Shown: piece after piece, positions 1-64,000 of the stretch
Numbering within the stretch: the stretch's first letter is position 1
Layout: every line of letters begins with the position of its first letter
Assembly: GCA_030038195.1 (NCBI GenBank)
Contig: JASHPJ010000040.1
Span: 30,533-94,532, forward strand
Source of the DNA: Acidobacteriaceae bacterium
GTDB taxonomy: Bacteria > Acidobacteriota > Terriglobia > Terriglobales > Acidobacteriaceae
Direction of reading: 5' to 3'
Length of the DNA stretch: 64,000 nt
The notes under the pieces: generated by a model
Databases searched by the model: none
What the model was told of the DNA's origin: nothing
What the model saw: the letters and a program-made list of their open reading frames with translations, nothing else
Program-made: the position numbers and the translations under genes

Positions 1-217
1 TCCGCGAGGAGTGCAGAATCGTTCCGCCCTTCAACTGGATGCCGTCGGTGTTCTCAAGCGTGAGCGGAATGAAGTTGTTGTCCAGAACGCCGCGCCAGCC
101 GTTGAGGAAACCGATAAACTCGTCTCCGTAGTGGTTGATGCCCTTTTTCACAGCCGCGTAAATGACTGCGTTCAATCCGGGGCAATCTCCGCCTCCGGTC
201 AATAAAGCAACTCGCAT
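1..217 (-). CDS. pfkA: 6-phosphofructokinase, N-terminal part (truncated by window edge)
   Basis: Reverse strand from ATG at 217 reads MRVALLTGGGDCPGLNAVIYAAVKKGINHYGDEFIGFLNGWRGVL...; GGGDCPGLNAVI is the PFK ATP/PPi-binding motif. Not in the ORF track because it is truncated. Confidence 0.87.
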   Translation of the reverse strand, partial: MRVALLTGGGDCPGLNAVIYAAVKKGINHYGDEFIGFLNGWRGVLDNNFIPLTLENTDGIQLKGGTILHSSR

Positions 218-428
218 CGCAAAATCTCCTCTTGGAATTCCCATGAGCCGGGACGGAGGTCCCGGAAGCTGTGCGTCCGGCGGCGTGCAATCGCCGTTCT
301 CGACGCCTTAACCAGTGTACTCTGCCGTTGTAAAGAGGCGATGGTGATCCGGCGCACCCCGCTGTCGAAAATTCCCGCCCTGTGCATTTCTCCGGCCTGC
401 CCCGCGCCGGAATGATTCAATAGGAGTT

Positions 429-1085
429 ATGCCCGGAAGTGGAGCACTGCTGCTGCTGGCCTTTGTCAGCCTGGTTTTTATCGTCCTGCTGGTTCTGCTG
501 CAGTTGACGCGGCTCGGATTCCTCATTCGCGCCACCATTCCCGACCGTCCGCGCCGCCGCATGTTTATTGCCTCGGTCTCCTTCCTGATTACCTTTGCCG
601 GAGTCCGCATCCTCGTTCACCGCATTGTGAATCACGAGGGCCACTTTCAGTGGGTGGTGGTGCGCGGCGTGCACATCCATCACCTGGTGTGGGGAATTCT
701 TATCCTGCTCCTGGTTGGCTATGGCTGGCTGCTCGACCTGGGCCGCTCGCACTCGCCCATGTCGATCTTTATGAGCCGGCTCATGGCCGTGAGCTACGGC
801 GTGGGCGCCGCACTCACGCTGGACGAGTTCGCGCTATGGCTCAACCTCGAGCCGGACGCCTACTGGTCCAGCTCGGGCCGGTTGAGCATCGATGCCGTCG
901 TGTTTTTCGGCGCGGTGCTCGCTGTGGGCGCGTGGGGTGCGCCGTTTTTTCGCGCGCTGCAGATCATGTGGACCAAGCGAGTTCTGTTCCGCCGCGGCCT
1001 GTGGCGCATCAGCTCGCCGATTCGCCGCGTGCGGTTGCTTCGTCCGCGTAGAGTTCGGCGAGCACCGCCGCGTATCGCTCCGTGA
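429..1085 (+). CDS. conserved polytopic membrane protein, unknown function
   Basis: 218 aa ORF with multiple hydrophobic segments and a VHIHHLVWG motif; 77 bp convergent overlap with the downstream acyl-CoA ligase ORF. Confidence 0.7.
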   Translation: MPGSGALLLLAFVSLVFIVLLVLLQLTRLGFLIRATIPDRPRRRMFIASVSFLITFAGVRILVHRIVNHEGHFQWVVVRGVHIHHLVWGILILLLVGYGWLLDLGRSHSPMSIFMSRLMAVSYGVGAALTLDEFALWLNLEPDAYWSSSGRLSIDAVVFFGAVLAVGAWGAPFFRALQIMWTKRVLFRRGLWRISSPIRRVRLLRPRRVRRAPPRIAP

Positions 1086-2817
1086 TCACGCGGCGCTTGA
1101 GCTTCAGGGAGGGCGTAAGCTCTCCCGTTTCCTGCGACCACTTTTCGGCCACCACGTGGAACCGCTTCAGCGTCTCAAAGCTCGCCAGGCCGCTGTTCAC
1201 CTCGCTCACCAGCCCGCCGTAAAGAGCAATCACCCGGCTGTCGGCCACCAGCTCCGCGCACGATCGGGCCTCAATCCCCTGCTGCCGCGCCCAGTCTCCG
1301 AGCGCGGCAAAGTTGGGCGAGATCAGCGCCGAGATGAACTTGTGCTTGTCACCCACCAGGGCCGCCTGGCTCACCAGCACCGAGTTCTTGAGCTTGTTTT
1401 CGATCGGCTGCGGCGCCACCAGCTTGCCGCCCGAGGTCTTCAGCAGCTCCTTCTTGCGGTCGGTGATGTAGAGAAATCCATCGACGTCCATATGGGAGAT
1501 GTCGCCGGTGCGGAACCATCCCTCGGCATCGAAGCACTCGGCCGTGGCCTCGGGCTTTTGCCAGTAGCCGACGAAGACCGAAGGCCCGCGGACCAGCAGC
1601 TCGCCGTCCGCGGCCAGCTTGAGCTCGATATTCGGCACCGGCAGCCCTACGGAGCCCATCCGCTGCTTCACGGGATTGTTCAGCGCGATCACCGGGGAAG
1701 TCTCGGTGAGTCCATATCCCTCCCACAACGCGATGCCGACCGAGGCGAACCACCGCGCCGTGTCCATTCCCAGCGGAGCGCCGCCGGAGAGGAAGACCTT
1801 CACCCGCCCGCCGAATGCCTCGCGCACCTTGCTGTACACCAGCTTGCGCGCCAGCTTCCACCGCAGTGAAGACGGCTGCCGGCCGCTGTAGACCTCATCG
1901 GCATGGCGCGAACCGGTCTTGACGGCCCAGGCAAGAATGCGCTTCTTGATCGCCGATACCGAGGACTTCTGCTCCACTGCCTGGCGAATCTTTTCGTAGA
2001 CGCGCGGAACACCCACGATCACCGTGGGCCGCACCTCTTTCATCGCCGCCGGCAGCTTGTCGAACTGCGCGCAGTACGCCACCTGCGCGCCACGGCCATA
2101 GATCGCGTAGTCCAGCGAGCGCGCCGTGATATGCGAAAGCGGCAGGAACGAGATGCAGGCGTCGGCCGCGCTAAACGAGAAGGCAAGGGTGGCGCAGTTC
2201 TGGTTGGCGGCAATGTTGCCGTGCGTCAGCATGACGCCCTTGGGCTCTCCCGTGGTGCCGGAGGTATAGATCAGCGTGGCCAGGTCAGACGGCTGCGCCG
2301 CGCGCACCAGCGCATCGAAGACCGGATCGCGCTCGCCGCCCAGCGCATCGGCGCCGGCCAGCAGGTCGCTCATGGCGACAGCGCCCTCGGGAACCGAGCC
2401 ATCCATCATCACAATGCGCTCGAGTTGCGTCTGCGCGCGCACAGAGTTGAGCTTGTCATACTGCTGGCGCGTGGAGACCACGGCAATCCGGCAGCCGGCG
2501 TCCTGGATGAGCGCCGCTGTCTGCTCGCCGGTGAGCGTGGGATAGATGGGCACGTCCGCGGCCCCGATGGCCAGCACCGCGAAATCCGTGACCGCCCACT
2601 CCCAGCGGTTTTCACTGATCAGCGCGATGCGGTCGCCCTTCTGCGCGCCCCAGGCGAGAAACGCCTTCGCCAGCGCGCGGACGCGCTGATAGATCTGGTC
2701 AGAGGAGATCGGCTGCCACTGGCCAAATCCATCCTGCCGTAGCGCGGCTTGCGGATTGCCGGCGGCGGCCACGCGTTGAAACAAATCGTTGAGGGTTGCA
2801 ATCGGAGCAGTCGTCAT
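1009..2817 (-). CDS. long-chain acyl-CoA synthetase (AMP-forming)
   Basis: 602 aa; YTSGTTGEPKGVMLTHGN, GYGLTETSPVIALN, WFRTGDISHMDVDGFLYITDRKKEL motifs of the AMP-binding superfamily. Confidence 0.93.
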   Translation of the reverse strand: MTTAPIATLNDLFQRVAAAGNPQAALRQDGFGQWQPISSDQIYQRVRALAKAFLAWGAQKGDRIALISENRWEWAVTDFAVLAIGAADVPIYPTLTGEQTAALIQDAGCRIAVVSTRQQYDKLNSVRAQTQLERIVMMDGSVPEGAVAMSDLLAGADALGGERDPVFDALVRAAQPSDLATLIYTSGTTGEPKGVMLTHGNIAANQNCATLAFSFSAADACISFLPLSHITARSLDYAIYGRGAQVAYCAQFDKLPAAMKEVRPTVIVGVPRVYEKIRQAVEQKSSVSAIKKRILAWAVKTGSRHADEVYSGRQPSSLRWKLARKLVYSKVREAFGGRVKVFLSGGAPLGMDTARWFASVGIALWEGYGLTETSPVIALNNPVKQRMGSVGLPVPNIELKLAADGELLVRGPSVFVGYWQKPEATAECFDAEGWFRTGDISHMDVDGFLYITDRKKELLKTSGGKLVAPQPIENKLKNSVLVSQAALVGDKHKFISALISPNFAALGDWARQQGIEARSCAELVADSRVIALYGGLVSEVNSGLASFETLKRFHVVAEKWSQETGELTPSLKLKRRVITERYAAVLAELYADEATARGESAS

Positions 2818-3104
2818 GGGATGCCGGAAACCACGCGCGGCGTGGCGTAATCCTGGTCACTCGGCAGTGTATCAGCGCGAACCCCGAAGGCCCTTGCCAG
2901 TTCGCGGACCTGTCCCAATCTGCGCAGCGCTGGCTTCGGACGGTCGCTGCCACGCGCAGCCCAGACCGTGAATCCCTTGGGGCCGTCTTGAAAAATCTGT
3001 GAATTTCCGGACTCGGCCAGGGCCCGTCAGGCGGTAGACTGGACCCACGGAACCAACCTGGCAGCTCAAACAAGAACCAGAAACTCAGGCTGTGCAATTG
3101 AACC

Positions 3105-4481
3105 ATGCCCAAATTGATCCCAGATCTGCAACCAACTGAACCTGACTCGGCAACGCTCGAACGGCTGGCGCACGTGGAGCGAGCCTTGCTGGTGGCAGTT
3201 ATCCTGCTCACAGCCGCGAACCTGGCCGGCTGGCTGTTTCTGGCCGCAGGCTGGAGCCTTCCCGACAGCAACGCGCTGATGAAGGCTCCGTCGGTGTTTG
3301 CCGCGCTTTTCTGTGCGCTCAGTCTGCAGTTTTCCGCCTCGCAATCCTCCAGCCGGATTCGCCGCCTGGGCGTGCTGCTGTCCCTGGCCTCCGCTCTGAT
3401 CTCTCTCGGCGTGGTCTGTGAATACGTTTGCCATATCTGGTTCGGCATCGATCTGCCCGTGGCGGCCAGCCAGAGCCTGATGTCCATGTTTATGGACCGG
3501 ACGTCTTTCCAGACCGCTGCAGGGTTTGCGAGTCTGGCGGTTACGATCCTGGTTATTCCGGCGCGCAGGCTGCCGGCGGTCGTCGCCGCGGATGTGCTGA
3601 CTTTTTTCCTGGTGCTCCTGGTGCTCGTCCTGGTGTCAGGGCACCTGCTCGCCGTCTCGCACGTCTTCGCGCCGACGTCCACGGTAGCGACCTCGTCGTG
3701 GAGCATGATTGCGCTGCTGCTGCTCACCGTTGTGGCGTTTTTGCGCAAGGCGGAAAACGGCGTCTACTCGATCCTGCTCGGCCACGGCATTGGCAGCAAT
3801 ATCGCGCGCGGACTTTCCCCCGTGCTGCTGGTGCTTCCCTATCTGCGCGAAACCCTGCGCGCCCGTTTCATCGGCTCGCGGCAGATGCCCCCTCACTACA
3901 CCACGGCCATTCTTGCTTCCCTCGCCGTGATGCTCTCCTTCGCGCTGCTGCTGTTTCTCGCCTGGCGCATCAACCGGATGGAGTTGGAGATTCACGACCT
4001 GTCTCTGCGCGACGCGCTCACCGATCTCTACAACCTGCGCGGCTTTCGCCTACTGGCCGAGCAGGCGCTGCGCATGGCCCGCCGCTCCGGCCTCTGTTTT
4101 TCGGTGCTCTTCATCGACCTGGACAACCTGAAGCGCACCAACGATACCCTCGGCCACCAGGCCGGGTCCGATTTCCTGGTGGAAACGGCGAAGATTCTCA
4201 AATCCTCCTTCCGCGAAGCCGACGTGGTGGGGCGCATCGGTGGCGACGAATTCGCCGTGGCCGGCCAGTTCAACCAGTCCGGAATCTCCCTGGCGGCGCA
4301 GCGCATCGAAGAGTCAGTGGCGCGGCGCAATGCGCAGAACAGCAGTGGCCCTCCGCTGAGCCTGAGCATCGGCTGCGTCACCTCGGAGTCGCTGCGCAAC
4401 GAGTCGCTGCCGGAGCTGCTGGCCAGGGCCGACCACGCCATGTACGAGGAAAAGCGCCGCAAGAAAATCCTGGTCAACTAG
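3105..4481 (+). CDS. membrane-anchored GGDEF diguanylate cyclase
   Basis: 458 aa; N-terminal TM segments then LSLRDALTDLYNLRGF...RIGGDEFAVAG; intact GGDEF and upstream RxxD I-site (READ). Confidence 0.92.
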   Translation: MPKLIPDLQPTEPDSATLERLAHVERALLVAVILLTAANLAGWLFLAAGWSLPDSNALMKAPSVFAALFCALSLQFSASQSSSRIRRLGVLLSLASALISLGVVCEYVCHIWFGIDLPVAASQSLMSMFMDRTSFQTAAGFASLAVTILVIPARRLPAVVAADVLTFFLVLLVLVLVSGHLLAVSHVFAPTSTVATSSWSMIALLLLTVVAFLRKAENGVYSILLGHGIGSNIARGLSPVLLVLPYLRETLRARFIGSRQMPPHYTTAILASLAVMLSFALLLFLAWRINRMELEIHDLSLRDALTDLYNLRGFRLLAEQALRMARRSGLCFSVLFIDLDNLKRTNDTLGHQAGSDFLVETAKILKSSFREADVVGRIGGDEFAVAGQFNQSGISLAAQRIEESVARRNAQNSSGPPLSLSIGCVTSESLRNESLPELLARADHAMYEEKRRKKILVN

Positions 4482-4642
4482 TGTGGTGTCCCAGAAGTTC
4501 GTATCATAAATTGACATCCCAGACCGCAGGTCCCGCCACGGCGGATCTTCGACCTTCGACTCTCCGCCGCGGCGGACCGCGGCGACCCTCGCTCAGGATG
4601 ACGGCGTATTTTGTGATACGAACTTCAGACTCAGGATACTAG
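4478..4642. repeat. dispersed palindromic repeat, copy 1
   Basis: Left CTAGTGTGGTGTCCCAGAAGTTCGTATCATAAATTGACATCC; right TGATACGAACTTCAGACTCAGGATACTAG; core CCTTCGACTC...GCTCAGGATGAC. Same architecture as the other four copies. Confidence 0.9.
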
Positions 4643-4799
4643 AGCGGTTTTCCAGATTACGTGGCACGGCCGGCGGCGTATCCGCCGCGGCGGACGTCTT
4701 TTTCTCAAGGAAAAAGAGACTGGAGAGTGGCGGCTTTGTCTTGCAGCAACCGGAAACTGCCGTAGTCAGCCAGCTCTCCCGGATCCTGCAAAATTTGCG

Positions 4800-4835
4800 T
4801 TGCATACTTATTCACCATTATTGTATATTTATACG
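4800..4835 (+). promoter_or_regulatory. tandem ARG boxes overlapping the argR operon promoter
   Basis: TGCATACTTATTCA (4801-4814) and TGTATATTTATACG (4822-4835), centre spacing 21 bp; overlaps candidate -35 TTGCAT (4800-4805) and -10 TATATT (4824-4829). Confidence 0.72.
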
Positions 4836-4900
4836 AGCGCGGTTTCCGCATTGCGGACCGCGCCTTCGATTTTTCTATGGGCAGCGCCGGAAATTTCGCA

Positions 4901-5356
4901 ATGAAGACTCAGCGGCTCAGTGCCATTCGCGATGTCGTGGCAAGCTCGCCGGTGGCCAGCCAGGACGAGCTGCGGCGCAAGCTGCGCCGGCGTGGCATTC
5001 ACGTCACGCAGGCCACGCTCTCGCGCGACATTCACGAGCTCCGTCTTTCGAAAGGACCGGGCGGATACGTGCTGCCGAATGGAAATGGAATCCATGCCTC
5101 TGCCGAGGACGACGGACCGCCCTCTTTCGAGGAGATGCTGGAAAGCTTTGGTCTGCGCGTGCGCCAGGCCATGAACCAGGTAGTGGTGAGCACGGTCCTG
5201 GGCGGCGCGCAGCCGGTGGCTGCGGCGCTTGACCGCGTCGGCTGGCCCGAGGTGGTGGGTACCATTGCCGGAGACGACACGGTGCTGGTGATCTGCGCCG
5301 ATCAGCGTAAGGCCGGCGACGTGGAAGACCGGATAAGGACACTTCTCGAATCATGA
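4901..5356 (+). CDS. argR: arginine repressor
   Basis: MKTQRLSAIRDVVASSPVASQDELRRKLRRRGIHVTQATLSRDIHELRLSK...GTIAGDDTVLVIC; ArgR N- and C-terminal domains; ATGA overlap with argC. Confidence 0.92.
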   Translation: MKTQRLSAIRDVVASSPVASQDELRRKLRRRGIHVTQATLSRDIHELRLSKGPGGYVLPNGNGIHASAEDDGPPSFEEMLESFGLRVRQAMNQVVVSTVLGGAQPVAAALDRVGWPEVVGTIAGDDTVLVICADQRKAGDVEDRIRTLLES

Positions 5357-6420
5357 CGGATACGGTACAAACTGCGGTTATCGGGGTTACCGGGTACGCC
5401 GGCGCGGAGCTGGCGCGACTGCTGCTGCATCACCCACGCCTGAAAGGCAAGCCGCCGGTCTTCGCCGGGCGGCTGGACGAAAAGGAAGCTGCGCGCGGCG
5501 GCACGCCGCTGATTGAGATTCATCCGCATCTCGGCGGCAACAACGGCGCCAGCGGGCTGCGCATGGAGCCTTTCACCTGGGAGCTGCTCACCCGGTGGAA
5601 CGTGGACGTGCTGTTCCTGGCCACGCCGCACGAACAGTCCCGCGCGTGGGCTCCGGCGGCGCTCGAACGCGGCATGCGCGTGATCGATCTGAGCGGAGCA
5701 TGGCGGCTCACCGAAGCGGCGAACCGGGCCGTCTACGCGTTTGAAGACGACGGCTCCGCGCAGGCCGTGGCCACGCAGGCGAAGGCCGTCTACGGCATGC
5801 CGGAACTGTATCGCAGCCAGATTGCCGGCGCAGAACTCATCGCCAATCCCGGCTGCTACCCGACCTCAGTGATTCTGGCGCTCAAGCCGCTGGTGGCGGC
5901 CGGGCTGCTCGATCTGGGCGCCGGCATCATCGCCGACTCGAAGAGCGGCGTGAGCGGCGCGGGCAAAGCGCCTACGGCCAAGACGCACTTCATGTACGCG
6001 GCCGACAACCTCTCGGCATATGGCGTCTTCAGCCATCGCCACACCGGCGAGATGCTGGAGCAGATCGGGCTGGCGGCCGGCCAGCTCGTCTTCACGCCGC
6101 ATCTGCTGCCCATCCCGCGCGGGATTCTGTCGACGATCTACGTTCGCTTCCACGAAGCGCAGACGCGCCAGTCCATCGCAAAGATTTACCAGGAATTTTT
6201 CGCCGGCAGCCCGATGGTGCGCATTTATGAGAAGACGCTGCCGCAGATTCAGTACGTGGTGCGAACCAATTACAACGACATCGGCTTTCAACTGGATGCG
6301 AGCGGCCGCCGCGCGGTGATTGTCAGTTGCCTGGATAACCTGCTGAAAGGCGCAGCCGGCCAGGCCGTGCAGAACATGAATGTGGTGCTCGGCTGGGGCG
6401 AGTCGGAGGGGCTCGAATGA
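5353..6420 (+). CDS. argC: N-acetyl-gamma-glutamyl-phosphate reductase
   Basis: 355 aa; GVTGYAGAELARLLLHHP, ANPGCYPTS, SGVSGAGKAPTAKTHF motifs. Confidence 0.95.
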   Translation: MTDTVQTAVIGVTGYAGAELARLLLHHPRLKGKPPVFAGRLDEKEAARGGTPLIEIHPHLGGNNGASGLRMEPFTWELLTRWNVDVLFLATPHEQSRAWAPAALERGMRVIDLSGAWRLTEAANRAVYAFEDDGSAQAVATQAKAVYGMPELYRSQIAGAELIANPGCYPTSVILALKPLVAAGLLDLGAGIIADSKSGVSGAGKAPTAKTHFMYAADNLSAYGVFSHRHTGEMLEQIGLAAGQLVFTPHLLPIPRGILSTIYVRFHEAQTRQSIAKIYQEFFAGSPMVRIYEKTLPQIQYVVRTNYNDIGFQLDASGRRAVIVSCLDNLLKGAAGQAVQNMNVVLGWGESEGLE

Positions 6421-7199
6421 AATACGTCGTCAAGCTGGGCGGAGCGGGACTGGAGAATCCGGCTCTTCTCAATGGCTGCGTGCGCGCGATCGTGGAACTG
6501 GCGCGCGACGGCAACCAGGTGGCCGTGGTGCACGGCGGCGGCGTGCAGTTGACCCGCACGCTCAAGGCGCTGGGCAAGCAGAGCGAGTTTATTGACGGCC
6601 TGCGCGTCACCGATGCGGAGACTCGCGACGTGGCGCTGATGGTCTTTGCCGGCAAGGTGAACAAGAGCCTGGTCGCTGCCCTGGGCGCGCAGGGCCAGCC
6701 CGCCGTGGGGCTCTCCGGCGGCGACGGACTGCTCTTCCGCGCGCGCAAGAAGCGCACCGCGCCCGACCTGGGCTACGTGGGCGAGATTGCCGCCAGCGAT
6801 CCGCGCTGGATCGAAGCCATCTGGCAGTTGAACGGTGTGCCGGTGCTCTCTTCCATGGCGCTCGGCTTCGACGGCGAGTTTTATAACATCAATGCCGACG
6901 AGATGGCTTCAGCCTGCGCCGTCGCCTGCCGCGCCGACGCGCTCGTCTTTCTTACCGACGTCCCCGGCGTCAAAGGAGCGGACGGCGCAGTATTGCGATG
7001 GCTGTCCATCGACCAGATTGCGGAGATGGCGCGAAGCGCGGTCATCTCCGGCGGCATGCTGCCCAAACTGGCCGCCTGCCGCGAGGCGCTTTTGAACGGC
7101 GTAAAGCGCGTGCGAATTCTGCCCGCCGAGGCTGCCGGCTCGTTACCCGACCTGTGCAGCGCGCGCGTGGCCCACGGCACAGAAGTGATGGTCGCCTGA
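6417..7199 (+). CDS. argB: acetylglutamate kinase
   Basis: 260 aa; VVKLGGAGL, VVHGGGVQLTRTL, NINADEMASACAVAC, LTDVPGVKGADG. Confidence 0.94.
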   Translation: MKYVVKLGGAGLENPALLNGCVRAIVELARDGNQVAVVHGGGVQLTRTLKALGKQSEFIDGLRVTDAETRDVALMVFAGKVNKSLVAALGAQGQPAVGLSGGDGLLFRARKKRTAPDLGYVGEIAASDPRWIEAIWQLNGVPVLSSMALGFDGEFYNINADEMASACAVACRADALVFLTDVPGVKGADGAVLRWLSIDQIAEMARSAVISGGMLPKLAACREALLNGVKRVRILPAEAAGSLPDLCSARVAHGTEVMVA

Positions 7200-7211
7200 G
7201 GAGAAACGACA

Positions 7212-8465
7212 TTGACCAAACTCGAACAGATTCGCGCCGCTGAATCGCGACTGCTGCTTTCCACCTACGAGCGGAGCCCCATTCTCTTCGTCAAGGGCGA
7301 GGGCGTTCACATCATCGACGAGCAGGGCGAGCGCTATCTCGACCTGCTCAGCGGCATCGGCGTCAACGCGCTGGGCTACGGCCATCCGGCGATCGAAGCG
7401 GCCATTGCCAGGCAGAGCCGCGCGCTCATTCACATCTCGAATCTCTACTATCACGAGGGCCAGGCCGAGCTGGCGCTGCGGCTCACCGAGCGCACCGGCC
7501 TCGATCGCTGCTTCTTTGCCAACACCGGCACCGAGGCGTGGGAAGGCGCGCTGAAGCTGGCTCGCGCCTATGCCGGCCTGAAGCGCAGCGAAGGCACGCA
7601 GATCGGCACCAAATTTCTCGCGCTCGACCAGAGCTTCCATGGACGTACCTTCGGCTCCATGTCCACGACGTACAAGGCGAAGTACCGCGAGCCCTTCGGT
7701 CCAGTGGTTCCCGGCGTGGAGTTTGTGCGCTTCAACGACGTGGCCGACCTGCGCGCAAAGTTTTCGAGCGAGGTTTGCGCCATTCTCGTCGAGGCCATCC
7801 AGGGGGAAGGCGGCATCCGTCCGCTTACGCAGGAGTTTTTCGCCACAGCGCGCGCGCTGGCCAGCTCGACCGGCGCACTGCTCATCGCGGACGAGATCCA
7901 GGCCGGCATGGGCCGCACCGGCAAGTGGTGTGCCTATCAGCACTACGGCATCCAGCCCGATATCACGACGCTGGCCAAGCCTCTCGCGGGGGGCCTTCCC
8001 CTCGGTGCAGTTTTGTGCACGGAGGAGGTCGCGCGCGCCATTCACGCCGGCATGCACGGCACCACCTTTGGCGGCGGACCGCTGGCCTGCGCGGTGGCCA
8101 TCGCCGTTATCGACGCGATGGAGAAAGATGGGCTTCTGCAACACGCAACGGAGGTGGGCAACTACTTTCAGGAGCAACTGCGCAACCTTGCCGCTCGCCA
8201 TGAATCTATTGTGGATGTGCGCGGCAAAGGGCTGATGGTAGCTGCCGAGGTTGATTCCGCCGAGCTGGGCAAGCTGGTGGTGGCCGAGATGCTCAAGCGG
8301 CGCATCCTCATCAACTGCACCAGCGACACGGTGCTGCGCTTCCTGCCGCCGTATATCGTTGAGCATGCGCACATCGACACCGCAATTGCGGCGCTCGACC
8401 AGATTCTCACCGAACACACCGCACACGCTGCGGCACTCTCCGCGGGAGGACATCAACGTGGCTAG
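7212..8465 (+). CDS. argD: acetylornithine aminotransferase
   Basis: 417 aa, TTG start; class-III aminotransferase motifs FFANTGTEAWEGALKLAR, LIADEIQAGMGRTGKW, TTLAKPLAGGLPLGA. Confidence 0.93.
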   Translation: MTKLEQIRAAESRLLLSTYERSPILFVKGEGVHIIDEQGERYLDLLSGIGVNALGYGHPAIEAAIARQSRALIHISNLYYHEGQAELALRLTERTGLDRCFFANTGTEAWEGALKLARAYAGLKRSEGTQIGTKFLALDQSFHGRTFGSMSTTYKAKYREPFGPVVPGVEFVRFNDVADLRAKFSSEVCAILVEAIQGEGGIRPLTQEFFATARALASSTGALLIADEIQAGMGRTGKWCAYQHYGIQPDITTLAKPLAGGLPLGAVLCTEEVARAIHAGMHGTTFGGGPLACAVAIAVIDAMEKDGLLQHATEVGNYFQEQLRNLAARHESIVDVRGKGLMVAAEVDSAELGKLVVAEMLKRRILINCTSDTVLRFLPPYIVEHAHIDTAIAALDQILTEHTAHAAALSAGGHQRG

Positions 8466-9501
8466 CAAAGCAATCATTGACCGGCCTGCGCCGGACGTCC
8501 CCGTACAGAAAGACCCTGACATCCTGGCGGCGGCGCGCCTGGCCGGCGAAGACCTGTGCTCCATCGCCGACCTGTCGAGCGCCGAGGTACGCGCCATCCT
8601 CAAGCTCGGCCATGACGTGAAGCGCAACCCGCGCGAGTATCGCCACGCGCTGGACGCCAGGCAGATGGTGCTGATGTTCGAGAAGGCCAGCCTGCGCACG
8701 CGGCTGAGCTTCGAAACCGGCATCAATACCATGGGCGGCAACGCGATTTTCGTGGACCACACCAGCTCGCCGCTGGGCGAGCGCGAATCGATTGCCGACG
8801 TGGCGCGCAACGTGGAGCGCTGGGTGGACGTGATCGTGCTGCGCACTTACGCGCACGACACCATCACCGAGATGGCCGCCAACTCGCGCGTGCCGGTGAT
8901 CAACGCGCTCTCTGACTTCGAGCATCCCTGCCAGGCGCTGGCCGACTTCATGACCCTGCAGGAGCACTTCGGCGCCGTAACCGGCATGAACTTTACATAT
9001 GTGGGCGACGGCAACAACGTCTGCCACTCGCTGATGCTCACCGGCGCGCAGCTTGGCGCCAACGTAACCGTGGCCACGCCGCGCGGCTACTCGCCGGACA
9101 TCGAGATCGTCACCCTGGCGCGCGAGATGGCGCAGGCCAACGGCTGCGAGGTGCGCCTGCTGCAGGACCCGCAGGCGGCGGTGGAGAATGCTGACGCCGT
9201 CTATACCGACGTGTGTGTGAGCATGGGCTTTGAGCACGAGTCCACCAAGCGCGCGCCCATCTTCCGGCCGTTCCAGGTGAACGAGGCGCTGATGCAGAAG
9301 GCCGCCAGTCACGCGGTCTTCATGCACTGCCTGCCCGCGCGCCGCAACGCCGAAGTGACCGACGCGGTGCTCGACGGGCCGCAGTCCATCGTCTTCGACC
9401 AGGCCGAAAACCGCATGCACGCGCAGAAGGCACTGCTGCTTCTGCTGCTGGGCGGCCTGGCCAACACGGCGAGCTTCAAGAACGAGCGCGAGCTGGCGTG
9501 A
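8458..9501 (+). CDS. argF: ornithine carbamoyltransferase
   Basis: GTG start at 8458 with upstream GGGAGGA; FEKASLRTRLSFE, HPCQALADFMTLQEHFG, FMHCLPARRNAEVTD. Confidence 0.9.
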   Translation: MASKAIIDRPAPDVPVQKDPDILAAARLAGEDLCSIADLSSAEVRAILKLGHDVKRNPREYRHALDARQMVLMFEKASLRTRLSFETGINTMGGNAIFVDHTSSPLGERESIADVARNVERWVDVIVLRTYAHDTITEMAANSRVPVINALSDFEHPCQALADFMTLQEHFGAVTGMNFTYVGDGNNVCHSLMLTGAQLGANVTVATPRGYSPDIEIVTLAREMAQANGCEVRLLQDPQAAVENADAVYTDVCVSMGFEHESTKRAPIFRPFQVNEALMQKAASHAVFMHCLPARRNAEVTDAVLDGPQSIVFDQAENRMHAQKALLLLLLGGLANTASFKNERELA

Positions 9502-9531
9502 GTCATTCGCCGAAAAGAAAGAGGCAATGCA

Positions 9532-10947
9532 GTGAAGATGTGGTCCGGGCGGTTTCGCGAGCCGCTCGACAAAGAGTTCGAAGCCTGGCAGCGCTCCATC
9601 GTCTTCGACTGGCGGCTCCTGAACGCGGAGATCGCCGCCAGCAAGGCGCATGCGTCGGCGCTTTTTGCCGCGGGCGTGCTCACCGAAGCGGAGACTGCGC
9701 AGTTGCGTGGAGCGCTCGATTCGATCGGCGTCGAGTTCGCCTCCGATGCGGATAAGACGCGCGTGCGCGATCACGAGTTGGCGGAAGACATTCATCACTT
9801 CGTGGAGATCAAGCTCATCGAGCGCGTGGGCGCGCTGGGGCGCAAGCTGCACACCGGCCGCAGCCGCAACGAGCAGATCGCCACCGACCTGCGCCTGTAT
9901 GTGCGCAAGCAGGCGGGGCTTGCCATCGACGGCCTGGCTGCGTGGGCCACGGCGCTGCACGACCAGGCGCGGCTGGCCGGCGAAGCTGTGATGCCCAGCT
10001 ACACGCATCTGCAGCGGGCCGAGCCGGTGCTGGTGGCACACTGGCTGCTGGCTTACGTGGAGATGGTGCTGCGTGACGCCGGCCGTTTGCGCGACTGCAT
10101 GGCGCGGCTGAATTATTGTCCGCTCGGCTCGGGCGCCGTGGCCGGCGCAACGCTGGCGCTCGACCGCGACATTGCTGCGCGCGAGCTTGGCTTTACCGCG
10201 CCCACGGCCAACTCGATGGATGCAACCAGCGACCGCGATTTCATCCTCGAATATCTGCAGGCGCTGACCTTCGTGGGCCTGCATCTCAGCCGCTTTGCGG
10301 AAGAGATCACGCTGTTCTCGACGGCCGAGTTCGGCTTTGTGCAGTTACCTGAAGCATTCTCGACGGGATCGAGCGCCATGCCACAGAAGAAGAATCCCGA
10401 TCTCGCCGAGCTGCTGCGCGCCAAGGTTGGATGCATCCACGCGGCGGCGGAGGCGGTGACATTGCAGCTCAAAGGCCTGCCGCTGGCCTACAATAAAGAC
10501 ATGCAGGAGACCCAGGAGCCGGCGTTCCAGGTCGAGTTCGTGCCGGCGATGCTCACGCTCGTTGCCCGGTTCACTTCGGCGCTTCAACTCAACCGCCAGC
10601 GCATGAGCGATGCGGCCCAGTCGGGCTATCTTAACGCCATGGCCGCGGCCACGTATCTCGTCCACAAGGGCGTTCCTTTCCGCACCGCGCATGAAAAGAT
10701 CGGCAACGCGGTGCGCTTTGCGCTCGAAAAAGGCGTGGAACTGGGCGAGCTCACGCTCGACGAGCTGCGATCATTCGGCGCCGAGTTTGGCGCGGATTTT
10801 TATGCAGCCGTGGCTCTCAGCGCAACGCTCGACTGCCACGACGTAACCGGCGGCACGGCGCGCGGACGCGTGCGCCAGGCGCTGGACCATGCGACGCGCC
10901 GCATTGCCGCTCTCACCGCCCAGGAGGCTGTCCATGCTGGTGCGTAA
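9532..10947 (+). CDS. argH: argininosuccinate lyase
   Basis: 471 aa; MKMWSGRF, LHTGRSRNEQIATDLRLYVR, GSSAMPQKKNPDLAELLRAKVG (fumarate lyase signature). Confidence 0.96.
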   Translation: MKMWSGRFREPLDKEFEAWQRSIVFDWRLLNAEIAASKAHASALFAAGVLTEAETAQLRGALDSIGVEFASDADKTRVRDHELAEDIHHFVEIKLIERVGALGRKLHTGRSRNEQIATDLRLYVRKQAGLAIDGLAAWATALHDQARLAGEAVMPSYTHLQRAEPVLVAHWLLAYVEMVLRDAGRLRDCMARLNYCPLGSGAVAGATLALDRDIAARELGFTAPTANSMDATSDRDFILEYLQALTFVGLHLSRFAEEITLFSTAEFGFVQLPEAFSTGSSAMPQKKNPDLAELLRAKVGCIHAAAEAVTLQLKGLPLAYNKDMQETQEPAFQVEFVPAMLTLVARFTSALQLNRQRMSDAAQSGYLNAMAAATYLVHKGVPFRTAHEKIGNAVRFALEKGVELGELTLDELRSFGAEFGADFYAAVALSATLDCHDVTGGTARGRVRQALDHATRRIAALTAQEAVHAGA

Positions 10948-11455
10948 GGCGCTGCTGCACGATGCCTCCAATATCTACGACCTGGTGAACTCGCTCTCCT
11001 CCGACGGCACACTGCTCAAGCGCGCCTTCGCGGAGATCTGCGAAAACATCCGCGACTTCACGGTTGCCGAGTCGGACGGCGGCGTGTTTCTGGGCTGTGG
11101 CGCGCTGCATCTTTACGGGCCGCATCTCTGCGAAGTGCGCTCCATCGTCGTCAAGCCCGAGGCCAAGGGCCAGGGCGCCGGCGGCGGCATCCTGCATGCC
11201 CTGATTGAGGAAGCGGAGATGCACGGCATCCAGTCCGTATGCCTGTTCACACGCATTCCGGACTTCTTCTTCAAGTATGGCTTCCGCGTGGTGGAAGATA
11301 AGGCCGAGCTGCCCGACAAGATCTTCAAGGACTGCCAGAACTGCCCACGCCTGCACCGCTGCGACGAGGTCGCGATGGTGCGCGGACGTATCCCGCGCAT
11401 CTCCATCCTGGGACCGCGCCACGAAGCGCAGGAACTGGTGCGTCTCTCCGGCTAA
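10934..11455 (+). CDS. GNAT N-acetyltransferase, probable short ArgA-type N-acetylglutamate synthase
   Basis: ATG at 10934 overlaps the argH 3' end; VRSIVVKPEAKGQGAGGGILHALIEEAEMHGIQSVCLFTRIPDFFFKYGFR plus CQNCPRLHRCDEVAM; operon position after argH. Confidence 0.82.
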   Translation: MLVRKALLHDASNIYDLVNSLSSDGTLLKRAFAEICENIRDFTVAESDGGVFLGCGALHLYGPHLCEVRSIVVKPEAKGQGAGGGILHALIEEAEMHGIQSVCLFTRIPDFFFKYGFRVVEDKAELPDKIFKDCQNCPRLHRCDEVAMVRGRIPRISILGPRHEAQELVRLSG

Positions 11456-11506
11456 GCAGCCGCATCCCTTCCTGATCGATACAATGCGCAGGCTGTTCCG
11501 CGCTGT

Positions 11507-12244
11507 GTGAGAATTCTGGCTATGGCGATTTGCACGCGGCGTGGAACAGCTCGCGCATTTTGGGCCGTTGCGCTGTGGCTGCTGGCCAGCCGCATGACAG
11601 CGCAGCAGCCAGATCCCGCCGCAATCATCCGCACCATCGACGCCGCCGTGCAGGCCCGCTATGAAAGCGTGCTGGCTTTCACCGATATTGAGCACTATGC
11701 CGTGTTTCGAGGCAGCGATCAAGCTCATCCCGTAGCCGAAATGACAGTGAAAGACAGTTACCGCAAAGGCGAAGGCAAAACTTACACGGTTCTTTCCGAG
11801 AGCGGCTCGGCGGTCGTACAGAAATTCGGCCTGAAACCGCTGCTCCAGAACGAGGAGCTCATCAATCAGCCCGACAAGGTCGCGCAGTCGTGGTTTACCT
11901 CGGCCAATTACCATATGGAGCTCGATCCGGGCGGTCCGCAACTGCTCAATGGGCGCGCCTGCTTTGCGCTTACCATCTATCCCTATCGCAAGGCGCCCAA
12001 CATGATTGACGGCACCCTGTGGGCGGATGCGCGCGACGGCTCCATTGCGCAGATCGACGGCATCGCATCGAAAAGCCCGTCTATCTTTGCCAGGACAACG
12101 CACATGATGCGCCAGTACGAGCAAATGGACGGGTTCCCGATGGCTAGGCGGGCGCGCGCCGAGTCGAACAGCTTGCTCTTTGGCCACACCGTGGTCATTA
12201 TCGACTATTCCGATTACCACCTCCAGCTCCGGAACGGAAAATGA
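11507..12244 (+). CDS. secreted/periplasmic hypothetical protein (possibly LolA/outer-membrane-lipoprotein-sorting-like)
   Basis: 245 aa with N-terminal hydrophobic signal and a beta-rich body; family assignment weak. Confidence 0.55.
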   Translation: MRILAMAICTRRGTARAFWAVALWLLASRMTAQQPDPAAIIRTIDAAVQARYESVLAFTDIEHYAVFRGSDQAHPVAEMTVKDSYRKGEGKTYTVLSESGSAVVQKFGLKPLLQNEELINQPDKVAQSWFTSANYHMELDPGGPQLLNGRACFALTIYPYRKAPNMIDGTLWADARDGSIAQIDGIASKSPSIFARTTHMMRQYEQMDGFPMARRARAESNSLLFGHTVVIIDYSDYHLQLRNGK

Positions 12245-12302
12245 CGCAGCCGGCGTGACCTGCGCCACACCAGTTTCCCGTTTCTCCTCTATACTGGGTT
12301 CC

Positions 12303-13070
12303 GTGACCGTGCTTCCCAAAGACCTGGGCCTGTATGCCGCGCTGGGCTCCTGCCTGGTGCTTGGGCTGCGTCACGGCTTTGACTACGATCACCTGGCCGC
12401 CATTTCGGACATTACCGCCGTGCAGCGCAACTGGCGCAGCGGGCTGGGGCTGGGCATGACCTATGCGCTCGGCCACGCCTTTACGGTGGCTGCGCTGGGC
12501 GTTGCGGTGCTCGAGCTGCACATGGGCCTGCCCGATGGGCTGGATCACTGGACCGAACGGCTGATTGGTCTTACGCTCATCGTGCTGGGCATCGGCGTCG
12601 TTGCCGGCATCCTGCGCAAAAACGCGCACGGCCACCGGCACGGCCGCGTGGAAAGCCGCCTGGCCATTGCCATCAACGGCATTCTGTGGGCGGCCTGGCA
12701 GGTGCGCCGGCTATGGAACCGGACAGCGCCACGGCCCGAACGGTTCCAGTGGATGTACACCGGAAAGTCGGTCTTCCTGATCGGCATGCTGCACGGCGTG
12801 GGCGCAGAGACACCGAGCCAGCTCGCGCTCTTCTTCCTGACCGCCAACCTGGGCGGCACGTCGCGCGGGCTGATGGGCCTGCTGGCCTTTGCCATCGGCC
12901 TGGTTACCATGAATGCGCTTATGACCGCGTCGATGGGTGGAGCGTTCAGCGCGGGCAATTACCGGCCGCGCTTCTATCACGCCATTGCCTGGACCGGCGC
13001 TGCGTATAGCTGCATCATCGGCGTGATCTTCCTCTTCGGCATCTCGGACCGGCTGCCGCCGCTGGGCTGA
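12303..13070 (+). CDS. NicO/HoxN-like nickel/cobalt transporter family membrane protein
   Basis: LGLRHGFDYDHLAAISDITAVQR (H-X4-DH-type motif in TM helix), SVFLIGMLHGVGAETPSQLALF; polytopic. Confidence 0.75.
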   Translation: MTVLPKDLGLYAALGSCLVLGLRHGFDYDHLAAISDITAVQRNWRSGLGLGMTYALGHAFTVAALGVAVLELHMGLPDGLDHWTERLIGLTLIVLGIGVVAGILRKNAHGHRHGRVESRLAIAINGILWAAWQVRRLWNRTAPRPERFQWMYTGKSVFLIGMLHGVGAETPSQLALFFLTANLGGTSRGLMGLLAFAIGLVTMNALMTASMGGAFSAGNYRPRFYHAIAWTGAAYSCIIGVIFLFGISDRLPPLG

Positions 13071-13076
13071 GGCGCG

Positions 13077-13103
13077 CTTCACAGCTTCTGTGAAGCTGTG
13101 AAG
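13077..13103. terminator. hairpin between convergent genes, candidate bidirectional terminator
   Basis: CTTCACAGCTT-CTGTG-AAGCTGTGAAG, 11-bp perfect stem; no strong T-tract. Confidence 0.45.
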
Positions 13104-13263
13104 ATTTGGGCGTTAACTCGTTTCTTTTGATCGCCTCTTTTCCCTTCACAGTTTCACAGTTCCTATGGATTTAGAGGCTTCTCCACGATGACTTGGGGTT
13201 GTCTCAGTCCATTGTGAGGACGGAGCAGGGAATTTTCTGCAAACAGGCAGGAGCCTCGACGGG

Positions 13264-14688
13264 TCAGCGCATGTAATGCGCGAGCTTGATTACGTAGGCG
13301 TAGTTGCCGGGGAGCTTTTCAGGCAGCGTGATCTTCAGGTTGTCGCCGTCGGCTTTCCACGCGAGCGGCTTTGGATCGCCCAGCAGGTAAACCTCGAGCA
13401 GCGGATGCGCAGGCACGTCTTCGAGCGTAACGGTGTGCGCCTTGGGAGCACCGAGAATCGTCGCGTAGAGCTCGGCGCCGGCGCCGCTGCGCGTAAAGCG
13501 GATGTCGTCGCCTTCAACGGACTGGCCCACGGCGCGATCCCACGGCACAGTGTCGTAGATGGCTTCGCCGTTCTGTTTGAGCCATGCGCCAAGGGCCGTG
13601 AGCCGCTCCATCTGCACCGGGGGAATGGTTCCGTCGGCTTCGGGTCCCACGTCGAGCAGCAGGTTCCCGTTCTTGCTCACGATGTCCACCAGCAAAGCGA
13701 TCAGGTCAGCCGGCGCAATCGTCTCGGCTTCGCCCTCGGCGCGGTTGTAGCCAAAAGAACGGCCAAGGCCACGGCACTCTTCCCATTTCCTGGGGCTGAT
13801 CGCATCGAGCTCCTGATATTCAGGGGAGGTGAAGTCGGCGTGGGCGATGCCGAAACGGTCGTCAACAACGCCGTCGGGAACGGCGTTGTAGTAGTCCGCC
13901 TCAACCTGGAGCACGCGGCCGGTCTTGGGCCAGTCGATGTCGTTCCACAGGATCGACGGATGGTAGCGATTGATGAGCTCGTGAATCTGCGCAAAGGCGT
14001 AGTCGCCGTAGGCCTGGCTCTCCGGCTTGACGCTCTGGTAGTCGGCAGCGGTGCGGATGGGGCCGGGCACAAAGGTCCAGTCGTAGCCGCCGGAGTAGTA
14101 GAGCCCCATGCGCATGCCCTGCTTGCGCACAGCCGCGGTAAGCTCGCCTACAATGTCGCGCGTGGCGTGCTGGCGGTCGGGCGGCAGCGTGGGATTGGGC
14201 GTGGAGCTGGGCCACAGCGTGAAGCCCTCGTGGTGCTTGCTGGTGAGCACCACGTAGCGCGCGCCGGCCTCGCGGAAGATGGTCGCCCACTGGTCGGGAT
14301 TCCACTTCTGAATCTCGCGGTCGAAGATGGGCGCAAAGTCGTAGTAGTTGAAGTTGGCGCCGTAGTGCTCGCGATGGTAGGCCTGCGTGGGCGAGCCGTC
14401 GATGCGCATCACGTTGTAGTACCACTCGGCGTAGGGATTGTTGATGATGTAATCTTCCGAGCTGAAGTCGTGGTTGGGATGCGAGAGCGGCGCCCAGCCA
14501 GGCACCGAGTAGAGTCCCCAGTGAATGACGATACCCAGTTTGGCGCCGGCATACCACTGCGGCAGCGGATGATGGTTGAGCGAATCGAGCGTGGGCTCGT
14601 AATGCCTGGGCGCCTGCGCGGCGGCGAATAAACCACTCAAAGAAAGAACTACCGCAACTACTGCCCAGAACAAAAGCTTCTGCTTCAC
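13264..14688 (-). CDS. alpha-L-fucosidase, GH29 family, secreted
   Basis: GTG start at 14688 behind AGGAG, signal peptide VKQKLLFWAVVAVVLSLSGLFAAAQA; WYAGAKLGIVIHWGLYSVPGWAP, YVVLTSKHHEGFTLWPS, GMRMGLYYSGGYDW. Confidence 0.92.
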   Translation of the reverse strand: MKQKLLFWAVVAVVLSLSGLFAAAQAPRHYEPTLDSLNHHPLPQWYAGAKLGIVIHWGLYSVPGWAPLSHPNHDFSSEDYIINNPYAEWYYNVMRIDGSPTQAYHREHYGANFNYYDFAPIFDREIQKWNPDQWATIFREAGARYVVLTSKHHEGFTLWPSSTPNPTLPPDRQHATRDIVGELTAAVRKQGMRMGLYYSGGYDWTFVPGPIRTAADYQSVKPESQAYGDYAFAQIHELINRYHPSILWNDIDWPKTGRVLQVEADYYNAVPDGVVDDRFGIAHADFTSPEYQELDAISPRKWEECRGLGRSFGYNRAEGEAETIAPADLIALLVDIVSKNGNLLLDVGPEADGTIPPVQMERLTALGAWLKQNGEAIYDTVPWDRAVGQSVEGDDIRFTRSGAGAELYATILGAPKAHTVTLEDVPAHPLLEVYLLGDPKPLAWKADGDNLKITLPEKLPGNYAYVIKLAHYMR

Positions 14689-14790
14689 ACCAACACTCCT
14701 CGATGCCGCAGACAAGAGGTGCAGCCTGCGTGCTTGAATTTGTTCCCTACGCATCATAGAGAGTGGCGCCGGTTCTGCCAATCTTTGCGC

Positions 14791-15081
14791 TCAATCATTT
14801 GCCAGTCCTTCCACCAGCGCTTCCCACTCGGCTGCAAGCTCGGGTCGGTGAAAGTGCTTGCCGGCGCGGCGGTACCAGTAGTCGGCGTTCCAGTCGACAC
14901 CCTCTTTGCGGTGCAGATAGGCATGAACGGCCATCCCTTCGGGCGTCTCCAGGTTGTCGACGAGGCTGTGGGCGCGAGCCCAGTCGCCCTTGGCGTCCCA
15001 CCACAGCGCGGCCAGCGGCGCGGGCAGGTCGGCGGGTGGGGAATCCTGAGCAAGCGTGGCGCGGAAGGCGTCGACCGTCAT
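14791..15081 (-). CDS. conserved hypothetical protein
   Basis: 96 aa; MTVDAFRATLAQDSPPADLPAPLAALWWDAKGDWARAHSLVDN...DWNADYWYRRAGK; reads like a real, compact conserved domain. Confidence 0.7.
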   Translation of the reverse strand: MTVDAFRATLAQDSPPADLPAPLAALWWDAKGDWARAHSLVDNLETPEGMAVHAYLHRKEGVDWNADYWYRRAGKHFHRPELAAEWEALVEGLAND

Positions 15082-15139
15082 GCCCCTCTTGTATCACCCG
15101 GTTTCCGCCGCTGGCAACCATGCGCCCACCGCAGGCTCT

Positions 15140-15155
15140 TGTGACATCCATCACA
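15140..15155. promoter_or_regulatory. CRP/FNR-type dyad
   Basis: TGTGA-CATCCA-TCACA, perfect TGTGA-N6-TCACA. Confidence 0.55.
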
Positions 15156-15304
15156 TCGGTGATGCCCTGGCCGCTGTTACAAATGACTCACCGTTCATAG
15201 AGCCCGCCAGGGGGCTGGAAGCCATTGAGAGCCGGAGCGGCGCTGTCCCCGTGGCGGTCGAACATCATGGGAATGCGCAGAAAAAGATGCCGTTATGCCC
15301 GTAC

Positions 15305-15354
15305 TTGCTACCCGGACCGGAATGGTCGTATACTGAATTGCGACCATTCCGGTC
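15305..15354 (+). promoter_or_regulatory. feoAB promoter with paired operator dyads
   Basis: TTGCTA (15305-15310) N18 TATACT (15329-15334); 14-bp perfect inverted repeat GACCGGAATGGTCG (15315-15328)/CGACCATTCCGGTC (15341-15354) flanking the -10. Confidence 0.7.
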
Positions 15355-15401
15355 GTAGTTTCAGAGCGCAGCGATTCCGGCGCCGCAACGGAGCCTGGCG
15401 G

Positions 15402-15692
15402 GTGAGCGTATTAAGCGAGTTGGCCGTGGGTAAGAGCGGGATTCTGGTTGCCCTCGACCTTCCTGAGTCCGTTCAGAACCACCTGATGCATATGGGTTTT
15501 GTGCCCGAAGCCAGAGTAGCCGTTCTGCGCCGCGCGCCGGCTGGCGACCCCACTGTATACGCCGTGGACGGCCTGGAAATTGCGCTGCGCCGCGAGACTG
15601 CGGCAGCTATTCGCGTGCGCGTCCTTGAGCCTAACCCGGTGACAAACGCGCCAGTCGAGGGAGTCCGCGAGCTCGCCGGTGCCGGTCGATGA
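15402..15692 (+). CDS. feoA: ferrous iron transport protein A
   Basis: VSVLSELAVGKSGILVALDLPESVQNHLMHMGFVPEARVAVLRRAPAGDPTVYAVDGLEIALRRETAAAIRV; FeoA SH3-like domain; ATGA overlap with feoB. Confidence 0.88.
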   Translation: MSVLSELAVGKSGILVALDLPESVQNHLMHMGFVPEARVAVLRRAPAGDPTVYAVDGLEIALRRETAAAIRVRVLEPNPVTNAPVEGVRELAGAGR

Positions 15693-17602
15693 AAGAGTGC
15701 TGCGCACCTCCGGAGTTTAAGCCGCCGGCCGCGCCGGCAGCCCACGGAGCACTGCGCACGGTGGTGCTGATCGGCCCTCCCAACTCCGGCAAGTCCACCC
15801 TTTTCAATCGTCTGACTGGCCTGCGCCAGAAAGTGGCCAACTATCCCGGCGTCACCGTGGAGCAGCGCATGGGCCTGATGGCCGGCGTGGGGCGCGAAGA
15901 CCTTACGCTCATCGACCTGCCCGGCATCTACTCGCTGACGCCTTACTCTGAGGATGCGCGTGTCGCCGTGGACGTGCTGCGCGGCAAGATGCCCGGCACG
16001 CCCAAGCCGGACGCCGTCCTGCTGGTGCTGGACTCGCTGCATCTCACCCGCCAGCTCATGCTGGCTGCGCCGGTGCTTGCGCTGGGACTGCCCACGCTGG
16101 TGCTGCTGAACATGAGCGACCTGATGAAGGCGCGCGGCGGCAAAGTCGATTCGCTGCAACTGGCCCGCGAGCTGAACGCGCCGGTAGCCCAGATCAGCGC
16201 CACGCATGGCTCGGGCATGGACGCGATTCCGCTCTTCCTGAATCAGCCCGGCAACGGCACGGCTGCGCAGCCGCTCACCCTGCCGGTGCTGGGCAACCCG
16301 GCCAGCGCACATACGTGGGCGGCGCAGGTGAGCCGGCGGACGGGCTATCGAGCGCCTCTGTCTATTGAGAGCACACGCAAGATCGACAACGTGCTGCTGC
16401 ACCGCGTCTGGGGTCCGCTGCTGTTTCTACTGATAGTGGTGGGCGTGTTCGAGGTGGTTTTCTCGATCGGCCAGCCGCTCTCGGACGGGTTCGGCGACAT
16501 CCTCGCCCAGATTGGCAACCTGGCGCAGCCGCTGCTTCCCGTGGGCTGGCTGCAGTCGCTGGTGCTGGACGGCGTGTGGAAGGGCATCTCCTCGGTGCTC
16601 GTCTTCCTGCCGCAGATTCTGCTGCTGTTCCTGTTTATCGGCATACTGGAGGATTCCGGCTACTTGGCGCGCGCGGCGCTCATCGCCGACCGCGTGATGC
16701 GCTCTATCGGGCTGAACGGCAAGGCATTCATTCCGCTGCTCTCGGCTTACGCCTGCGCGGTGCCGGCCATCATGGCCACGCGCACCATCGAGAACCGCCG
16801 TGACCGGCTGGCGACCATCCTGGTGACGCCGTTCATGACCTGCTCGGCGCGGCTGCCGGTTTATCTGCTGCTGATCGCCGCGTTCATACCCGACATCCAC
16901 TACCTGCATGGATTCCTGGGCCTGCGCACGATCGTGATGCTGAGCCTGTACGTGGCCGGCTTCGTGGCCGCGTTCACCACGGCGCGGCTACTCAAGAGCT
17001 CGATCCTCAAGTCGAGCGAGACGCCGTTCATCCTCGAGCTGCCGCAGTACCGCATGCCGACGCTGCGCTCGCTGGCGCTTCGTCTCGTGGACCGCGCGCG
17101 CATCTTTTTGCGCCAGGCCGGAACCATCATTCTGCTGGTCACGCTAGCGCTGTGGGTGCTGGCGCATCTGCCGGTGGTGCAGACTTCCACCGGAACGCTG
17201 GCTGCGCCGGAGCTGGCGCAGAGCCTGATCGGCCGGCTCGGCCACTTCATCGAACCGGTGATTGCGCCGCTCGGCTTTGACTGGAAGATCGGCATCGGGC
17301 TGCTTTCAAGCGTGCTGGCACGCGAGGTGATGGTGAGCACCATGGGCACGCTCTATGGCGCCGATCCGAGCACGCAGACCCTCAACCTGCAGACCGCGCT
17401 GCACCACGACATGACGCTGGGCGGCGCGCTGGCGTTGATGATCTTCTTCGCCTTCGCCATGCAGTGCACTTCCACCATCGCCGTGGTGCGCCGCGAAACC
17501 AATAGCTGGAAGTGGCCGGCCCTGCAGTTCGCCTACATGCTGGTGCTGGCCTACGGCGCAGCGTTCGTGGTGAACCACCTGACGATGGCGATCCTGGGCT
17601 GA
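15689..17602 (+). CDS. feoB: ferrous iron transport protein B
   Basis: 637 aa; GPPNSGKSTLFNRLTGLRQKVANYPGVTVEQRMG, DLPGIYSLTPYSEDARVA, C-terminal Gate-type TM helices. Confidence 0.96.
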   Translation: MKECCAPPEFKPPAAPAAHGALRTVVLIGPPNSGKSTLFNRLTGLRQKVANYPGVTVEQRMGLMAGVGREDLTLIDLPGIYSLTPYSEDARVAVDVLRGKMPGTPKPDAVLLVLDSLHLTRQLMLAAPVLALGLPTLVLLNMSDLMKARGGKVDSLQLARELNAPVAQISATHGSGMDAIPLFLNQPGNGTAAQPLTLPVLGNPASAHTWAAQVSRRTGYRAPLSIESTRKIDNVLLHRVWGPLLFLLIVVGVFEVVFSIGQPLSDGFGDILAQIGNLAQPLLPVGWLQSLVLDGVWKGISSVLVFLPQILLLFLFIGILEDSGYLARAALIADRVMRSIGLNGKAFIPLLSAYACAVPAIMATRTIENRRDRLATILVTPFMTCSARLPVYLLLIAAFIPDIHYLHGFLGLRTIVMLSLYVAGFVAAFTTARLLKSSILKSSETPFILELPQYRMPTLRSLALRLVDRARIFLRQAGTIILLVTLALWVLAHLPVVQTSTGTLAAPELAQSLIGRLGHFIEPVIAPLGFDWKIGIGLLSSVLAREVMVSTMGTLYGADPSTQTLNLQTALHHDMTLGGALALMIFFAFAMQCTSTIAVVRRETNSWKWPALQFAYMLVLAYGAAFVVNHLTMAILG

Positions 17603-18006
17603 AGGGCTCGAAAAGACAGGAGCCAGCAATCTTTAAGCACCAGGCGTGCGTCCTTAACGCCATGATAGGAAACCCGTGGACCATCTTCGCTCCTTCGTGG
17701 CGCGATGGAGAAGGCGCGCACATGCAGGGATCGCGCATCTTCTCCATCCTGTTGTTTCCTTTGTCATTTCTTTGTCGCTGCCCGGCGTATCGGCTCCAAA
17801 AATTGCGATAATCCCTTCACGCGGTCTGCGGGCATGCCGGCGCACAGCGGGACAAGACGCATCCGATCCCGGCTTTCCAGCATAACGTCGCCACATGACC
17901 GCACGTCTCATTGAGTGCGCTTGGGATGCGCTTGCGCAGTGCAAGCGCGGTCAGTACGAATATTGCGTCACCCGTTTCATGGAGCAACCGCCACAAAAGG
18001 AGCACC

Positions 18007-19077
18007 ATGACCACCGCCTGCATCAATCGCATCGCTACCGCGGTTCCTCCGCACGATGTGCACCGCGCCTTCATCGATTTCGCAGAGACGCTGCTGCCGG
18101 AAGGTACGGAGCGGAATCTTTTTCGCCGCATGGTGCGTCTTTCGGCCATCGAGCATCGCTACTCGTTTCTACAGCCTGTTGCCACGACGGGCGGCACGTG
18201 GAACGACGCTGCGGGATTGTACGTGCCGGGCGATTTTCCGCCCACGGCGCGCCGCATGGAAGCCTTCGAGCGCTTTGCGCCGCAACTGGCGCGCTGCGCA
18301 TTGAACAAGCTGGCCGTAACGGAAGAGGAGCAGCGCGGAATTACCCACGTCATCGTTACTTCATGCACGGGACTCTACGCGCCGGGGCTCGATTTCGAGG
18401 TTGTCGAGCATCTTGGGCTGAATCGTTCGGTGGAGCGAACCATGATTGGATTCATGGGCTGCTACGCGGCGATCAATGCGCTCAAATCGGCGTATCACAT
18501 CATTCGCTCGGAACCGGATTCCAGGGTTCTCATTCTCAATCTCGAGCTGTGCACACTGCACTTTCAGGAAACGGCCAGCCTCGAGCGAATTCTTTCCTTT
18601 CTCCTGTTCGCCGATGGATGCGCCGCGTCGATCGTGAGCGCGCAGGCGCGGGGATTTGCCATCGACAGTTTTCTCGCGCTCCAGATCCCTGAAACGAGCC
18701 ACCTGATCACCTGGCGTATTCGCGAGCTGGGATTCGACATGCAGCTTTCAGGTCAGGTCCCGGCTGAAATTCGCCGCACGCTGGGAGAGATGGGCGACTG
18801 CATCACGCGCGGCGAAGATCCACAGGCGATCGATCTGTGGGCCGTCCATCCCGGCGGGCGCACGGTCCTCGATGCGGTCGAGAAAGGACTGAACCTGCCT
18901 GCAGACGCGCTGCTCCACTCGCGCAGCGTACTCGCTCAATATGGCAACATGTCCTCTGCTTCGGTCATGTTCGTTCTGCAGCAGGCGATGCGGTATGCGC
19001 AACCCGGCCAGCGCGGATGCGCCCTGTCTTTCGGCCCGGGCGTAACTGCCGAGACCATGCTCTTCCATGCCGCATAA
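18007..19077 (+). CDS. type III polyketide synthase (chalcone/stilbene synthase-like)
   Basis: ATG at 18007; active-site Cys in GFMGCYAAINALKSAYHI, His in LWAVHPGGRTVLDAVEKGL, Asn in YGNMSSASVMFVL. Confidence 0.92.
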   Translation: MTTACINRIATAVPPHDVHRAFIDFAETLLPEGTERNLFRRMVRLSAIEHRYSFLQPVATTGGTWNDAAGLYVPGDFPPTARRMEAFERFAPQLARCALNKLAVTEEEQRGITHVIVTSCTGLYAPGLDFEVVEHLGLNRSVERTMIGFMGCYAAINALKSAYHIIRSEPDSRVLILNLELCTLHFQETASLERILSFLLFADGCAASIVSAQARGFAIDSFLALQIPETSHLITWRIRELGFDMQLSGQVPAEIRRTLGEMGDCITRGEDPQAIDLWAVHPGGRTVLDAVEKGLNLPADALLHSRSVLAQYGNMSSASVMFVLQQAMRYAQPGQRGCALSFGPGVTAETMLFHAA

Positions 19078-19786
19078 CATGCCCGATCTTCGCCGCCGCG
19101 CCCAGCTCACGGAACGGATGGACGAACCGTGCAGCCGCGACGAGCTGCGTGCCTGCCTGCGCGACATCCGCAAGATCAACCGCTGGTTTCTGGGCTATCG
19201 CCCGCTGTTCGCGTGGCTCGATTCCATGCTCCCCGCAGTGCGCGGCGCGGTGCGCATTCTCGACGCCGGTTGCGGCGATGGCGAGGGCCTGCGGCGCATT
19301 ACGCGCTGGGCAAAGACGCGCGGCATCGCGGTTGAACCGATCGGCCTCGACATCAACCCCGACGCCATTGCAATCGCGTCCGAGTCGGATAGCGGGACCG
19401 GCAATATCGAATGGATCGCCGCCGACATCTTTGCTTACACGCCAGGCCGGCCGATTCATCTTGTTGTCAGCTCGCTGTTCACGCATCATCTCGATGACGA
19501 CGCAATTGTTCGCTTTCTCAAGTGGATGGAGCGGCATGCCACGCTCGGGTGGTTTGTCAACGATCTCACGCGCAATGCAGTGCCGTATCATCTCTTCCGC
19601 GCTTTCTCAAAGATTGCGCGGTTGCATCCTTTCGTGCAGTATGATGGCCCCGTCTCCATTGCGCGCTCTTTTCGGCCGGAGGACTGGCAACGATTCTGCG
19701 ACGCAGCCGGACTCGGCAACGGCCAGGTGTCGATACGCGGCTACACACCGGCAAGGCTGTGCGTGGCACGGAGCAAAGCGCAATGA
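19067..19786 (+). CDS. SAM-dependent methyltransferase
   Basis: 239 aa; VRILDAGCGDGEGLRRITRWA motif I; overlaps the neighbours on both sides (operon). Confidence 0.85.
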   Translation: MPHNMPDLRRRAQLTERMDEPCSRDELRACLRDIRKINRWFLGYRPLFAWLDSMLPAVRGAVRILDAGCGDGEGLRRITRWAKTRGIAVEPIGLDINPDAIAIASESDSGTGNIEWIAADIFAYTPGRPIHLVVSSLFTHHLDDDAIVRFLKWMERHATLGWFVNDLTRNAVPYHLFRAFSKIARLHPFVQYDGPVSIARSFRPEDWQRFCDAAGLGNGQVSIRGYTPARLCVARSKAQ

Positions 19787-20931
19787 GCACGTTTTCAAAG
19801 GTGGTGGATCACCTGGTCATCGGCGGCGGACCAGCGGGCTCGATGGTGGGCATCCTACTTGCGCGGGCAGGCCGGGCAGTCATGCTGCTTGAAAAAGAGC
19901 GCGACCCGCATCACAAGGTCTGCGGCGAGTTCCTGAGCGATGAGGCGGCAAACTATCTTCGCCACGCGGGCATTTCGCCGCGGGATTCAGGCGCTGCGAC
20001 GATCCGTTGCCTGCGTCTTTCTTCCGGTCGCAGCATGACGCAGGCTGCGCTTCCCTTTCGCGCGCTTTCGCTTTCGCGTTGTGCGCTGGATGCGGCCTTG
20101 GTGGAACGCGCTGCGGACCAGGGCTGCGCGGTGCTTCGCGGATATCGCGTGGAACGTCTCGCTCCCGACGGTGGCGTGTGGCGGGCGAGCCTAAGCGACG
20201 GCACATTGCTTCGCGCACAGAATGTCTTTCTGGCAACCGGCAAGCACGATCTGCATGAATGGAAGCGGGAGAGCGGCAGGCAATGCGACCTCATCGGTCT
20301 CAAGATGCACTGGAGATTGCCGCCTGCGCGCATCGATGAGCTGCGCGAGAGCATGGAGCTGTTTCTCTTCCGTGGAGGCTATGGCGGCTTGTCTCTGGTC
20401 GAAGGCGAGATGGCGAATCTCTGCCTGGTGGCGCGCCGCTCCGCGCTGCGGATCACGCGCGGATGGGATGGGCTCCTGGCGGCGCTGCTGCGCGAGAACG
20501 ATCGACTGCGCGGTTATCTCGGCTCCGCAACTGCGCAGTGGCCGCGGCCGATGGCCATCTCGCCCATTCCTTACGGATACATCGCCAGCGGCATGCGCGG
20601 GCTGTGGCGCGTGGGCGACCAGGCAGCCGTGATTCCGTCGTTCACCGGCGACGGCGTTTCGATTGCGCTGCATAGCGCTGCGCTGGCGGCGCAGATGTTC
20701 CTTGCCGGCGAATCGGCGGAGGGATACGGCCGCGCGCTGCGGGCGCAACTCAGCCGCGGAATGCGGCTCGCAACATGGCTTTCACGAGCGATGGTCACGA
20801 CGGCAGGCCGCAAGCTTGGCGTTCCCGCGCTGTCACTGTTTCCCCAGGCGATGCGCTGGATTGCCGTATCTACGCGGATTCCGGCGCGGGCTCTGCTTGC
20901 TGGAGCTGACGCACCTTTGGCGCTCGAGTAA
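19783..20931 (+). CDS. FAD-dependent oxidoreductase (geranylgeranyl-reductase-like)
   Basis: ATG at 19783; DHLVIGGGPAGSMVGILLARAGRAVMLLEKERDPHHKVCGEFLSDEA; GDQAAVIPSFTGDGVSIALHSA. Confidence 0.88.
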   Translation: MSTFSKVVDHLVIGGGPAGSMVGILLARAGRAVMLLEKERDPHHKVCGEFLSDEAANYLRHAGISPRDSGAATIRCLRLSSGRSMTQAALPFRALSLSRCALDAALVERAADQGCAVLRGYRVERLAPDGGVWRASLSDGTLLRAQNVFLATGKHDLHEWKRESGRQCDLIGLKMHWRLPPARIDELRESMELFLFRGGYGGLSLVEGEMANLCLVARRSALRITRGWDGLLAALLRENDRLRGYLGSATAQWPRPMAISPIPYGYIASGMRGLWRVGDQAAVIPSFTGDGVSIALHSAALAAQMFLAGESAEGYGRALRAQLSRGMRLATWLSRAMVTTAGRKLGVPALSLFPQAMRWIAVSTRIPARALLAGADAPLALE

Positions 20932-20952
20932 AGGCACGCTACAAAAACAGCT

Positions 20953-21720
20953 TCACGCTCCGCGGCGTTTCAATGCTGCGGGCTCAGGCCACGAGCCCTG
21001 TGCGCGCAGGGCGGCGACTTCGTCGTGCGTGGCGTCTGCCGCAACGCGCGCATCGGCATACACGCGCGCATCCCCGAAGCAGATGCGTGCTGAAAAACCG
21101 GGAAGGCCGAGCACCTTCCACAAGTGGCGGAGAAATCCGGCGTCGCCATACCAGCAGAGATCACGCTCCTCTGCGCCACCCTGGGGAAGATAGCGAATGG
21201 CCGCGGGCGAGATGGGCGCGCCCGTCTCGATTGCAGGATGAAGAAGACGGCGGTGAAAGCGATGGACCTGGCTGCCGTCTGTGCTGGTGCCTTCAGGGAA
21301 AAGCAAAACTGGAACCGGCAGTGCGAGCCGCCCGGTAATTATGCTCGCGGCGAGGTTGGCGCTGGCCAGGCTGGTGCGATCGAGAAAGATAGCGCCGCCG
21401 GCGCGCGCGGCCCTGCCAAAGAAAGGCCAGCGATCGACCTCAGCCTTGGAGACGAAGAAGCACGGCATAGCCGCCGAGTAAATCACGATATCGAGATAGC
21501 CGAGATGGTTCGAGACGGCCAATCCGCGGCCAGGCAACGCGCCGTCCACGCGGAAGGAAATGCCCAGGCTGGCGAGAACGCCGCGCGATGCCGACTGAAG
21601 CCACTGCGCGCGGCGCTCGAGCGAGAGCGGGCCGCGCAAGCGGATGCGCCAGTAGCGAAGAACGCAAAGCGCCAGTGTCCATGCCAGCGCCACAGCGCGC
21701 CGGCAGCGGCGCAGCATCAT
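20953..21720 (-). CDS. 1-acyl-sn-glycerol-3-phosphate acyltransferase (PlsC/OlsA-like)
   Basis: MMLRRCRRAVALAW...; VSNHLGYLDIVIYS (H-X4-D), LLFPEGTSTDGSQVHRFHRRLL; start overlaps the stop of the upstream OlsB-like ORF (ATGA). Confidence 0.85.
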   Translation of the reverse strand: MMLRRCRRAVALAWTLALCVLRYWRIRLRGPLSLERRAQWLQSASRGVLASLGISFRVDGALPGRGLAVSNHLGYLDIVIYSAAMPCFFVSKAEVDRWPFFGRAARAGGAIFLDRTSLASANLAASIITGRLALPVPVLLFPEGTSTDGSQVHRFHRRLLHPAIETGAPISPAAIRYLPQGGAEERDLCWYGDAGFLRHLWKVLGLPGFSARICFGDARVYADARVAADATHDEVAALRAQGSWPEPAALKRRGA

Positions 21721-22682
21721 TGCGCGAGCGGCGCCAGAAAGCGGTTGCGGGCCGAGGCTGCAAGCAACCGGAGATCGAGGAGCGTAAGAAAATCGATGGT
21801 ATGGAACTCGCGGTCCCAGGCCGGCGGCGCGGCGATGCGCGCGCCGATGGCAAGATAGGTTTTGAGCAGCTTGGGCACCTTGACCGGCTCGGCGACGGGC
21901 GACTCTCGATCCTGCTCGCAGGAGGGCGGCTGTGCGCACCTGTCCTGTGGCTCCGCGGGGCACGCGTACGCTGCGGCCGGCATAGTCTGGAACTCGGGTG
22001 AGACGCGGTAGTTCTGGAGCCGGCGATACATCTGCCAGCCCTCCGCCGGATCACAGGAGTTGAGCGACGAGCAGCCGAGCAGATAGCGAAGTCCCATGTC
22101 ATGAGCATACTGCGCAATGCCGCGCCACAACAACGTGAGCACTTCGGGCGTACGATGCTCGCGATCGATCGCGGCGCGGCCCAGTTCCAGGATGCCGGCA
22201 CGCAGCGGCTCATAGGGAGCGAGATTGAACTCCTGCCCGGAGTAGTAGCCGAGATTGCGCGCGGCCGTTTCACCGGACTGCATGCGATAAGTGCCAACTA
22301 CACGGCGGCTCTGCTTGTCTTCGACAACCAGGTGCTCGCAGACCTCGTCGAAGCGGTCTGTGTCCAGCCCGGTCTCATATGAGCTTTCGAGGCCTTCGCC
22401 CAACTCAAGATTGAAGATCCGGAAGCGCAGACGGCACGCGGCCTCGCGATCTTCGCGCGTCTGCGCCAGGCGGAGACGATAATTTCCCACCTCGGCACGA
22501 ATATCCGGACGCGCTGGAATCGCAAAGGGCGGCGGCGCTACTGCAGAAAAGGCAATCTCCACAAGGTTTGTGGAAACAGGAGCAAGCCTGATAGGGACTT
22601 TCAGCCGTATGCGAGGGATCACGCTTGCAGTATGTGCGCGCGGCTGTAAAAGGATGGTCAAACTGATGCAAAAACAGTGCAA
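21717..22682 (-). CDS. GNAT-type hemolysin-like/OlsB-like acyltransferase
   Basis: NYRLRLAQTREDREAACRLRFRIFNLELGEGL..., FDEVCEHLVVEDKQSRRVVGTYRM, LELGRAAIDREHRTPEVLTLLWRGIAQYA. Confidence 0.8.
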   Translation of the reverse strand: MHCFCISLTILLQPRAHTASVIPRIRLKVPIRLAPVSTNLVEIAFSAVAPPPFAIPARPDIRAEVGNYRLRLAQTREDREAACRLRFRIFNLELGEGLESSYETGLDTDRFDEVCEHLVVEDKQSRRVVGTYRMQSGETAARNLGYYSGQEFNLAPYEPLRAGILELGRAAIDREHRTPEVLTLLWRGIAQYAHDMGLRYLLGCSSLNSCDPAEGWQMYRRLQNYRVSPEFQTMPAAAYACPAEPQDRCAQPPSCEQDRESPVAEPVKVPKLLKTYLAIGARIAAPPAWDREFHTIDFLTLLDLRLLAASARNRFLAPLAQ

Positions 22683-22724
22683 ATATCCGGATCGGATTTC
22701 ATGGGGCTCTCACAAAACAGGACA

Positions 22725-22867
22725 CTAGTGTGGTGTCCCAGAAGTTCGTATCATAAATTGACATCCCAAACCGCAAGCCCTTTGACTCCGTTTGGCCGAA
22801 AAATCGGCCAAACGTCGCTCAGGATGACAGCGTATTGGTGGTGCGAACTTCTGACTCAGGACACCAC
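22725..22867. repeat. dispersed palindromic repeat, copy 2
   Basis: CTAGTGTGGTGTCCCAGAAGTTCGTATCATAAATTGACATCC ... core hairpin GTTTGGCCGA-AAAA-TCGGCCAAAC ... GAACTTCTGACTCAGGACACCAC. Confidence 0.88.
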
Positions 22868-22876
22868 GCTCGCATG

Positions 22877-22919
22877 AAAAAACGAACGGCCTGAAGCGCG
22901 ACTGCACCCCGGCCGTTCG
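22877..22919 (-). terminator. rho-independent terminator for metH
   Basis: Reverse strand: CGAACGGCC...GGCCGTTCG then TTTTTT, about 90 nt past the metH stop. Confidence 0.8.
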
Positions 22920-23010
22920 AGGAGGCCCATTTTGTTCCCACCGTTACCTGATTCTTCATGCTACATAGATCGAAGAAATTCTACGCAAAATTCTGAGGAA
23001 TTGCCGTCGT

Positions 23011-25727
<2,717 letters not shown>

Positions 25728-25731
<4 letters not shown>

Positions 25732-26834
25732 GCTCTGGCCTCGATCAAGCCGGCATGGAGCTGGCGCGGGGGTTGGCCTTCAAGAGCCTTGGCGATGGCC
25801 GCGATGTGTTCGGGGGTGTTGCCGCAGCAGCCGCCGGCGATGTTGATGAGTCCGCCCTGCGCAAACTCGCTCAGCGAACGGGCCATGTCTGCCGGTCCGA
25901 GATCGAAGCCGGTTTCAGACAATGGATTGGGCAGGCCCGCATTCGGATAACAGGAGATGGCAACGTCGGCTTTCTCTGAAAGCTCGGAGAGAAACGGATA
26001 CATGAGCTGCGGGCCGAGCGAGCAGTTGAGTCCCACCGACAATGGCTTGACGTGGCGCACCGCGTTCCAGAAGGCCTCAGTGGTTTGCGCGGAGATGAGC
26101 GTCTCGCCACCGCGGCCGACGGCTGCGGAGATCATCACCGGCAGCTTTTTGCCCTGCTCTTCGAAGACTTCCTGAATGGCCACCAGCGCGGCCTTAGCGT
26201 TGAGCGAGTCGAAGATGGTTTCCACCAGCAGCAGGTCAACGCCGCCGGCGATGAGCGCGCGCGCCTCGTGCGCGTAGGCCGACTTGACCTGGTCGAAGGT
26301 GACGACGCGGAAGCTGGGATCGTCGGCGTCGGGCGAGTTGGAGAGCGAGACGGTGAGCGGGCCGATGGCTCCGGCGACAAACCGCTGGCGGCCGGTGGCG
26401 TTGGCCAGCCGGTCGGCCCATTCGCGGCACTGCCGCGCCGAGGTCTCGTTGATCTCCCAGGCAAGGTCGTTCAGAAACTTGTCTTCGATGACTTTCTGGT
26501 AGAACGCAGGGTCTTTGCGGCCGTCGTGCTCGCGCGGATCGTCGACGAAGAACTCGCTCTGGGTAATGCTTGTCGCACCAAAGGTATTGGTCTCGATGAT
26601 GTCGGCGCCGGCCTCGAGAAAGCGGCGATGGATGTCGCCGATCATCGCCGGCTGCGTGAGCGAGAAGAGGTCGCCGTTGTTGAGCAGGTCCTTTTTCGCG
26701 TCTTGGAAGCGCTCGCCGCGGATGTCGGCCTCCTTCATGCCGTAGGTGCGGATCGTGGTGCCCATGGCTCCGTCGATGATGGCGATCCGGCTCTCGAGAA
26801 TCGCTTCGAGAGGATGTTTCCGCTCCGTAGTCAT
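25728..26834 (-). CDS. homocysteine S-methyltransferase part of split MetH
   Basis: [33 protein letters not shown]...; [56 protein letters not shown] (GGCCG zinc ligands); ATGA overlap with the 23011..25731 ORF. Confidence 0.92.
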
Positions 26835-27077
26835 GGAAAGTTCCTGAAAAATCCCGTCCAAGGTTATGAGTTATATGGGCCGCACGGTTTGATTCGGGGA
26901 CAAACAGCCTTCTATCAAGAATATCGAACTTCGATGAGCCCTCGAACCCATTCGCGGCGAATGCGCCGGGAAGACGGTTGAATTGCGCTCAGGACCTATC
27001 TAATGGATGCGCAGCCAACCCTGCGGATTCACCAGGCCGGCCAGCGAGCGGGCTATAAACTGAAGTAGGCACACGCA

Positions 27078-28073
<996 letters not shown>

Positions 28074-28087
28074 GGAAACAGGTTGCA

Positions 28088-29260
28088 ATGGCCGCGTGTG
28101 AGCACAATCCGAACCAGGACGCGTACTGGATGCGGCGCGCGCTGGAGCTGGCGCGGCGCGGCATTGGGCTGTGCTCGCCCAATCCAGTAGTGGGGTGCGT
28201 GATTCTGGATCTCGCCGGGCAGGTGGTGGGCGAGGGATGGCATGAGTACGACTTGATAGACCATGCGGAAGTGGTTGCGCTACGCGAGGCCAGGCAGCAC
28301 GCGAGCGAGCGGCTGCGTGGCGGTACGGCGTATGTGACGCTGGAACCCTGCAACCACACCGGCCGCACGCCGCCCTGCACCGGCGCATTGATTGACGCGG
28401 GGCTGGCTCGCGTGGTGGCCGCGACCGGCGATCCCAATCCCAATGTAGCCGGCGGCGGAATGGCTGCGCTGGCCGCCGCGGGGATCGAAACTGCCGTGGG
28501 CGTCTGCGAAGCCGAAGCCCGCCGGCTCAATGAAGGCTTTGCGCGCTGGAGCCGGCACAAGCGGCCCTTTGTGCTGATGAAGGTGGCCATGTCGCTCGAC
28601 GGGCGCATTGCGCCGCCAACCGGGATGCATGCGGCGCGCGAGTCTTTCTGGATCACGAGCGAAGCCGCCCGCGCCGCCGTGCAGCCGCTGCGCTGGCAGG
28701 CGGACGCGGCGATGGTGGGCGTGGATACGGTGGTTGCCGACGATCCGATGTTGACGGACCGCAGCGGGCTGCGGCGCAGACGGCCGCTGCTGCGCATCGT
28801 GCTGGACTCGGCTTTGCGGATGCCGCTCGACTCCAAGATGGTGGCGACGGCGCAGAACGACGTGGTGATTTATACGGTTTCCAACGACGAGCAACGGGCT
28901 GGCGCGTTGTGCGAGCGCGGCGTGCGCGTGGAAGTGCTGTCCGCCGAAGCCGGACGCGTTCCGCTGGGCAAGGTGCTGGACCAGCTTGGCCAGGAAGGCA
29001 TTCTCACGCTGCTGACCGAGACCGGCACGCGGCTGAACACGGCGCTGCTCTCGGCCGGGCTGGTGGATCGCGTGCACCTGTTCGTCTCGCCGCAGATCAT
29101 GGGCTCGGACGCGGTGCCGGCCTTTCGCGGGATGGCCAGCTTTGTGCGCATGACCGATGTGGAAGTGGAGCGGTACGGGAACGACCTGGGATTGTGCTCG
29201 CTGCTGCGCGACCCGTGGCCGAAGAACAGAGATCAGGGGTCAGGGGCCAGGGATCAGTAA
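28088..29260 (+). CDS. ribD: bifunctional diaminohydroxyphosphoribosylaminopyrimidine deaminase/reductase
   Basis: 390 aa; [62 protein letters not shown]. Confidence 0.94.
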
Positions 29261-29275
29261 ACTGTATGCGCCGAT

Positions 29276-29313
29276 TAAAAAGGCGAGGGCGCATTCCCAG
29301 TTTGCGCCCTCGC
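29276..29313 (-). terminator. terminator downstream of the small secreted-protein gene (also 3' of ribD)
   Basis: Reverse strand GCGAGGGCGCA-AACTGGGAA-TGCGCCCTCGC followed by CTTTTTAAT. Confidence 0.7.
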
Positions 29314-29363
29314 TGGAGGATGTTTCTCTATTTTTTCGTCTAATATAGGCGCACTATAGCCCG

Positions 29364-29753
29364 CTACTGGCCCTGCACGATGCGGATGGACGCACTCTCT
29401 ATATCTCTGGACCGCTTGTCGAGCCGGGACGTGATCTGGTTGCGGTATTGCACGCTGCGCAGCAAGTGATGCGAGCCGACCTCATCGAATTTGAGAACCA
29501 CCCGCCTGTCGGATGGAGGGGGATCGCCGGGATGAACGAGCCAGGTGAAGCTCCGCGAGGCTCCTGCGAGGATCACCGCGTTTCCTCCATCGGTTCCAAT
29601 CACTTTGTATAGGCCGGCGGGGCACGACTTGCCCTGCACCGTGAAGTTGAAAGGCACGTTGAGATTGGTTTCCGCCATAGCGGAGTGAGCGGTAAGAGCT
29701 GCTGCCGCCATCACGACTGGCGTCAGAACGAAGGAACGAAGTGTGATTCGCAT
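29364..29753 (-). CDS. small secreted hypothetical protein
   Basis: MRITLRSFVLTPVVMAAAALTAHSAMAETNLNVPFNFTVQGKSCPAGLYKVIGTDGG...; clear signal peptide. Confidence 0.75.
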   Translation of the reverse strand: MRITLRSFVLTPVVMAAAALTAHSAMAETNLNVPFNFTVQGKSCPAGLYKVIGTDGGNAVILAGASRSFTWLVHPGDPPPSDRRVVLKFDEVGSHHLLRSVQYRNQITSRLDKRSRDIESASIRIVQGQ

Positions 29754-29829
29754 GTGTGTTGACCTCCTGCCTGCGAAACACACTAGCCATCTCGAATTTC
29801 AAAGTCGTCAAGTTCCCATCCAAAAAACG

Positions 29830-31602
29830 TCAAGTTTTTTCTTGACGCTTCCTGGCTGTGTTTCTTGCCGGCTGACCGTCCCCGCGAGCTGCAAGATTCT
29901 TCTCCATGCGCTGCGCCTGCTCACGCAGCTCGGCAGCTTCTGCGTGCGCCTTGCGCCGTTTGGCGTGCTGCGCGGCTGAGTACAGGGCTGCAGCCGCATG
30001 CTGCCAACTGCCGGCTGCCTCGTAGTGCATGGCCATCTCGCGGGCCACGTCCGCTTCGCGCCCTGCGAACAGCTCGCCCAGGCGGCGCGCAACGCGCTCG
30101 TGGCGGCGCGCACGCCGCGACGCTGGCTGGCGCTGATAAAGCACCTCGCGATACAGGCCGTGCGCGAAGACGTAAAATGCTGAGCTGCCGCCATCCGGCA
30201 GCTCATCCTCACCGGCGCGCTCGACAAAGTGCACATGGCGCGCCAGGCCGTCACACAACTCTTCAATTTCAGCTGCGTCTTTTTCGAGGGCAGCGGCAAC
30301 GGCCCATGCGGAGAAGGCAACCGTCGTGAGGCTGCCGGCCTCAAGCACGCTCTGTTCCAATGAATTGAGCCGCTCGATCTCAAGCTCAACCATCTGGGCC
30401 AGCTCATCGGGCACGCCGGCGCCGGCCTGATCGAGCGGCGTGCGCAGCTCCCACGCGGTTGCGTCGGCTTTCTGGCTGCAGACAAGGCAACCCTGCACGA
30501 TCAGGTGCTCGAGGATAGCGATGGCAAACAGCGGATTGCCCTCGGAATGCCGATGAATAAAGGCACCCAGTCCTTCAGGCAGGTCTTCCTGCCTGAGCTC
30601 GCCGCTGACGAGCTGCTTGACCGAGGCGCGCGTCAGCGGCGCGAGCGCGATCTCTTCGCAGAGCTTGTGCACGCGCAGGTCCTGCCTGAGCGCCTTGAGC
30701 GGATGCCCGGCCGCTACGCTGCGCGGCCGGCAGGTGGCCAGCACCATCAACTGCGCCGGCGCACGGCGCAAGGCCAGCGCGGAGACGAGGTTGAGTGTGG
30801 CTTCATCGGCCCAGTGCAGGTCTTCGAGCACCAGGATCAGCGGCTTTACGGCGGCCAGTTCTTCGAGGGCTGCGCAGAGGTCGCCGGGCATGCGCTCGTG
30901 GTTGACGCCCTGGGCCGTCTCGGCAGACCGGCCAAGCCTGGCGAGCCACGCGGGTGCAATCCGCGAAAGAGTACGGCAAGCAGCATCACCGTCTGTCGAT
31001 GCGCATAGCTGGCCCAGCGCTTCCATCACGGGGTAGTACTCTTCCCTGACGCCCACTCCGGGCACGCACTGGCCGCGGGCTACGCGTGCAGCGTGGCCGC
31101 GGTTTTCCGGCCGGCAAAAGGCATCGACGAGAGCGGTCTTGCCGATACCGGCTTCGCCGGTAACAAAGACGATGCGCCGCTGCCCACGGGCAAGAAAGTC
31201 GAACTCCGCCTTGAGCCGCTCAAGCTCATGGCTGCGATTGACAAAACCGGCCGGCTTCCCGTCGCAGGGCGCCGGCGACACGGGCACGGCTGCGCGCACG
31301 TCAGTCACCGCTGCCACAAAGCAATAGCCGCGCTTGGGCAGCGTCTGGATGAAGCGCGGCTGGCCGGCGTCGTCGCCCAGGAGCTTGCGCAGCTCGAGCA
31401 CATAGGTACGGAGCACCTGCGGCTGCACATAGGTTTCCGGCCAGAGCGCATCGAGCAGCTCGTCGTGGGTTACCAGCCGCCCGGGGTGGCCCACGAGGTA
31501 TTCGAGCACCGCAAATGGCTTGGGCGGCAGCGGAATCTGCAGGCCATCGCGCCACAGGCATCCGTTCACCGCATCCAGCCGGAAAGGCTCAAACTGCTTC
31601 AT
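29830..31602 (-). CDS. winged-helix (OmpR-type) AAA-ATPase transcriptional regulator
   Basis: N-terminal wHTH (PFAVLEYLVGHPGRLVTHDELLDALWPETYVQPQVLRTYVLELRKLLGDD), Walker A VTGEAGIGKTALVDAF, LILVLEDLHWADEATLNLV. Confidence 0.85.
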   Translation of the reverse strand: MKQFEPFRLDAVNGCLWRDGLQIPLPPKPFAVLEYLVGHPGRLVTHDELLDALWPETYVQPQVLRTYVLELRKLLGDDAGQPRFIQTLPKRGYCFVAAVTDVRAAVPVSPAPCDGKPAGFVNRSHELERLKAEFDFLARGQRRIVFVTGEAGIGKTALVDAFCRPENRGHAARVARGQCVPGVGVREEYYPVMEALGQLCASTDGDAACRTLSRIAPAWLARLGRSAETAQGVNHERMPGDLCAALEELAAVKPLILVLEDLHWADEATLNLVSALALRRAPAQLMVLATCRPRSVAAGHPLKALRQDLRVHKLCEEIALAPLTRASVKQLVSGELRQEDLPEGLGAFIHRHSEGNPLFAIAILEHLIVQGCLVCSQKADATAWELRTPLDQAGAGVPDELAQMVELEIERLNSLEQSVLEAGSLTTVAFSAWAVAAALEKDAAEIEELCDGLARHVHFVERAGEDELPDGGSSAFYVFAHGLYREVLYQRQPASRRARRHERVARRLGELFAGREADVAREMAMHYEAAGSWQHAAAALYSAAQHAKRRKAHAEAAELREQAQRMEKNLAARGDGQPARNTARKRQEKT

Positions 31603-31857
31603 CCCTTTGGAATCTACCAAATCTGCTCCCGTTCTTTTTTAGCAGTTTCCGTTCCACGCGCGCAGCGCGACTACCCAGCGAAAAGCCAAGGTTGATGGAT
31701 TGGGAAGCGCTACTCGTCTCATTTCTTTGCTCTCAAGCCGTTCATTTTCGAACAGGCGTGTCCGCTATAGAACATCGCCGGCGGCCAGACTGCTGAAAGG
31801 CTTTTATGCGTCCCTGAAGGGAACGGTTCGCTTATTGTGCCGCACTACAATAAGTTC

Positions 31858-32544
31858 ATGTTCACCGGCATCATTGAGCAGACGGGGACCCTCGTGAGCC
31901 TGGAGAGCCGCGGCGGCGTTCGGCGCATCACCGTCGAGGCGCCGGGGATCGCCGGGCGGCTGCGCGAGGGCGATTCGCTGGCTGTCTCGGGCGTCTGCCT
32001 GACCGCGCTCGACGTCGATCCAAACTACTTCCACGCCGACCTGGCGCAGGAGACGCTGGACCGCACCGCGCTTGGCTCGCTGGCGTCGGGCGCGCGGGTG
32101 AATCTGGAGCTGCCCACGGCAGCCGGAAGCCCGCTGGGCGGACATATCGTCCAGGGGCACGTGGACGGGACAGGTATCCTGACGGCGCTGGACCCGGTGA
32201 TCCCGGAGTCGAGCCCGCAGTTCGATCGCCAGACAACCGACTGGACCCTCAAGGTGCGGGTTCCGAAGAACACCCGGCAGTGGATGGTCCACAAGGGTTC
32301 CGTGGCCGTGGAGGGGATCAGCCTGACCATTGCCGGCTTCGACGGCGAGGAGATCAGCATCGCCATTTTGCCGCTGACCTACTGGCGGACCAATCTGCAC
32401 ACCCTGGCCTCCGGCGCGCCGGTCAATATCGAGGCGGATGTGTTGGTGAAGCTGGCGGCATCGCAGGCGCAAGCTGCACGAAAACCAGAGCGAAAACCGG
32501 AGTTCGAGCTGACCGAGGCGTGGCTGGTGGCAAACGGCTATTGA
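31858..32544 (+). CDS. ribE: riboflavin synthase alpha chain
   Basis: MFTGIIEQTGTLVSLE..., GGHIVQGHVDGTGIL, VAVEGISLTIAGFDGEEISIAILPLTYWRTNL. Confidence 0.93.
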   Translation: MFTGIIEQTGTLVSLESRGGVRRITVEAPGIAGRLREGDSLAVSGVCLTALDVDPNYFHADLAQETLDRTALGSLASGARVNLELPTAAGSPLGGHIVQGHVDGTGILTALDPVIPESSPQFDRQTTDWTLKVRVPKNTRQWMVHKGSVAVEGISLTIAGFDGEEISIAILPLTYWRTNLHTLASGAPVNIEADVLVKLAASQAQAARKPERKPEFELTEAWLVANGY

Positions 32545-32719
32545 GACGGCAAGGCGCTGAAAACGGGAAGATTCCACCGGCTCGACCGGCCAGGAATCGG
32601 CGCCGAACGTTGGGACGCGCCAGCTCGTCTATCCGGTTGCCGATACTGATACCCTTGATCAGAGCGTTTTGGAAAGATTCGCCGGGCGCCGCTGGCGCGC
32701 CGGGGCGGTAACCGGAGTT

Positions 32720-33916
32720 ATGGCAGAGTTCGTCATCAAGCTGGCCGATGAGCGCGGCCGGATCCAGGAGCAGATCCAGACGGCGGCAACCGCCGATGAG
32801 CTGCGCCTGCGCTTTATCCATGCCGGTTATCACGTCTTTTCCGTCAAGGCGCGCGGCAGCCTGGGACGGCGGCGCAAGGTGAAGCTGGAGCCGTTCCTCA
32901 TCTTCAACCAGCAGTTCCTTACGCTCATCCGCGCCGGCCTGCCCATCCTGGGATCGCTGCAGATGCTAGGCAAGATCCAGAAGAGCGCGCACTTTGCCGG
33001 CCAGCTTGACGACGTGGCCAACCGCGTAAAGACCGGCGAGGCGCTTTCTACCGCCTTTGAGGCGCAGAGTGGCTTCCCGGTGATGTACACCACCACGCTG
33101 CTGGCCGGCGAGCGCTCCGGTAACCTGCAGGAGGTGCTCGAGCGCTACGTCAGCTTTCAGCGGGTTTCACTCGCGCTGCGCAAGAAGCTGGTTGGCTCGC
33201 TCATCTACCCTAGCGTGCTGCTCCTGCTGGTGGGCGGGCTGATGACCTTCATGTTCACGGTGGTGGTGCCGCAGTTCGCCGTGCTCTACGACCAGATCGG
33301 CGGCAAGCTGCCTACGCTCACCGTCTGGCTGCTGGCCTTCGGCAAATGGATGCAGCACAACATCATCTGGCTGGCCCTTGGAGCCATCGTCGTGGGCTTT
33401 TCCGCATACCGGTTCGCCATCACCGAGCGCGGCCGGGACTTTGTGGATGGCGTGCGCGTGGGACTGCCGGTCTTTGGCAAAATCTGGCTCAAGTACCAGG
33501 TGGCGCTGTTTTCGCGCACGCTCTCTACGCTGCTTACCGGAGGCCTGCCGCTGGTGCCATCGCTTGAAACGGCCGCGCGCTCCATCTCTTCGCGGCGGGT
33601 TTCGAGGGCCGTCGGCTCGTCGATCGCGACGGTGCGCGAGGGCAAGAGCCTGGCCGAATCCCTTGCCAGAACCGGGGTGTTTCCGCAGCTTTCCACCGAC
33701 ATGATTACCGTGGGCGAGCAGACCGGCGCATTGCCGCAGATGCTCAACTCGGTGGCGGAATTTTTTGAAGAAGACGTGGCCACGGCGCTGGCCGCCGCGC
33801 TGGCGCTCATCGAGCCCGCTATCCTGGTCGTGATGGGCGTGGTGGTGGTCTTCATTCTCATCTCGCTTTACCTGCCCATCTTCTCGCTGGGCCAGGCCGG
33901 CGGGATAGCGGGGTAA
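32720..33916 (+). CDS. type II secretion/type IV pilus inner-membrane protein (GspF/PilC)
   Basis: LIFNQQFLTLIRAGLPILGSL, LLAGERSGNLQEVLERY, SRTLSTLLTGGLPLVPSLETAA, ITVGEQTGALPQML. Confidence 0.92.
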   Translation: MAEFVIKLADERGRIQEQIQTAATADELRLRFIHAGYHVFSVKARGSLGRRRKVKLEPFLIFNQQFLTLIRAGLPILGSLQMLGKIQKSAHFAGQLDDVANRVKTGEALSTAFEAQSGFPVMYTTTLLAGERSGNLQEVLERYVSFQRVSLALRKKLVGSLIYPSVLLLLVGGLMTFMFTVVVPQFAVLYDQIGGKLPTLTVWLLAFGKWMQHNIIWLALGAIVVGFSAYRFAITERGRDFVDGVRVGLPVFGKIWLKYQVALFSRTLSTLLTGGLPLVPSLETAARSISSRRVSRAVGSSIATVREGKSLAESLARTGVFPQLSTDMITVGEQTGALPQMLNSVAEFFEEDVATALAAALALIEPAILVVMGVVVVFILISLYLPIFSLGQAGGIAG

Positions 33917-33922
33917 AACGAC

Positions 33923-35557
33923 ATGGCCGATGCAAATGTCATCACGCTTCCAGTGGCGGGAGCCGGCAACGAGCGCGAGCAGGCCGAAGCGCTGGCGCGC
34001 CGCTACCAGGCTGAGTTCGTCGATCTGAAGAACTTCAAGATTCAGCACGAGCTGCTGCGCACGGTGCCCGTGGAGCTGATGTTCCGCTACAACTTCGTGC
34101 CCATCGAGCAGAAGCCGGAGATGCTGGTGATTGCGGTCAGCGATCCTTCGCGGCTGATGGTGCTCGACGAGATTGTCGGCCTGCTTGGCCAGCGCATCCA
34201 GGCGCGCGTGGCTACGCTCTCGCAGATCACCGACCTGCTCAAGAAGACCGAGCAGTCGCAGCGCGTGCTGGACGAGGCCAGCGAGGGATTGACCTTCGAC
34301 GTGGTCACCGGTGAAGAGAATGCGGACGAAAACATCTCCATCGAAAAGCTCACCAGTGAGGAAGACATCAGTCCCATCATCCGCCTGGTGGATACGACGA
34401 TCTTCACTGCGCTCGAGCGGCGCGCTTCGGATATTCACATCGAGACGAATGATGACTCGGTCGTCGTCAAGTACCGCATCGACGGCGTGCTGCAGGCGGC
34501 CATGGCGCCCATTGCGCGCGAGCACCACTCGACCATCCTGAGCCGCATCAAGATCATGAGCGAGCTGGACATTGCCGAGCGCCGCGTGCCGCAGGACGGC
34601 CGCTTCCGGGTGCGCTACAAGGGCCGGCTGATCGACTTCCGCGTCTCGATCATGCCCACCGTGCATGGCGAAAACGCCGTGCTTCGCGTGCTCGACAAGG
34701 AGTCGATGAGCGAGAAGTTCCGCAATCTCACGCTGGACGTGGTGGGCTTTGCCGAGGCCGATCTGCGCCGCTTCCGCCGCTATATCCGCGAGCCCTACGG
34801 CATGGTGCTGGTGACGGGCCCGACCGGCTCGGGCAAAACCACCACGCTTTACGCCGCGCTGAACGAGATCAAGAGCGACGAAGACAAGATCATCACCATC
34901 GAAGACCCGGTGGAGTACCAGATTCGCGGCATCACGCAGATTCCGGTGAACGAGAAAAAAGGCCTCACCTTTGCACGCGGACTGCGCTCGATTCTGCGCC
35001 ACGATCCGGACAAGATTCTGGTGGGCGAGATTCGCGACCAGGAGACGGCGCAGATCGCCATCAACTCCGCGCTCACCGGGCACCTGGTGTTTACCACCGT
35101 GCACGCCAACAACGTGGTTGACGTGCTGGGACGCTTCCTCAACATGGGTGTCGAGGTTTACAACTTTGTCTCTGCGCTCAACTGCATCCTGGCGCAGCGG
35201 CTGGTGCGCACCATCTGCGAGTACTGCGCGCACATCGCCTACTACACCGACGAAGAGCTTACCGTCAGCGGCCTCAATCCCAACGAGTGGCGCGGCTTCG
35301 GCTTCCGCGAGGGCGCCGGCTGCATGGAGTGCGGCGGCACAGGCTACCGCGGCCGGACCGCGATCCACGAACTGCTGGATTTGACTGATCCGATCCGCGA
35401 GCTGATTCTCGAAAAAAAGCCTACGTCGGAGGTGCGCAAGATGGCGCAGAAGGAAGGCATGACGTTTCTGCGCGAATCGGCGCTGGACCGCGTGCGCCAC
35501 GGGCTGACGACGATTAAAGAGATCAACAAAGTCACATTCATTGAGGCCTCGCGCTAG
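33923..35557 (+). CDS. type II secretion/type IV pilus assembly ATPase (GspE/PilB)
   Basis: 544 aa; LVTGPTGSGKTTTLYAALNEI, EDPVEYQIRGITQIPVN, RDQETAQIAINSALTGHLVFTTVHANN; CEYC...CMEC zinc site. Confidence 0.95.
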   Translation: MADANVITLPVAGAGNEREQAEALARRYQAEFVDLKNFKIQHELLRTVPVELMFRYNFVPIEQKPEMLVIAVSDPSRLMVLDEIVGLLGQRIQARVATLSQITDLLKKTEQSQRVLDEASEGLTFDVVTGEENADENISIEKLTSEEDISPIIRLVDTTIFTALERRASDIHIETNDDSVVVKYRIDGVLQAAMAPIAREHHSTILSRIKIMSELDIAERRVPQDGRFRVRYKGRLIDFRVSIMPTVHGENAVLRVLDKESMSEKFRNLTLDVVGFAEADLRRFRRYIREPYGMVLVTGPTGSGKTTTLYAALNEIKSDEDKIITIEDPVEYQIRGITQIPVNEKKGLTFARGLRSILRHDPDKILVGEIRDQETAQIAINSALTGHLVFTTVHANNVVDVLGRFLNMGVEVYNFVSALNCILAQRLVRTICEYCAHIAYYTDEELTVSGLNPNEWRGFGFREGAGCMECGGTGYRGRTAIHELLDLTDPIRELILEKKPTSEVRKMAQKEGMTFLRESALDRVRHGLTTIKEINKVTFIEASR

Positions 35558-36495
35558 TGGCAGCGATTTTCAACCAGGGGAAGACCGGCGCGCAGCCCGG
35601 CGGGCGTCCGCCCGCCGCGGTGGAGCTTTCGCCGGAGGGCGCGCTGGCGGCGGCGCTGGCGGCGCCGGGTAAGCCGCCTGTCTACGCGTTTGCGCCGCTG
35701 CCGCAGGATGCGCTGGTTACCGGCATCGAGCAAGCGAATCTGCGCGCGCCGCAGGCCGTGGCTGACGCCATCCGCTCGGCGCTCGACCAGGTTTCGCCTC
35801 GCTCCCGCGCGATTACGCTGGTTGTGCCTGACACCGTGGTGCGTGTCTTTGTGCTCGACTTCGACTCCCTGCCCGCCAAAGCCGCGGAGGCCCTCCCCGT
35901 GCTGCGCTTCCGGCTGCGCAAGATGATCCCCTTCGACGTGGAGCACGCCGGCGTCAGCTACCAGATCCTTACGCAGACCAAAACCGAGTGCAAGGCGCTC
36001 ACGGCGGTTGTGCCGGGGCCTATTCTCGCCGAGTACGAAGCTGCGGTACGCGCCGCGGGCTACGAGCCGGGCGCCGTGCTGCCGTCCAGCCTGGCCGCGC
36101 TCGAAATGGCCGACTCGCTCGAAGCCGTGCTGGCCGCCAACCTGAGCAATGACGCCATCACCACGCTTATCGCCAATGGGCCGGACCTGCTGCTTTATCG
36201 CACGCTCGACCTGCCCGGCGCCCTCGAGGAGCGCGCCGCGGAGATTCGCCGCAACATTGCCGTCGCCGCCGCTTACTTTGAAGACAAGCTGGGCGCGCCG
36301 CCGCGCCGGCTCCACTACGCGGGCAACCGGGATGCGGGCGAGTTTGCCGGCTGGCTCGGGCGACCTGATCTTGCGGTTGTCCAGTTGGCTGAACGGCCGG
36401 AGAGCGGCCTGCTGACGCCGCTCGGGACCGAGAGCATCGCCGGAGTGGCTGGAGCGCTGGCGCTGCGCGGCGCGCAGGCGGGGGGCATTCGATGA
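35557..36495 (+). CDS. PilM-like pilus assembly protein
   Basis: 312 aa, GTG start overlapping the ATPase stop codon; operon position between PilB- and PilN-like ORFs; actin-like fold plausible, weak sequence signature. Confidence 0.7.
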   Translation: MAAIFNQGKTGAQPGGRPPAAVELSPEGALAAALAAPGKPPVYAFAPLPQDALVTGIEQANLRAPQAVADAIRSALDQVSPRSRAITLVVPDTVVRVFVLDFDSLPAKAAEALPVLRFRLRKMIPFDVEHAGVSYQILTQTKTECKALTAVVPGPILAEYEAAVRAAGYEPGAVLPSSLAALEMADSLEAVLAANLSNDAITTLIANGPDLLLYRTLDLPGALEERAAEIRRNIAVAAAYFEDKLGAPPRRLHYAGNRDAGEFAGWLGRPDLAVVQLAERPESGLLTPLGTESIAGVAGALALRGAQAGGIR

Positions 36496-37262
36496 GAATC
36501 ACGCTCAATCTCGCCACGCGGCCCTTTGTCGATCTCGGGCCGGCCATGAAGCGGCTGCGCATCGCCATGGGCGTCTGCGCGGGCGTCTTGCTGCTGTTGC
36601 TGCTTGGATTGCACGAGGTGCACCAGAAAGCCGAAGAGGCGCGCGCACACGAACACTCGCTCGACGGCGCTATTGCGCGCGTGCAGAGCGAGCGGCAGGG
36701 CTACATGGCGATGATGAAACAGCCCGACAATGCCGCCCTGGTGAGCCAGGTGGAGATGCTCAACCAGCTCTTCGACCAGAAGGCGTTTTCCTGGACCCTG
36801 GCGATGGAAAATCTCGAAACCGTGCTGCCGGCCGGCGTACAGGTGACGCAGATTCAGCCCATCCGCGCCAAGGATGGCCACATCACGTTGCAACTGCGCG
36901 TGCTTGGTCCGCACGATCTTTCCGTCGACCTGGTGCGCAATCTCGAGCATTCGAAGCGCTTCCTCAATCCGCGCATCTCGGGCGAGAGCGCGGAGTCCAC
37001 GGGCAGTGGCCCCAACCAGCGCCTGGAACCGGTGAGCGCTTCAAACCGCTTCGAGTTCGACCTGCTGGCCGACTATAATCCGCCTACGCCGGAAGAGCGC
37101 GCCGCGAACAAGAAGGCAGAGAAGGAATCGGCCGCCACGCAGGAAGAAGATTCCGGCAATCCTCCGCCGGGCACGCGCCGCGTTCCGCGTCCCGCGCCTC
37201 CATTCACGCAGAAAAATGACCGCCAGCCCTACACCGGCTCGCCGAATGGAGGCGCACGGTGA
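36492..37262 (+). CDS. PilN-like pilus assembly protein
   Basis: MRITLNLATRPFVDLGPAMKRLRIAMGVCAGVLLLLLLG then a coiled region; single TM, operon context. Confidence 0.75.
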   Translation: MRITLNLATRPFVDLGPAMKRLRIAMGVCAGVLLLLLLGLHEVHQKAEEARAHEHSLDGAIARVQSERQGYMAMMKQPDNAALVSQVEMLNQLFDQKAFSWTLAMENLETVLPAGVQVTQIQPIRAKDGHITLQLRVLGPHDLSVDLVRNLEHSKRFLNPRISGESAESTGSGPNQRLEPVSASNRFEFDLLADYNPPTPEERAANKKAEKESAATQEEDSGNPPPGTRRVPRPAPPFTQKNDRQPYTGSPNGGAR

Positions 37263-37888
37263 ACCGGGAACAGTTTTCGCCCTGGCACGAGCGGTTCACT
37301 TCTCCGCTCACCTGGCACTACGCGGGCTTCGCGGTGTTGCTTGTGGCCGCCATCGTCCTGGCTGTGCGGCTGGGACTGGACTGGGCGGCGGTCGACAGCC
37401 ACGCCGCTGACGTGCTGGCCGGCAAGCAGGTCGAACTGAAGGCCATGGAACTGCAGACTGCGCCGCTGCGCGGCCTGGACAAGCGTGTCGAGCAGTCGCG
37501 CGAGCAGGTGAACGCGTTTTTCGCCAAGCGCATTCCTCCCAACTACTCTACTATCTCCAACCGTGTCGATGAGCTCGGGGTAGCCTCGGATGTGCGTCCC
37601 ACGCGCGTTGAGTATACGCAGGGCGAGCCCGGCTCCAATCTCACGAAGATCTCCATGGACGCCAGCATTACCGGCGAATACCCGGCGGTCATGCGGTTCA
37701 TCAACAGCCTGGAGCGCGACCCCATCTTCTTCGTCATCGAAGACATGACCCTGACCGGCCAGCAGGGCGGAACGGTGAGCCTGCGCATGCAGGTGTCCAC
37801 GTGGCTGCGGCCGGCCGATGCACTGGCCAGCGGACTGCCGGCAACGCCGAAGTCCACCCAGCCGACCGCAAACCAGGAGGGCGAGTAG
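37259..37888 (+). CDS. PilO-like pilus assembly protein
   Basis: Single N-terminal TM, coiled coil, ferredoxin-like C-terminal region; overlaps the PilN-like ORF by ATGA/GTGA-type junction. Confidence 0.72.
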
Positions 37889-37890
37889 CC

Positions 37891-38505
37891 ATGGCCCTGC
37901 AGCTTGGAACCGAGAACAAGCGCCAGGTTTACCTGGTTGTTGCGCTGTTCGTCATCATTCTTGGCGCGGGCGGATACGAGCTTTACTCGAGCTTCACGGG
38001 ACCGTCCGCGCCGCCTCCGGCTCCCGCAGCCGCAGCGGCCAGAAATGCGGCAAGGCCTGCCGGCCAGGCAACGCAGACCCCGCAGGAAGCCGAAAAACTC
38101 ACCAACGCCGGCATCGACCCCACGCTGCACCTCGATGAGCTCGCGCAGAGCGAGGATGTGGAGTACGAGGGCACCGGCCGCAATATCTTTTCAGCCAGCT
38201 CGGCGCCGGTGGTCGATATTCCCAAGCCCGTTGCCGGCCCGCGGCCCGGCGCTCCTGTCGTCAGCGTGCCCACTTTGCCTTCTGTGCCCAAACCGCCGGC
38301 CATTGACCTCAAATACTTCGGCTACAGTGAAGACAGGGACAAAACCATCAAGGCCTTTTTCGTCCACGGCGACGATATCTTTATCGCCACCGCGGGCCAA
38401 GTCGTGGACCATCGCTACAAGGTCGAGAACATCAAGCCCGGCAGCGTGCAGGTGACAGATATGGGCTATAACAACACGCAGACCCTTACGCTGACGGCGT
38501 TTTAA
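37891..38505 (+). CDS. PilP/GspC-like protein
   Basis: [35 protein letters not shown], Pro/Ala linker, C-terminal [52 protein letters not shown] (HR/PilP-like domain). Confidence 0.75.
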
Positions 38506-38516
38506 GCAGAACCACC

Positions 38517-39440
38517 ATGCAGAATCCGCTCAAAGCCCGGCGACATCCCAGGCCTTCTGAGGAGGGATACCTCCTGCTTTCGGTTATGTTTCTGCTGTTT
38601 CTGCTGCTGATGACGCTGTCGGTTGCAGCACCTAAAATGGCCCGGTCCATCCAGCGCGACCGCGAGGTGGAGACCATGGAGCGCGGCAAGCAATACATCC
38701 GCGCGGTCCAGCTTTACTATCGCAAGTTTCATGCCTACCCTCCCAGCGTGGACGCGCTGGTAAAGACCAACGACATCCGCTTTCTGCGCAAGAAGTACAC
38801 CGATCCCATCACCGGCAAGGATGACTGGAAGCCGATTATGTTCGGCCAGAACAAGGTGCCTATCGTCATGGGATTCTTCGGCCAGCCGCTGGCCACGGGC
38901 AGCTCGCTGGCCGGCATCGGACCCAGCGGCGGCAATGGCGTGAGCGGGCTCAACGGCACGGCATCCGGCGGGCTGTTCAATTCGTCGAGCACCGGCAGCA
39001 GCGGCCTCGACTCATCGGCTGCCGGCGCATCGGCGGGCACGCCGACTGGAACTTCAGACACAAGTGGCACGAGCGGTGCGAGTGGCGCAAGCGGCACAGC
39101 GACCGGAGGAACCGACGCCTTCGGCAATCCGTCCACGGGAACCGGCACCAGCGTCTCCGGGCAGACCTTCGGCGGGGCTGGCATCATCGGCTTCGAGCCG
39201 GGCAGTTCAAAGCAATCCATCCTGATCTGGAAAAAGAAGGACCACTACAACGAGTGGGAGTTCACCTACGATCCCATCATGGACATGCGGACCGTAAGCG
39301 GCGGGAATACCGGGACGATCGGCCAGCCCGCCAGCAGCATGACCAGCCCTGTCGGCTCCTCCGGCACGACGCCCGGCTCCGATACCGGCCCGGGCTCCGG
39401 CCCCTCGACGAGCGGGACAACGCCGTCTCCGCAGCAGTAG
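38517..39440 (+). CDS. pseudopilin-like protein with Gly/Ser/Thr-rich insertions
   Basis: EEGYLLLSVMFLLFLLLMTLSVAAPKMARSIQRDREVETMERGKQYIRAVQLYYRKFHAYPPSVDAL resembles GspG-type; long low-complexity G/S/T segments. Confidence 0.75.
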   Translation: MQNPLKARRHPRPSEEGYLLLSVMFLLFLLLMTLSVAAPKMARSIQRDREVETMERGKQYIRAVQLYYRKFHAYPPSVDALVKTNDIRFLRKKYTDPITGKDDWKPIMFGQNKVPIVMGFFGQPLATGSSLAGIGPSGGNGVSGLNGTASGGLFNSSSTGSSGLDSSAAGASAGTPTGTSDTSGTSGASGASGTATGGTDAFGNPSTGTGTSVSGQTFGGAGIIGFEPGSSKQSILIWKKKDHYNEWEFTYDPIMDMRTVSGGNTGTIGQPASSMTSPVGSSGTTPGSDTGPGSGPSTSGTTPSPQQ

Positions 39441-39468
39441 GCACGCTCACAGCTTCAGCAGAAACACG

Positions 39469-39500
39469 AAGGCCTGCCTTCGCCAGGAAGACAGGCCTTT
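39469..39500. terminator. candidate terminator hairpin at the end of the pilus-like operon
   Basis: AAGGCCTG-...-CAGGCCTT followed by TCGACTCTTTT. Confidence 0.55.
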
Positions 39501-39530
39501 CGACTCTTTTCCGGTGCGTGAGCCAGCGGC

Positions 39531-39902
39531 TTACGCGCTGAAAGACGATCCGCAGCCGCAGGTTGACTTCACCTGAGGATTTTCAAACTTGAAGCCGGCT
39601 GCTTCGAGGGTCTCCACGTAGTCCACGGTGCAGCCATTCAGGTACATCAGTGAAGTGGCGTCAACAAACACCTTCAGGTCGTCAAAACTGAATACCTTGT
39701 CCATCATGCCACTCTGGTTCTCGAAGGCCATGGAGTACTGGAAACCGGAGCAGCCCCCGCCCACTACGCCAATGCGCAGACCCGCCGGAAGCGGATCCTG
39801 GGTAGCCATGATTTCGCGCACCTTGGCAACAGCCTGGGGTGTAAGGCTGATCGGCGGCTTCTTGACGGATTCCTCTGTAGGTGCAACGGTTGCAGTGGCC
39901 AT
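39531..39902 (-). CDS. A-type iron-sulfur carrier (IscA/ErpA family)
   Basis: 123 aa; LRIGVVGGGCSGFQYSMAFE, TCGCGSSFSA (three conserved Cys). Confidence 0.92.
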   Translation of the reverse strand: MATATVAPTEESVKKPPISLTPQAVAKVREIMATQDPLPAGLRIGVVGGGCSGFQYSMAFENQSGMMDKVFSFDDLKVFVDATSLMYLNGCTVDYVETLEAAGFKFENPQVKSTCGCGSSFSA

Positions 39903-40259
39903 GGTCTCTCCCGGTTTTTTGAAGTACCTTCCCGTATCTTTTAAGAGTACCTTCGGGCAGGCTCAAATACAAGTCCCGCCGCGGCCGATCTCTCAAAGCC
40001 AGTCTATCGGCTTATAGGATGCCGCAACCGGCTGGAAAGTCGCAGCGCCCTGCAAGGCGCGGGCCGGGGGGTGGCCGAAGCGGGTCATCCATGGGCTCGG
40101 GGCCTCAAGATTCGCACTTTTCTGTGCAGATTTAACCGGACAATCGCACCATTTTGACGCTATGATGGTCAGCCATCAAGGCCCCACTGCCCCCGGGACC
40201 GCGTTTCCGCCACGGACCCGCCGGTATCTGGGACCCGGCATCTTCTGTTGGAGGTGGGT

Positions 40260-40544
40260 ATGACATTTGTTCCGGTTATGTGGACGGTCTGGTGCACCCT
40301 TGTCGTGGTGATGGCCGGTCTGCACATCTATCGCTCGAGCCTTACCCGCGACGAAGAGGATCAGATTTTTCTTGATGATTCCTTTGAGCACGAAAAGGTC
40401 GCTCAGGAGGCAATTGTCGCCAAGGTTTCCAAGGTAGAACCGATTCTGCGGGTGGCGCAGTGGCTGGTTGCAGGTATGACGGTGATCGTCCTTGCCTACT
40501 ACGTACGCGATATCCTGGTGCATCTGAACGTAATCGGATCGTAG
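40260..40544 (+). CDS. small membrane protein, paralog A
   Basis: MTFVPVMWTVWCTLVVVMAGLHIYRSSLTRDEEDQIFLDDSFEHEKVAQEAIVAKVSKVEPILRVAQWLVAGMTVIVLAYYVRDILVHL; two TM helices. Confidence 0.82.
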   Translation: MTFVPVMWTVWCTLVVVMAGLHIYRSSLTRDEEDQIFLDDSFEHEKVAQEAIVAKVSKVEPILRVAQWLVAGMTVIVLAYYVRDILVHLNVIGS

Positions 40545-40669
40545 CGGCTGCTCAGCTCTCACTCCATGGCCTCGACTGAGGGGAGGGGATGTGTTGCTCG
40601 ATGGGACGCGCAATTTGCGCGCGCCACACAGCCTCGCAGCATGCAGGGCCGTGGCGGGAGAACGCTAGT

Positions 40670-40942
40670 TCAGCGGAACTGCCGGATCATGTCCAGGACG
40701 TAATACACGATCACGAACAAGGTGGCCGCGGCCAGCACCCAGATCGCAATGCGCTCGATCGGCTCGATCCGGTTCAACTTTGTTGTAATCGCGGCCTGCG
40801 TGACCTTCTCCTGCTCAAAGGAATCATCCAGGAAAAGCTGGTCGTCCTCATCGCGGCCCAGCTTAACCATGTAAATCTTGAGCGCAGCCACTACCACCAC
40901 CAGGACGCACCACACCACCCACATCGCCGGAACCACTGGCAT
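40670..40942 (-). CDS. small membrane protein, paralog B
   Basis: MPVVPAMWVVWCVLVVVVAALKIYMVKLGRDEDDQLFLDDSFEQEKVTQAAITTKLNRIEPIERIAIWVLAAATLFVIVYYVLDMIRQF; clearly homologous to paralog A, convergent. Confidence 0.82.
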   Translation of the reverse strand: MPVVPAMWVVWCVLVVVVAALKIYMVKLGRDEDDQLFLDDSFEQEKVTQAAITTKLNRIEPIERIAIWVLAAATLFVIVYYVLDMIRQFR

Positions 40943-41057
40943 AACCACCTCACACAAATCCTCGGTCCATGCCCCTCGCGAGGTGGGGGAGAATCCAACT
41001 CCCGCGAGTCCCATGGCCTTACGGTCGTAAATCTAGCGCCGCAGTGCGGGGTGTCTC

Positions 41058-41073
41058 TGTGACGGCAGTCACG
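41058..41073. promoter_or_regulatory. CRP/FNR-type dyad upstream of the minus-strand paralog B
   Basis: TGTGA-CGGCAG-TCACG. Confidence 0.5.
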
Positions 41074-41228
41074 AACTTGAGTGCATGCACGTCTACAGCA
41101 GTTTCACTTCAAGTGTGTACAGAACCGAGACTGCCGAGTAGTTTTTCCCTCAAGAAAAAGTCATCCGCTGCGGCGGACACGCTCTTCAGAAGTCAAGATG
41201 GGAAGCGAAACCGTTGTAATGTGGTGTT

Positions 41229-41402
41229 CCAGTGTCCTGTAACTGAAGTTCATAGCATAAGTTGAAATCCCGAACCGCAGGTTCCGCCACGGCGGATCTT
41301 CGGCCCGCCACGGCGGATCTTTGACCTTCGACTCGTCGCCGCGGCGACTCGCTCAGGATGACAGCAGTATTTATATTGCGAACTTCAGTTACAGGACACT
41401 AG
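41229..41402. repeat. dispersed palindromic repeat, copy 3
   Basis: Left AGTGTCCTGTAACTGAAGTTC, right GAACTTCAGTTACAGGACACTAG (20-bp perfect inverted match); core hairpin GTCGCC-GC-GGCGAC between CCTTCGACTC and CGCTCAGGATGACAG. Confidence 0.88.
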
Positions 41403-41466
41403 CCAAGGGTGGGAAATGCGCAGGATCGCCACGCGGGAGCGAGCCAACAGCCCGGCGGGACGGCGG

Positions 41467-42687
41467 CTACTCCACTTCCTGCCGCGCACGGTAGCCGTCG
41501 CGCGCGATGATCTCGTACTGGAGCGGCTTGTGCTTCTGGTCCTGCATGCGCAGCGGCTGGCCTTCGTCGTCCACCAGCTCGACGCGCAGCTTGCGATAGG
41601 TGCCATCCTGCTTGGCGTTGGTCGGCCGGTAGACCAGCTCATACTTGGCGCGGATGTTCTCGTTGATCGTCCGCACCATGTCCGGCAGCTCGCCGGTGAA
41701 CTTGGGCTCGAACCACATGCCGCCCGTAATCTGCGCAAAGGTGCGCATCTCGTTGTCGGCCTGCAGGTAGTCCATATCGCGCATGGAGGCCATCATGCCA
41801 CCCCGGCCCTCGGTCATCTCGCGCAGCAGCCCGCCCGTCGAGATCGCGTAGATCGTGATGTCCTGCGAGCTCTTTACCGCCTTCAAAATCTTGTCGAAGG
41901 TGAGCTTCGACATCGAATCGATGCCCGAGGCGATCAGGACGATGTACTTGCGTCCCGGGATGCGCGAGAGCCGGTCCATGGACTCGTACAGCGCATCGAA
42001 GACGTTGGTTTCGCTGAAGGCCGCCGGCATCCAGACAGACATGCCCAATTGGTTGATGGCCTGCTGAATCTGGTTCTTGTCCTGGGTAAAGTCCACGTAG
42101 ATGTGGGTCCTCATGTCGAAGGTCATCAGCGCCACGTAATCCTGCGGCCTGAGCTGCTGCGTAAACGCCCACGCGGCGTTGAGCATGTCCATCCGGAAGA
42201 CCCAGCCTCGCGCGGCATACTCGCAAAGCAGCAGAGCGGTGATGGGCGCCTCAACCCGCTTGAATCCCTCGATCTTCTGTTCTACGCCGTCTTCGTAGAT
42301 GCGGAAGTTCTCCGGCTTGAGCCCGGGCACGAACTGCCCCGTCTTCTTCAGCAGCACGCCCACATCCACTGTCACTTCCGGCACGTCGATGTGCAGCGAA
42401 ACCGGTGGCATCCCGGTGGGATTGGTTACCTTCGGCTCCGGCGGAGCAGGTGGGGCCGGCGGCTCATCGGTGTCTTCTTTTTTCTTGGGGAGCGCAATCA
42501 CGCCGTTGTCGCCACTGGGGCCGCCCGCATCGGGCGCGGTCTGGTCCGGTTGCGGCTGCTGGCCAGAACTCGGCGCCTGGCTCTGCGCCATGCAAACCGG
42601 CGCCGCGCTCAAGGCCGCAACGGCCATCATCAGGACTGCAAACTGGATTCGGCGAAGAACGGGGAGGGTTGTGCGCGAAGTGGTCAT
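41467..42687 (-). CDS. VWFA domain-containing protein (acidobacterial VWFA-related family)
   Basis: VTVDVGVLLKKTGQFVPGLKPENFRIYEDGVEQKIEGFKR ... KYIVLIASGIDSMSKLTFDKILKAVKSSQDITIYAIST. Confidence 0.88.
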   Translation of the reverse strand: MTTSRTTLPVLRRIQFAVLMMAVAALSAAPVCMAQSQAPSSGQQPQPDQTAPDAGGPSGDNGVIALPKKKEDTDEPPAPPAPPEPKVTNPTGMPPVSLHIDVPEVTVDVGVLLKKTGQFVPGLKPENFRIYEDGVEQKIEGFKRVEAPITALLLCEYAARGWVFRMDMLNAAWAFTQQLRPQDYVALMTFDMRTHIYVDFTQDKNQIQQAINQLGMSVWMPAAFSETNVFDALYESMDRLSRIPGRKYIVLIASGIDSMSKLTFDKILKAVKSSQDITIYAISTGGLLREMTEGRGGMMASMRDMDYLQADNEMRTFAQITGGMWFEPKFTGELPDMVRTINENIRAKYELVYRPTNAKQDGTYRKLRVELVDDEGQPLRMQDQKHKPLQYEIIARDGYRARQEVE

Positions 42688-42771
42688 AACAACCTCTGTG
42701 CTCACAAGCATAGTTGATCTGGCCGGTCGCCGTCGGGCAAAGACCCCACCGGTGGCTGTACTCTAATAGAC

Positions 42772-44625
42772 GTGAAAATCTGCCGAAAGGAAACCCGGTG
42801 GCTGCTCGCGGCACTGGCGGCGGGGCTGGCCATTGCTGCTTGGCTTGCAAGCGGCCAGGCGGCTACCGTCCCAAACGCTGCCTCGGAAGCCGGCCCGCCG
42901 CCCAGCAGCGGCGGCTTTTTCCCACTCAGCCAGGTGCGCCGCGGCCTCACCGGCACCGCCTGGACGGTTTTTGAAGGCACACGCCCGGAGCCGATGCAGG
43001 TGGAGATCCTGGGCGTTCTGCGCAGCGCCTTGGGACCGCACCAGGACCTGGTCCTGGCGCGGCTGCACGGACCCAGGCCCGAGTATACCGGCGTCGTGGA
43101 AGGCATGAGCGGAAGCCCGGTCTACGTCGACAACAGGCTGCTGGGCGCGCTCTCGTACCGCATCGGCCAGTTCAGCAAGGAGCCCATCGCCGGCATTACG
43201 CCGATCGAGCAGATGCTGCAGGTGCGCGACCTGCCAATGAGCCAGGCAGGGATCAGCACAGAGACTGCACAGGCGTCCAATCTCGCTTCCACAGAGTCTA
43301 CGGCTCAAGCCACTTTCCAGATGATCGACACGCCGCTGGTGATGAGCGGCTTCAGCCCGCCGGCCATCGAGTTCTGGCAAAAGCAGGTGAACGGCACCGG
43401 GCTCCAGCCCGTGGCTGCGGGCGGAATCGGTGGAGCAAGCGCCGGCGATATGCAGCCCTCGCCGGCGGCCGAGGCCACGCTCGAGCCGGGATCGGCGATC
43501 AGCGCGCAGCTTGTGCGCGGCGACCTGGAAATCTCGGCCACCTGCACCGTCACCTACATCGATCCCAAGCAACTGCTGGCCTGCGGCCATCCCATCCTGC
43601 AGGCCGGTACGGTTTCACTGCCCATGACCACGGCAGACGTGGTAACCACGCTGGCCTCGCCGCTGAACGCCTTCAAGATCATCAACACCGGCGCCACCGT
43701 GGGCGCGTTCACGGAAGATCGCAACTCGGCCATCCGCGGCGTGCTGGGCGCAACGGCGCACATGATTCCCATGCACATCGTGATGAGCGGGCCCGACGAC
43801 CATCGCGGCCTCAACGTGCAGATTCTCGATCTGCCCTCGCTCACCACGCAGGCCATGATGGTGGTGCTCTACCAATCATTGCTGCAGTCCGTCGCCAGCT
43901 CGGCCTCCATGAGCTACCACCTCACCGGCAGCATCGACCTCGACGGGTTTCCGGCCGTACCGGTGGACGAGTGGTCCACGCCGGGCGAGCTTGCGCCGGC
44001 GCCTCTCATGCTGGCTCTACTCACCGGCCAGCAATTCACCGCGCTTTACACCAACGGCGCACGCCAGGGCACGGTGCACAGTATCAACCTCCACGTGGAA
44101 GAGATTCCGCACCGCATCGGCGTCGAGCTCAAGAGCGCCCGTCTTGTTTCCAATGACATTGTGCACGCCGGCGATACCGTTGAAGTGGAAGCCACCATCC
44201 AGCCCTGGCAGCAGCCGGCGCGCAACGTACGCATCCCGGTGCACCTTCCTGACCGGCTCGACGCAGGCAATCTCCGCCTGCTGATCTCAGACGGCGCTAC
44301 GCTCGACCGCACGCTGCATCAACCGCAGGTACCTCCGCGGCCCGCAACGCTCTCTGCGCTGCTTGAAGAGGCGCGCAATCAGCACGCGGCCGACCGCATC
44401 TACGTGAGCCTGCTGGTGCCGGAAGCGCAGGCCGGCATGAATGGCCAGACGCTGGCAAACGTTCCGCTCTCGGTGGCCAACGCGCTCGAGCCGGTGCGCG
44501 CGGAAAAAGACATCAGCCTCAACGGCGAATCGGCCCAGGTGGCCGCCGATGCGCCCGCCGGAGGCGTGCTCAGCGGTTTTCAGGTTCTTACCCTGCACAT
44601 CGAGCCGGGCGGCGGTTTAAACTAG
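42772..44625 (+). CDS. SpoIVB-type (S55) peptidase domain protein
   Basis: 617 aa; GVVEGMSGSPVYVDNRLLGALSYRIGQFSKEPIAGITPIEQML contains the GMSGSP nucleophile motif; N-terminal signal/anchor. Confidence 0.8.
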   Translation: MKICRKETRWLLAALAAGLAIAAWLASGQAATVPNAASEAGPPPSSGGFFPLSQVRRGLTGTAWTVFEGTRPEPMQVEILGVLRSALGPHQDLVLARLHGPRPEYTGVVEGMSGSPVYVDNRLLGALSYRIGQFSKEPIAGITPIEQMLQVRDLPMSQAGISTETAQASNLASTESTAQATFQMIDTPLVMSGFSPPAIEFWQKQVNGTGLQPVAAGGIGGASAGDMQPSPAAEATLEPGSAISAQLVRGDLEISATCTVTYIDPKQLLACGHPILQAGTVSLPMTTADVVTTLASPLNAFKIINTGATVGAFTEDRNSAIRGVLGATAHMIPMHIVMSGPDDHRGLNVQILDLPSLTTQAMMVVLYQSLLQSVASSASMSYHLTGSIDLDGFPAVPVDEWSTPGELAPAPLMLALLTGQQFTALYTNGARQGTVHSINLHVEEIPHRIGVELKSARLVSNDIVHAGDTVEVEATIQPWQQPARNVRIPVHLPDRLDAGNLRLLISDGATLDRTLHQPQVPPRPATLSALLEEARNQHAADRIYVSLLVPEAQAGMNGQTLANVPLSVANALEPVRAEKDISLNGESAQVAADAPAGGVLSGFQVLTLHIEPGGGLN

Positions 44626-44723
44626 GGCCGGGGAACCAAAATATACCCTTTATTCTGCACCGAGATCGGAACGCCGGCGATACCGGCCGAACCGTTTCTA
44701 CGCGCCAGTGAGGATTCCGAGAC

Positions 44724-45731
44724 ATGGCTCAATTTCACGGCCTTGCAGCTCATGCAGCAGGAGCGGAACTCCTGCCTTATCACTACGACCCCGGCAAGCT
44801 GGGAGCGCAGGAGGTGGAGATCGCCATCACCCACTGCGGCATCTGCTACAGCGACCTTCATCTCATCTCCAACGACTGGGGCATCAGCCAGTATCCGTTC
44901 ATTCCGGGGCATGAGATCGTCGGCACGGTTGCGGCGGTGGGCAGCGACGTTCGGCTGCACAAGGCAGGCGACCGCGTGGGGCTGGGCTGGCAGTCGAACT
45001 CCTGTGGCGAGTGCGAATGGTGCATGAAAGGGATGGAGAACATCTGTCCCGCGTCCGAGGCAACCTGCGTGCGCCGCAACGGCGGCTATGCCGATCGCGT
45101 GCGCGCCAATGCGCGCTTTGTCATCGCTATTCCTGAAGCGATCAAGAGCGAGCACGCTGCGCCGCTGCTGTGCGCCGGCATCACGGTCTACAATCCGCTG
45201 CGCAGCCACGGCATCCACCCAGCATCGCGCGTGGGCATCGTCGGCATCGGCGGGCTGGGCCACCTGGCTATCCAGTTTGCGCGCGTCTTCGGCGCCGAGG
45301 TCACCGCGTTCTCGTCGTCGGCGGGCAAAGAAGAAGAAGTCCGCGCGCTGGGCGCGCATCACTTCGTGAATACGCGCGAGTCGAAGGCCATGAAAGAAGT
45401 GGCCGGCACGCAGGACTTCCTGCTCACCACCATCAATGCCGATCAGGACTGGGGCACCTACATCCAGGCGCTGCGGCCCACCGGCACGCTGTGCTTTGTG
45501 GGCGTTCCACCATCGCCCATCGCGCTGCATGCGTTTCCGCTCATTGCCGGCCTGCGCAGCGTGACCGGCAGCCCCATCGGCAGCCCGCACATGCTGCGCG
45601 AGATGATGGACGTGGCCGCGCGCCACGGGGTGAAGGCCACCACCGAAAACTTTCCCATGTCGAAGGCCAACGAAGCCATCGAGAAGGTGAAGAAGAACAA
45701 GGTGCGCTATCGGGCGGTGCTGGCGAATTAG
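44724..45731 (+). CDS. zinc-dependent NAD(P) alcohol dehydrogenase
   Basis: 335 aa; HCGICYSDLHLISNDWGISQYPFIPGHEIVGTV, GWQSNSCGECEWCMKGMENIC, GIVGIGGLGHLAIQFARVFGAEV. Confidence 0.94.
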   Translation: MAQFHGLAAHAAGAELLPYHYDPGKLGAQEVEIAITHCGICYSDLHLISNDWGISQYPFIPGHEIVGTVAAVGSDVRLHKAGDRVGLGWQSNSCGECEWCMKGMENICPASEATCVRRNGGYADRVRANARFVIAIPEAIKSEHAAPLLCAGITVYNPLRSHGIHPASRVGIVGIGGLGHLAIQFARVFGAEVTAFSSSAGKEEEVRALGAHHFVNTRESKAMKEVAGTQDFLLTTINADQDWGTYIQALRPTGTLCFVGVPPSPIALHAFPLIAGLRSVTGSPIGSPHMLREMMDVAARHGVKATTENFPMSKANEAIEKVKKNKVRYRAVLAN

Positions 45732-45868
45732 TGTCCTGCCCCCAAAGTTCGCAACATAAAAAGCCCCGAACCGCAGGTCCTTCGACTCCGTAAGCCGCAA
45801 AAAACGCGGCTTACTACGCTCAGGATGACAGCGTATTGGTGACACGAACTTCAGACTCAGGACACTAG
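45729..45868. repeat. dispersed palindromic repeat, copy 4
   Basis: Left TAGTGTCCTGCCCCCAAAGTTCGCAACAT, right GACACGAACTTCAGACTCAGGACACTAG; core hairpin GTAAGCCGC-AAAAAAC-GCGGCTTAC. Confidence 0.88.
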
Positions 45869-45956
45869 CGCATCCTCGGAATGCACGTAGACTTTTTGAG
45901 ATGCGTGAAAGGTGGCTTTTTCTTAGAAAAAAGCCTCTTGAGCGCGTACTTTCGGT

Positions 45957-47366
45957 CTACAGCGATTCCGAAATGCTATAGCCGCGCGGATGGATGAAAT
46001 AGACGAGCCCCAGATAGTCGTCGGTCAGTAAAAAACTGTCGGGGCCGACGCGCAGGATGCCACATGGACGGCCATGCACGACGGGTTTGCCATTCACGAT
46101 GGTCAGAAATCCGGTGATCAGGTTACGCGGCTGGCGGTCCGCCGGCGTAAAGCGCACTACGCGATAGCCGGTGCCGATATGCGGATGGCTGGCCCCGTGC
46201 AATGCGACGAGAAAGCTGTTTTTAAGAACCGTATCGGTTGACGGAAAATATGCAAAACCGAGCGGCGAGCTGTGCGCGGCAAAGGTGGTGTAGGCCGGCG
46301 GAACGCGCGCGCAGGATTTGAGCGCATTCGGCGCGCTGCCCAGAGCGGCGTTCGGATCGGTCCCTGACGCATGCCCTCCACCGGCGGTAAGATTCGTGCC
46401 AGCCACCGCCACGCCGGTTTGTTTGCCGTAGATCGAATCCGCCGCGTCATCGGCGGGAACCGGCGCCATCTTGCTCAGATCGTCGAGCGAGGGCAGCGGC
46501 GTCGTGTCGAGGACCGGCTTGCCATACGCGAAGTAGCAGGTGGGCCAGCCGTAGTTTGGCGGAACGGCCGGGGATTTATCGAGCTCGAAGAAAGTATCCT
46601 CCGGTAGCCGGTCGCCGAGATGATCGTCGCCCATATTGGTGGCGAAGAGCGCGCCGTCCAGAGCGGCGACCGCGTGCAGATCGACGGCGTTGCGCAACCC
46701 CTGCGCGATGATGACCGGATGTTTGCCGTCGGGATCCATACTGACAACCGCGGCGCGCATGACTTCGCGCTCCTGGCAGTAGTTGCACGACGAGCCCGCA
46801 GCGACGAAGATGCGGGCCGCACCGTTCACCTGCGCGACGGCGACGGTGCGCGTAAGATGCCAGCCGCCGTATTTGTAGCTGAGCCCGTAATCGGGGAAAC
46901 GCATGAGCGTTTCGGGCGGCGAAGACGGCGCGTTGTCTCCGGCGTTGTACCTGTAGCGGACGAGCTTGCCGGTGAGCGGCAGATAGAGCCAGCTCTGCCT
47001 GGTCGCCGGATCGGTCCAGAAGGCTAGGTTGTTGGGGTTGCGCAGGTGATCGAGATAACGGATGACGCGCCTGAAGGTGCGGGTCTGCGCATCCCAGCCG
47101 CCGAGGATGAAGACCGAGCCCTGCGTGTTGTCTGCAATGTCATGCATGCCGGTGACGAAGATGCGGCCATCCGGCGACTGCGCGAAGAAGCGCACGCGGC
47201 GCAGGCCGCTCGCAGCGATGTTGATGTCGAGAGACTGCGGCAGCGAGAGCGTGATGGACTTGCCCGGCGCGTAGTTGAGCGTGTGCCGCACCTGTGCGGG
47301 CAAAAAAGCCGCGCTTGTGCCTGCAAAGATCAGGAAAAATGCCAGCAGCAACGAGCGGGATCGCAC
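45957..47366 (-). CDS. secreted PQQ/sorbosone-dehydrogenase-like beta-propeller protein
   Basis: GTG start before RSRSLLLAFFLIFAGTSAAFLPAQ signal peptide; VIIAQGLRNAVDLHAVAALDGALFATNMGDDHLGDRLPEDTFFEL, NYGWPTCYF. Confidence 0.75.
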   Translation of the reverse strand: MRSRSLLLAFFLIFAGTSAAFLPAQVRHTLNYAPGKSITLSLPQSLDINIAASGLRRVRFFAQSPDGRIFVTGMHDIADNTQGSVFILGGWDAQTRTFRRVIRYLDHLRNPNNLAFWTDPATRQSWLYLPLTGKLVRYRYNAGDNAPSSPPETLMRFPDYGLSYKYGGWHLTRTVAVAQVNGAARIFVAAGSSCNYCQEREVMRAAVVSMDPDGKHPVIIAQGLRNAVDLHAVAALDGALFATNMGDDHLGDRLPEDTFFELDKSPAVPPNYGWPTCYFAYGKPVLDTTPLPSLDDLSKMAPVPADDAADSIYGKQTGVAVAGTNLTAGGGHASGTDPNAALGSAPNALKSCARVPPAYTTFAAHSSPLGFAYFPSTDTVLKNSFLVALHGASHPHIGTGYRVVRFTPADRQPRNLITGFLTIVNGKPVVHGRPCGILRVGPDSFLLTDDYLGLVYFIHPRGYSISESL

Positions 47367-47497
47367 GTTCCCAGTGTAGACGCATGCGCCTTGCGGGCAG
47401 AGAGGGCGCGCGATCGAGACGCAGCGATCTCCGCTGCGTTTTGGGGGCTGAATACGTCCGGCAGCCTGACTGCATGCAACCACGCAAGCCAAGTACT

Positions 47498-47514
47498 TTG
47501 ATAATTAAAATCAA
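47498..47514. promoter_or_regulatory. LysR-type regulator binding dyad
   Basis: TTGAT-AATTAAA-ATCAA upstream of the LysR gene, in a locally AT-rich divergent intergenic region. Confidence 0.5.
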
Positions 47515-47559
47515 TTGTTCCTACAATGACGATTGCTTTGTTCTATGATAAGGCTGGTT

Positions 47560-48465
47560 ATGAACCTGCAAGACCTCCGCTATCTCGTCGCCGTCGCCGA
47601 GCACCGTCACTTTGGCCGCGCGGCGGAAGCCTGCAACGTGAGCCAGCCCACGCTGAGCAGCCAGATTAAAAAACTCGAAGACGAGCTGGGCGTAACGCTC
47701 CTCGAGCGCACCAACAAGCGCGTCGACCTGACGCCTGTCGGAAGCCAGATTCTGAATCACGCGCGCCGCGCGCTGGCCGAAGCCGGCCAGATGGAGGCCG
47801 TGGCCCGCGCCGCGCGCGATCCACTGGTGGGACCGCTCAAGCTGGGCGTGATTCCCACGCTGGCACCCTACCTGATGCCGATGATCCTGAAGCCGCTGAA
47901 GCAGTCTTACCCCGGACTGACGCTCGAGCTGTGGGAAGACCAGACGCTCTCGCTGATCGACGGGCTGCGCAACCACCGGCTGGACGCGGCGCTGCTGGCC
48001 ACGCCGCCGGACGCGCCGGAGATCACCGAACTGGCTCTGTTTGACGAACCGCTGCTGGCCGCGCTGCCGCCCCATCACCGGCTGTGCAGGGCCGCCACGG
48101 TCAGCGAAGATGCGCTGGCCGGCGAGCTGCTGGTGCTGGCCGACGGACACTGCCTGGCCAGCCAGGTGCTGGCTGCCTGCGGCGCGCGCAACGGAGCGCA
48201 GCGCGGGGCGATGCTCGCCTCGATGCAGGCCTCCACGCTGGAGACGCTGGTGAACCTGGTGGCCGCCGGGTACGGTTCTACGCTACTGCCGGCGCTGGCG
48301 GCCGACTCGTTCCGGGCGCGGGAGATCGTGCTGCGTCCGCTTGCCGGCTCGTCCTGCCGGACGATCCGGCTGGCCAGCCGCCCGGGGTTTCCACGGCCGC
48401 AGGCGCTGCGGGCGCTGGAGCGGGTGATTCATAAGGCTGTGAGTGGGACGATCCCCCAAAAATGA
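47560..48465 (+). CDS. LysR-family regulator, OxyR-like
   Basis: MNLQDLRYLVAVAEHRHFGRAAEACNVSQPTLSSQIKKLEDELGVTLLERTNKRVDLTPVG; GVIPTLAPYLMP, DGHCLASQVLAACG. Confidence 0.88.
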   Translation: MNLQDLRYLVAVAEHRHFGRAAEACNVSQPTLSSQIKKLEDELGVTLLERTNKRVDLTPVGSQILNHARRALAEAGQMEAVARAARDPLVGPLKLGVIPTLAPYLMPMILKPLKQSYPGLTLELWEDQTLSLIDGLRNHRLDAALLATPPDAPEITELALFDEPLLAALPPHHRLCRAATVSEDALAGELLVLADGHCLASQVLAACGARNGAQRGAMLASMQASTLETLVNLVAAGYGSTLLPALAADSFRAREIVLRPLAGSSCRTIRLASRPGFPRPQALRALERVIHKAVSGTIPQK

Positions 48466-48759
48466 CGGCTGAACATGAATTTTTCCTCTGTGGATTCCGT
48501 GTGGAAATCTGGTGCAAATCTGCCATGGAATCGGAAGATTTCCGGACAAATTCCGGGAATTCCCGAAGAAGTGGAATTCCGGCCCCTCTTATCCACAAAA
48601 ACACCCCTTGTGGCCGTTGACCCTGCCCATCCGGCTTCGTAGAGTCTCTAATCAAGACAGGTTTTTCGGAGCGCGTTCTGGTCGTGCACCCGGCGGCAAA
48701 AGAGTTTTTCAAAAGCCCTTGGACCGACGTGAAGCCTTCCCTCAGGTTCTGGAGAGACG

Positions 48760-51700
48760 ATGCTGAAATTAAAGAAGATCTACATCCTCGGCTTCAAGAG
48801 TTTCTGCGACCGCATGGAGCTGACGGTTTCAGGCAGCGGAATTGCCGCGGTGGTTGGGCCCAACGGCTGCGGCAAGTCGAATATTCTCGACGGCGTGAGC
48901 TGGGTGCTGGGCGAGCAGAGCGCCAAAACCCTCCGCGGCACTCAGATGCAGGATGTGATCTTTGCCGGCACCCGCGACCGCAAGCCGCTGGGCATGGCTG
49001 AAGTGACCATCACTATGGTCGATCCCGCGGCTTACGAGGGTCCGGTTCCGGTCGAGCCCGAAGTCGTCGTGGACAACGACGGCCCCGCCGACTGGGACGA
49101 GGATGAGGCTCGCAAGACGCGCGTTGCCGAGGTCGAGGAGATTGTAGCCGCCGAGCAGCCGGGGCAGGTGATCGAAGAAGAGTCAGAAGAAGATGCAGCC
49201 GCGCCGCAGACCGCCGAAGGTCCGCAGCCGGTGGTGCTGAAGATTCGCCGCCGCAGGTTTCAGCGCATGCCGCAGAAGGGCGAGGTGGTGGTTACGCGGC
49301 GGCTGTTCCGTACTGGCGAGAGCGAATACCTGCTCAACGGTAAGCTGTGCCGGCTGCGCGACATCCAGGACATCTTCATGGGCACGGGCCTGGGGCCGGA
49401 GAGTTACGCGATCATCGGGCAGGAGCGCATCGGCCAGATTCTCAGCTCCAAGCCGCACGAGCGGCGGGCGATTGTTGAAGAGGCCGCGGGCATTACCCGC
49501 TTCAAGACCAAGAAGCGGCTGGCGGAGCTGCGCCTTGAGTCCGCCAAGCAGAACCTGGCGCGCGTGGACGACATCTTTGAGGAAGTCACGCGGCAGATGA
49601 ACTCGCTCAAGCGCCAGGCGGCCAAGGCCGAGCGGTTCGCAGCGGTGCGCGACGAACTGCGCGGACAGTTGCGCGTGGTGCTGGCCAGCCGCATGGCGGC
49701 GATGGACGCCGAGCAGACCAGGCTCGACGAGGAGATTGCCGCGCTGAGCGAGCAGGCAAACGCTGCGGCTACCGAGATTGCCGGGCACGAGGCCAGCCAG
49801 CACACGCTCACCGAGCGTGGCTACGAGCTCGAGCGCGAGGGCCAGGCTGCGCAGGCGAGCGCCAATGAAGCCGCCGTCGAGCTGGAGCGCGCCATGGCGC
49901 GCGAGCGCAGCAACACGGAGCGCGTAAGCGAGCTGGAAGCGCGCATTGCTGCAGCCGGCGCGGAGCTGGAACAGACGAAGACGCAGCTTGGTGCGATTGC
50001 GGAAGAACGGGCGCAGCAGCATAGCTTTCTTGAGACGGCGGCCGGCGAGGCGCGCGAGTTCCGCCGGAAGGTGGAAGCGCGGCAGCAGGAGGCGCGCTTT
50101 GCGGCGGAAGAGGTCTTCAGCGCCGAGCGGCAGCTTGAGAGCAGCCGGCGACACGCGATGCATCTGCTCACGCAGGCAGGCAACGCCCACAACCAGACGG
50201 CGCAGGCTGAGGAGAGCCTAGCGGCGCTGGAGCGCGAGGCGGAGCGGCTGGAAGCCGAGATGCGCCAGGCGCGCAACGAGCGCGAAAATCTGGGCGTAGA
50301 GAGCGGACAGGCGCAGCTCAAATTCGAGTCAGCGGCAGAGGCGCTCAAGCGGTTTGCGGAGGAGATCGCCACGCTGCGCGAGACGCTGCAGGTCAAGCGC
50401 GCGGAAGAGAACACCCTGCGCGCACGGGCCAACCAGTTGCGCAGCGAACAGGCCAAGGCCGCGGGCCGCTGCGACTCGCTGCAGTCGCTCATCCGCAATC
50501 ACAGCTACTCGACGGACACGGTGCGCAAGCTGCTGAAGCCCGGCGCGCTGGGCCACGGCATGGCACCCAAAGGCACGCTGGCCGACTTTCTCGAGGTCAG
50601 CGGCCAGCACGAAGGCGTGGTGGACGAGTTCCTGCGTGAAGAGCTGAGCTACGTGGTCGTGGAAAGCTGGGGAGTGGCGGAAGAGGGTGTGCGCCTGCTC
50701 AAGACCAGCGACGGCCGCGCCACATTCCTTATTCATTCGGACGCGCAGGGCGAGCTCTTCGATCCCGGCTCAGGCGCGGTCAACGAGCCGGGCGTCACGC
50801 CACTGCGGGATGCGATCAAGGTGCTCAACGGCTTCGGCCGCTCACTGGAAGGCATCCTGCCCAAGCTGGGCAATGGCTACATCGTGGAGCATCCTGTTGA
50901 AGCGCAGCGACTGGCCACGGCGTATCCGCATGCGTTCTTTCTCACGCCGGATGGCGAGTGCTTCCACAACGCGACAGTCACGGGCGGCAAGCCGGCCAGC
51001 GAGGGTCCGCTGGCGCTGAAGCGCGACCTACGCGAAACCGAGATCCGGCTGGGCAAGCTGGAAGACGACCTTGGCCGGGCGGAGATGGAAGCGGCCGCGC
51101 TGACGCGCGAGATTGAACAGCTCACCGCGCGGCTCGAAGCACAGAGCGAAGAGCGCCGCCGCGCCGAGAGCGAGAGCGCGAACCTGGGCGCAGCGCTCAA
51201 GCAGATGGAGGCCGAAGCGCAGCGCATCGAGCGCCGGCTGCAGGAGTGGACGCTGCAGGCCGCGCGCAACAAGGACGCCTGCGAGGCCAAGCACCAGGCG
51301 ATTGCCCAGAAGCGCGACGAGGCCGCGCGGCTCGAAGCCGAGCACGCGCAAGCCGAAGCGGGCCTGGACACGATGCAGGTACAGCTCGACGAGCTGCGCA
51401 AGAAGCGCGAAGGGCTGCAGCAGGAGGCCGCGCAGCTCACCGCCGAGCTGGCCGGGCTGGAAGAGCGGCGCCGCGGTGCCGAAGCCGCGTTCCAACGCAT
51501 CGACCGGCTGCACGCCGATCTTGAGCGCCGCGTGCTGGCCATCGAGCAGCAGCGGGCCGCAGCCACGGCCGAGCGCGAGCAGCGCATCCACGAAAGCGCC
51601 ACGCTGGCCGAACGCCAGAAGGAGCTTGCCGCCGCGCGCGCAGAAGCGCTCACGCTGGCGCAGGCCATCGCCGAGCGGGCGCAGGCGCTGCGGCAGCAGC

Positions 51701-52572
51701 TTGCCGAGATGGAGACGCAGCTCAAAACCGGCCGCATTGCGCTCGACCAGTTGCGCGAGAGCCGTGCCGCGCGCTCGAGCGAACGGGCCAAGCTGAAGGC
51801 CGATCTGGAGCACCTGGAGGCAAGCTGCCTTGCGGAAGTGAATGTCGAGGCGGCGGTCCTGCGCGGCGACCGGGAGATCGTGCACCTGGCCGGCGAGGAA
51901 CTGGCTGCCGAAGAAGAGACCTGCCGCGGCCTGCGCCAGCGCATGGAGCAGATGGGCCCAGTAAACATGATGGCACTCGATGAGTACAAGGAGACGGCCG
52001 AGCGGCATGCGTTCCTGGAGACGCAGCGCAAAGACCTCATCGAATCCATCGAGAACACGCAGGAGACGATCAAGGAGATCGACCAGATTTCACGCACCAA
52101 GTTTGACGAGGCCTTTGCGCGAATCAACGAAAACTTCGGGCAGGTTTTCGCGCAGCTCTTCTACGGCGGCCACGCCTTTCTGCGGGTCACGGACGAGGAG
52201 AACCAGGCCGAGAGCGGACTGGACATCGTGGCTTCGCCCCCGGGCAAGAAGCTGCAGAACGTGCTGCTGCTCTCGGGCGGCGAAAAGGCTCTGACCGCGC
52301 TGGCGCTGCTGGTGGCCATCTTCCAGTTCCAGCCGAGCCCCTTCTGCGTGCTGGACGAGGTAGACGCTCCGCTGGACGAAACCAACGTGGGCCGTTTTGC
52401 AGAGCTGATGCGCACCTTGAGCAAGGAAACGCAGTTCCTCGTCGTCACCCACTCCAAGCGCATGATGCAGGCGGCAGACATCATCTACGGCGTAACGATG
52501 CAGGAGCCGGGCGTGTCGAAGGTGGTGAGCGTGCGGCTCGGGCACCACGAGCAGCAGCGGGCAACAGCATAA
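48760..52572 (+). CDS. smc: chromosome segregation protein SMC
   Basis: 1270 aa; [29 protein letters not shown], long coiled coils, central hinge, [42 protein letters not shown]. Confidence 0.96.
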   Translation: [1270 protein letters not shown]

Positions 52573-52602
52573 ACAGGTACAAGGCCGGCGGATGCAGTTG
52601 CC

Positions 52603-55029
52603 TTATTCTTCGCGCAGCGTCTGTGCGGGAGCAATGCCGGCCACGCGCAGGGCCGGAACGATGGTGGCAACCAGCGATACCACGGCGAAGACAGACACGA
52701 CGGAAAGAATCGTGAGCCCGTCGTAGACAGCTACGCCGTAAAGCACATTGCGTAAGACCCGCAGCACCCCGGCACACAAAACCAGGCCCAGGATGAGCCC
52801 ACATGCCGACGCCATGATGCCGGGGGTCCCGACATGAATCATGGCGCGGCGAATCGATGAGCCAAGGGCAATGCGAATGCCGATTTCGCGTGTCTTCTGC
52901 GCCACCACATTGGCCACGAGCGAAAAGATTCCGACCGCGCTCATCAGCAGCGCCAGCCCTGCCATGGCGCCCAGCAGCGCCACTTCAATGCGCTGCATCG
53001 CCAGAGTGCGCGCCAGCACGTCGCTCATGCTGTAGAAACCGGAGAAAGGCAGGCCCGGATCGACGCCGGCCATGGCGCGCTGCATCTGCTCCGTCAGTCC
53101 CTGCACCGGCCCCGCGACGCGCACAATCCAACTGGGCTGGAACCAGGTGTGAATAAGCGCGAGGTACTGCGGCTGCACCATCTGTGCAGCCGGAACGTAC
53201 ATCGTCTCTTCGGTCTGCAGCGGGCCGACCGGGTTGAGACCAGACAAAAGCTGGACATCGCCTACTACGCCCACGATGACGACGCCCTTGTTCAGCGTGC
53301 GTCCAACGGGGTTGGCGCCGTGATAAAACCTCTCGGCAAACGAGCGGTTGACAATGACGACCGGCTGCGTGTTGGGCCCGTCTGAGCTTGTGAATGCGCG
53401 TCCCGCGAGAAGCGGAATCCGGAGAGTTGCAAAATAGCCGGGCGTCACGTAGACAAAATCCGAGCCCACGTGCTCGCCGGCTTCCTTGCCGTCCGCGAGC
53501 GTTACCTGGTCGTTCAGAGTTCGCTCGAATGGAAGCGTGAGCCCAACGGCAGCGCTCTCCACACCGGGGATGCGAAGCATCGACGCGGTGCTTTCTGCGA
53601 GCAGCTTGCGAAATGCCGGCGGATCGCTGAAGCGCACATCGTTGAGCGAGGCCTTGGCCGTCATGACTCCCTGCGGCACAAACCCCGGCGGCAACGTTTC
53701 CAGATGGACAAGAGTGCGGATCAGCAGGCCTGAACCCGCCAGCAGAACAACGGTAAGCGCCACTTCACCGGCAATCAATGACTGCCGCAGACCCAGGCGC
53801 TCTGTGCTTGCCGCGCTGCGGCTTGCCAGCGCGGAGCGCAGATCGATCCTGTGCGTGGCAAGCGCCGGCAACATGCCAAACAGAATGCTGGTGAGTACGG
53901 AGACAATCAGCGTAAAGGCAAGCACCCGGCCATCGAGATGCACGCCGGCAACCGGCAGGAATCCAAGGGGCAGCATGGCCAGCAGACCGCGCAGCGCCAG
54001 GAAGCCCACGGCGATGCCAGCCACACCGCCGCCCACGGCGAGCACCAGGTTTTCCATCCAGAGCTGCCGCTCAATCTGCCATCGCGAGGCGCCCAGGGCC
54101 AGCCGTGTAGCAATGTCCGGCGTGCGCCGCAGCATGCGCACCAACGTAAGCCCGGCAAGATTGGCGCAGGCGATCAGCAGGATCAGTCCCGCGGCGAACA
54201 TCAGCGCCAACGCCTTGGGACGCAGCGTGGCAGTCTCGCCTTGCTGCAGCGACCGGGAGTAAAACGATATCCTCGCGGCGCTGTTTTCGTTCGCCAGCAG
54301 CGCCGCTTCTCCAGCCCAGGCGCGATTGATCTCCGCATCTGCCTGCCGCCAGTTGGCTCCGTCACGCAAACGGGTGATGACCTGGTAATTCGTGCCTCCG
54401 CCCTCGCCCTGCGTGCCGGGCTGCAGCGCCGTGTAAACGTCGGCATTTTGAGGCGTGGTTGCCGATTGTGGCAGAATGCCTACCACGGTGTACATCTCGC
54501 CCCGGAGATGGATCGCCTGCCCCACAATGCTGCCGTCGCTGCTGAAGATGTCGCGCCAGAGGCTGTAGCTCAAGATAGCGGCGTTGGGTCCGTGCGGCGT
54601 ATCCTCGGCTGCGGAAAAGCTGCGGCCGGCGGCCAGGTGGATACCCAGCACGTCAAAGTAGTGCTGCGAGACGCGCGCATCCTGCACATAGGCCACGCGC
54701 ACGCCGGCCTGAAGATTGACGCCCGCGGTTGAGCCGGAGACGGCCGAGATGAGCGAAGGCACATTGTCGCGCAGCAGCTCCCATTGCTCTCCATTGATTG
54801 CATGAAGCCCGTCATACGGTCTTTGCCTTTCGACGTGACGGAAGATCGTTCCCATGCGCTCCGGATGCGGATAGGGCAAACTTTCGAGCAGGAGCGCGTT
54901 CACGATCGAAAAGATGGCCGTATTTGCGCCGATAGCCAGAGACAGGGTAATCATAACGGCCGCGGTAAATCCCGGATTGCGGCGCAACTGCCGGATGGCA
55001 AATCGCAGATTCAGCGCAAATGTCCGCAT
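52603..55029 (-). CDS. ADOP-type (MacB/FtsX-like) permease without adjacent ATPase
   Basis: 808 aa; LNLRFAIRQLRRNPGFTAAVMITLSLAIGANTAIFSIVNALLLESLPYPHPERM; duplicated FtsX-type permease architecture. Confidence 0.9.
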   Translation of the reverse strand: MRTFALNLRFAIRQLRRNPGFTAAVMITLSLAIGANTAIFSIVNALLLESLPYPHPERMGTIFRHVERQRPYDGLHAINGEQWELLRDNVPSLISAVSGSTAGVNLQAGVRVAYVQDARVSQHYFDVLGIHLAAGRSFSAAEDTPHGPNAAILSYSLWRDIFSSDGSIVGQAIHLRGEMYTVVGILPQSATTPQNADVYTALQPGTQGEGGGTNYQVITRLRDGANWRQADAEINRAWAGEAALLANENSAARISFYSRSLQQGETATLRPKALALMFAAGLILLIACANLAGLTLVRMLRRTPDIATRLALGASRWQIERQLWMENLVLAVGGGVAGIAVGFLALRGLLAMLPLGFLPVAGVHLDGRVLAFTLIVSVLTSILFGMLPALATHRIDLRSALASRSAASTERLGLRQSLIAGEVALTVVLLAGSGLLIRTLVHLETLPPGFVPQGVMTAKASLNDVRFSDPPAFRKLLAESTASMLRIPGVESAAVGLTLPFERTLNDQVTLADGKEAGEHVGSDFVYVTPGYFATLRIPLLAGRAFTSSDGPNTQPVVIVNRSFAERFYHGANPVGRTLNKGVVIVGVVGDVQLLSGLNPVGPLQTEETMYVPAAQMVQPQYLALIHTWFQPSWIVRVAGPVQGLTEQMQRAMAGVDPGLPFSGFYSMSDVLARTLAMQRIEVALLGAMAGLALLMSAVGIFSLVANVVAQKTREIGIRIALGSSIRRAMIHVGTPGIMASACGLILGLVLCAGVLRVLRNVLYGVAVYDGLTILSVVSVFAVVSLVATIVPALRVAGIAPAQTLREE

Positions 55030-55454
55030 GGAAATTTACCCCTCCTGACTCAGGGTCGCACCGCCCGCACTGCGACCGAAGCCTGGCTTGGAGTCCGGTA
55101 CTGGCAAGGACGGCATCTTTGATGGAATTGCACATCGGATGCCAAAGTGTGGATTTCGATAAGCCCTCTTGAATGTGCCGGTCCCTCCCCGTTCCACATA
55201 ACCCTGACGATACACGCATGTCCGCTTTCGAACATGGATGTACGTGCACGGACAGGCACAGCCTGACGCGCACAGCCACGAACTGGAAACGGCGAGCAGG
55301 TTGAGGGTTCCTGAACGGAAGAGAAGACGGCTGAAACGATATCGGTTGCAGGCGATCCGGGGTCTCACCCGGCGCGTAAGGCCGAGTCCCGTGCTCTTCA
55401 AGGCCCGCAGGATATGTCCGTGCGGCGACAGGGCTGGAGCCGTTGCGGATCCAG

Positions 55455-55497
55455 ACGCAAAAAATCACCTCCGAAGGAAACCGTCACTTCGGAGGTG
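55455..55497 (-). terminator. rho-independent terminator of the ncRNA candidate
   Basis: Reverse strand CACCTCCGAAG-TGACGGTTTC-CTTCGGAGGTG followed by ATTTTTTG. Confidence 0.8.
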
Positions 55498-55643
55498 CTT
55501 GCAGTGGAACACAAGAATGGATTGCTCGGGAACCAGTAGCCGGCGCTGGAGGTCGGTAGCGCGCGACTACTGGTGGTCCCCGCACTAACGAAGCGAGCCG
55601 CGGCTTCCCCGTTCCACTGCTGCCTCGTGTCGCCCGGCTCAAA
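55455..55643 (-). ncRNA. structured RNA candidate, 6S RNA-like
   Basis: Closing stem GCAGTGGAAC/GTTCCACTGC (55501-55510 with 55611-55620), large internal bubble, inner stem GGGA..CCAGTAG/CTACTGG..TCCC, then terminator; candidate -10 CATATA at 55650-55655. No ORF. Confidence 0.55.
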
Positions 55644-55716
55644 GAGAGCTATATGACTTACGTGCCCTCCGAGCCCTGTTGACGAATTGAGTTTCGCTTA
55701 ATCGCAAATTGGCGTC

Positions 55717-55732
55717 CGTGATGGCCGTCACA
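55717..55732. promoter_or_regulatory. CRP/FNR-type dyad
   Basis: CGTGA-TGGCCG-TCACA (reverse strand TGTGACGGCCATCACG). Confidence 0.5.
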
Positions 55733-55834
55733 CATGTTTGGGTCACCTTCAAAAAAATACGCAGGAGCAGGATGCGCGTTCTTCGGGAGCTAAAAAAGCC
55801 CCATTGATTTTGTGCAGCCTGGTGTACGGGCTGA

Positions 55835-55976
55835 AGAGGTTGCTGAAAAAGTCCATTGGGCGTGAGAAGAATCCCGCAGCGGCTGAAGCCGACATTGCTA
55901 TGAAGCCTTTATGGCACGACTCAAAGTCGTTCCCTGACACTTCGTGCCTGTCGGGAAATATTTTTCAGCAAGCTCT
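55835..55976. repeat. MITE-like intergenic palindromic element
   Basis: AGAGGTTGCTGAAAAA ... TTTTTCAGCAAGCTCT (15/16 inverted match) enclosing CGGCTGAAGCCG and ACGACTCAAAGTCGT hairpins. Confidence 0.65.
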
Positions 55977-55983
55977 GAAGCCC

Positions 55984-56039
55984 GTACCATGCACTGAAGT
56001 CTGTACCAATCAGGCTGATGCTCGTACCATTCAAATTGA
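55984..56039. promoter_or_regulatory. three GTACCAT-type iterons upstream of purC
   Basis: GTACCATGCACTGA, GTACCAATCAGGCTGA, GTACCATTCAAATTGA at 55984, 56003 and 56024. Confidence 0.5.
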
Positions 56040-56127
56040 CCTACTGCCTGAGTGCGGGGTGCGTTGACAAAGCGCGCCTTCCGCCCGACAATCGGAGATT
56101 CAGTGTCCACGAGGAAATGGCGCATCT

Positions 56128-57021
56128 GTGACCGCTTTATTGACGACGAACCTGGGTGAAACGCCGCTGGTGGGCCGCGGTAAAGTGCGCGATCTGTACG
56201 CCGTGGGCGACGCGCTGCTGCTGGTGGCCACGGACCGCATCTCGGCTTTCGATCATGTGCTGGCGACCGGCATTCCGGGCAAGGGAAAGATTCTTACCGA
56301 GATCTCGCTCTTCTGGCTCGGGTTGCTGGCCGATCTTGTGCCCAGCCACCTGATCACGGCGGAGGTGAGCGAGTATCCGGCTGCGCTCAGGCCCTATGCC
56401 GATCAGCTCGCCGGTCGCTCGATGCTGGTAAAGCGGGCCATGATGTTTCCGGTGGAGTGTGTAGCGCGCGGCTACCTGGCGGGATCGGGGTGGAAAGAGT
56501 ATCGCGAGCGTGGCACGGTTTGCGGCATTTCCCTTCCCGGCGGGCTGCTGGACGGTTCGCGGCTGCCGGAGCCTGTCTTTACGCCGGCCACCAAGAGCCA
56601 GGATGGCGCACACGACGAGAACATCTCTTTCGAAGCTACGGAGGCGCTGATGGGCGCGCAGGACGCCGCCGAGCTGCGCCGGCTGACGCTGGCCCTCTAC
56701 CAGCGCGCCAGCCAGCACGCCGAGTCGCGCGGGCTGATTCTGGCCGACACGAAATTTGAGTTCGGCCGCACCGGGGAAGGCATTCTCCTTGCCGATGAAG
56801 TGCTTACGCCGGACTCCTCGCGCTACTGGGAAGCAGAGAGCTGGAAACCCGGAGGAGCGCAGCCTTCGTTCGACAAGCAGTACGTGCGCGACTATCTCGA
56901 GTCGATCCGCTGGAACAAGCAGGCGCCCGCGCCGGGCCTGCCGGACGAGGTGGTGGAGCGCACGCTGGGCAAGTACATGGAAGCCTTTCGCCGATTGACC
57001 GGACGCGGTATCCAACTGTAG
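56128..57021 (+). CDS. purC: phosphoribosylaminoimidazole-succinocarboxamide synthase
   Basis: 297 aa; LVGRGKVRDLYAVGDALLLVATDRISAFDHVL, VECVARGYLAGSGWKEY, GLILADTKFEFG. Confidence 0.95.
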   Translation: MTALLTTNLGETPLVGRGKVRDLYAVGDALLLVATDRISAFDHVLATGIPGKGKILTEISLFWLGLLADLVPSHLITAEVSEYPAALRPYADQLAGRSMLVKRAMMFPVECVARGYLAGSGWKEYRERGTVCGISLPGGLLDGSRLPEPVFTPATKSQDGAHDENISFEATEALMGAQDAAELRRLTLALYQRASQHAESRGLILADTKFEFGRTGEGILLADEVLTPDSSRYWEAESWKPGGAQPSFDKQYVRDYLESIRWNKQAPAPGLPDEVVERTLGKYMEAFRRLTGRGIQL

Positions 57022-57040
57022 TGCGTATACGGAGCGCATC

Positions 57041-57586
57041 ATGACCTGGATCGATTGGGCCATCGTGGCTGTTATGCTCGGATTTGTGATCGGCGGGCTG
57101 GCGCAGGGATTTTTCCGCACCGCCTGCTCGCTGATGGGGCTGATCGTTGGTCTCTCGCTGGCGGCATGGAATTACGGCCGCATCGCTGCAATCGTGACGC
57201 CGATAGTGAAGTTCGAGGCGATCGCCGACGCGATCGGATTCTTTTTCATCGCGATCGTGGTGCTGGCGCTGGCCAACCTGCTGGGCAACATGCTAGGCAA
57301 GGCGCTGCACTGGATGGGCCTGGGCTGCCTGGACATGCTGGCCGGCGGGGCGCTGGGATTCTTCCAGGGACTGATCTTCGTTTCGCTGTGCGTGCTGGTG
57401 GGCGTGGCGTTTTTCCCCGGTTCCGTATGGCTTACGCAGTCGCGGCTGCCCAGGCAGTTTTTTGGCGTGCTGCACTTGAGCACGCACATTACGCCGGGCG
57501 AGCTTGCCGACCGCGTGCGCGAGGGCTTCCACAAGATGGAACTGGAGGCACCGGATTGGGCGCATCCGAAAAACGGTGTATCGTGA
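57041..57586 (+). CDS. CvpA family membrane protein
   Basis: MTWIDWAIVAVMLGFVIGGLAQGFFRTACSLMGLIVGLSLA; CvpA topology. Confidence 0.85.
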   Translation: MTWIDWAIVAVMLGFVIGGLAQGFFRTACSLMGLIVGLSLAAWNYGRIAAIVTPIVKFEAIADAIGFFFIAIVVLALANLLGNMLGKALHWMGLGCLDMLAGGALGFFQGLIFVSLCVLVGVAFFPGSVWLTQSRLPRQFFGVLHLSTHITPGELADRVREGFHKMELEAPDWAHPKNGVS

Positions 57587-57640
57587 GGAGATGAGCCGGC
57601 GGAAGTTTGGGAACGCGCCCGGCGGCTTTGTAAATGGGTC

Positions 57641-57670
57641 TTGAATAAAACGGGGTTGACCCCGTATAAA
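57641..57670 (+). promoter_or_regulatory. promoter with operator palindrome, upstream of the Fis-like gene
   Basis: TTGAAT (57641-57646) N18 TATAAA (57665-57670); perfect palindrome ACGGGGT-TG-ACCCCGT (57650-57665) fills the spacer. Confidence 0.65.
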
Positions 57671-57778
57671 AGACAACACGAAACAGAGGGACCCGAGCTC
57701 CGAGACAGGCGATTTTCCCCGCGTCCGCCGCCCGTTCAGTTCGACTGTTTTACCTGGCTCCGAGGAGCGTGAACGAAA

Positions 57779-58174
57779 TTGAATCCTTCTATACCCAGCA
57801 ACCGCTTCAGCTCAAATACTCTTTCCACGGCAGCCGGCAGAACTCCATCCACGCCGGTTAAACTAAATCAGCGATTCGAGCACGAGGTGGACGTGAAACG
57901 AGAACTGGATAGCCTGGTGGCGCAGATGCACTCCAGCGGCATCCGCTATGAGGAAGCGGTACGGGAGTTCAAACGGCAGTATCTGCGCGAAGTGCTTGTA
58001 GCGCACCGTGGCAACCAGTGCAAGGCAGCCGAGGAGCTGGGCATGCACCGCAACACGCTGAGCCGGACCATGGCCGAGCTGGGGCTGGAACTGTCCGAAG
58101 TGCGGGCCGGGCTCAAGCGTCCGCCGCGCTCCGAGCGTCCAGTGTATGGAACGCTCCGCCAGGGCTATCGCTAA
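57779..58174 (+). CDS. Fis-type helix-turn-helix DNA-binding protein
   Basis: C-terminal FKRQYLREVLVAHRGNQCKAAEELGMHRNTLSRTMAELGLE (Fis-type HTH). Confidence 0.82.
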   Translation: MNPSIPSNRFSSNTLSTAAGRTPSTPVKLNQRFEHEVDVKRELDSLVAQMHSSGIRYEEAVREFKRQYLREVLVAHRGNQCKAAEELGMHRNTLSRTMAELGLELSEVRAGLKRPPRSERPVYGTLRQGYR

Positions 58175-58459
58175 GGAAGCTCTGATTCAGTCACTCACTC
58201 ATTCTTCAGGGGCTATTGACTCCTGCAAATGGAATGTCCTATGTCATGAGAAAGGCAACCGCAGATCCTTCGACTCTCCGCCGCGGCGGACTGCACGGGA
58301 CTTCGCTTAGGACGACAACCGGACATTCTTTATGCAGCAATCAATAAAACCCCACTGCTCATCTTACGGTACCCCTTCGACAAGCTCAGGGCAGGCTCGA
58401 AGCCGTGCCTTTTCAAAAACGGTGACTCAATCAGAAATGGTGACTGAATCAGAGCTTCC
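58175..58459. mobile_element. 285-bp MITE-like element with 20-bp perfect terminal inverted repeats
   Basis: GGAAGCTCTGATTCAGTCAC (58175-58194) and GTGACTGAATCAGAGCTTCC (58440-58459); no ORF; starts right after the TAA of the Fis-like gene. Confidence 0.78.
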
Positions 58460-58498
58460 CTGAAGCGCAGGCCCGCGGCCGGGCGTGACCGGCAATCT

Positions 58499-58744
58499 AT
58501 GATGCATTCCCGAACACAGAGCCAGGAACCGCGCGTCGCCGTCGCACCAGATTTCGAGTGGGACGGTCAGGACACGTATCTGTTCGACATTGACGGCCCG
58601 CTCGCCGCGGCGAGCCGCGACCGCATCCACATGGATTCGGTGGCCACGGGCAGATCCAGCTTCAACGCGCTGCTCCAGCACAAGCCGGAGGTCTGCGCCT
58701 CCTCACTGGCCGACCTGCTGGCCGTTAGGCGGGCTGAGCCATGA
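58499..58744 (+). CDS. small ORF with HAD motif-I-like segment (DTYLFDIDGPL)
   Basis: 81 aa; ATGA overlap with the secretin gene suggests translational coupling. Confidence 0.5.
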   Translation: MMHSRTQSQEPRVAVAPDFEWDGQDTYLFDIDGPLAAASRDRIHMDSVATGRSSFNALLQHKPEVCASSLADLLAVRRAEP

Positions 58745-60660
58745 GAGCGCCGCGCGTGCAGTTCGTTGCGGCCGCGCTGCTGCTGTGCGTGTTTCCTGCA
58801 AACATTCTTGCGCAGGCGGATGCTCCACCGGCCGCTGCGGTTTCTTCCAGCCAGGCGGCGCAGAGCCAGACGGACGACGCCGCGCACACGCCCACCGCAA
58901 GTGAGAAACGGCGCGCCACCCGGCTCTATCTCGACGCGAGCAAGCTCTTCGTGAGCGACCAGTTTGAGGCGGCGATGCGCGGATTCGCGCAGGCGGCCAA
59001 ACTCGATCCAACCAACAACGACTACCGGCTGTCACTGGAAGTGGCGCGCAGCCACGCGGTGACCGCGCTCATTCAGGCGGCGGCCAAGGCGCGGCTGACG
59101 GGCGACGAGGCAACGGCGCGGGCCGATCTGTCGCAGGCGCTGGAGCTCGACCCGAGAAACGCCGAGGCTACGCAGCACCTTGATGAGCTGGCCGACGATG
59201 CGGTCAGCGGCCAGCCGCAATCCATTTACGCGCAGACGGCGGCCACGCTGGGCGACGTGGCGCAGTTGCTTCCCGCCACGAGCCAGCACAGCTTTCACAT
59301 GCGCACAGACCGGCTGCAGGCCATTCGCCAGGTGTTTCAGGCGTATGGGGTCACAGTCATGCTCGACGACAGCGTGAGCAATCTGCCGGTGCGCATCGAT
59401 ATGGACGATGCGAGCTTTGCCGAGGCGGCGCGCATCCTGAGCATGGTGACGGATACGTTCTTCGTCCCGCTCGATCCGCATCACGCGCTGGTGGCACGCG
59501 ACACGCGCGAGCTGCGCGACCGCTACACGCGCGAAGAGCTGGAAACCATCTACACTCCGGGGCTGAGCAGCGACGAGCTGACCGAAGTGGAAAACCTGGC
59601 GAAGAATGTTTTCAACGCCAAGCAGACGGCAAAGGACCCGGCTGCCGAAAGCATCACGCTGCGCGCGCCGCCCAGCACGCTGGCCGCATTCAACCGCACC
59701 ATGCGCGTGCTGCTGGGCGGCCGCAACCAGGTGCTGCTCAACGTGAAGATGATCCAACTGGCGCACAACAGCACGCGCAATACGGGCGTGCAGCCGCCGC
59801 AGACGGTCACCGCCTTCAACGTCTACGCCGAGGAGCAGTCGATCCTGAACCAGAATGCGAGCCTGGTGCAGCAGATCATCTCGTCAGGGCTGGCGAGCCC
59901 GGGAGACACGCTGGCCATCCTGGGTATTCTGCTCGCTTCGGGCCAGGTTTCGAGCTCGCTGTTCTCCAGCGGCATTGTGCTGTTCGGCGGCGGATTGACG
60001 CTTTCAGGCCTTTCACCCACACCGGTGACCTTCAACCTGAATCTGAACAGCTCCGACTCGCGCGCAATCGACGATATCCAGTTGCGGCTGGGCGACGGCG
60101 AAGACGGAACGATCAAGGAAGGCGAGCGCTACCCCATTCAAACCTCGTCGTACTCGAGCCTTTCGTCCAGCGCACTGAGTAGCATTGCCGGATTAACCGC
60201 CGCAGGCACATCGGGCAGCCTGGCTTCGCTGGCCTCGTCGCTGGCCAGCACCGTGCCGAATATCCCCATGATCCAGTACCAGGATCTCGGGCTGACGCTC
60301 AAGGCCACGCCCAGGGTGTTGCGCAACGACGACGTCGCTCTCAAGCTGGATTTGACCCTCAGCGCGCTCTCCGGATCTTCGATCGACGGCAACCCGATCC
60401 TGAACAACCAGTCGTACTCAGGAGTGGCTACGCTCAAGAAGGATGAGGCGACGGTGATTGCCACGGAACTGAGCCGGTCACAGAGCATGGCGATCAGCGG
60501 GACGCCGGGGCTCAGCGAGATTCCCGGCCTGAACAACGCCACCAGCAAAGACCAGCAGCAGAACTACGCGACGCTGGTCATCGTGATCACGCCGCACGTG
60601 GTGCGCGGCACGCAGGCCGCCGGACACACGCCGATGATGCTGGTGGACAAGGACCAGTAG
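58741..60660 (+). CDS. secretin (GspD/PilQ-type) outer-membrane protein
   Basis: 639 aa; signal peptide, TPR-like N-terminus, secretin domain DLGLTLKATPRVLRNDDVALKLDLTLSALSG... LVIVITPHVVR. Confidence 0.88.
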   Translation: MRAPRVQFVAAALLLCVFPANILAQADAPPAAAVSSSQAAQSQTDDAAHTPTASEKRRATRLYLDASKLFVSDQFEAAMRGFAQAAKLDPTNNDYRLSLEVARSHAVTALIQAAAKARLTGDEATARADLSQALELDPRNAEATQHLDELADDAVSGQPQSIYAQTAATLGDVAQLLPATSQHSFHMRTDRLQAIRQVFQAYGVTVMLDDSVSNLPVRIDMDDASFAEAARILSMVTDTFFVPLDPHHALVARDTRELRDRYTREELETIYTPGLSSDELTEVENLAKNVFNAKQTAKDPAAESITLRAPPSTLAAFNRTMRVLLGGRNQVLLNVKMIQLAHNSTRNTGVQPPQTVTAFNVYAEEQSILNQNASLVQQIISSGLASPGDTLAILGILLASGQVSSSLFSSGIVLFGGGLTLSGLSPTPVTFNLNLNSSDSRAIDDIQLRLGDGEDGTIKEGERYPIQTSSYSSLSSSALSSIAGLTAAGTSGSLASLASSLASTVPNIPMIQYQDLGLTLKATPRVLRNDDVALKLDLTLSALSGSSIDGNPILNNQSYSGVATLKKDEATVIATELSRSQSMAISGTPGLSEIPGLNNATSKDQQQNYATLVIVITPHVVRGTQAAGHTPMMLVDKDQ

Positions 60661-60698
60661 GATTCTTCTGCGCCCGTGTCATTTCCCTACAGACACGT

Positions 60699-60736
60699 AC
60701 CCCTCACGGCAGCTCCTTCGAGTTGCCGTGAGGGGT
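60699..60736. terminator. hairpin between convergent genes
   Basis: ACCCCTCACGGCA-GCTCCTTCGAGT-TGCCGTGAGGGGT, 13-bp perfect stem; no T-tract. Confidence 0.5.
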
Positions 60737-60760
60737 TACGCCATGAGAGACGCCTGTTCC

Positions 60761-61771
60761 TTACTGCATGATGCCGTCCAGCTTGGCCTGGTACTGGATG
60801 ATCTTCTTCAGCGTGTCGTAGGGTGCATTGGCCGGGACTATGCGGCCGTTGATGGCCAGCATGGGCACCGAGGTCACGCCCAGATCGGATGCAAGCTTGA
60901 TCGACGCCTCCACCTGCTCTTTGACTGCGGGAGTCTGCGCGCAGGCTGAAATCTTCGCCGGGTCGAGTCCGGCCTTGGTGGTGGCGCTGTTCAGAGTCAG
61001 CGTGGCGCCGTCGGACGTGCCCAGGCCCTCCTGGCCTTCAAACACGGCCGCAGCGTACTGGAAGAAAGCGTTGCTGCCGCCCAGCTTGTTCACGCACACG
61101 CCGTACTCGGCCGCGCTGAGCGCCTGCGGGTGGATCTGAACGATGGGATCGTTCTGGAAGACGAAGCGCGCGTTGGGAAAGTCCACGGCCAGCTTGTCCA
61201 TATTGGCCTGGGCCTCTTTGCAGTGCGGGCATTGAAAATCGGCAAACTCGACCACCTCGAAGTCCTTCGACGCCGAGCCACGATAGGGGCCGTCCGCGCG
61301 CTGCTGAAGGTCGGCACGGTGCTCCGCAAAGGGATGCGCGCCGAAGGGGATCACGTCGTCGCCGGAGATGACGTGCTTGCCATCGGGAAGGACAAAGAAC
61401 TCAATTCCCTGCGGCTTCTCCTTGCCGGTTTTGTCGCCAATGAAGATGATCACCTTGCTCAACCCATCTACCGGCGTCTTCAAAATGGCCTGCACCTGCC
61501 AGATGCGGTTCTCGTCGTAGCCCCAGTTGGATTCGAGAAAGGCGTTGATCTCATCCCTGGTGGGCGAGGCGGCGGTAAAGTTTGCCGGATCAGGCTTGGG
61601 AAACACAGGCGGCGCGGCGGGCGCGGGCGCAGCCGGCGCAGGCGTGGTGGGTGTGGCGGGCGTTTGAGCGGGCGCGGCAGGAACCTGCGTCTGCGCGCGG
61701 GCTGGAATCATGGACAGGGAAAGGGAAAAGAGCGCAGCAGCGCTGAGAAAACGAACGGACGGACGAATCAA
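60761..61771 (-). CDS. DsbA-like thiol:disulfide oxidoreductase, secreted
   Basis: Signal peptide, Pro/Ala linker, VVEFADFQCPHCKEAQANMDKLAVDFPNARFVFQNDPI, CPHC motif. Confidence 0.88.
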   Translation of the reverse strand: MIRPSVRFLSAAALFSLSLSMIPARAQTQVPAAPAQTPATPTTPAPAAPAPAAPPVFPKPDPANFTAASPTRDEINAFLESNWGYDENRIWQVQAILKTPVDGLSKVIIFIGDKTGKEKPQGIEFFVLPDGKHVISGDDVIPFGAHPFAEHRADLQQRADGPYRGSASKDFEVVEFADFQCPHCKEAQANMDKLAVDFPNARFVFQNDPIVQIHPQALSAAEYGVCVNKLGGSNAFFQYAAAVFEGQEGLGTSDGATLTLNSATTKAGLDPAKISACAQTPAVKEQVEASIKLASDLGVTSVPMLAINGRIVPANAPYDTLKKIIQYQAKLDGIMQ

Positions 61772-61880
61772 GCGGTTCTCCTTAAAGCGTTTCTCACCAC
61801 CAGGCCAGGAAACGCTGCGTTTCGCGGAATCCGGGGCCTCCCAAGCTCGCGCGGAGCCGTTCCGAATCCCAGACTCTAGC

Positions 61881-63524
61881 TTATACCTTCACTTTCACGG
61901 CGATGGGAAATCTGCGCCCCATGCCGAAGGATTTGGAGGTAACTTTCAGCACCGGCGCGGCCTGCTGGCGCTTGTATTCGGCGCGCTCGATGAGCCGCAC
62001 CACCTGTTGGACGAGGTCGATCGGGAATCCGTTGGCGGCGGCGATGCGCTCGGGGGTTTCGTAGCGCTCGACGTAGGCTTCCACGATGGGATCAAGCACT
62101 TCGTAGGGCGGTAGCGAGTCGGTGTCGCGCTGGCCAGGACGCAGTTCCGCCGAGGGTGGCTTTTCAAGGATCGCAGCCGGAATGATCTCCCACTCACGGT
62201 TGAGCCAGTTGCAGACGGCGTAGACGCGGGTCTTGACCAGGTCGCCGATGACCGCCAGCGCGCCCACCATGTCACCGTAGAGCGTGCAGTAGCCCACGGC
62301 CATCTCGGATTTGTTGCCGGTGGTGAGCACCAGCGCGTTCAATTTGTTCGAGAGCGCCATCAGCAGCGTGCCGCGAATGCGCGGCTGGATGTTTTCTTCG
62401 GTGATATCGTGCTGCAGGCCGCGAAAGACCGGGTGCAGCGACCGGTTGAACTCCTCGAAGAGCACGGTGATGGAAATCTGCTCAAACGCAATGCCCAGAT
62501 TGGCGGCGAGCCTGCGGCTGTCGTCAATGGAGCCGCTCGATGAGTAGGGGCTGGGCATGCCGATGCCGATGACGTTTTCGGCGCCGAGGGCATCGGCGGC
62601 GATGGCGGCCACCAGGGCAGAGTCGATGCCGCCGCTCAGGCCGACGAGGACCTTGCGGAATCCGCATTTGCGCACGTAGTCGCGCGTACCCAGCACCAGA
62701 GCGCGATACGCGGCCTCGGTGTCGTCGTCTTGGGGAGCGGCAATCACCGGCGCGGTGAAGGGATCGAGGACGACCAGGTCTTCCCTGAATGACGCGGCCT
62801 GCGCGGTGAGCTCGCCGCGGCCGTTCAGCGCTAGCGACGAGCCATCGAAGATAAGGCTGTCGTTGCCGCCCACCTGGTTGCACAGCAGCACGGGGATTCC
62901 GTCGCGGCGGGCGATGGCCGCCAGCATCTCGCGGCGGACGGCACGCTTGGAATGCCAGAAAGGCGAAGACGACAGATTGATGTGCAGCGCAGGATGCTGG
63001 CGCATCAACTCTTCCATGGGGTCGACGGTGTAGAGCCGGCGCGGCCAGAAGTTCTTATCGTTCCACGCGTCTTCGCAGATGCTGATGGCCAGGCGCACGC
63101 CGTCAAGCTCGGCCACCTGCTGGGTTTTCGCGGGTGCGAAGTAGCGCTGCTCGTCAAAAACGTCGTAGAACGGCAGCAGGCGCTTGTGCTGCTCCAGGAG
63201 CAGACGGCCCTTGTCGAGCAGCACGGCCGCGTTGACTGCGGGCTTTCCGGCATCGCTGTCAGAAGGCAAGGCCACGCCGGCCAGAACCGCGGCGGGCAGA
63301 TCGCGCGTGGCTTCAGCCAGCTCGTCCACGGCCTCGCGGCAGCGGGCCAGGAAGCTGGGCTTTTCGAGAAAGTCGGCAGGCGGGTAGCCACAGACGGCCA
63401 GCTCGGAAAATACCACCAGCCGCGCTCCAGCCTGCGCCGCGTGCTGGCTTGCGGCAACAATTTTTTCAAGATTTCCGGTGAAATCCCCCACGGTGGGATC
63501 TACCTGGGCGAGCGCGATCTTCAC
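61881..63524 (-). CDS. nadE: glutamine-dependent NAD+ synthetase
   Basis: 547 aa; N-terminal CN-hydrolase domain, KVLVGLSGGIDSALVAAIAADALG, TGNKSEMAVGYCTLYGDMVGALAVIGDL. Confidence 0.95.
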   Translation of the reverse strand: MKIALAQVDPTVGDFTGNLEKIVAASQHAAQAGARLVVFSELAVCGYPPADFLEKPSFLARCREAVDELAEATRDLPAAVLAGVALPSDSDAGKPAVNAAVLLDKGRLLLEQHKRLLPFYDVFDEQRYFAPAKTQQVAELDGVRLAISICEDAWNDKNFWPRRLYTVDPMEELMRQHPALHINLSSSPFWHSKRAVRREMLAAIARRDGIPVLLCNQVGGNDSLIFDGSSLALNGRGELTAQAASFREDLVVLDPFTAPVIAAPQDDDTEAAYRALVLGTRDYVRKCGFRKVLVGLSGGIDSALVAAIAADALGAENVIGIGMPSPYSSSGSIDDSRRLAANLGIAFEQISITVLFEEFNRSLHPVFRGLQHDITEENIQPRIRGTLLMALSNKLNALVLTTGNKSEMAVGYCTLYGDMVGALAVIGDLVKTRVYAVCNWLNREWEIIPAAILEKPPSAELRPGQRDTDSLPPYEVLDPIVEAYVERYETPERIAAANGFPIDLVQQVVRLIERAEYKRQQAAPVLKVTSKSFGMGRRFPIAVKVKV

Positions 63525-63611
63525 ACTTCCAGTTTAGAGCAGTTCTCCAATGCACGTGCAGTGTGCACGAATGTGCCTGGTGGCTCTTTCTTAGAAAGGC
63601 CGGAAACTATT

Positions 63612-63788
63612 CTAGTGTGGTGTCCCAGAAGCTCGTATCCTAAATTGACATCCTAAAGCGCAGGTTCCACCACGGCGGATCTTTGACCTTCGACCTTCGA
63701 CCTTCGACTCAGTTTGGCGCAAAACGCGCCAAAATTCGCTCAGGATGACAGCTTATTTGTGATATGAACTTCTGACTCAGGACACTAG
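63612..63788. repeat. dispersed palindromic repeat, copy 5
   Basis: Left CTAGTGTGGTGTCCCAGAAGCTCGTATCCTAAATTGACATCC; right TGATATGAACTTCTGACTCAGGACACTAG; core hairpin TTTGGCGC-AAAAC-GCGCCAAA. Confidence 0.88.
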
Positions 63789-63836
63789 GGTGTGCCGTCA
63801 CGAGATGGTGTAATGTGCGAAGATGGCAGAGTGAGG

Positions 63837-64000
63837 ATGCAATCAGCCGCGTATCACCGTCACGACCTGAGCGATCACGCCTGGGAATTGCTCTCTGTTC
63901 ATCTTCCAGGACAAAAGGGTCAATGGGGCGGTATCGCCCAGGACAACCGGCGCTTTCTCAACGGTGTTTTCTGAATATTGCGCAGCGGAGCACCCTGGCG
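63837..64000 (+). pseudogene. IS5-family-type transposase, N-terminal fragment with in-frame TGA, cut by window edge
   Basis: MQSAAYHRHDLSDHAWELLSVHLPGQKGQWGGIAQDNRRFLNGVF*ILRSGAPW; the TGA (63972-63974) sits where the family has Trp (FxxGVFWILRSGAPW). Confidence 0.7.

Follow-up and report, generated by a model that had tools for sequence, protein, structure and literature searches.

A 159-bp repeat that completes the stop codon of a GGDEF gene, in a 64,000-nucleotide stretch of an Acidobacteriaceae genome (the window), is a non-autonomous MITE of the IS630/IS870 type and is new among IS630-related MITEs. We put the probability at roughly 0.9 that an IS870-type IS630 transposase inserted it at the TA of a CTAG target, and that the preservation of the stop codon followed from this. 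The GGDEF gene (3105 to 4481, + strand), delimited by its open reading frame, Pfam match and the ends of its orthologues, encodes a diguanylate cyclase domain, and its last codons read GTC AAC TAG. As originally predicted, the TAG (4479 to 4481) lies in the terminus of the repeat, where both the sequence and the reading frame place it: it consists of the left copy of the target TA (4479 to 4480), preceded by a C (C-TA/G), and the first G of the element (4481). The whole junction reads ...GTC AAC TA/GTGTGGTGTCCC...CTCAGGATAC/TA/GAGCGG, with the right TA at 4640 to 4641 followed by a G; both TA copies were assigned from the sequence and by comparison with other copies of the repeat. Hence, TAG is re-made because the TA is copied and the element starts with G.

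The element itself (4481 to 4639) is short and contains no gene, and it is bounded by imperfect terminal inverted repeats (GTGTGGTGTCCCAGAAGTTCG / CGAACTTCAGACTCAGGATAC) that form imperfect 33-nt arms, as is typical of MITEs. Its RNA is predicted to fold into a single long hairpin (-77 kcal/mol, z = -6.4 compared with shuffled sequences). A search of the draft genome (4.17 Mb in 153 contigs) for the two ends returned 83 + 90 end-like matches, versus 11 + 12 with a reversed control pattern. There are roughly 75 copies in the genome; we defined them within the ∼0.73 Mb of stretches around them as 59 two-ended copies and 18 single ends, which include a few contig-end duplicates. End matches and copy definition placed three intergenic copies in the window, at 22728 to 22864, 63615 to 63785 and 41232 to 41399, the last with 30-nt arms that are 87% complementary. 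A fifth copy (45731 to 45865; TA/GTGTCC...GGACAC/TAG) is the second in the window to sit in a stop codon. It follows a gene for a zinc-type alcohol dehydrogenase (44724 to 45731, + strand; from the stop tally and Pfam), whose TAG stop at 45729 to 45731 again consists of TA and the initial G of the MITE.

The ends of the MITE match those of autonomous IS630 elements. An insertion sequence from a congener (L140) belongs to the IS630 family, encodes DDE_3 and HTH_32 domains and has GTGTCCTGTCTCTGAA in its ends in common with the MITE copies. The transposase frame of this element continues across the right inverted repeat and terminates at GGA CAC/TAG, within the target duplication. A scan of genome contigs together with further searches identified relatives in several bacterial phyla. 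The end consensus of 110 distinct relatives with both ends defined, GTGTCCTGAGTCAGAAATTCG, matches the MITE ends, although the left end of the MITE deviates from it (GTGTGGTG versus GTGTCCTG), which counts against the relationship. CTAG was the target of 96 of these 110 elements. A transposase stop codon within the target duplication, the mark of an IS870-type IS630 element, was found in 75 (74 TAG and 1 TAA); in the other 35 the transposase stops inside or beyond the element. A MITE usually has a transposase in the same genome, which is not strictly defining. We detected no matching transposase in the host genome at E ≤ 1e-10 (97.5% complete draft), and we therefore infer mobilization of the MITE in trans from the elements of congeners.

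We propose that an IS870-type IS630-family transposase mobilizes the MITE or formerly did so. The enzyme would enter the TA of CTAG and duplicate the TA, and with an element whose first base is G and whose last is C both junctions would become CTAG again (C-TA/G...C/TA-G). Where the CTAG lies at the end of a gene (N-N-C/TAG), the upstream gene would still end in TAG, now with a final base contributed by the element, and its protein would be unchanged. In autonomous relatives the right-hand TA-G would double as the stop codon of the transposase. Stop codons would thus be harmless landing sites, where insertions may survive selection while those inside genes would be lost.

We next counted how often the MITE ends coincide with host stop codons, calling gene ends with a home-made codon-usage caller trained on the fetched stretches. 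At 13 MITE ends a called gene stopped exactly at TA plus the first base of the element, and the GGDEF case is therefore not a chance coincidence. Pfam domains were present in 11 of the 13 host genes, with only weak matches in one of these, and several domains reach to 2 to 10 residues from the end of the protein. Compared with unoccupied CTAG sites outside gene interiors of these stretches, of which 13 of 166 were in stop codons (153 intergenic), the MITE was enriched in host stops (∼13/72, with about 59 intergenic and an approximate total; odds ratio 2.6, p = 0.02). The autonomous elements with enough flanking sequence behaved similarly: 16 were in host stops, 74 were intergenic and 3 were inside genes. 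Their 16/90 compares with 9/182 for unoccupied CTAG in these flanks (9 in stops, 173 intergenic; odds ratio 4.2, p = 0.0009), and stricter settings gave odds ratios of 5.0 to 6.3. CTAG is strongly depleted in the genome, at 0.14 of expectation, and a considerable fraction of the few targets left are therefore stop codons. This scarcity and the loss of insertions inside genes account for most of the pattern. The stop-codon-safe mode of insertion put forward in the original prediction is thus real but looks passive, because insertion into CTAG gives CTAG back at both junctions: stops were enriched 2- to 4-fold over free CTAG, but the target is CTAG rather than stop codons as such, and most copies (∼80% of insertions) are intergenic. 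The related claim that the TA of either TAA or TAG would yield TAG stands for the re-making of TAG; among the original codons that could be read, all were TAG (C-TAG, once T-TAG), and no TAA had been converted. Stop-codon safety is therefore a side effect of targeting CTAG with an element that starts with G.

The new part is the modest excess at host stops, whose cause is either selection or targeting. We infer that selective survival lies behind it. Insertions at gene ends might alternatively have been kept for a useful hairpin, which could act, for instance, as a terminator or a 3' hairpin in the RNA, and the predicted fold directly 3' of the stop codon is indeed far better than that of shuffled sequences. 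However, inverted repeats required for transposition fold anyway, and the larger autonomous elements, which are not small hairpins, are equally enriched; we regard this explanation as improbable. Still less probable is active targeting, in which the transposase would recognize gene ends or translation termination beyond a CTAG preference combined with selection. The 2- to 4-fold over-representation of host stops relative to unoccupied CTAG outside gene interiors is what such targeting would produce, but about 80% of the copies are intergenic and the autonomous elements had no orientation bias with respect to the host gene, which was read toward the left end nine times and toward the right end seven times. 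Moreover, tolerated intergenic positions may be scarce among unoccupied CTAG sites, in which case selection alone can yield the excess.

The target and its duplication were read from the MITE copies directly. The outward dinucleotide was TA at 98 of 136 MITE ends, and most others had TG or CA, one transition away, as expected of decay. A G followed the TA at 82 of the 98 ends. Both flanking TAs were intact in 34 copies; in 27 of these the target was CTAG, the others being CTAA (2), GTAG (2), CTAC, ATAA and TTAG. In all seven of these non-CTAG copies the left 4-mer (NTAG) differed from the right 4-mer (CTAN) and a duplication of TA fitted, from which it follows that the duplication is TA, as in IS630-family MITEs, and not CTAG. 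Tandem copies of the MITE have a single TA in common. A paralogous empty site agreed: when the flanks of the copy at L116:8381-8560 were joined with one TA, they matched, without a gap, a dispersed-repeat copy in the window that lacks the MITE (55835 to 55987, - strand; GGCTTCCTAGCCATG versus GGCTTCATAGCAATG), and this copy has a single TA at the site. We used paralogous empty sites because the DNA of congeners was too diverged to reveal the TA at orthologous sites, where only the gene end could be aligned. Both the TA duplication with a G-first element and the single TA expected at an empty site had been predicted, and both were supported. For an autonomous relative carried by an Acidovorax plasmid, joining the flanks gave a sequence that aligned gapless over 400/400 bases with an IS5 transposase gene that has no interruption; there the site has one copy of the dinucleotide but reads CCAG instead of CTAG, which counts against the preferred target. 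Searches for the empty sites of two plasmid copies of the insertion sequence matched only the records themselves. A four-base CTAG duplication around an element with the ends TGTG...CA would explain why CTAG is found on both sides of most copies, but it is contradicted by the seven non-CTAG copies, all of which fit TA, by the tandem copies with only TA in common and by CATAGC at the empty-site paralogue, and we rejected it as hardly credible. The dispersed repeat (GTACGGGCTTCAGAGCTTGCTGAAAAA...TTTTTCAGCAA) occurs at 55835 to 55987 of the window and at L116:8261-8682, with the MITE in one of the two copies.

The stop codon of the GGDEF gene is where the gene naturally ends. Syntenic orthologues in congeners (acs-GGDEF-argR-argC) terminate no more than a few residues from this point, use TGA stops and lack the element, indicating that the element entered in this lineage. 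The protein has a complete GGDEF domain (Pfam, E = 5e-35) that reaches residue 453 of 458. An element that entered a Tyr codon (TAC or TAT) and thereby made the stop is mechanistically possible, and the copy at L107:6101-6259 is ambiguous, as its original codon may have been TAC; for the GGDEF gene we rejected such a truncation as extremely unlikely, since the far side of the element reads TA-G, the domain is complete and the orthologues end at about the same place. The L107 copy is followed at its right end by GTAC-TAC and not by TA, with GTACTA on both sides. Its right junction looks altered, and the same right flank is present at two other contig ends. Downstream of the GGDEF gene, at 4798 to 4850 of the window and upstream of argR, TTGCATACTTATTCACCATTATTGTATATTTATACGAGCGCGG is conserved in congeners and resembles an ArgR operator, making it a candidate for one.

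The DNA to the right of the element is not the ancestral flank of the gene. Repeat comparison identified a second, unrelated TA-bounded MITE at 4642 to 4762 (GAGCGGTTTTCC...GGAAACTGCCG), which adjoins the first with a TA in common and is followed by TA (4763 to 4764) and G. Consequently, the empty site AAC-TA-GAGCGG of the original prediction joins the gene to another repeat. The older end of the GGDEF gene was probably AAC-TA-GTCAGCC, which also reads TAG. As TA-GTCAGCC beyond the second MITE again gives TAG, the end of the gene seems to have received two insertions and to have kept its stop through both. Members of the second family are ∼115 to 121 bp long with the ends GAGCAGTTTTCCAG.../CAGCAGTTTTCCAG (for example L106:7756-7869, L124:5992-6104, L132:5851-5963 and L137:11495-11608); they lie beside the first family, with a TA in common, at about five sites and alone elsewhere. 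A subfamily with GAGCGTTTTCG is similar to the end of an IS630 fragment (L143) with which contig C152 of the host genome begins. We considered this fragment as a partner of the first MITE and rejected it, because its ends resemble the second family, of which, judged by this resemblance, it is the likely partner.

Several known systems have some of these properties. The title of the IS870 paper of 1993 (reference 93 in PMC6471742) states that the target supplies the stop codon of the transposase. By the rule in this title, and not by sequence, IS870 resembles the autonomous relatives described here, with their CTAG target and target-completed transposase stop; in contrast, the present MITE has no gene and it is the stop of a host gene that is re-made. 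IS630 transposes preferentially to the TA in 5'-CTAG-3' (Tenzen and Ohtsubo 1991, cited in PMC2170065), and work on ISY100 and IS630 described TA duplication and the CTAG preference of IS630 (PMC2170065). The likeness to our MITE lies in the target, namely insertion at TA, duplication of TA and, for IS630, the preference for CTAG, and not in the ends; the passages of PMC2170065 on these elements describe no effect on host stop codons. RUP of Streptococcus pneumoniae, a ∼107-bp MITE of IS630-Spn1 with TA targets and around 100 copies (PMC2229807, PMC3049150), is likewise non-autonomous with IS630-like ends, but differs in host and sequence, and reports place it close to IS elements rather than at stop codons. 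In S. pneumoniae, BOX elements provide the stop codon for 36 annotated genes without clear truncation (PMC3049150); there the stop lies within the repeat, whereas here it is rebuilt from the target and the first base of the element. MITEPsy1 of Pseudomonas syringae is also small and targets CTAG, but it is reported to make a four-base duplication (CTAG/YTAA) and is linked to an IS5-family element (PMC3189936). In the literature covered, which included few subscription papers, we encountered no account of IS630-type elements favouring host stop codons.

Overall, a transposon can enter the last codon of a gene and leave the protein unchanged, and three letters of sequence explain why. This connects the own-stop curiosity of IS870 from 1993 with a measurable excess at host stops, both for small non-autonomous repeats and for autonomous elements, in several phyla. 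For annotators it is a caution that the end of a gene and the end of a repeat can coincide exactly. More tentatively, and with the odds somewhat against it, CTAG targeting in this widespread IS630 group could be a two-sided adaptation that provides both a stop for the transposase and safe stops in the host, with about a sixth of the insertions hidden in gene ends; the palindrome might even hold the overlapping stops of two convergent genes. Indeed, in the PGAP-annotated Caballeronia plasmid pSBC1_4 (L290) an IS630 transposase gene (1510 to 2595) meets a convergent host gene on the other strand (2592 to 2909), and the CTAG palindrome at 2592 to 2595 contains the overlapping stop codons of both.
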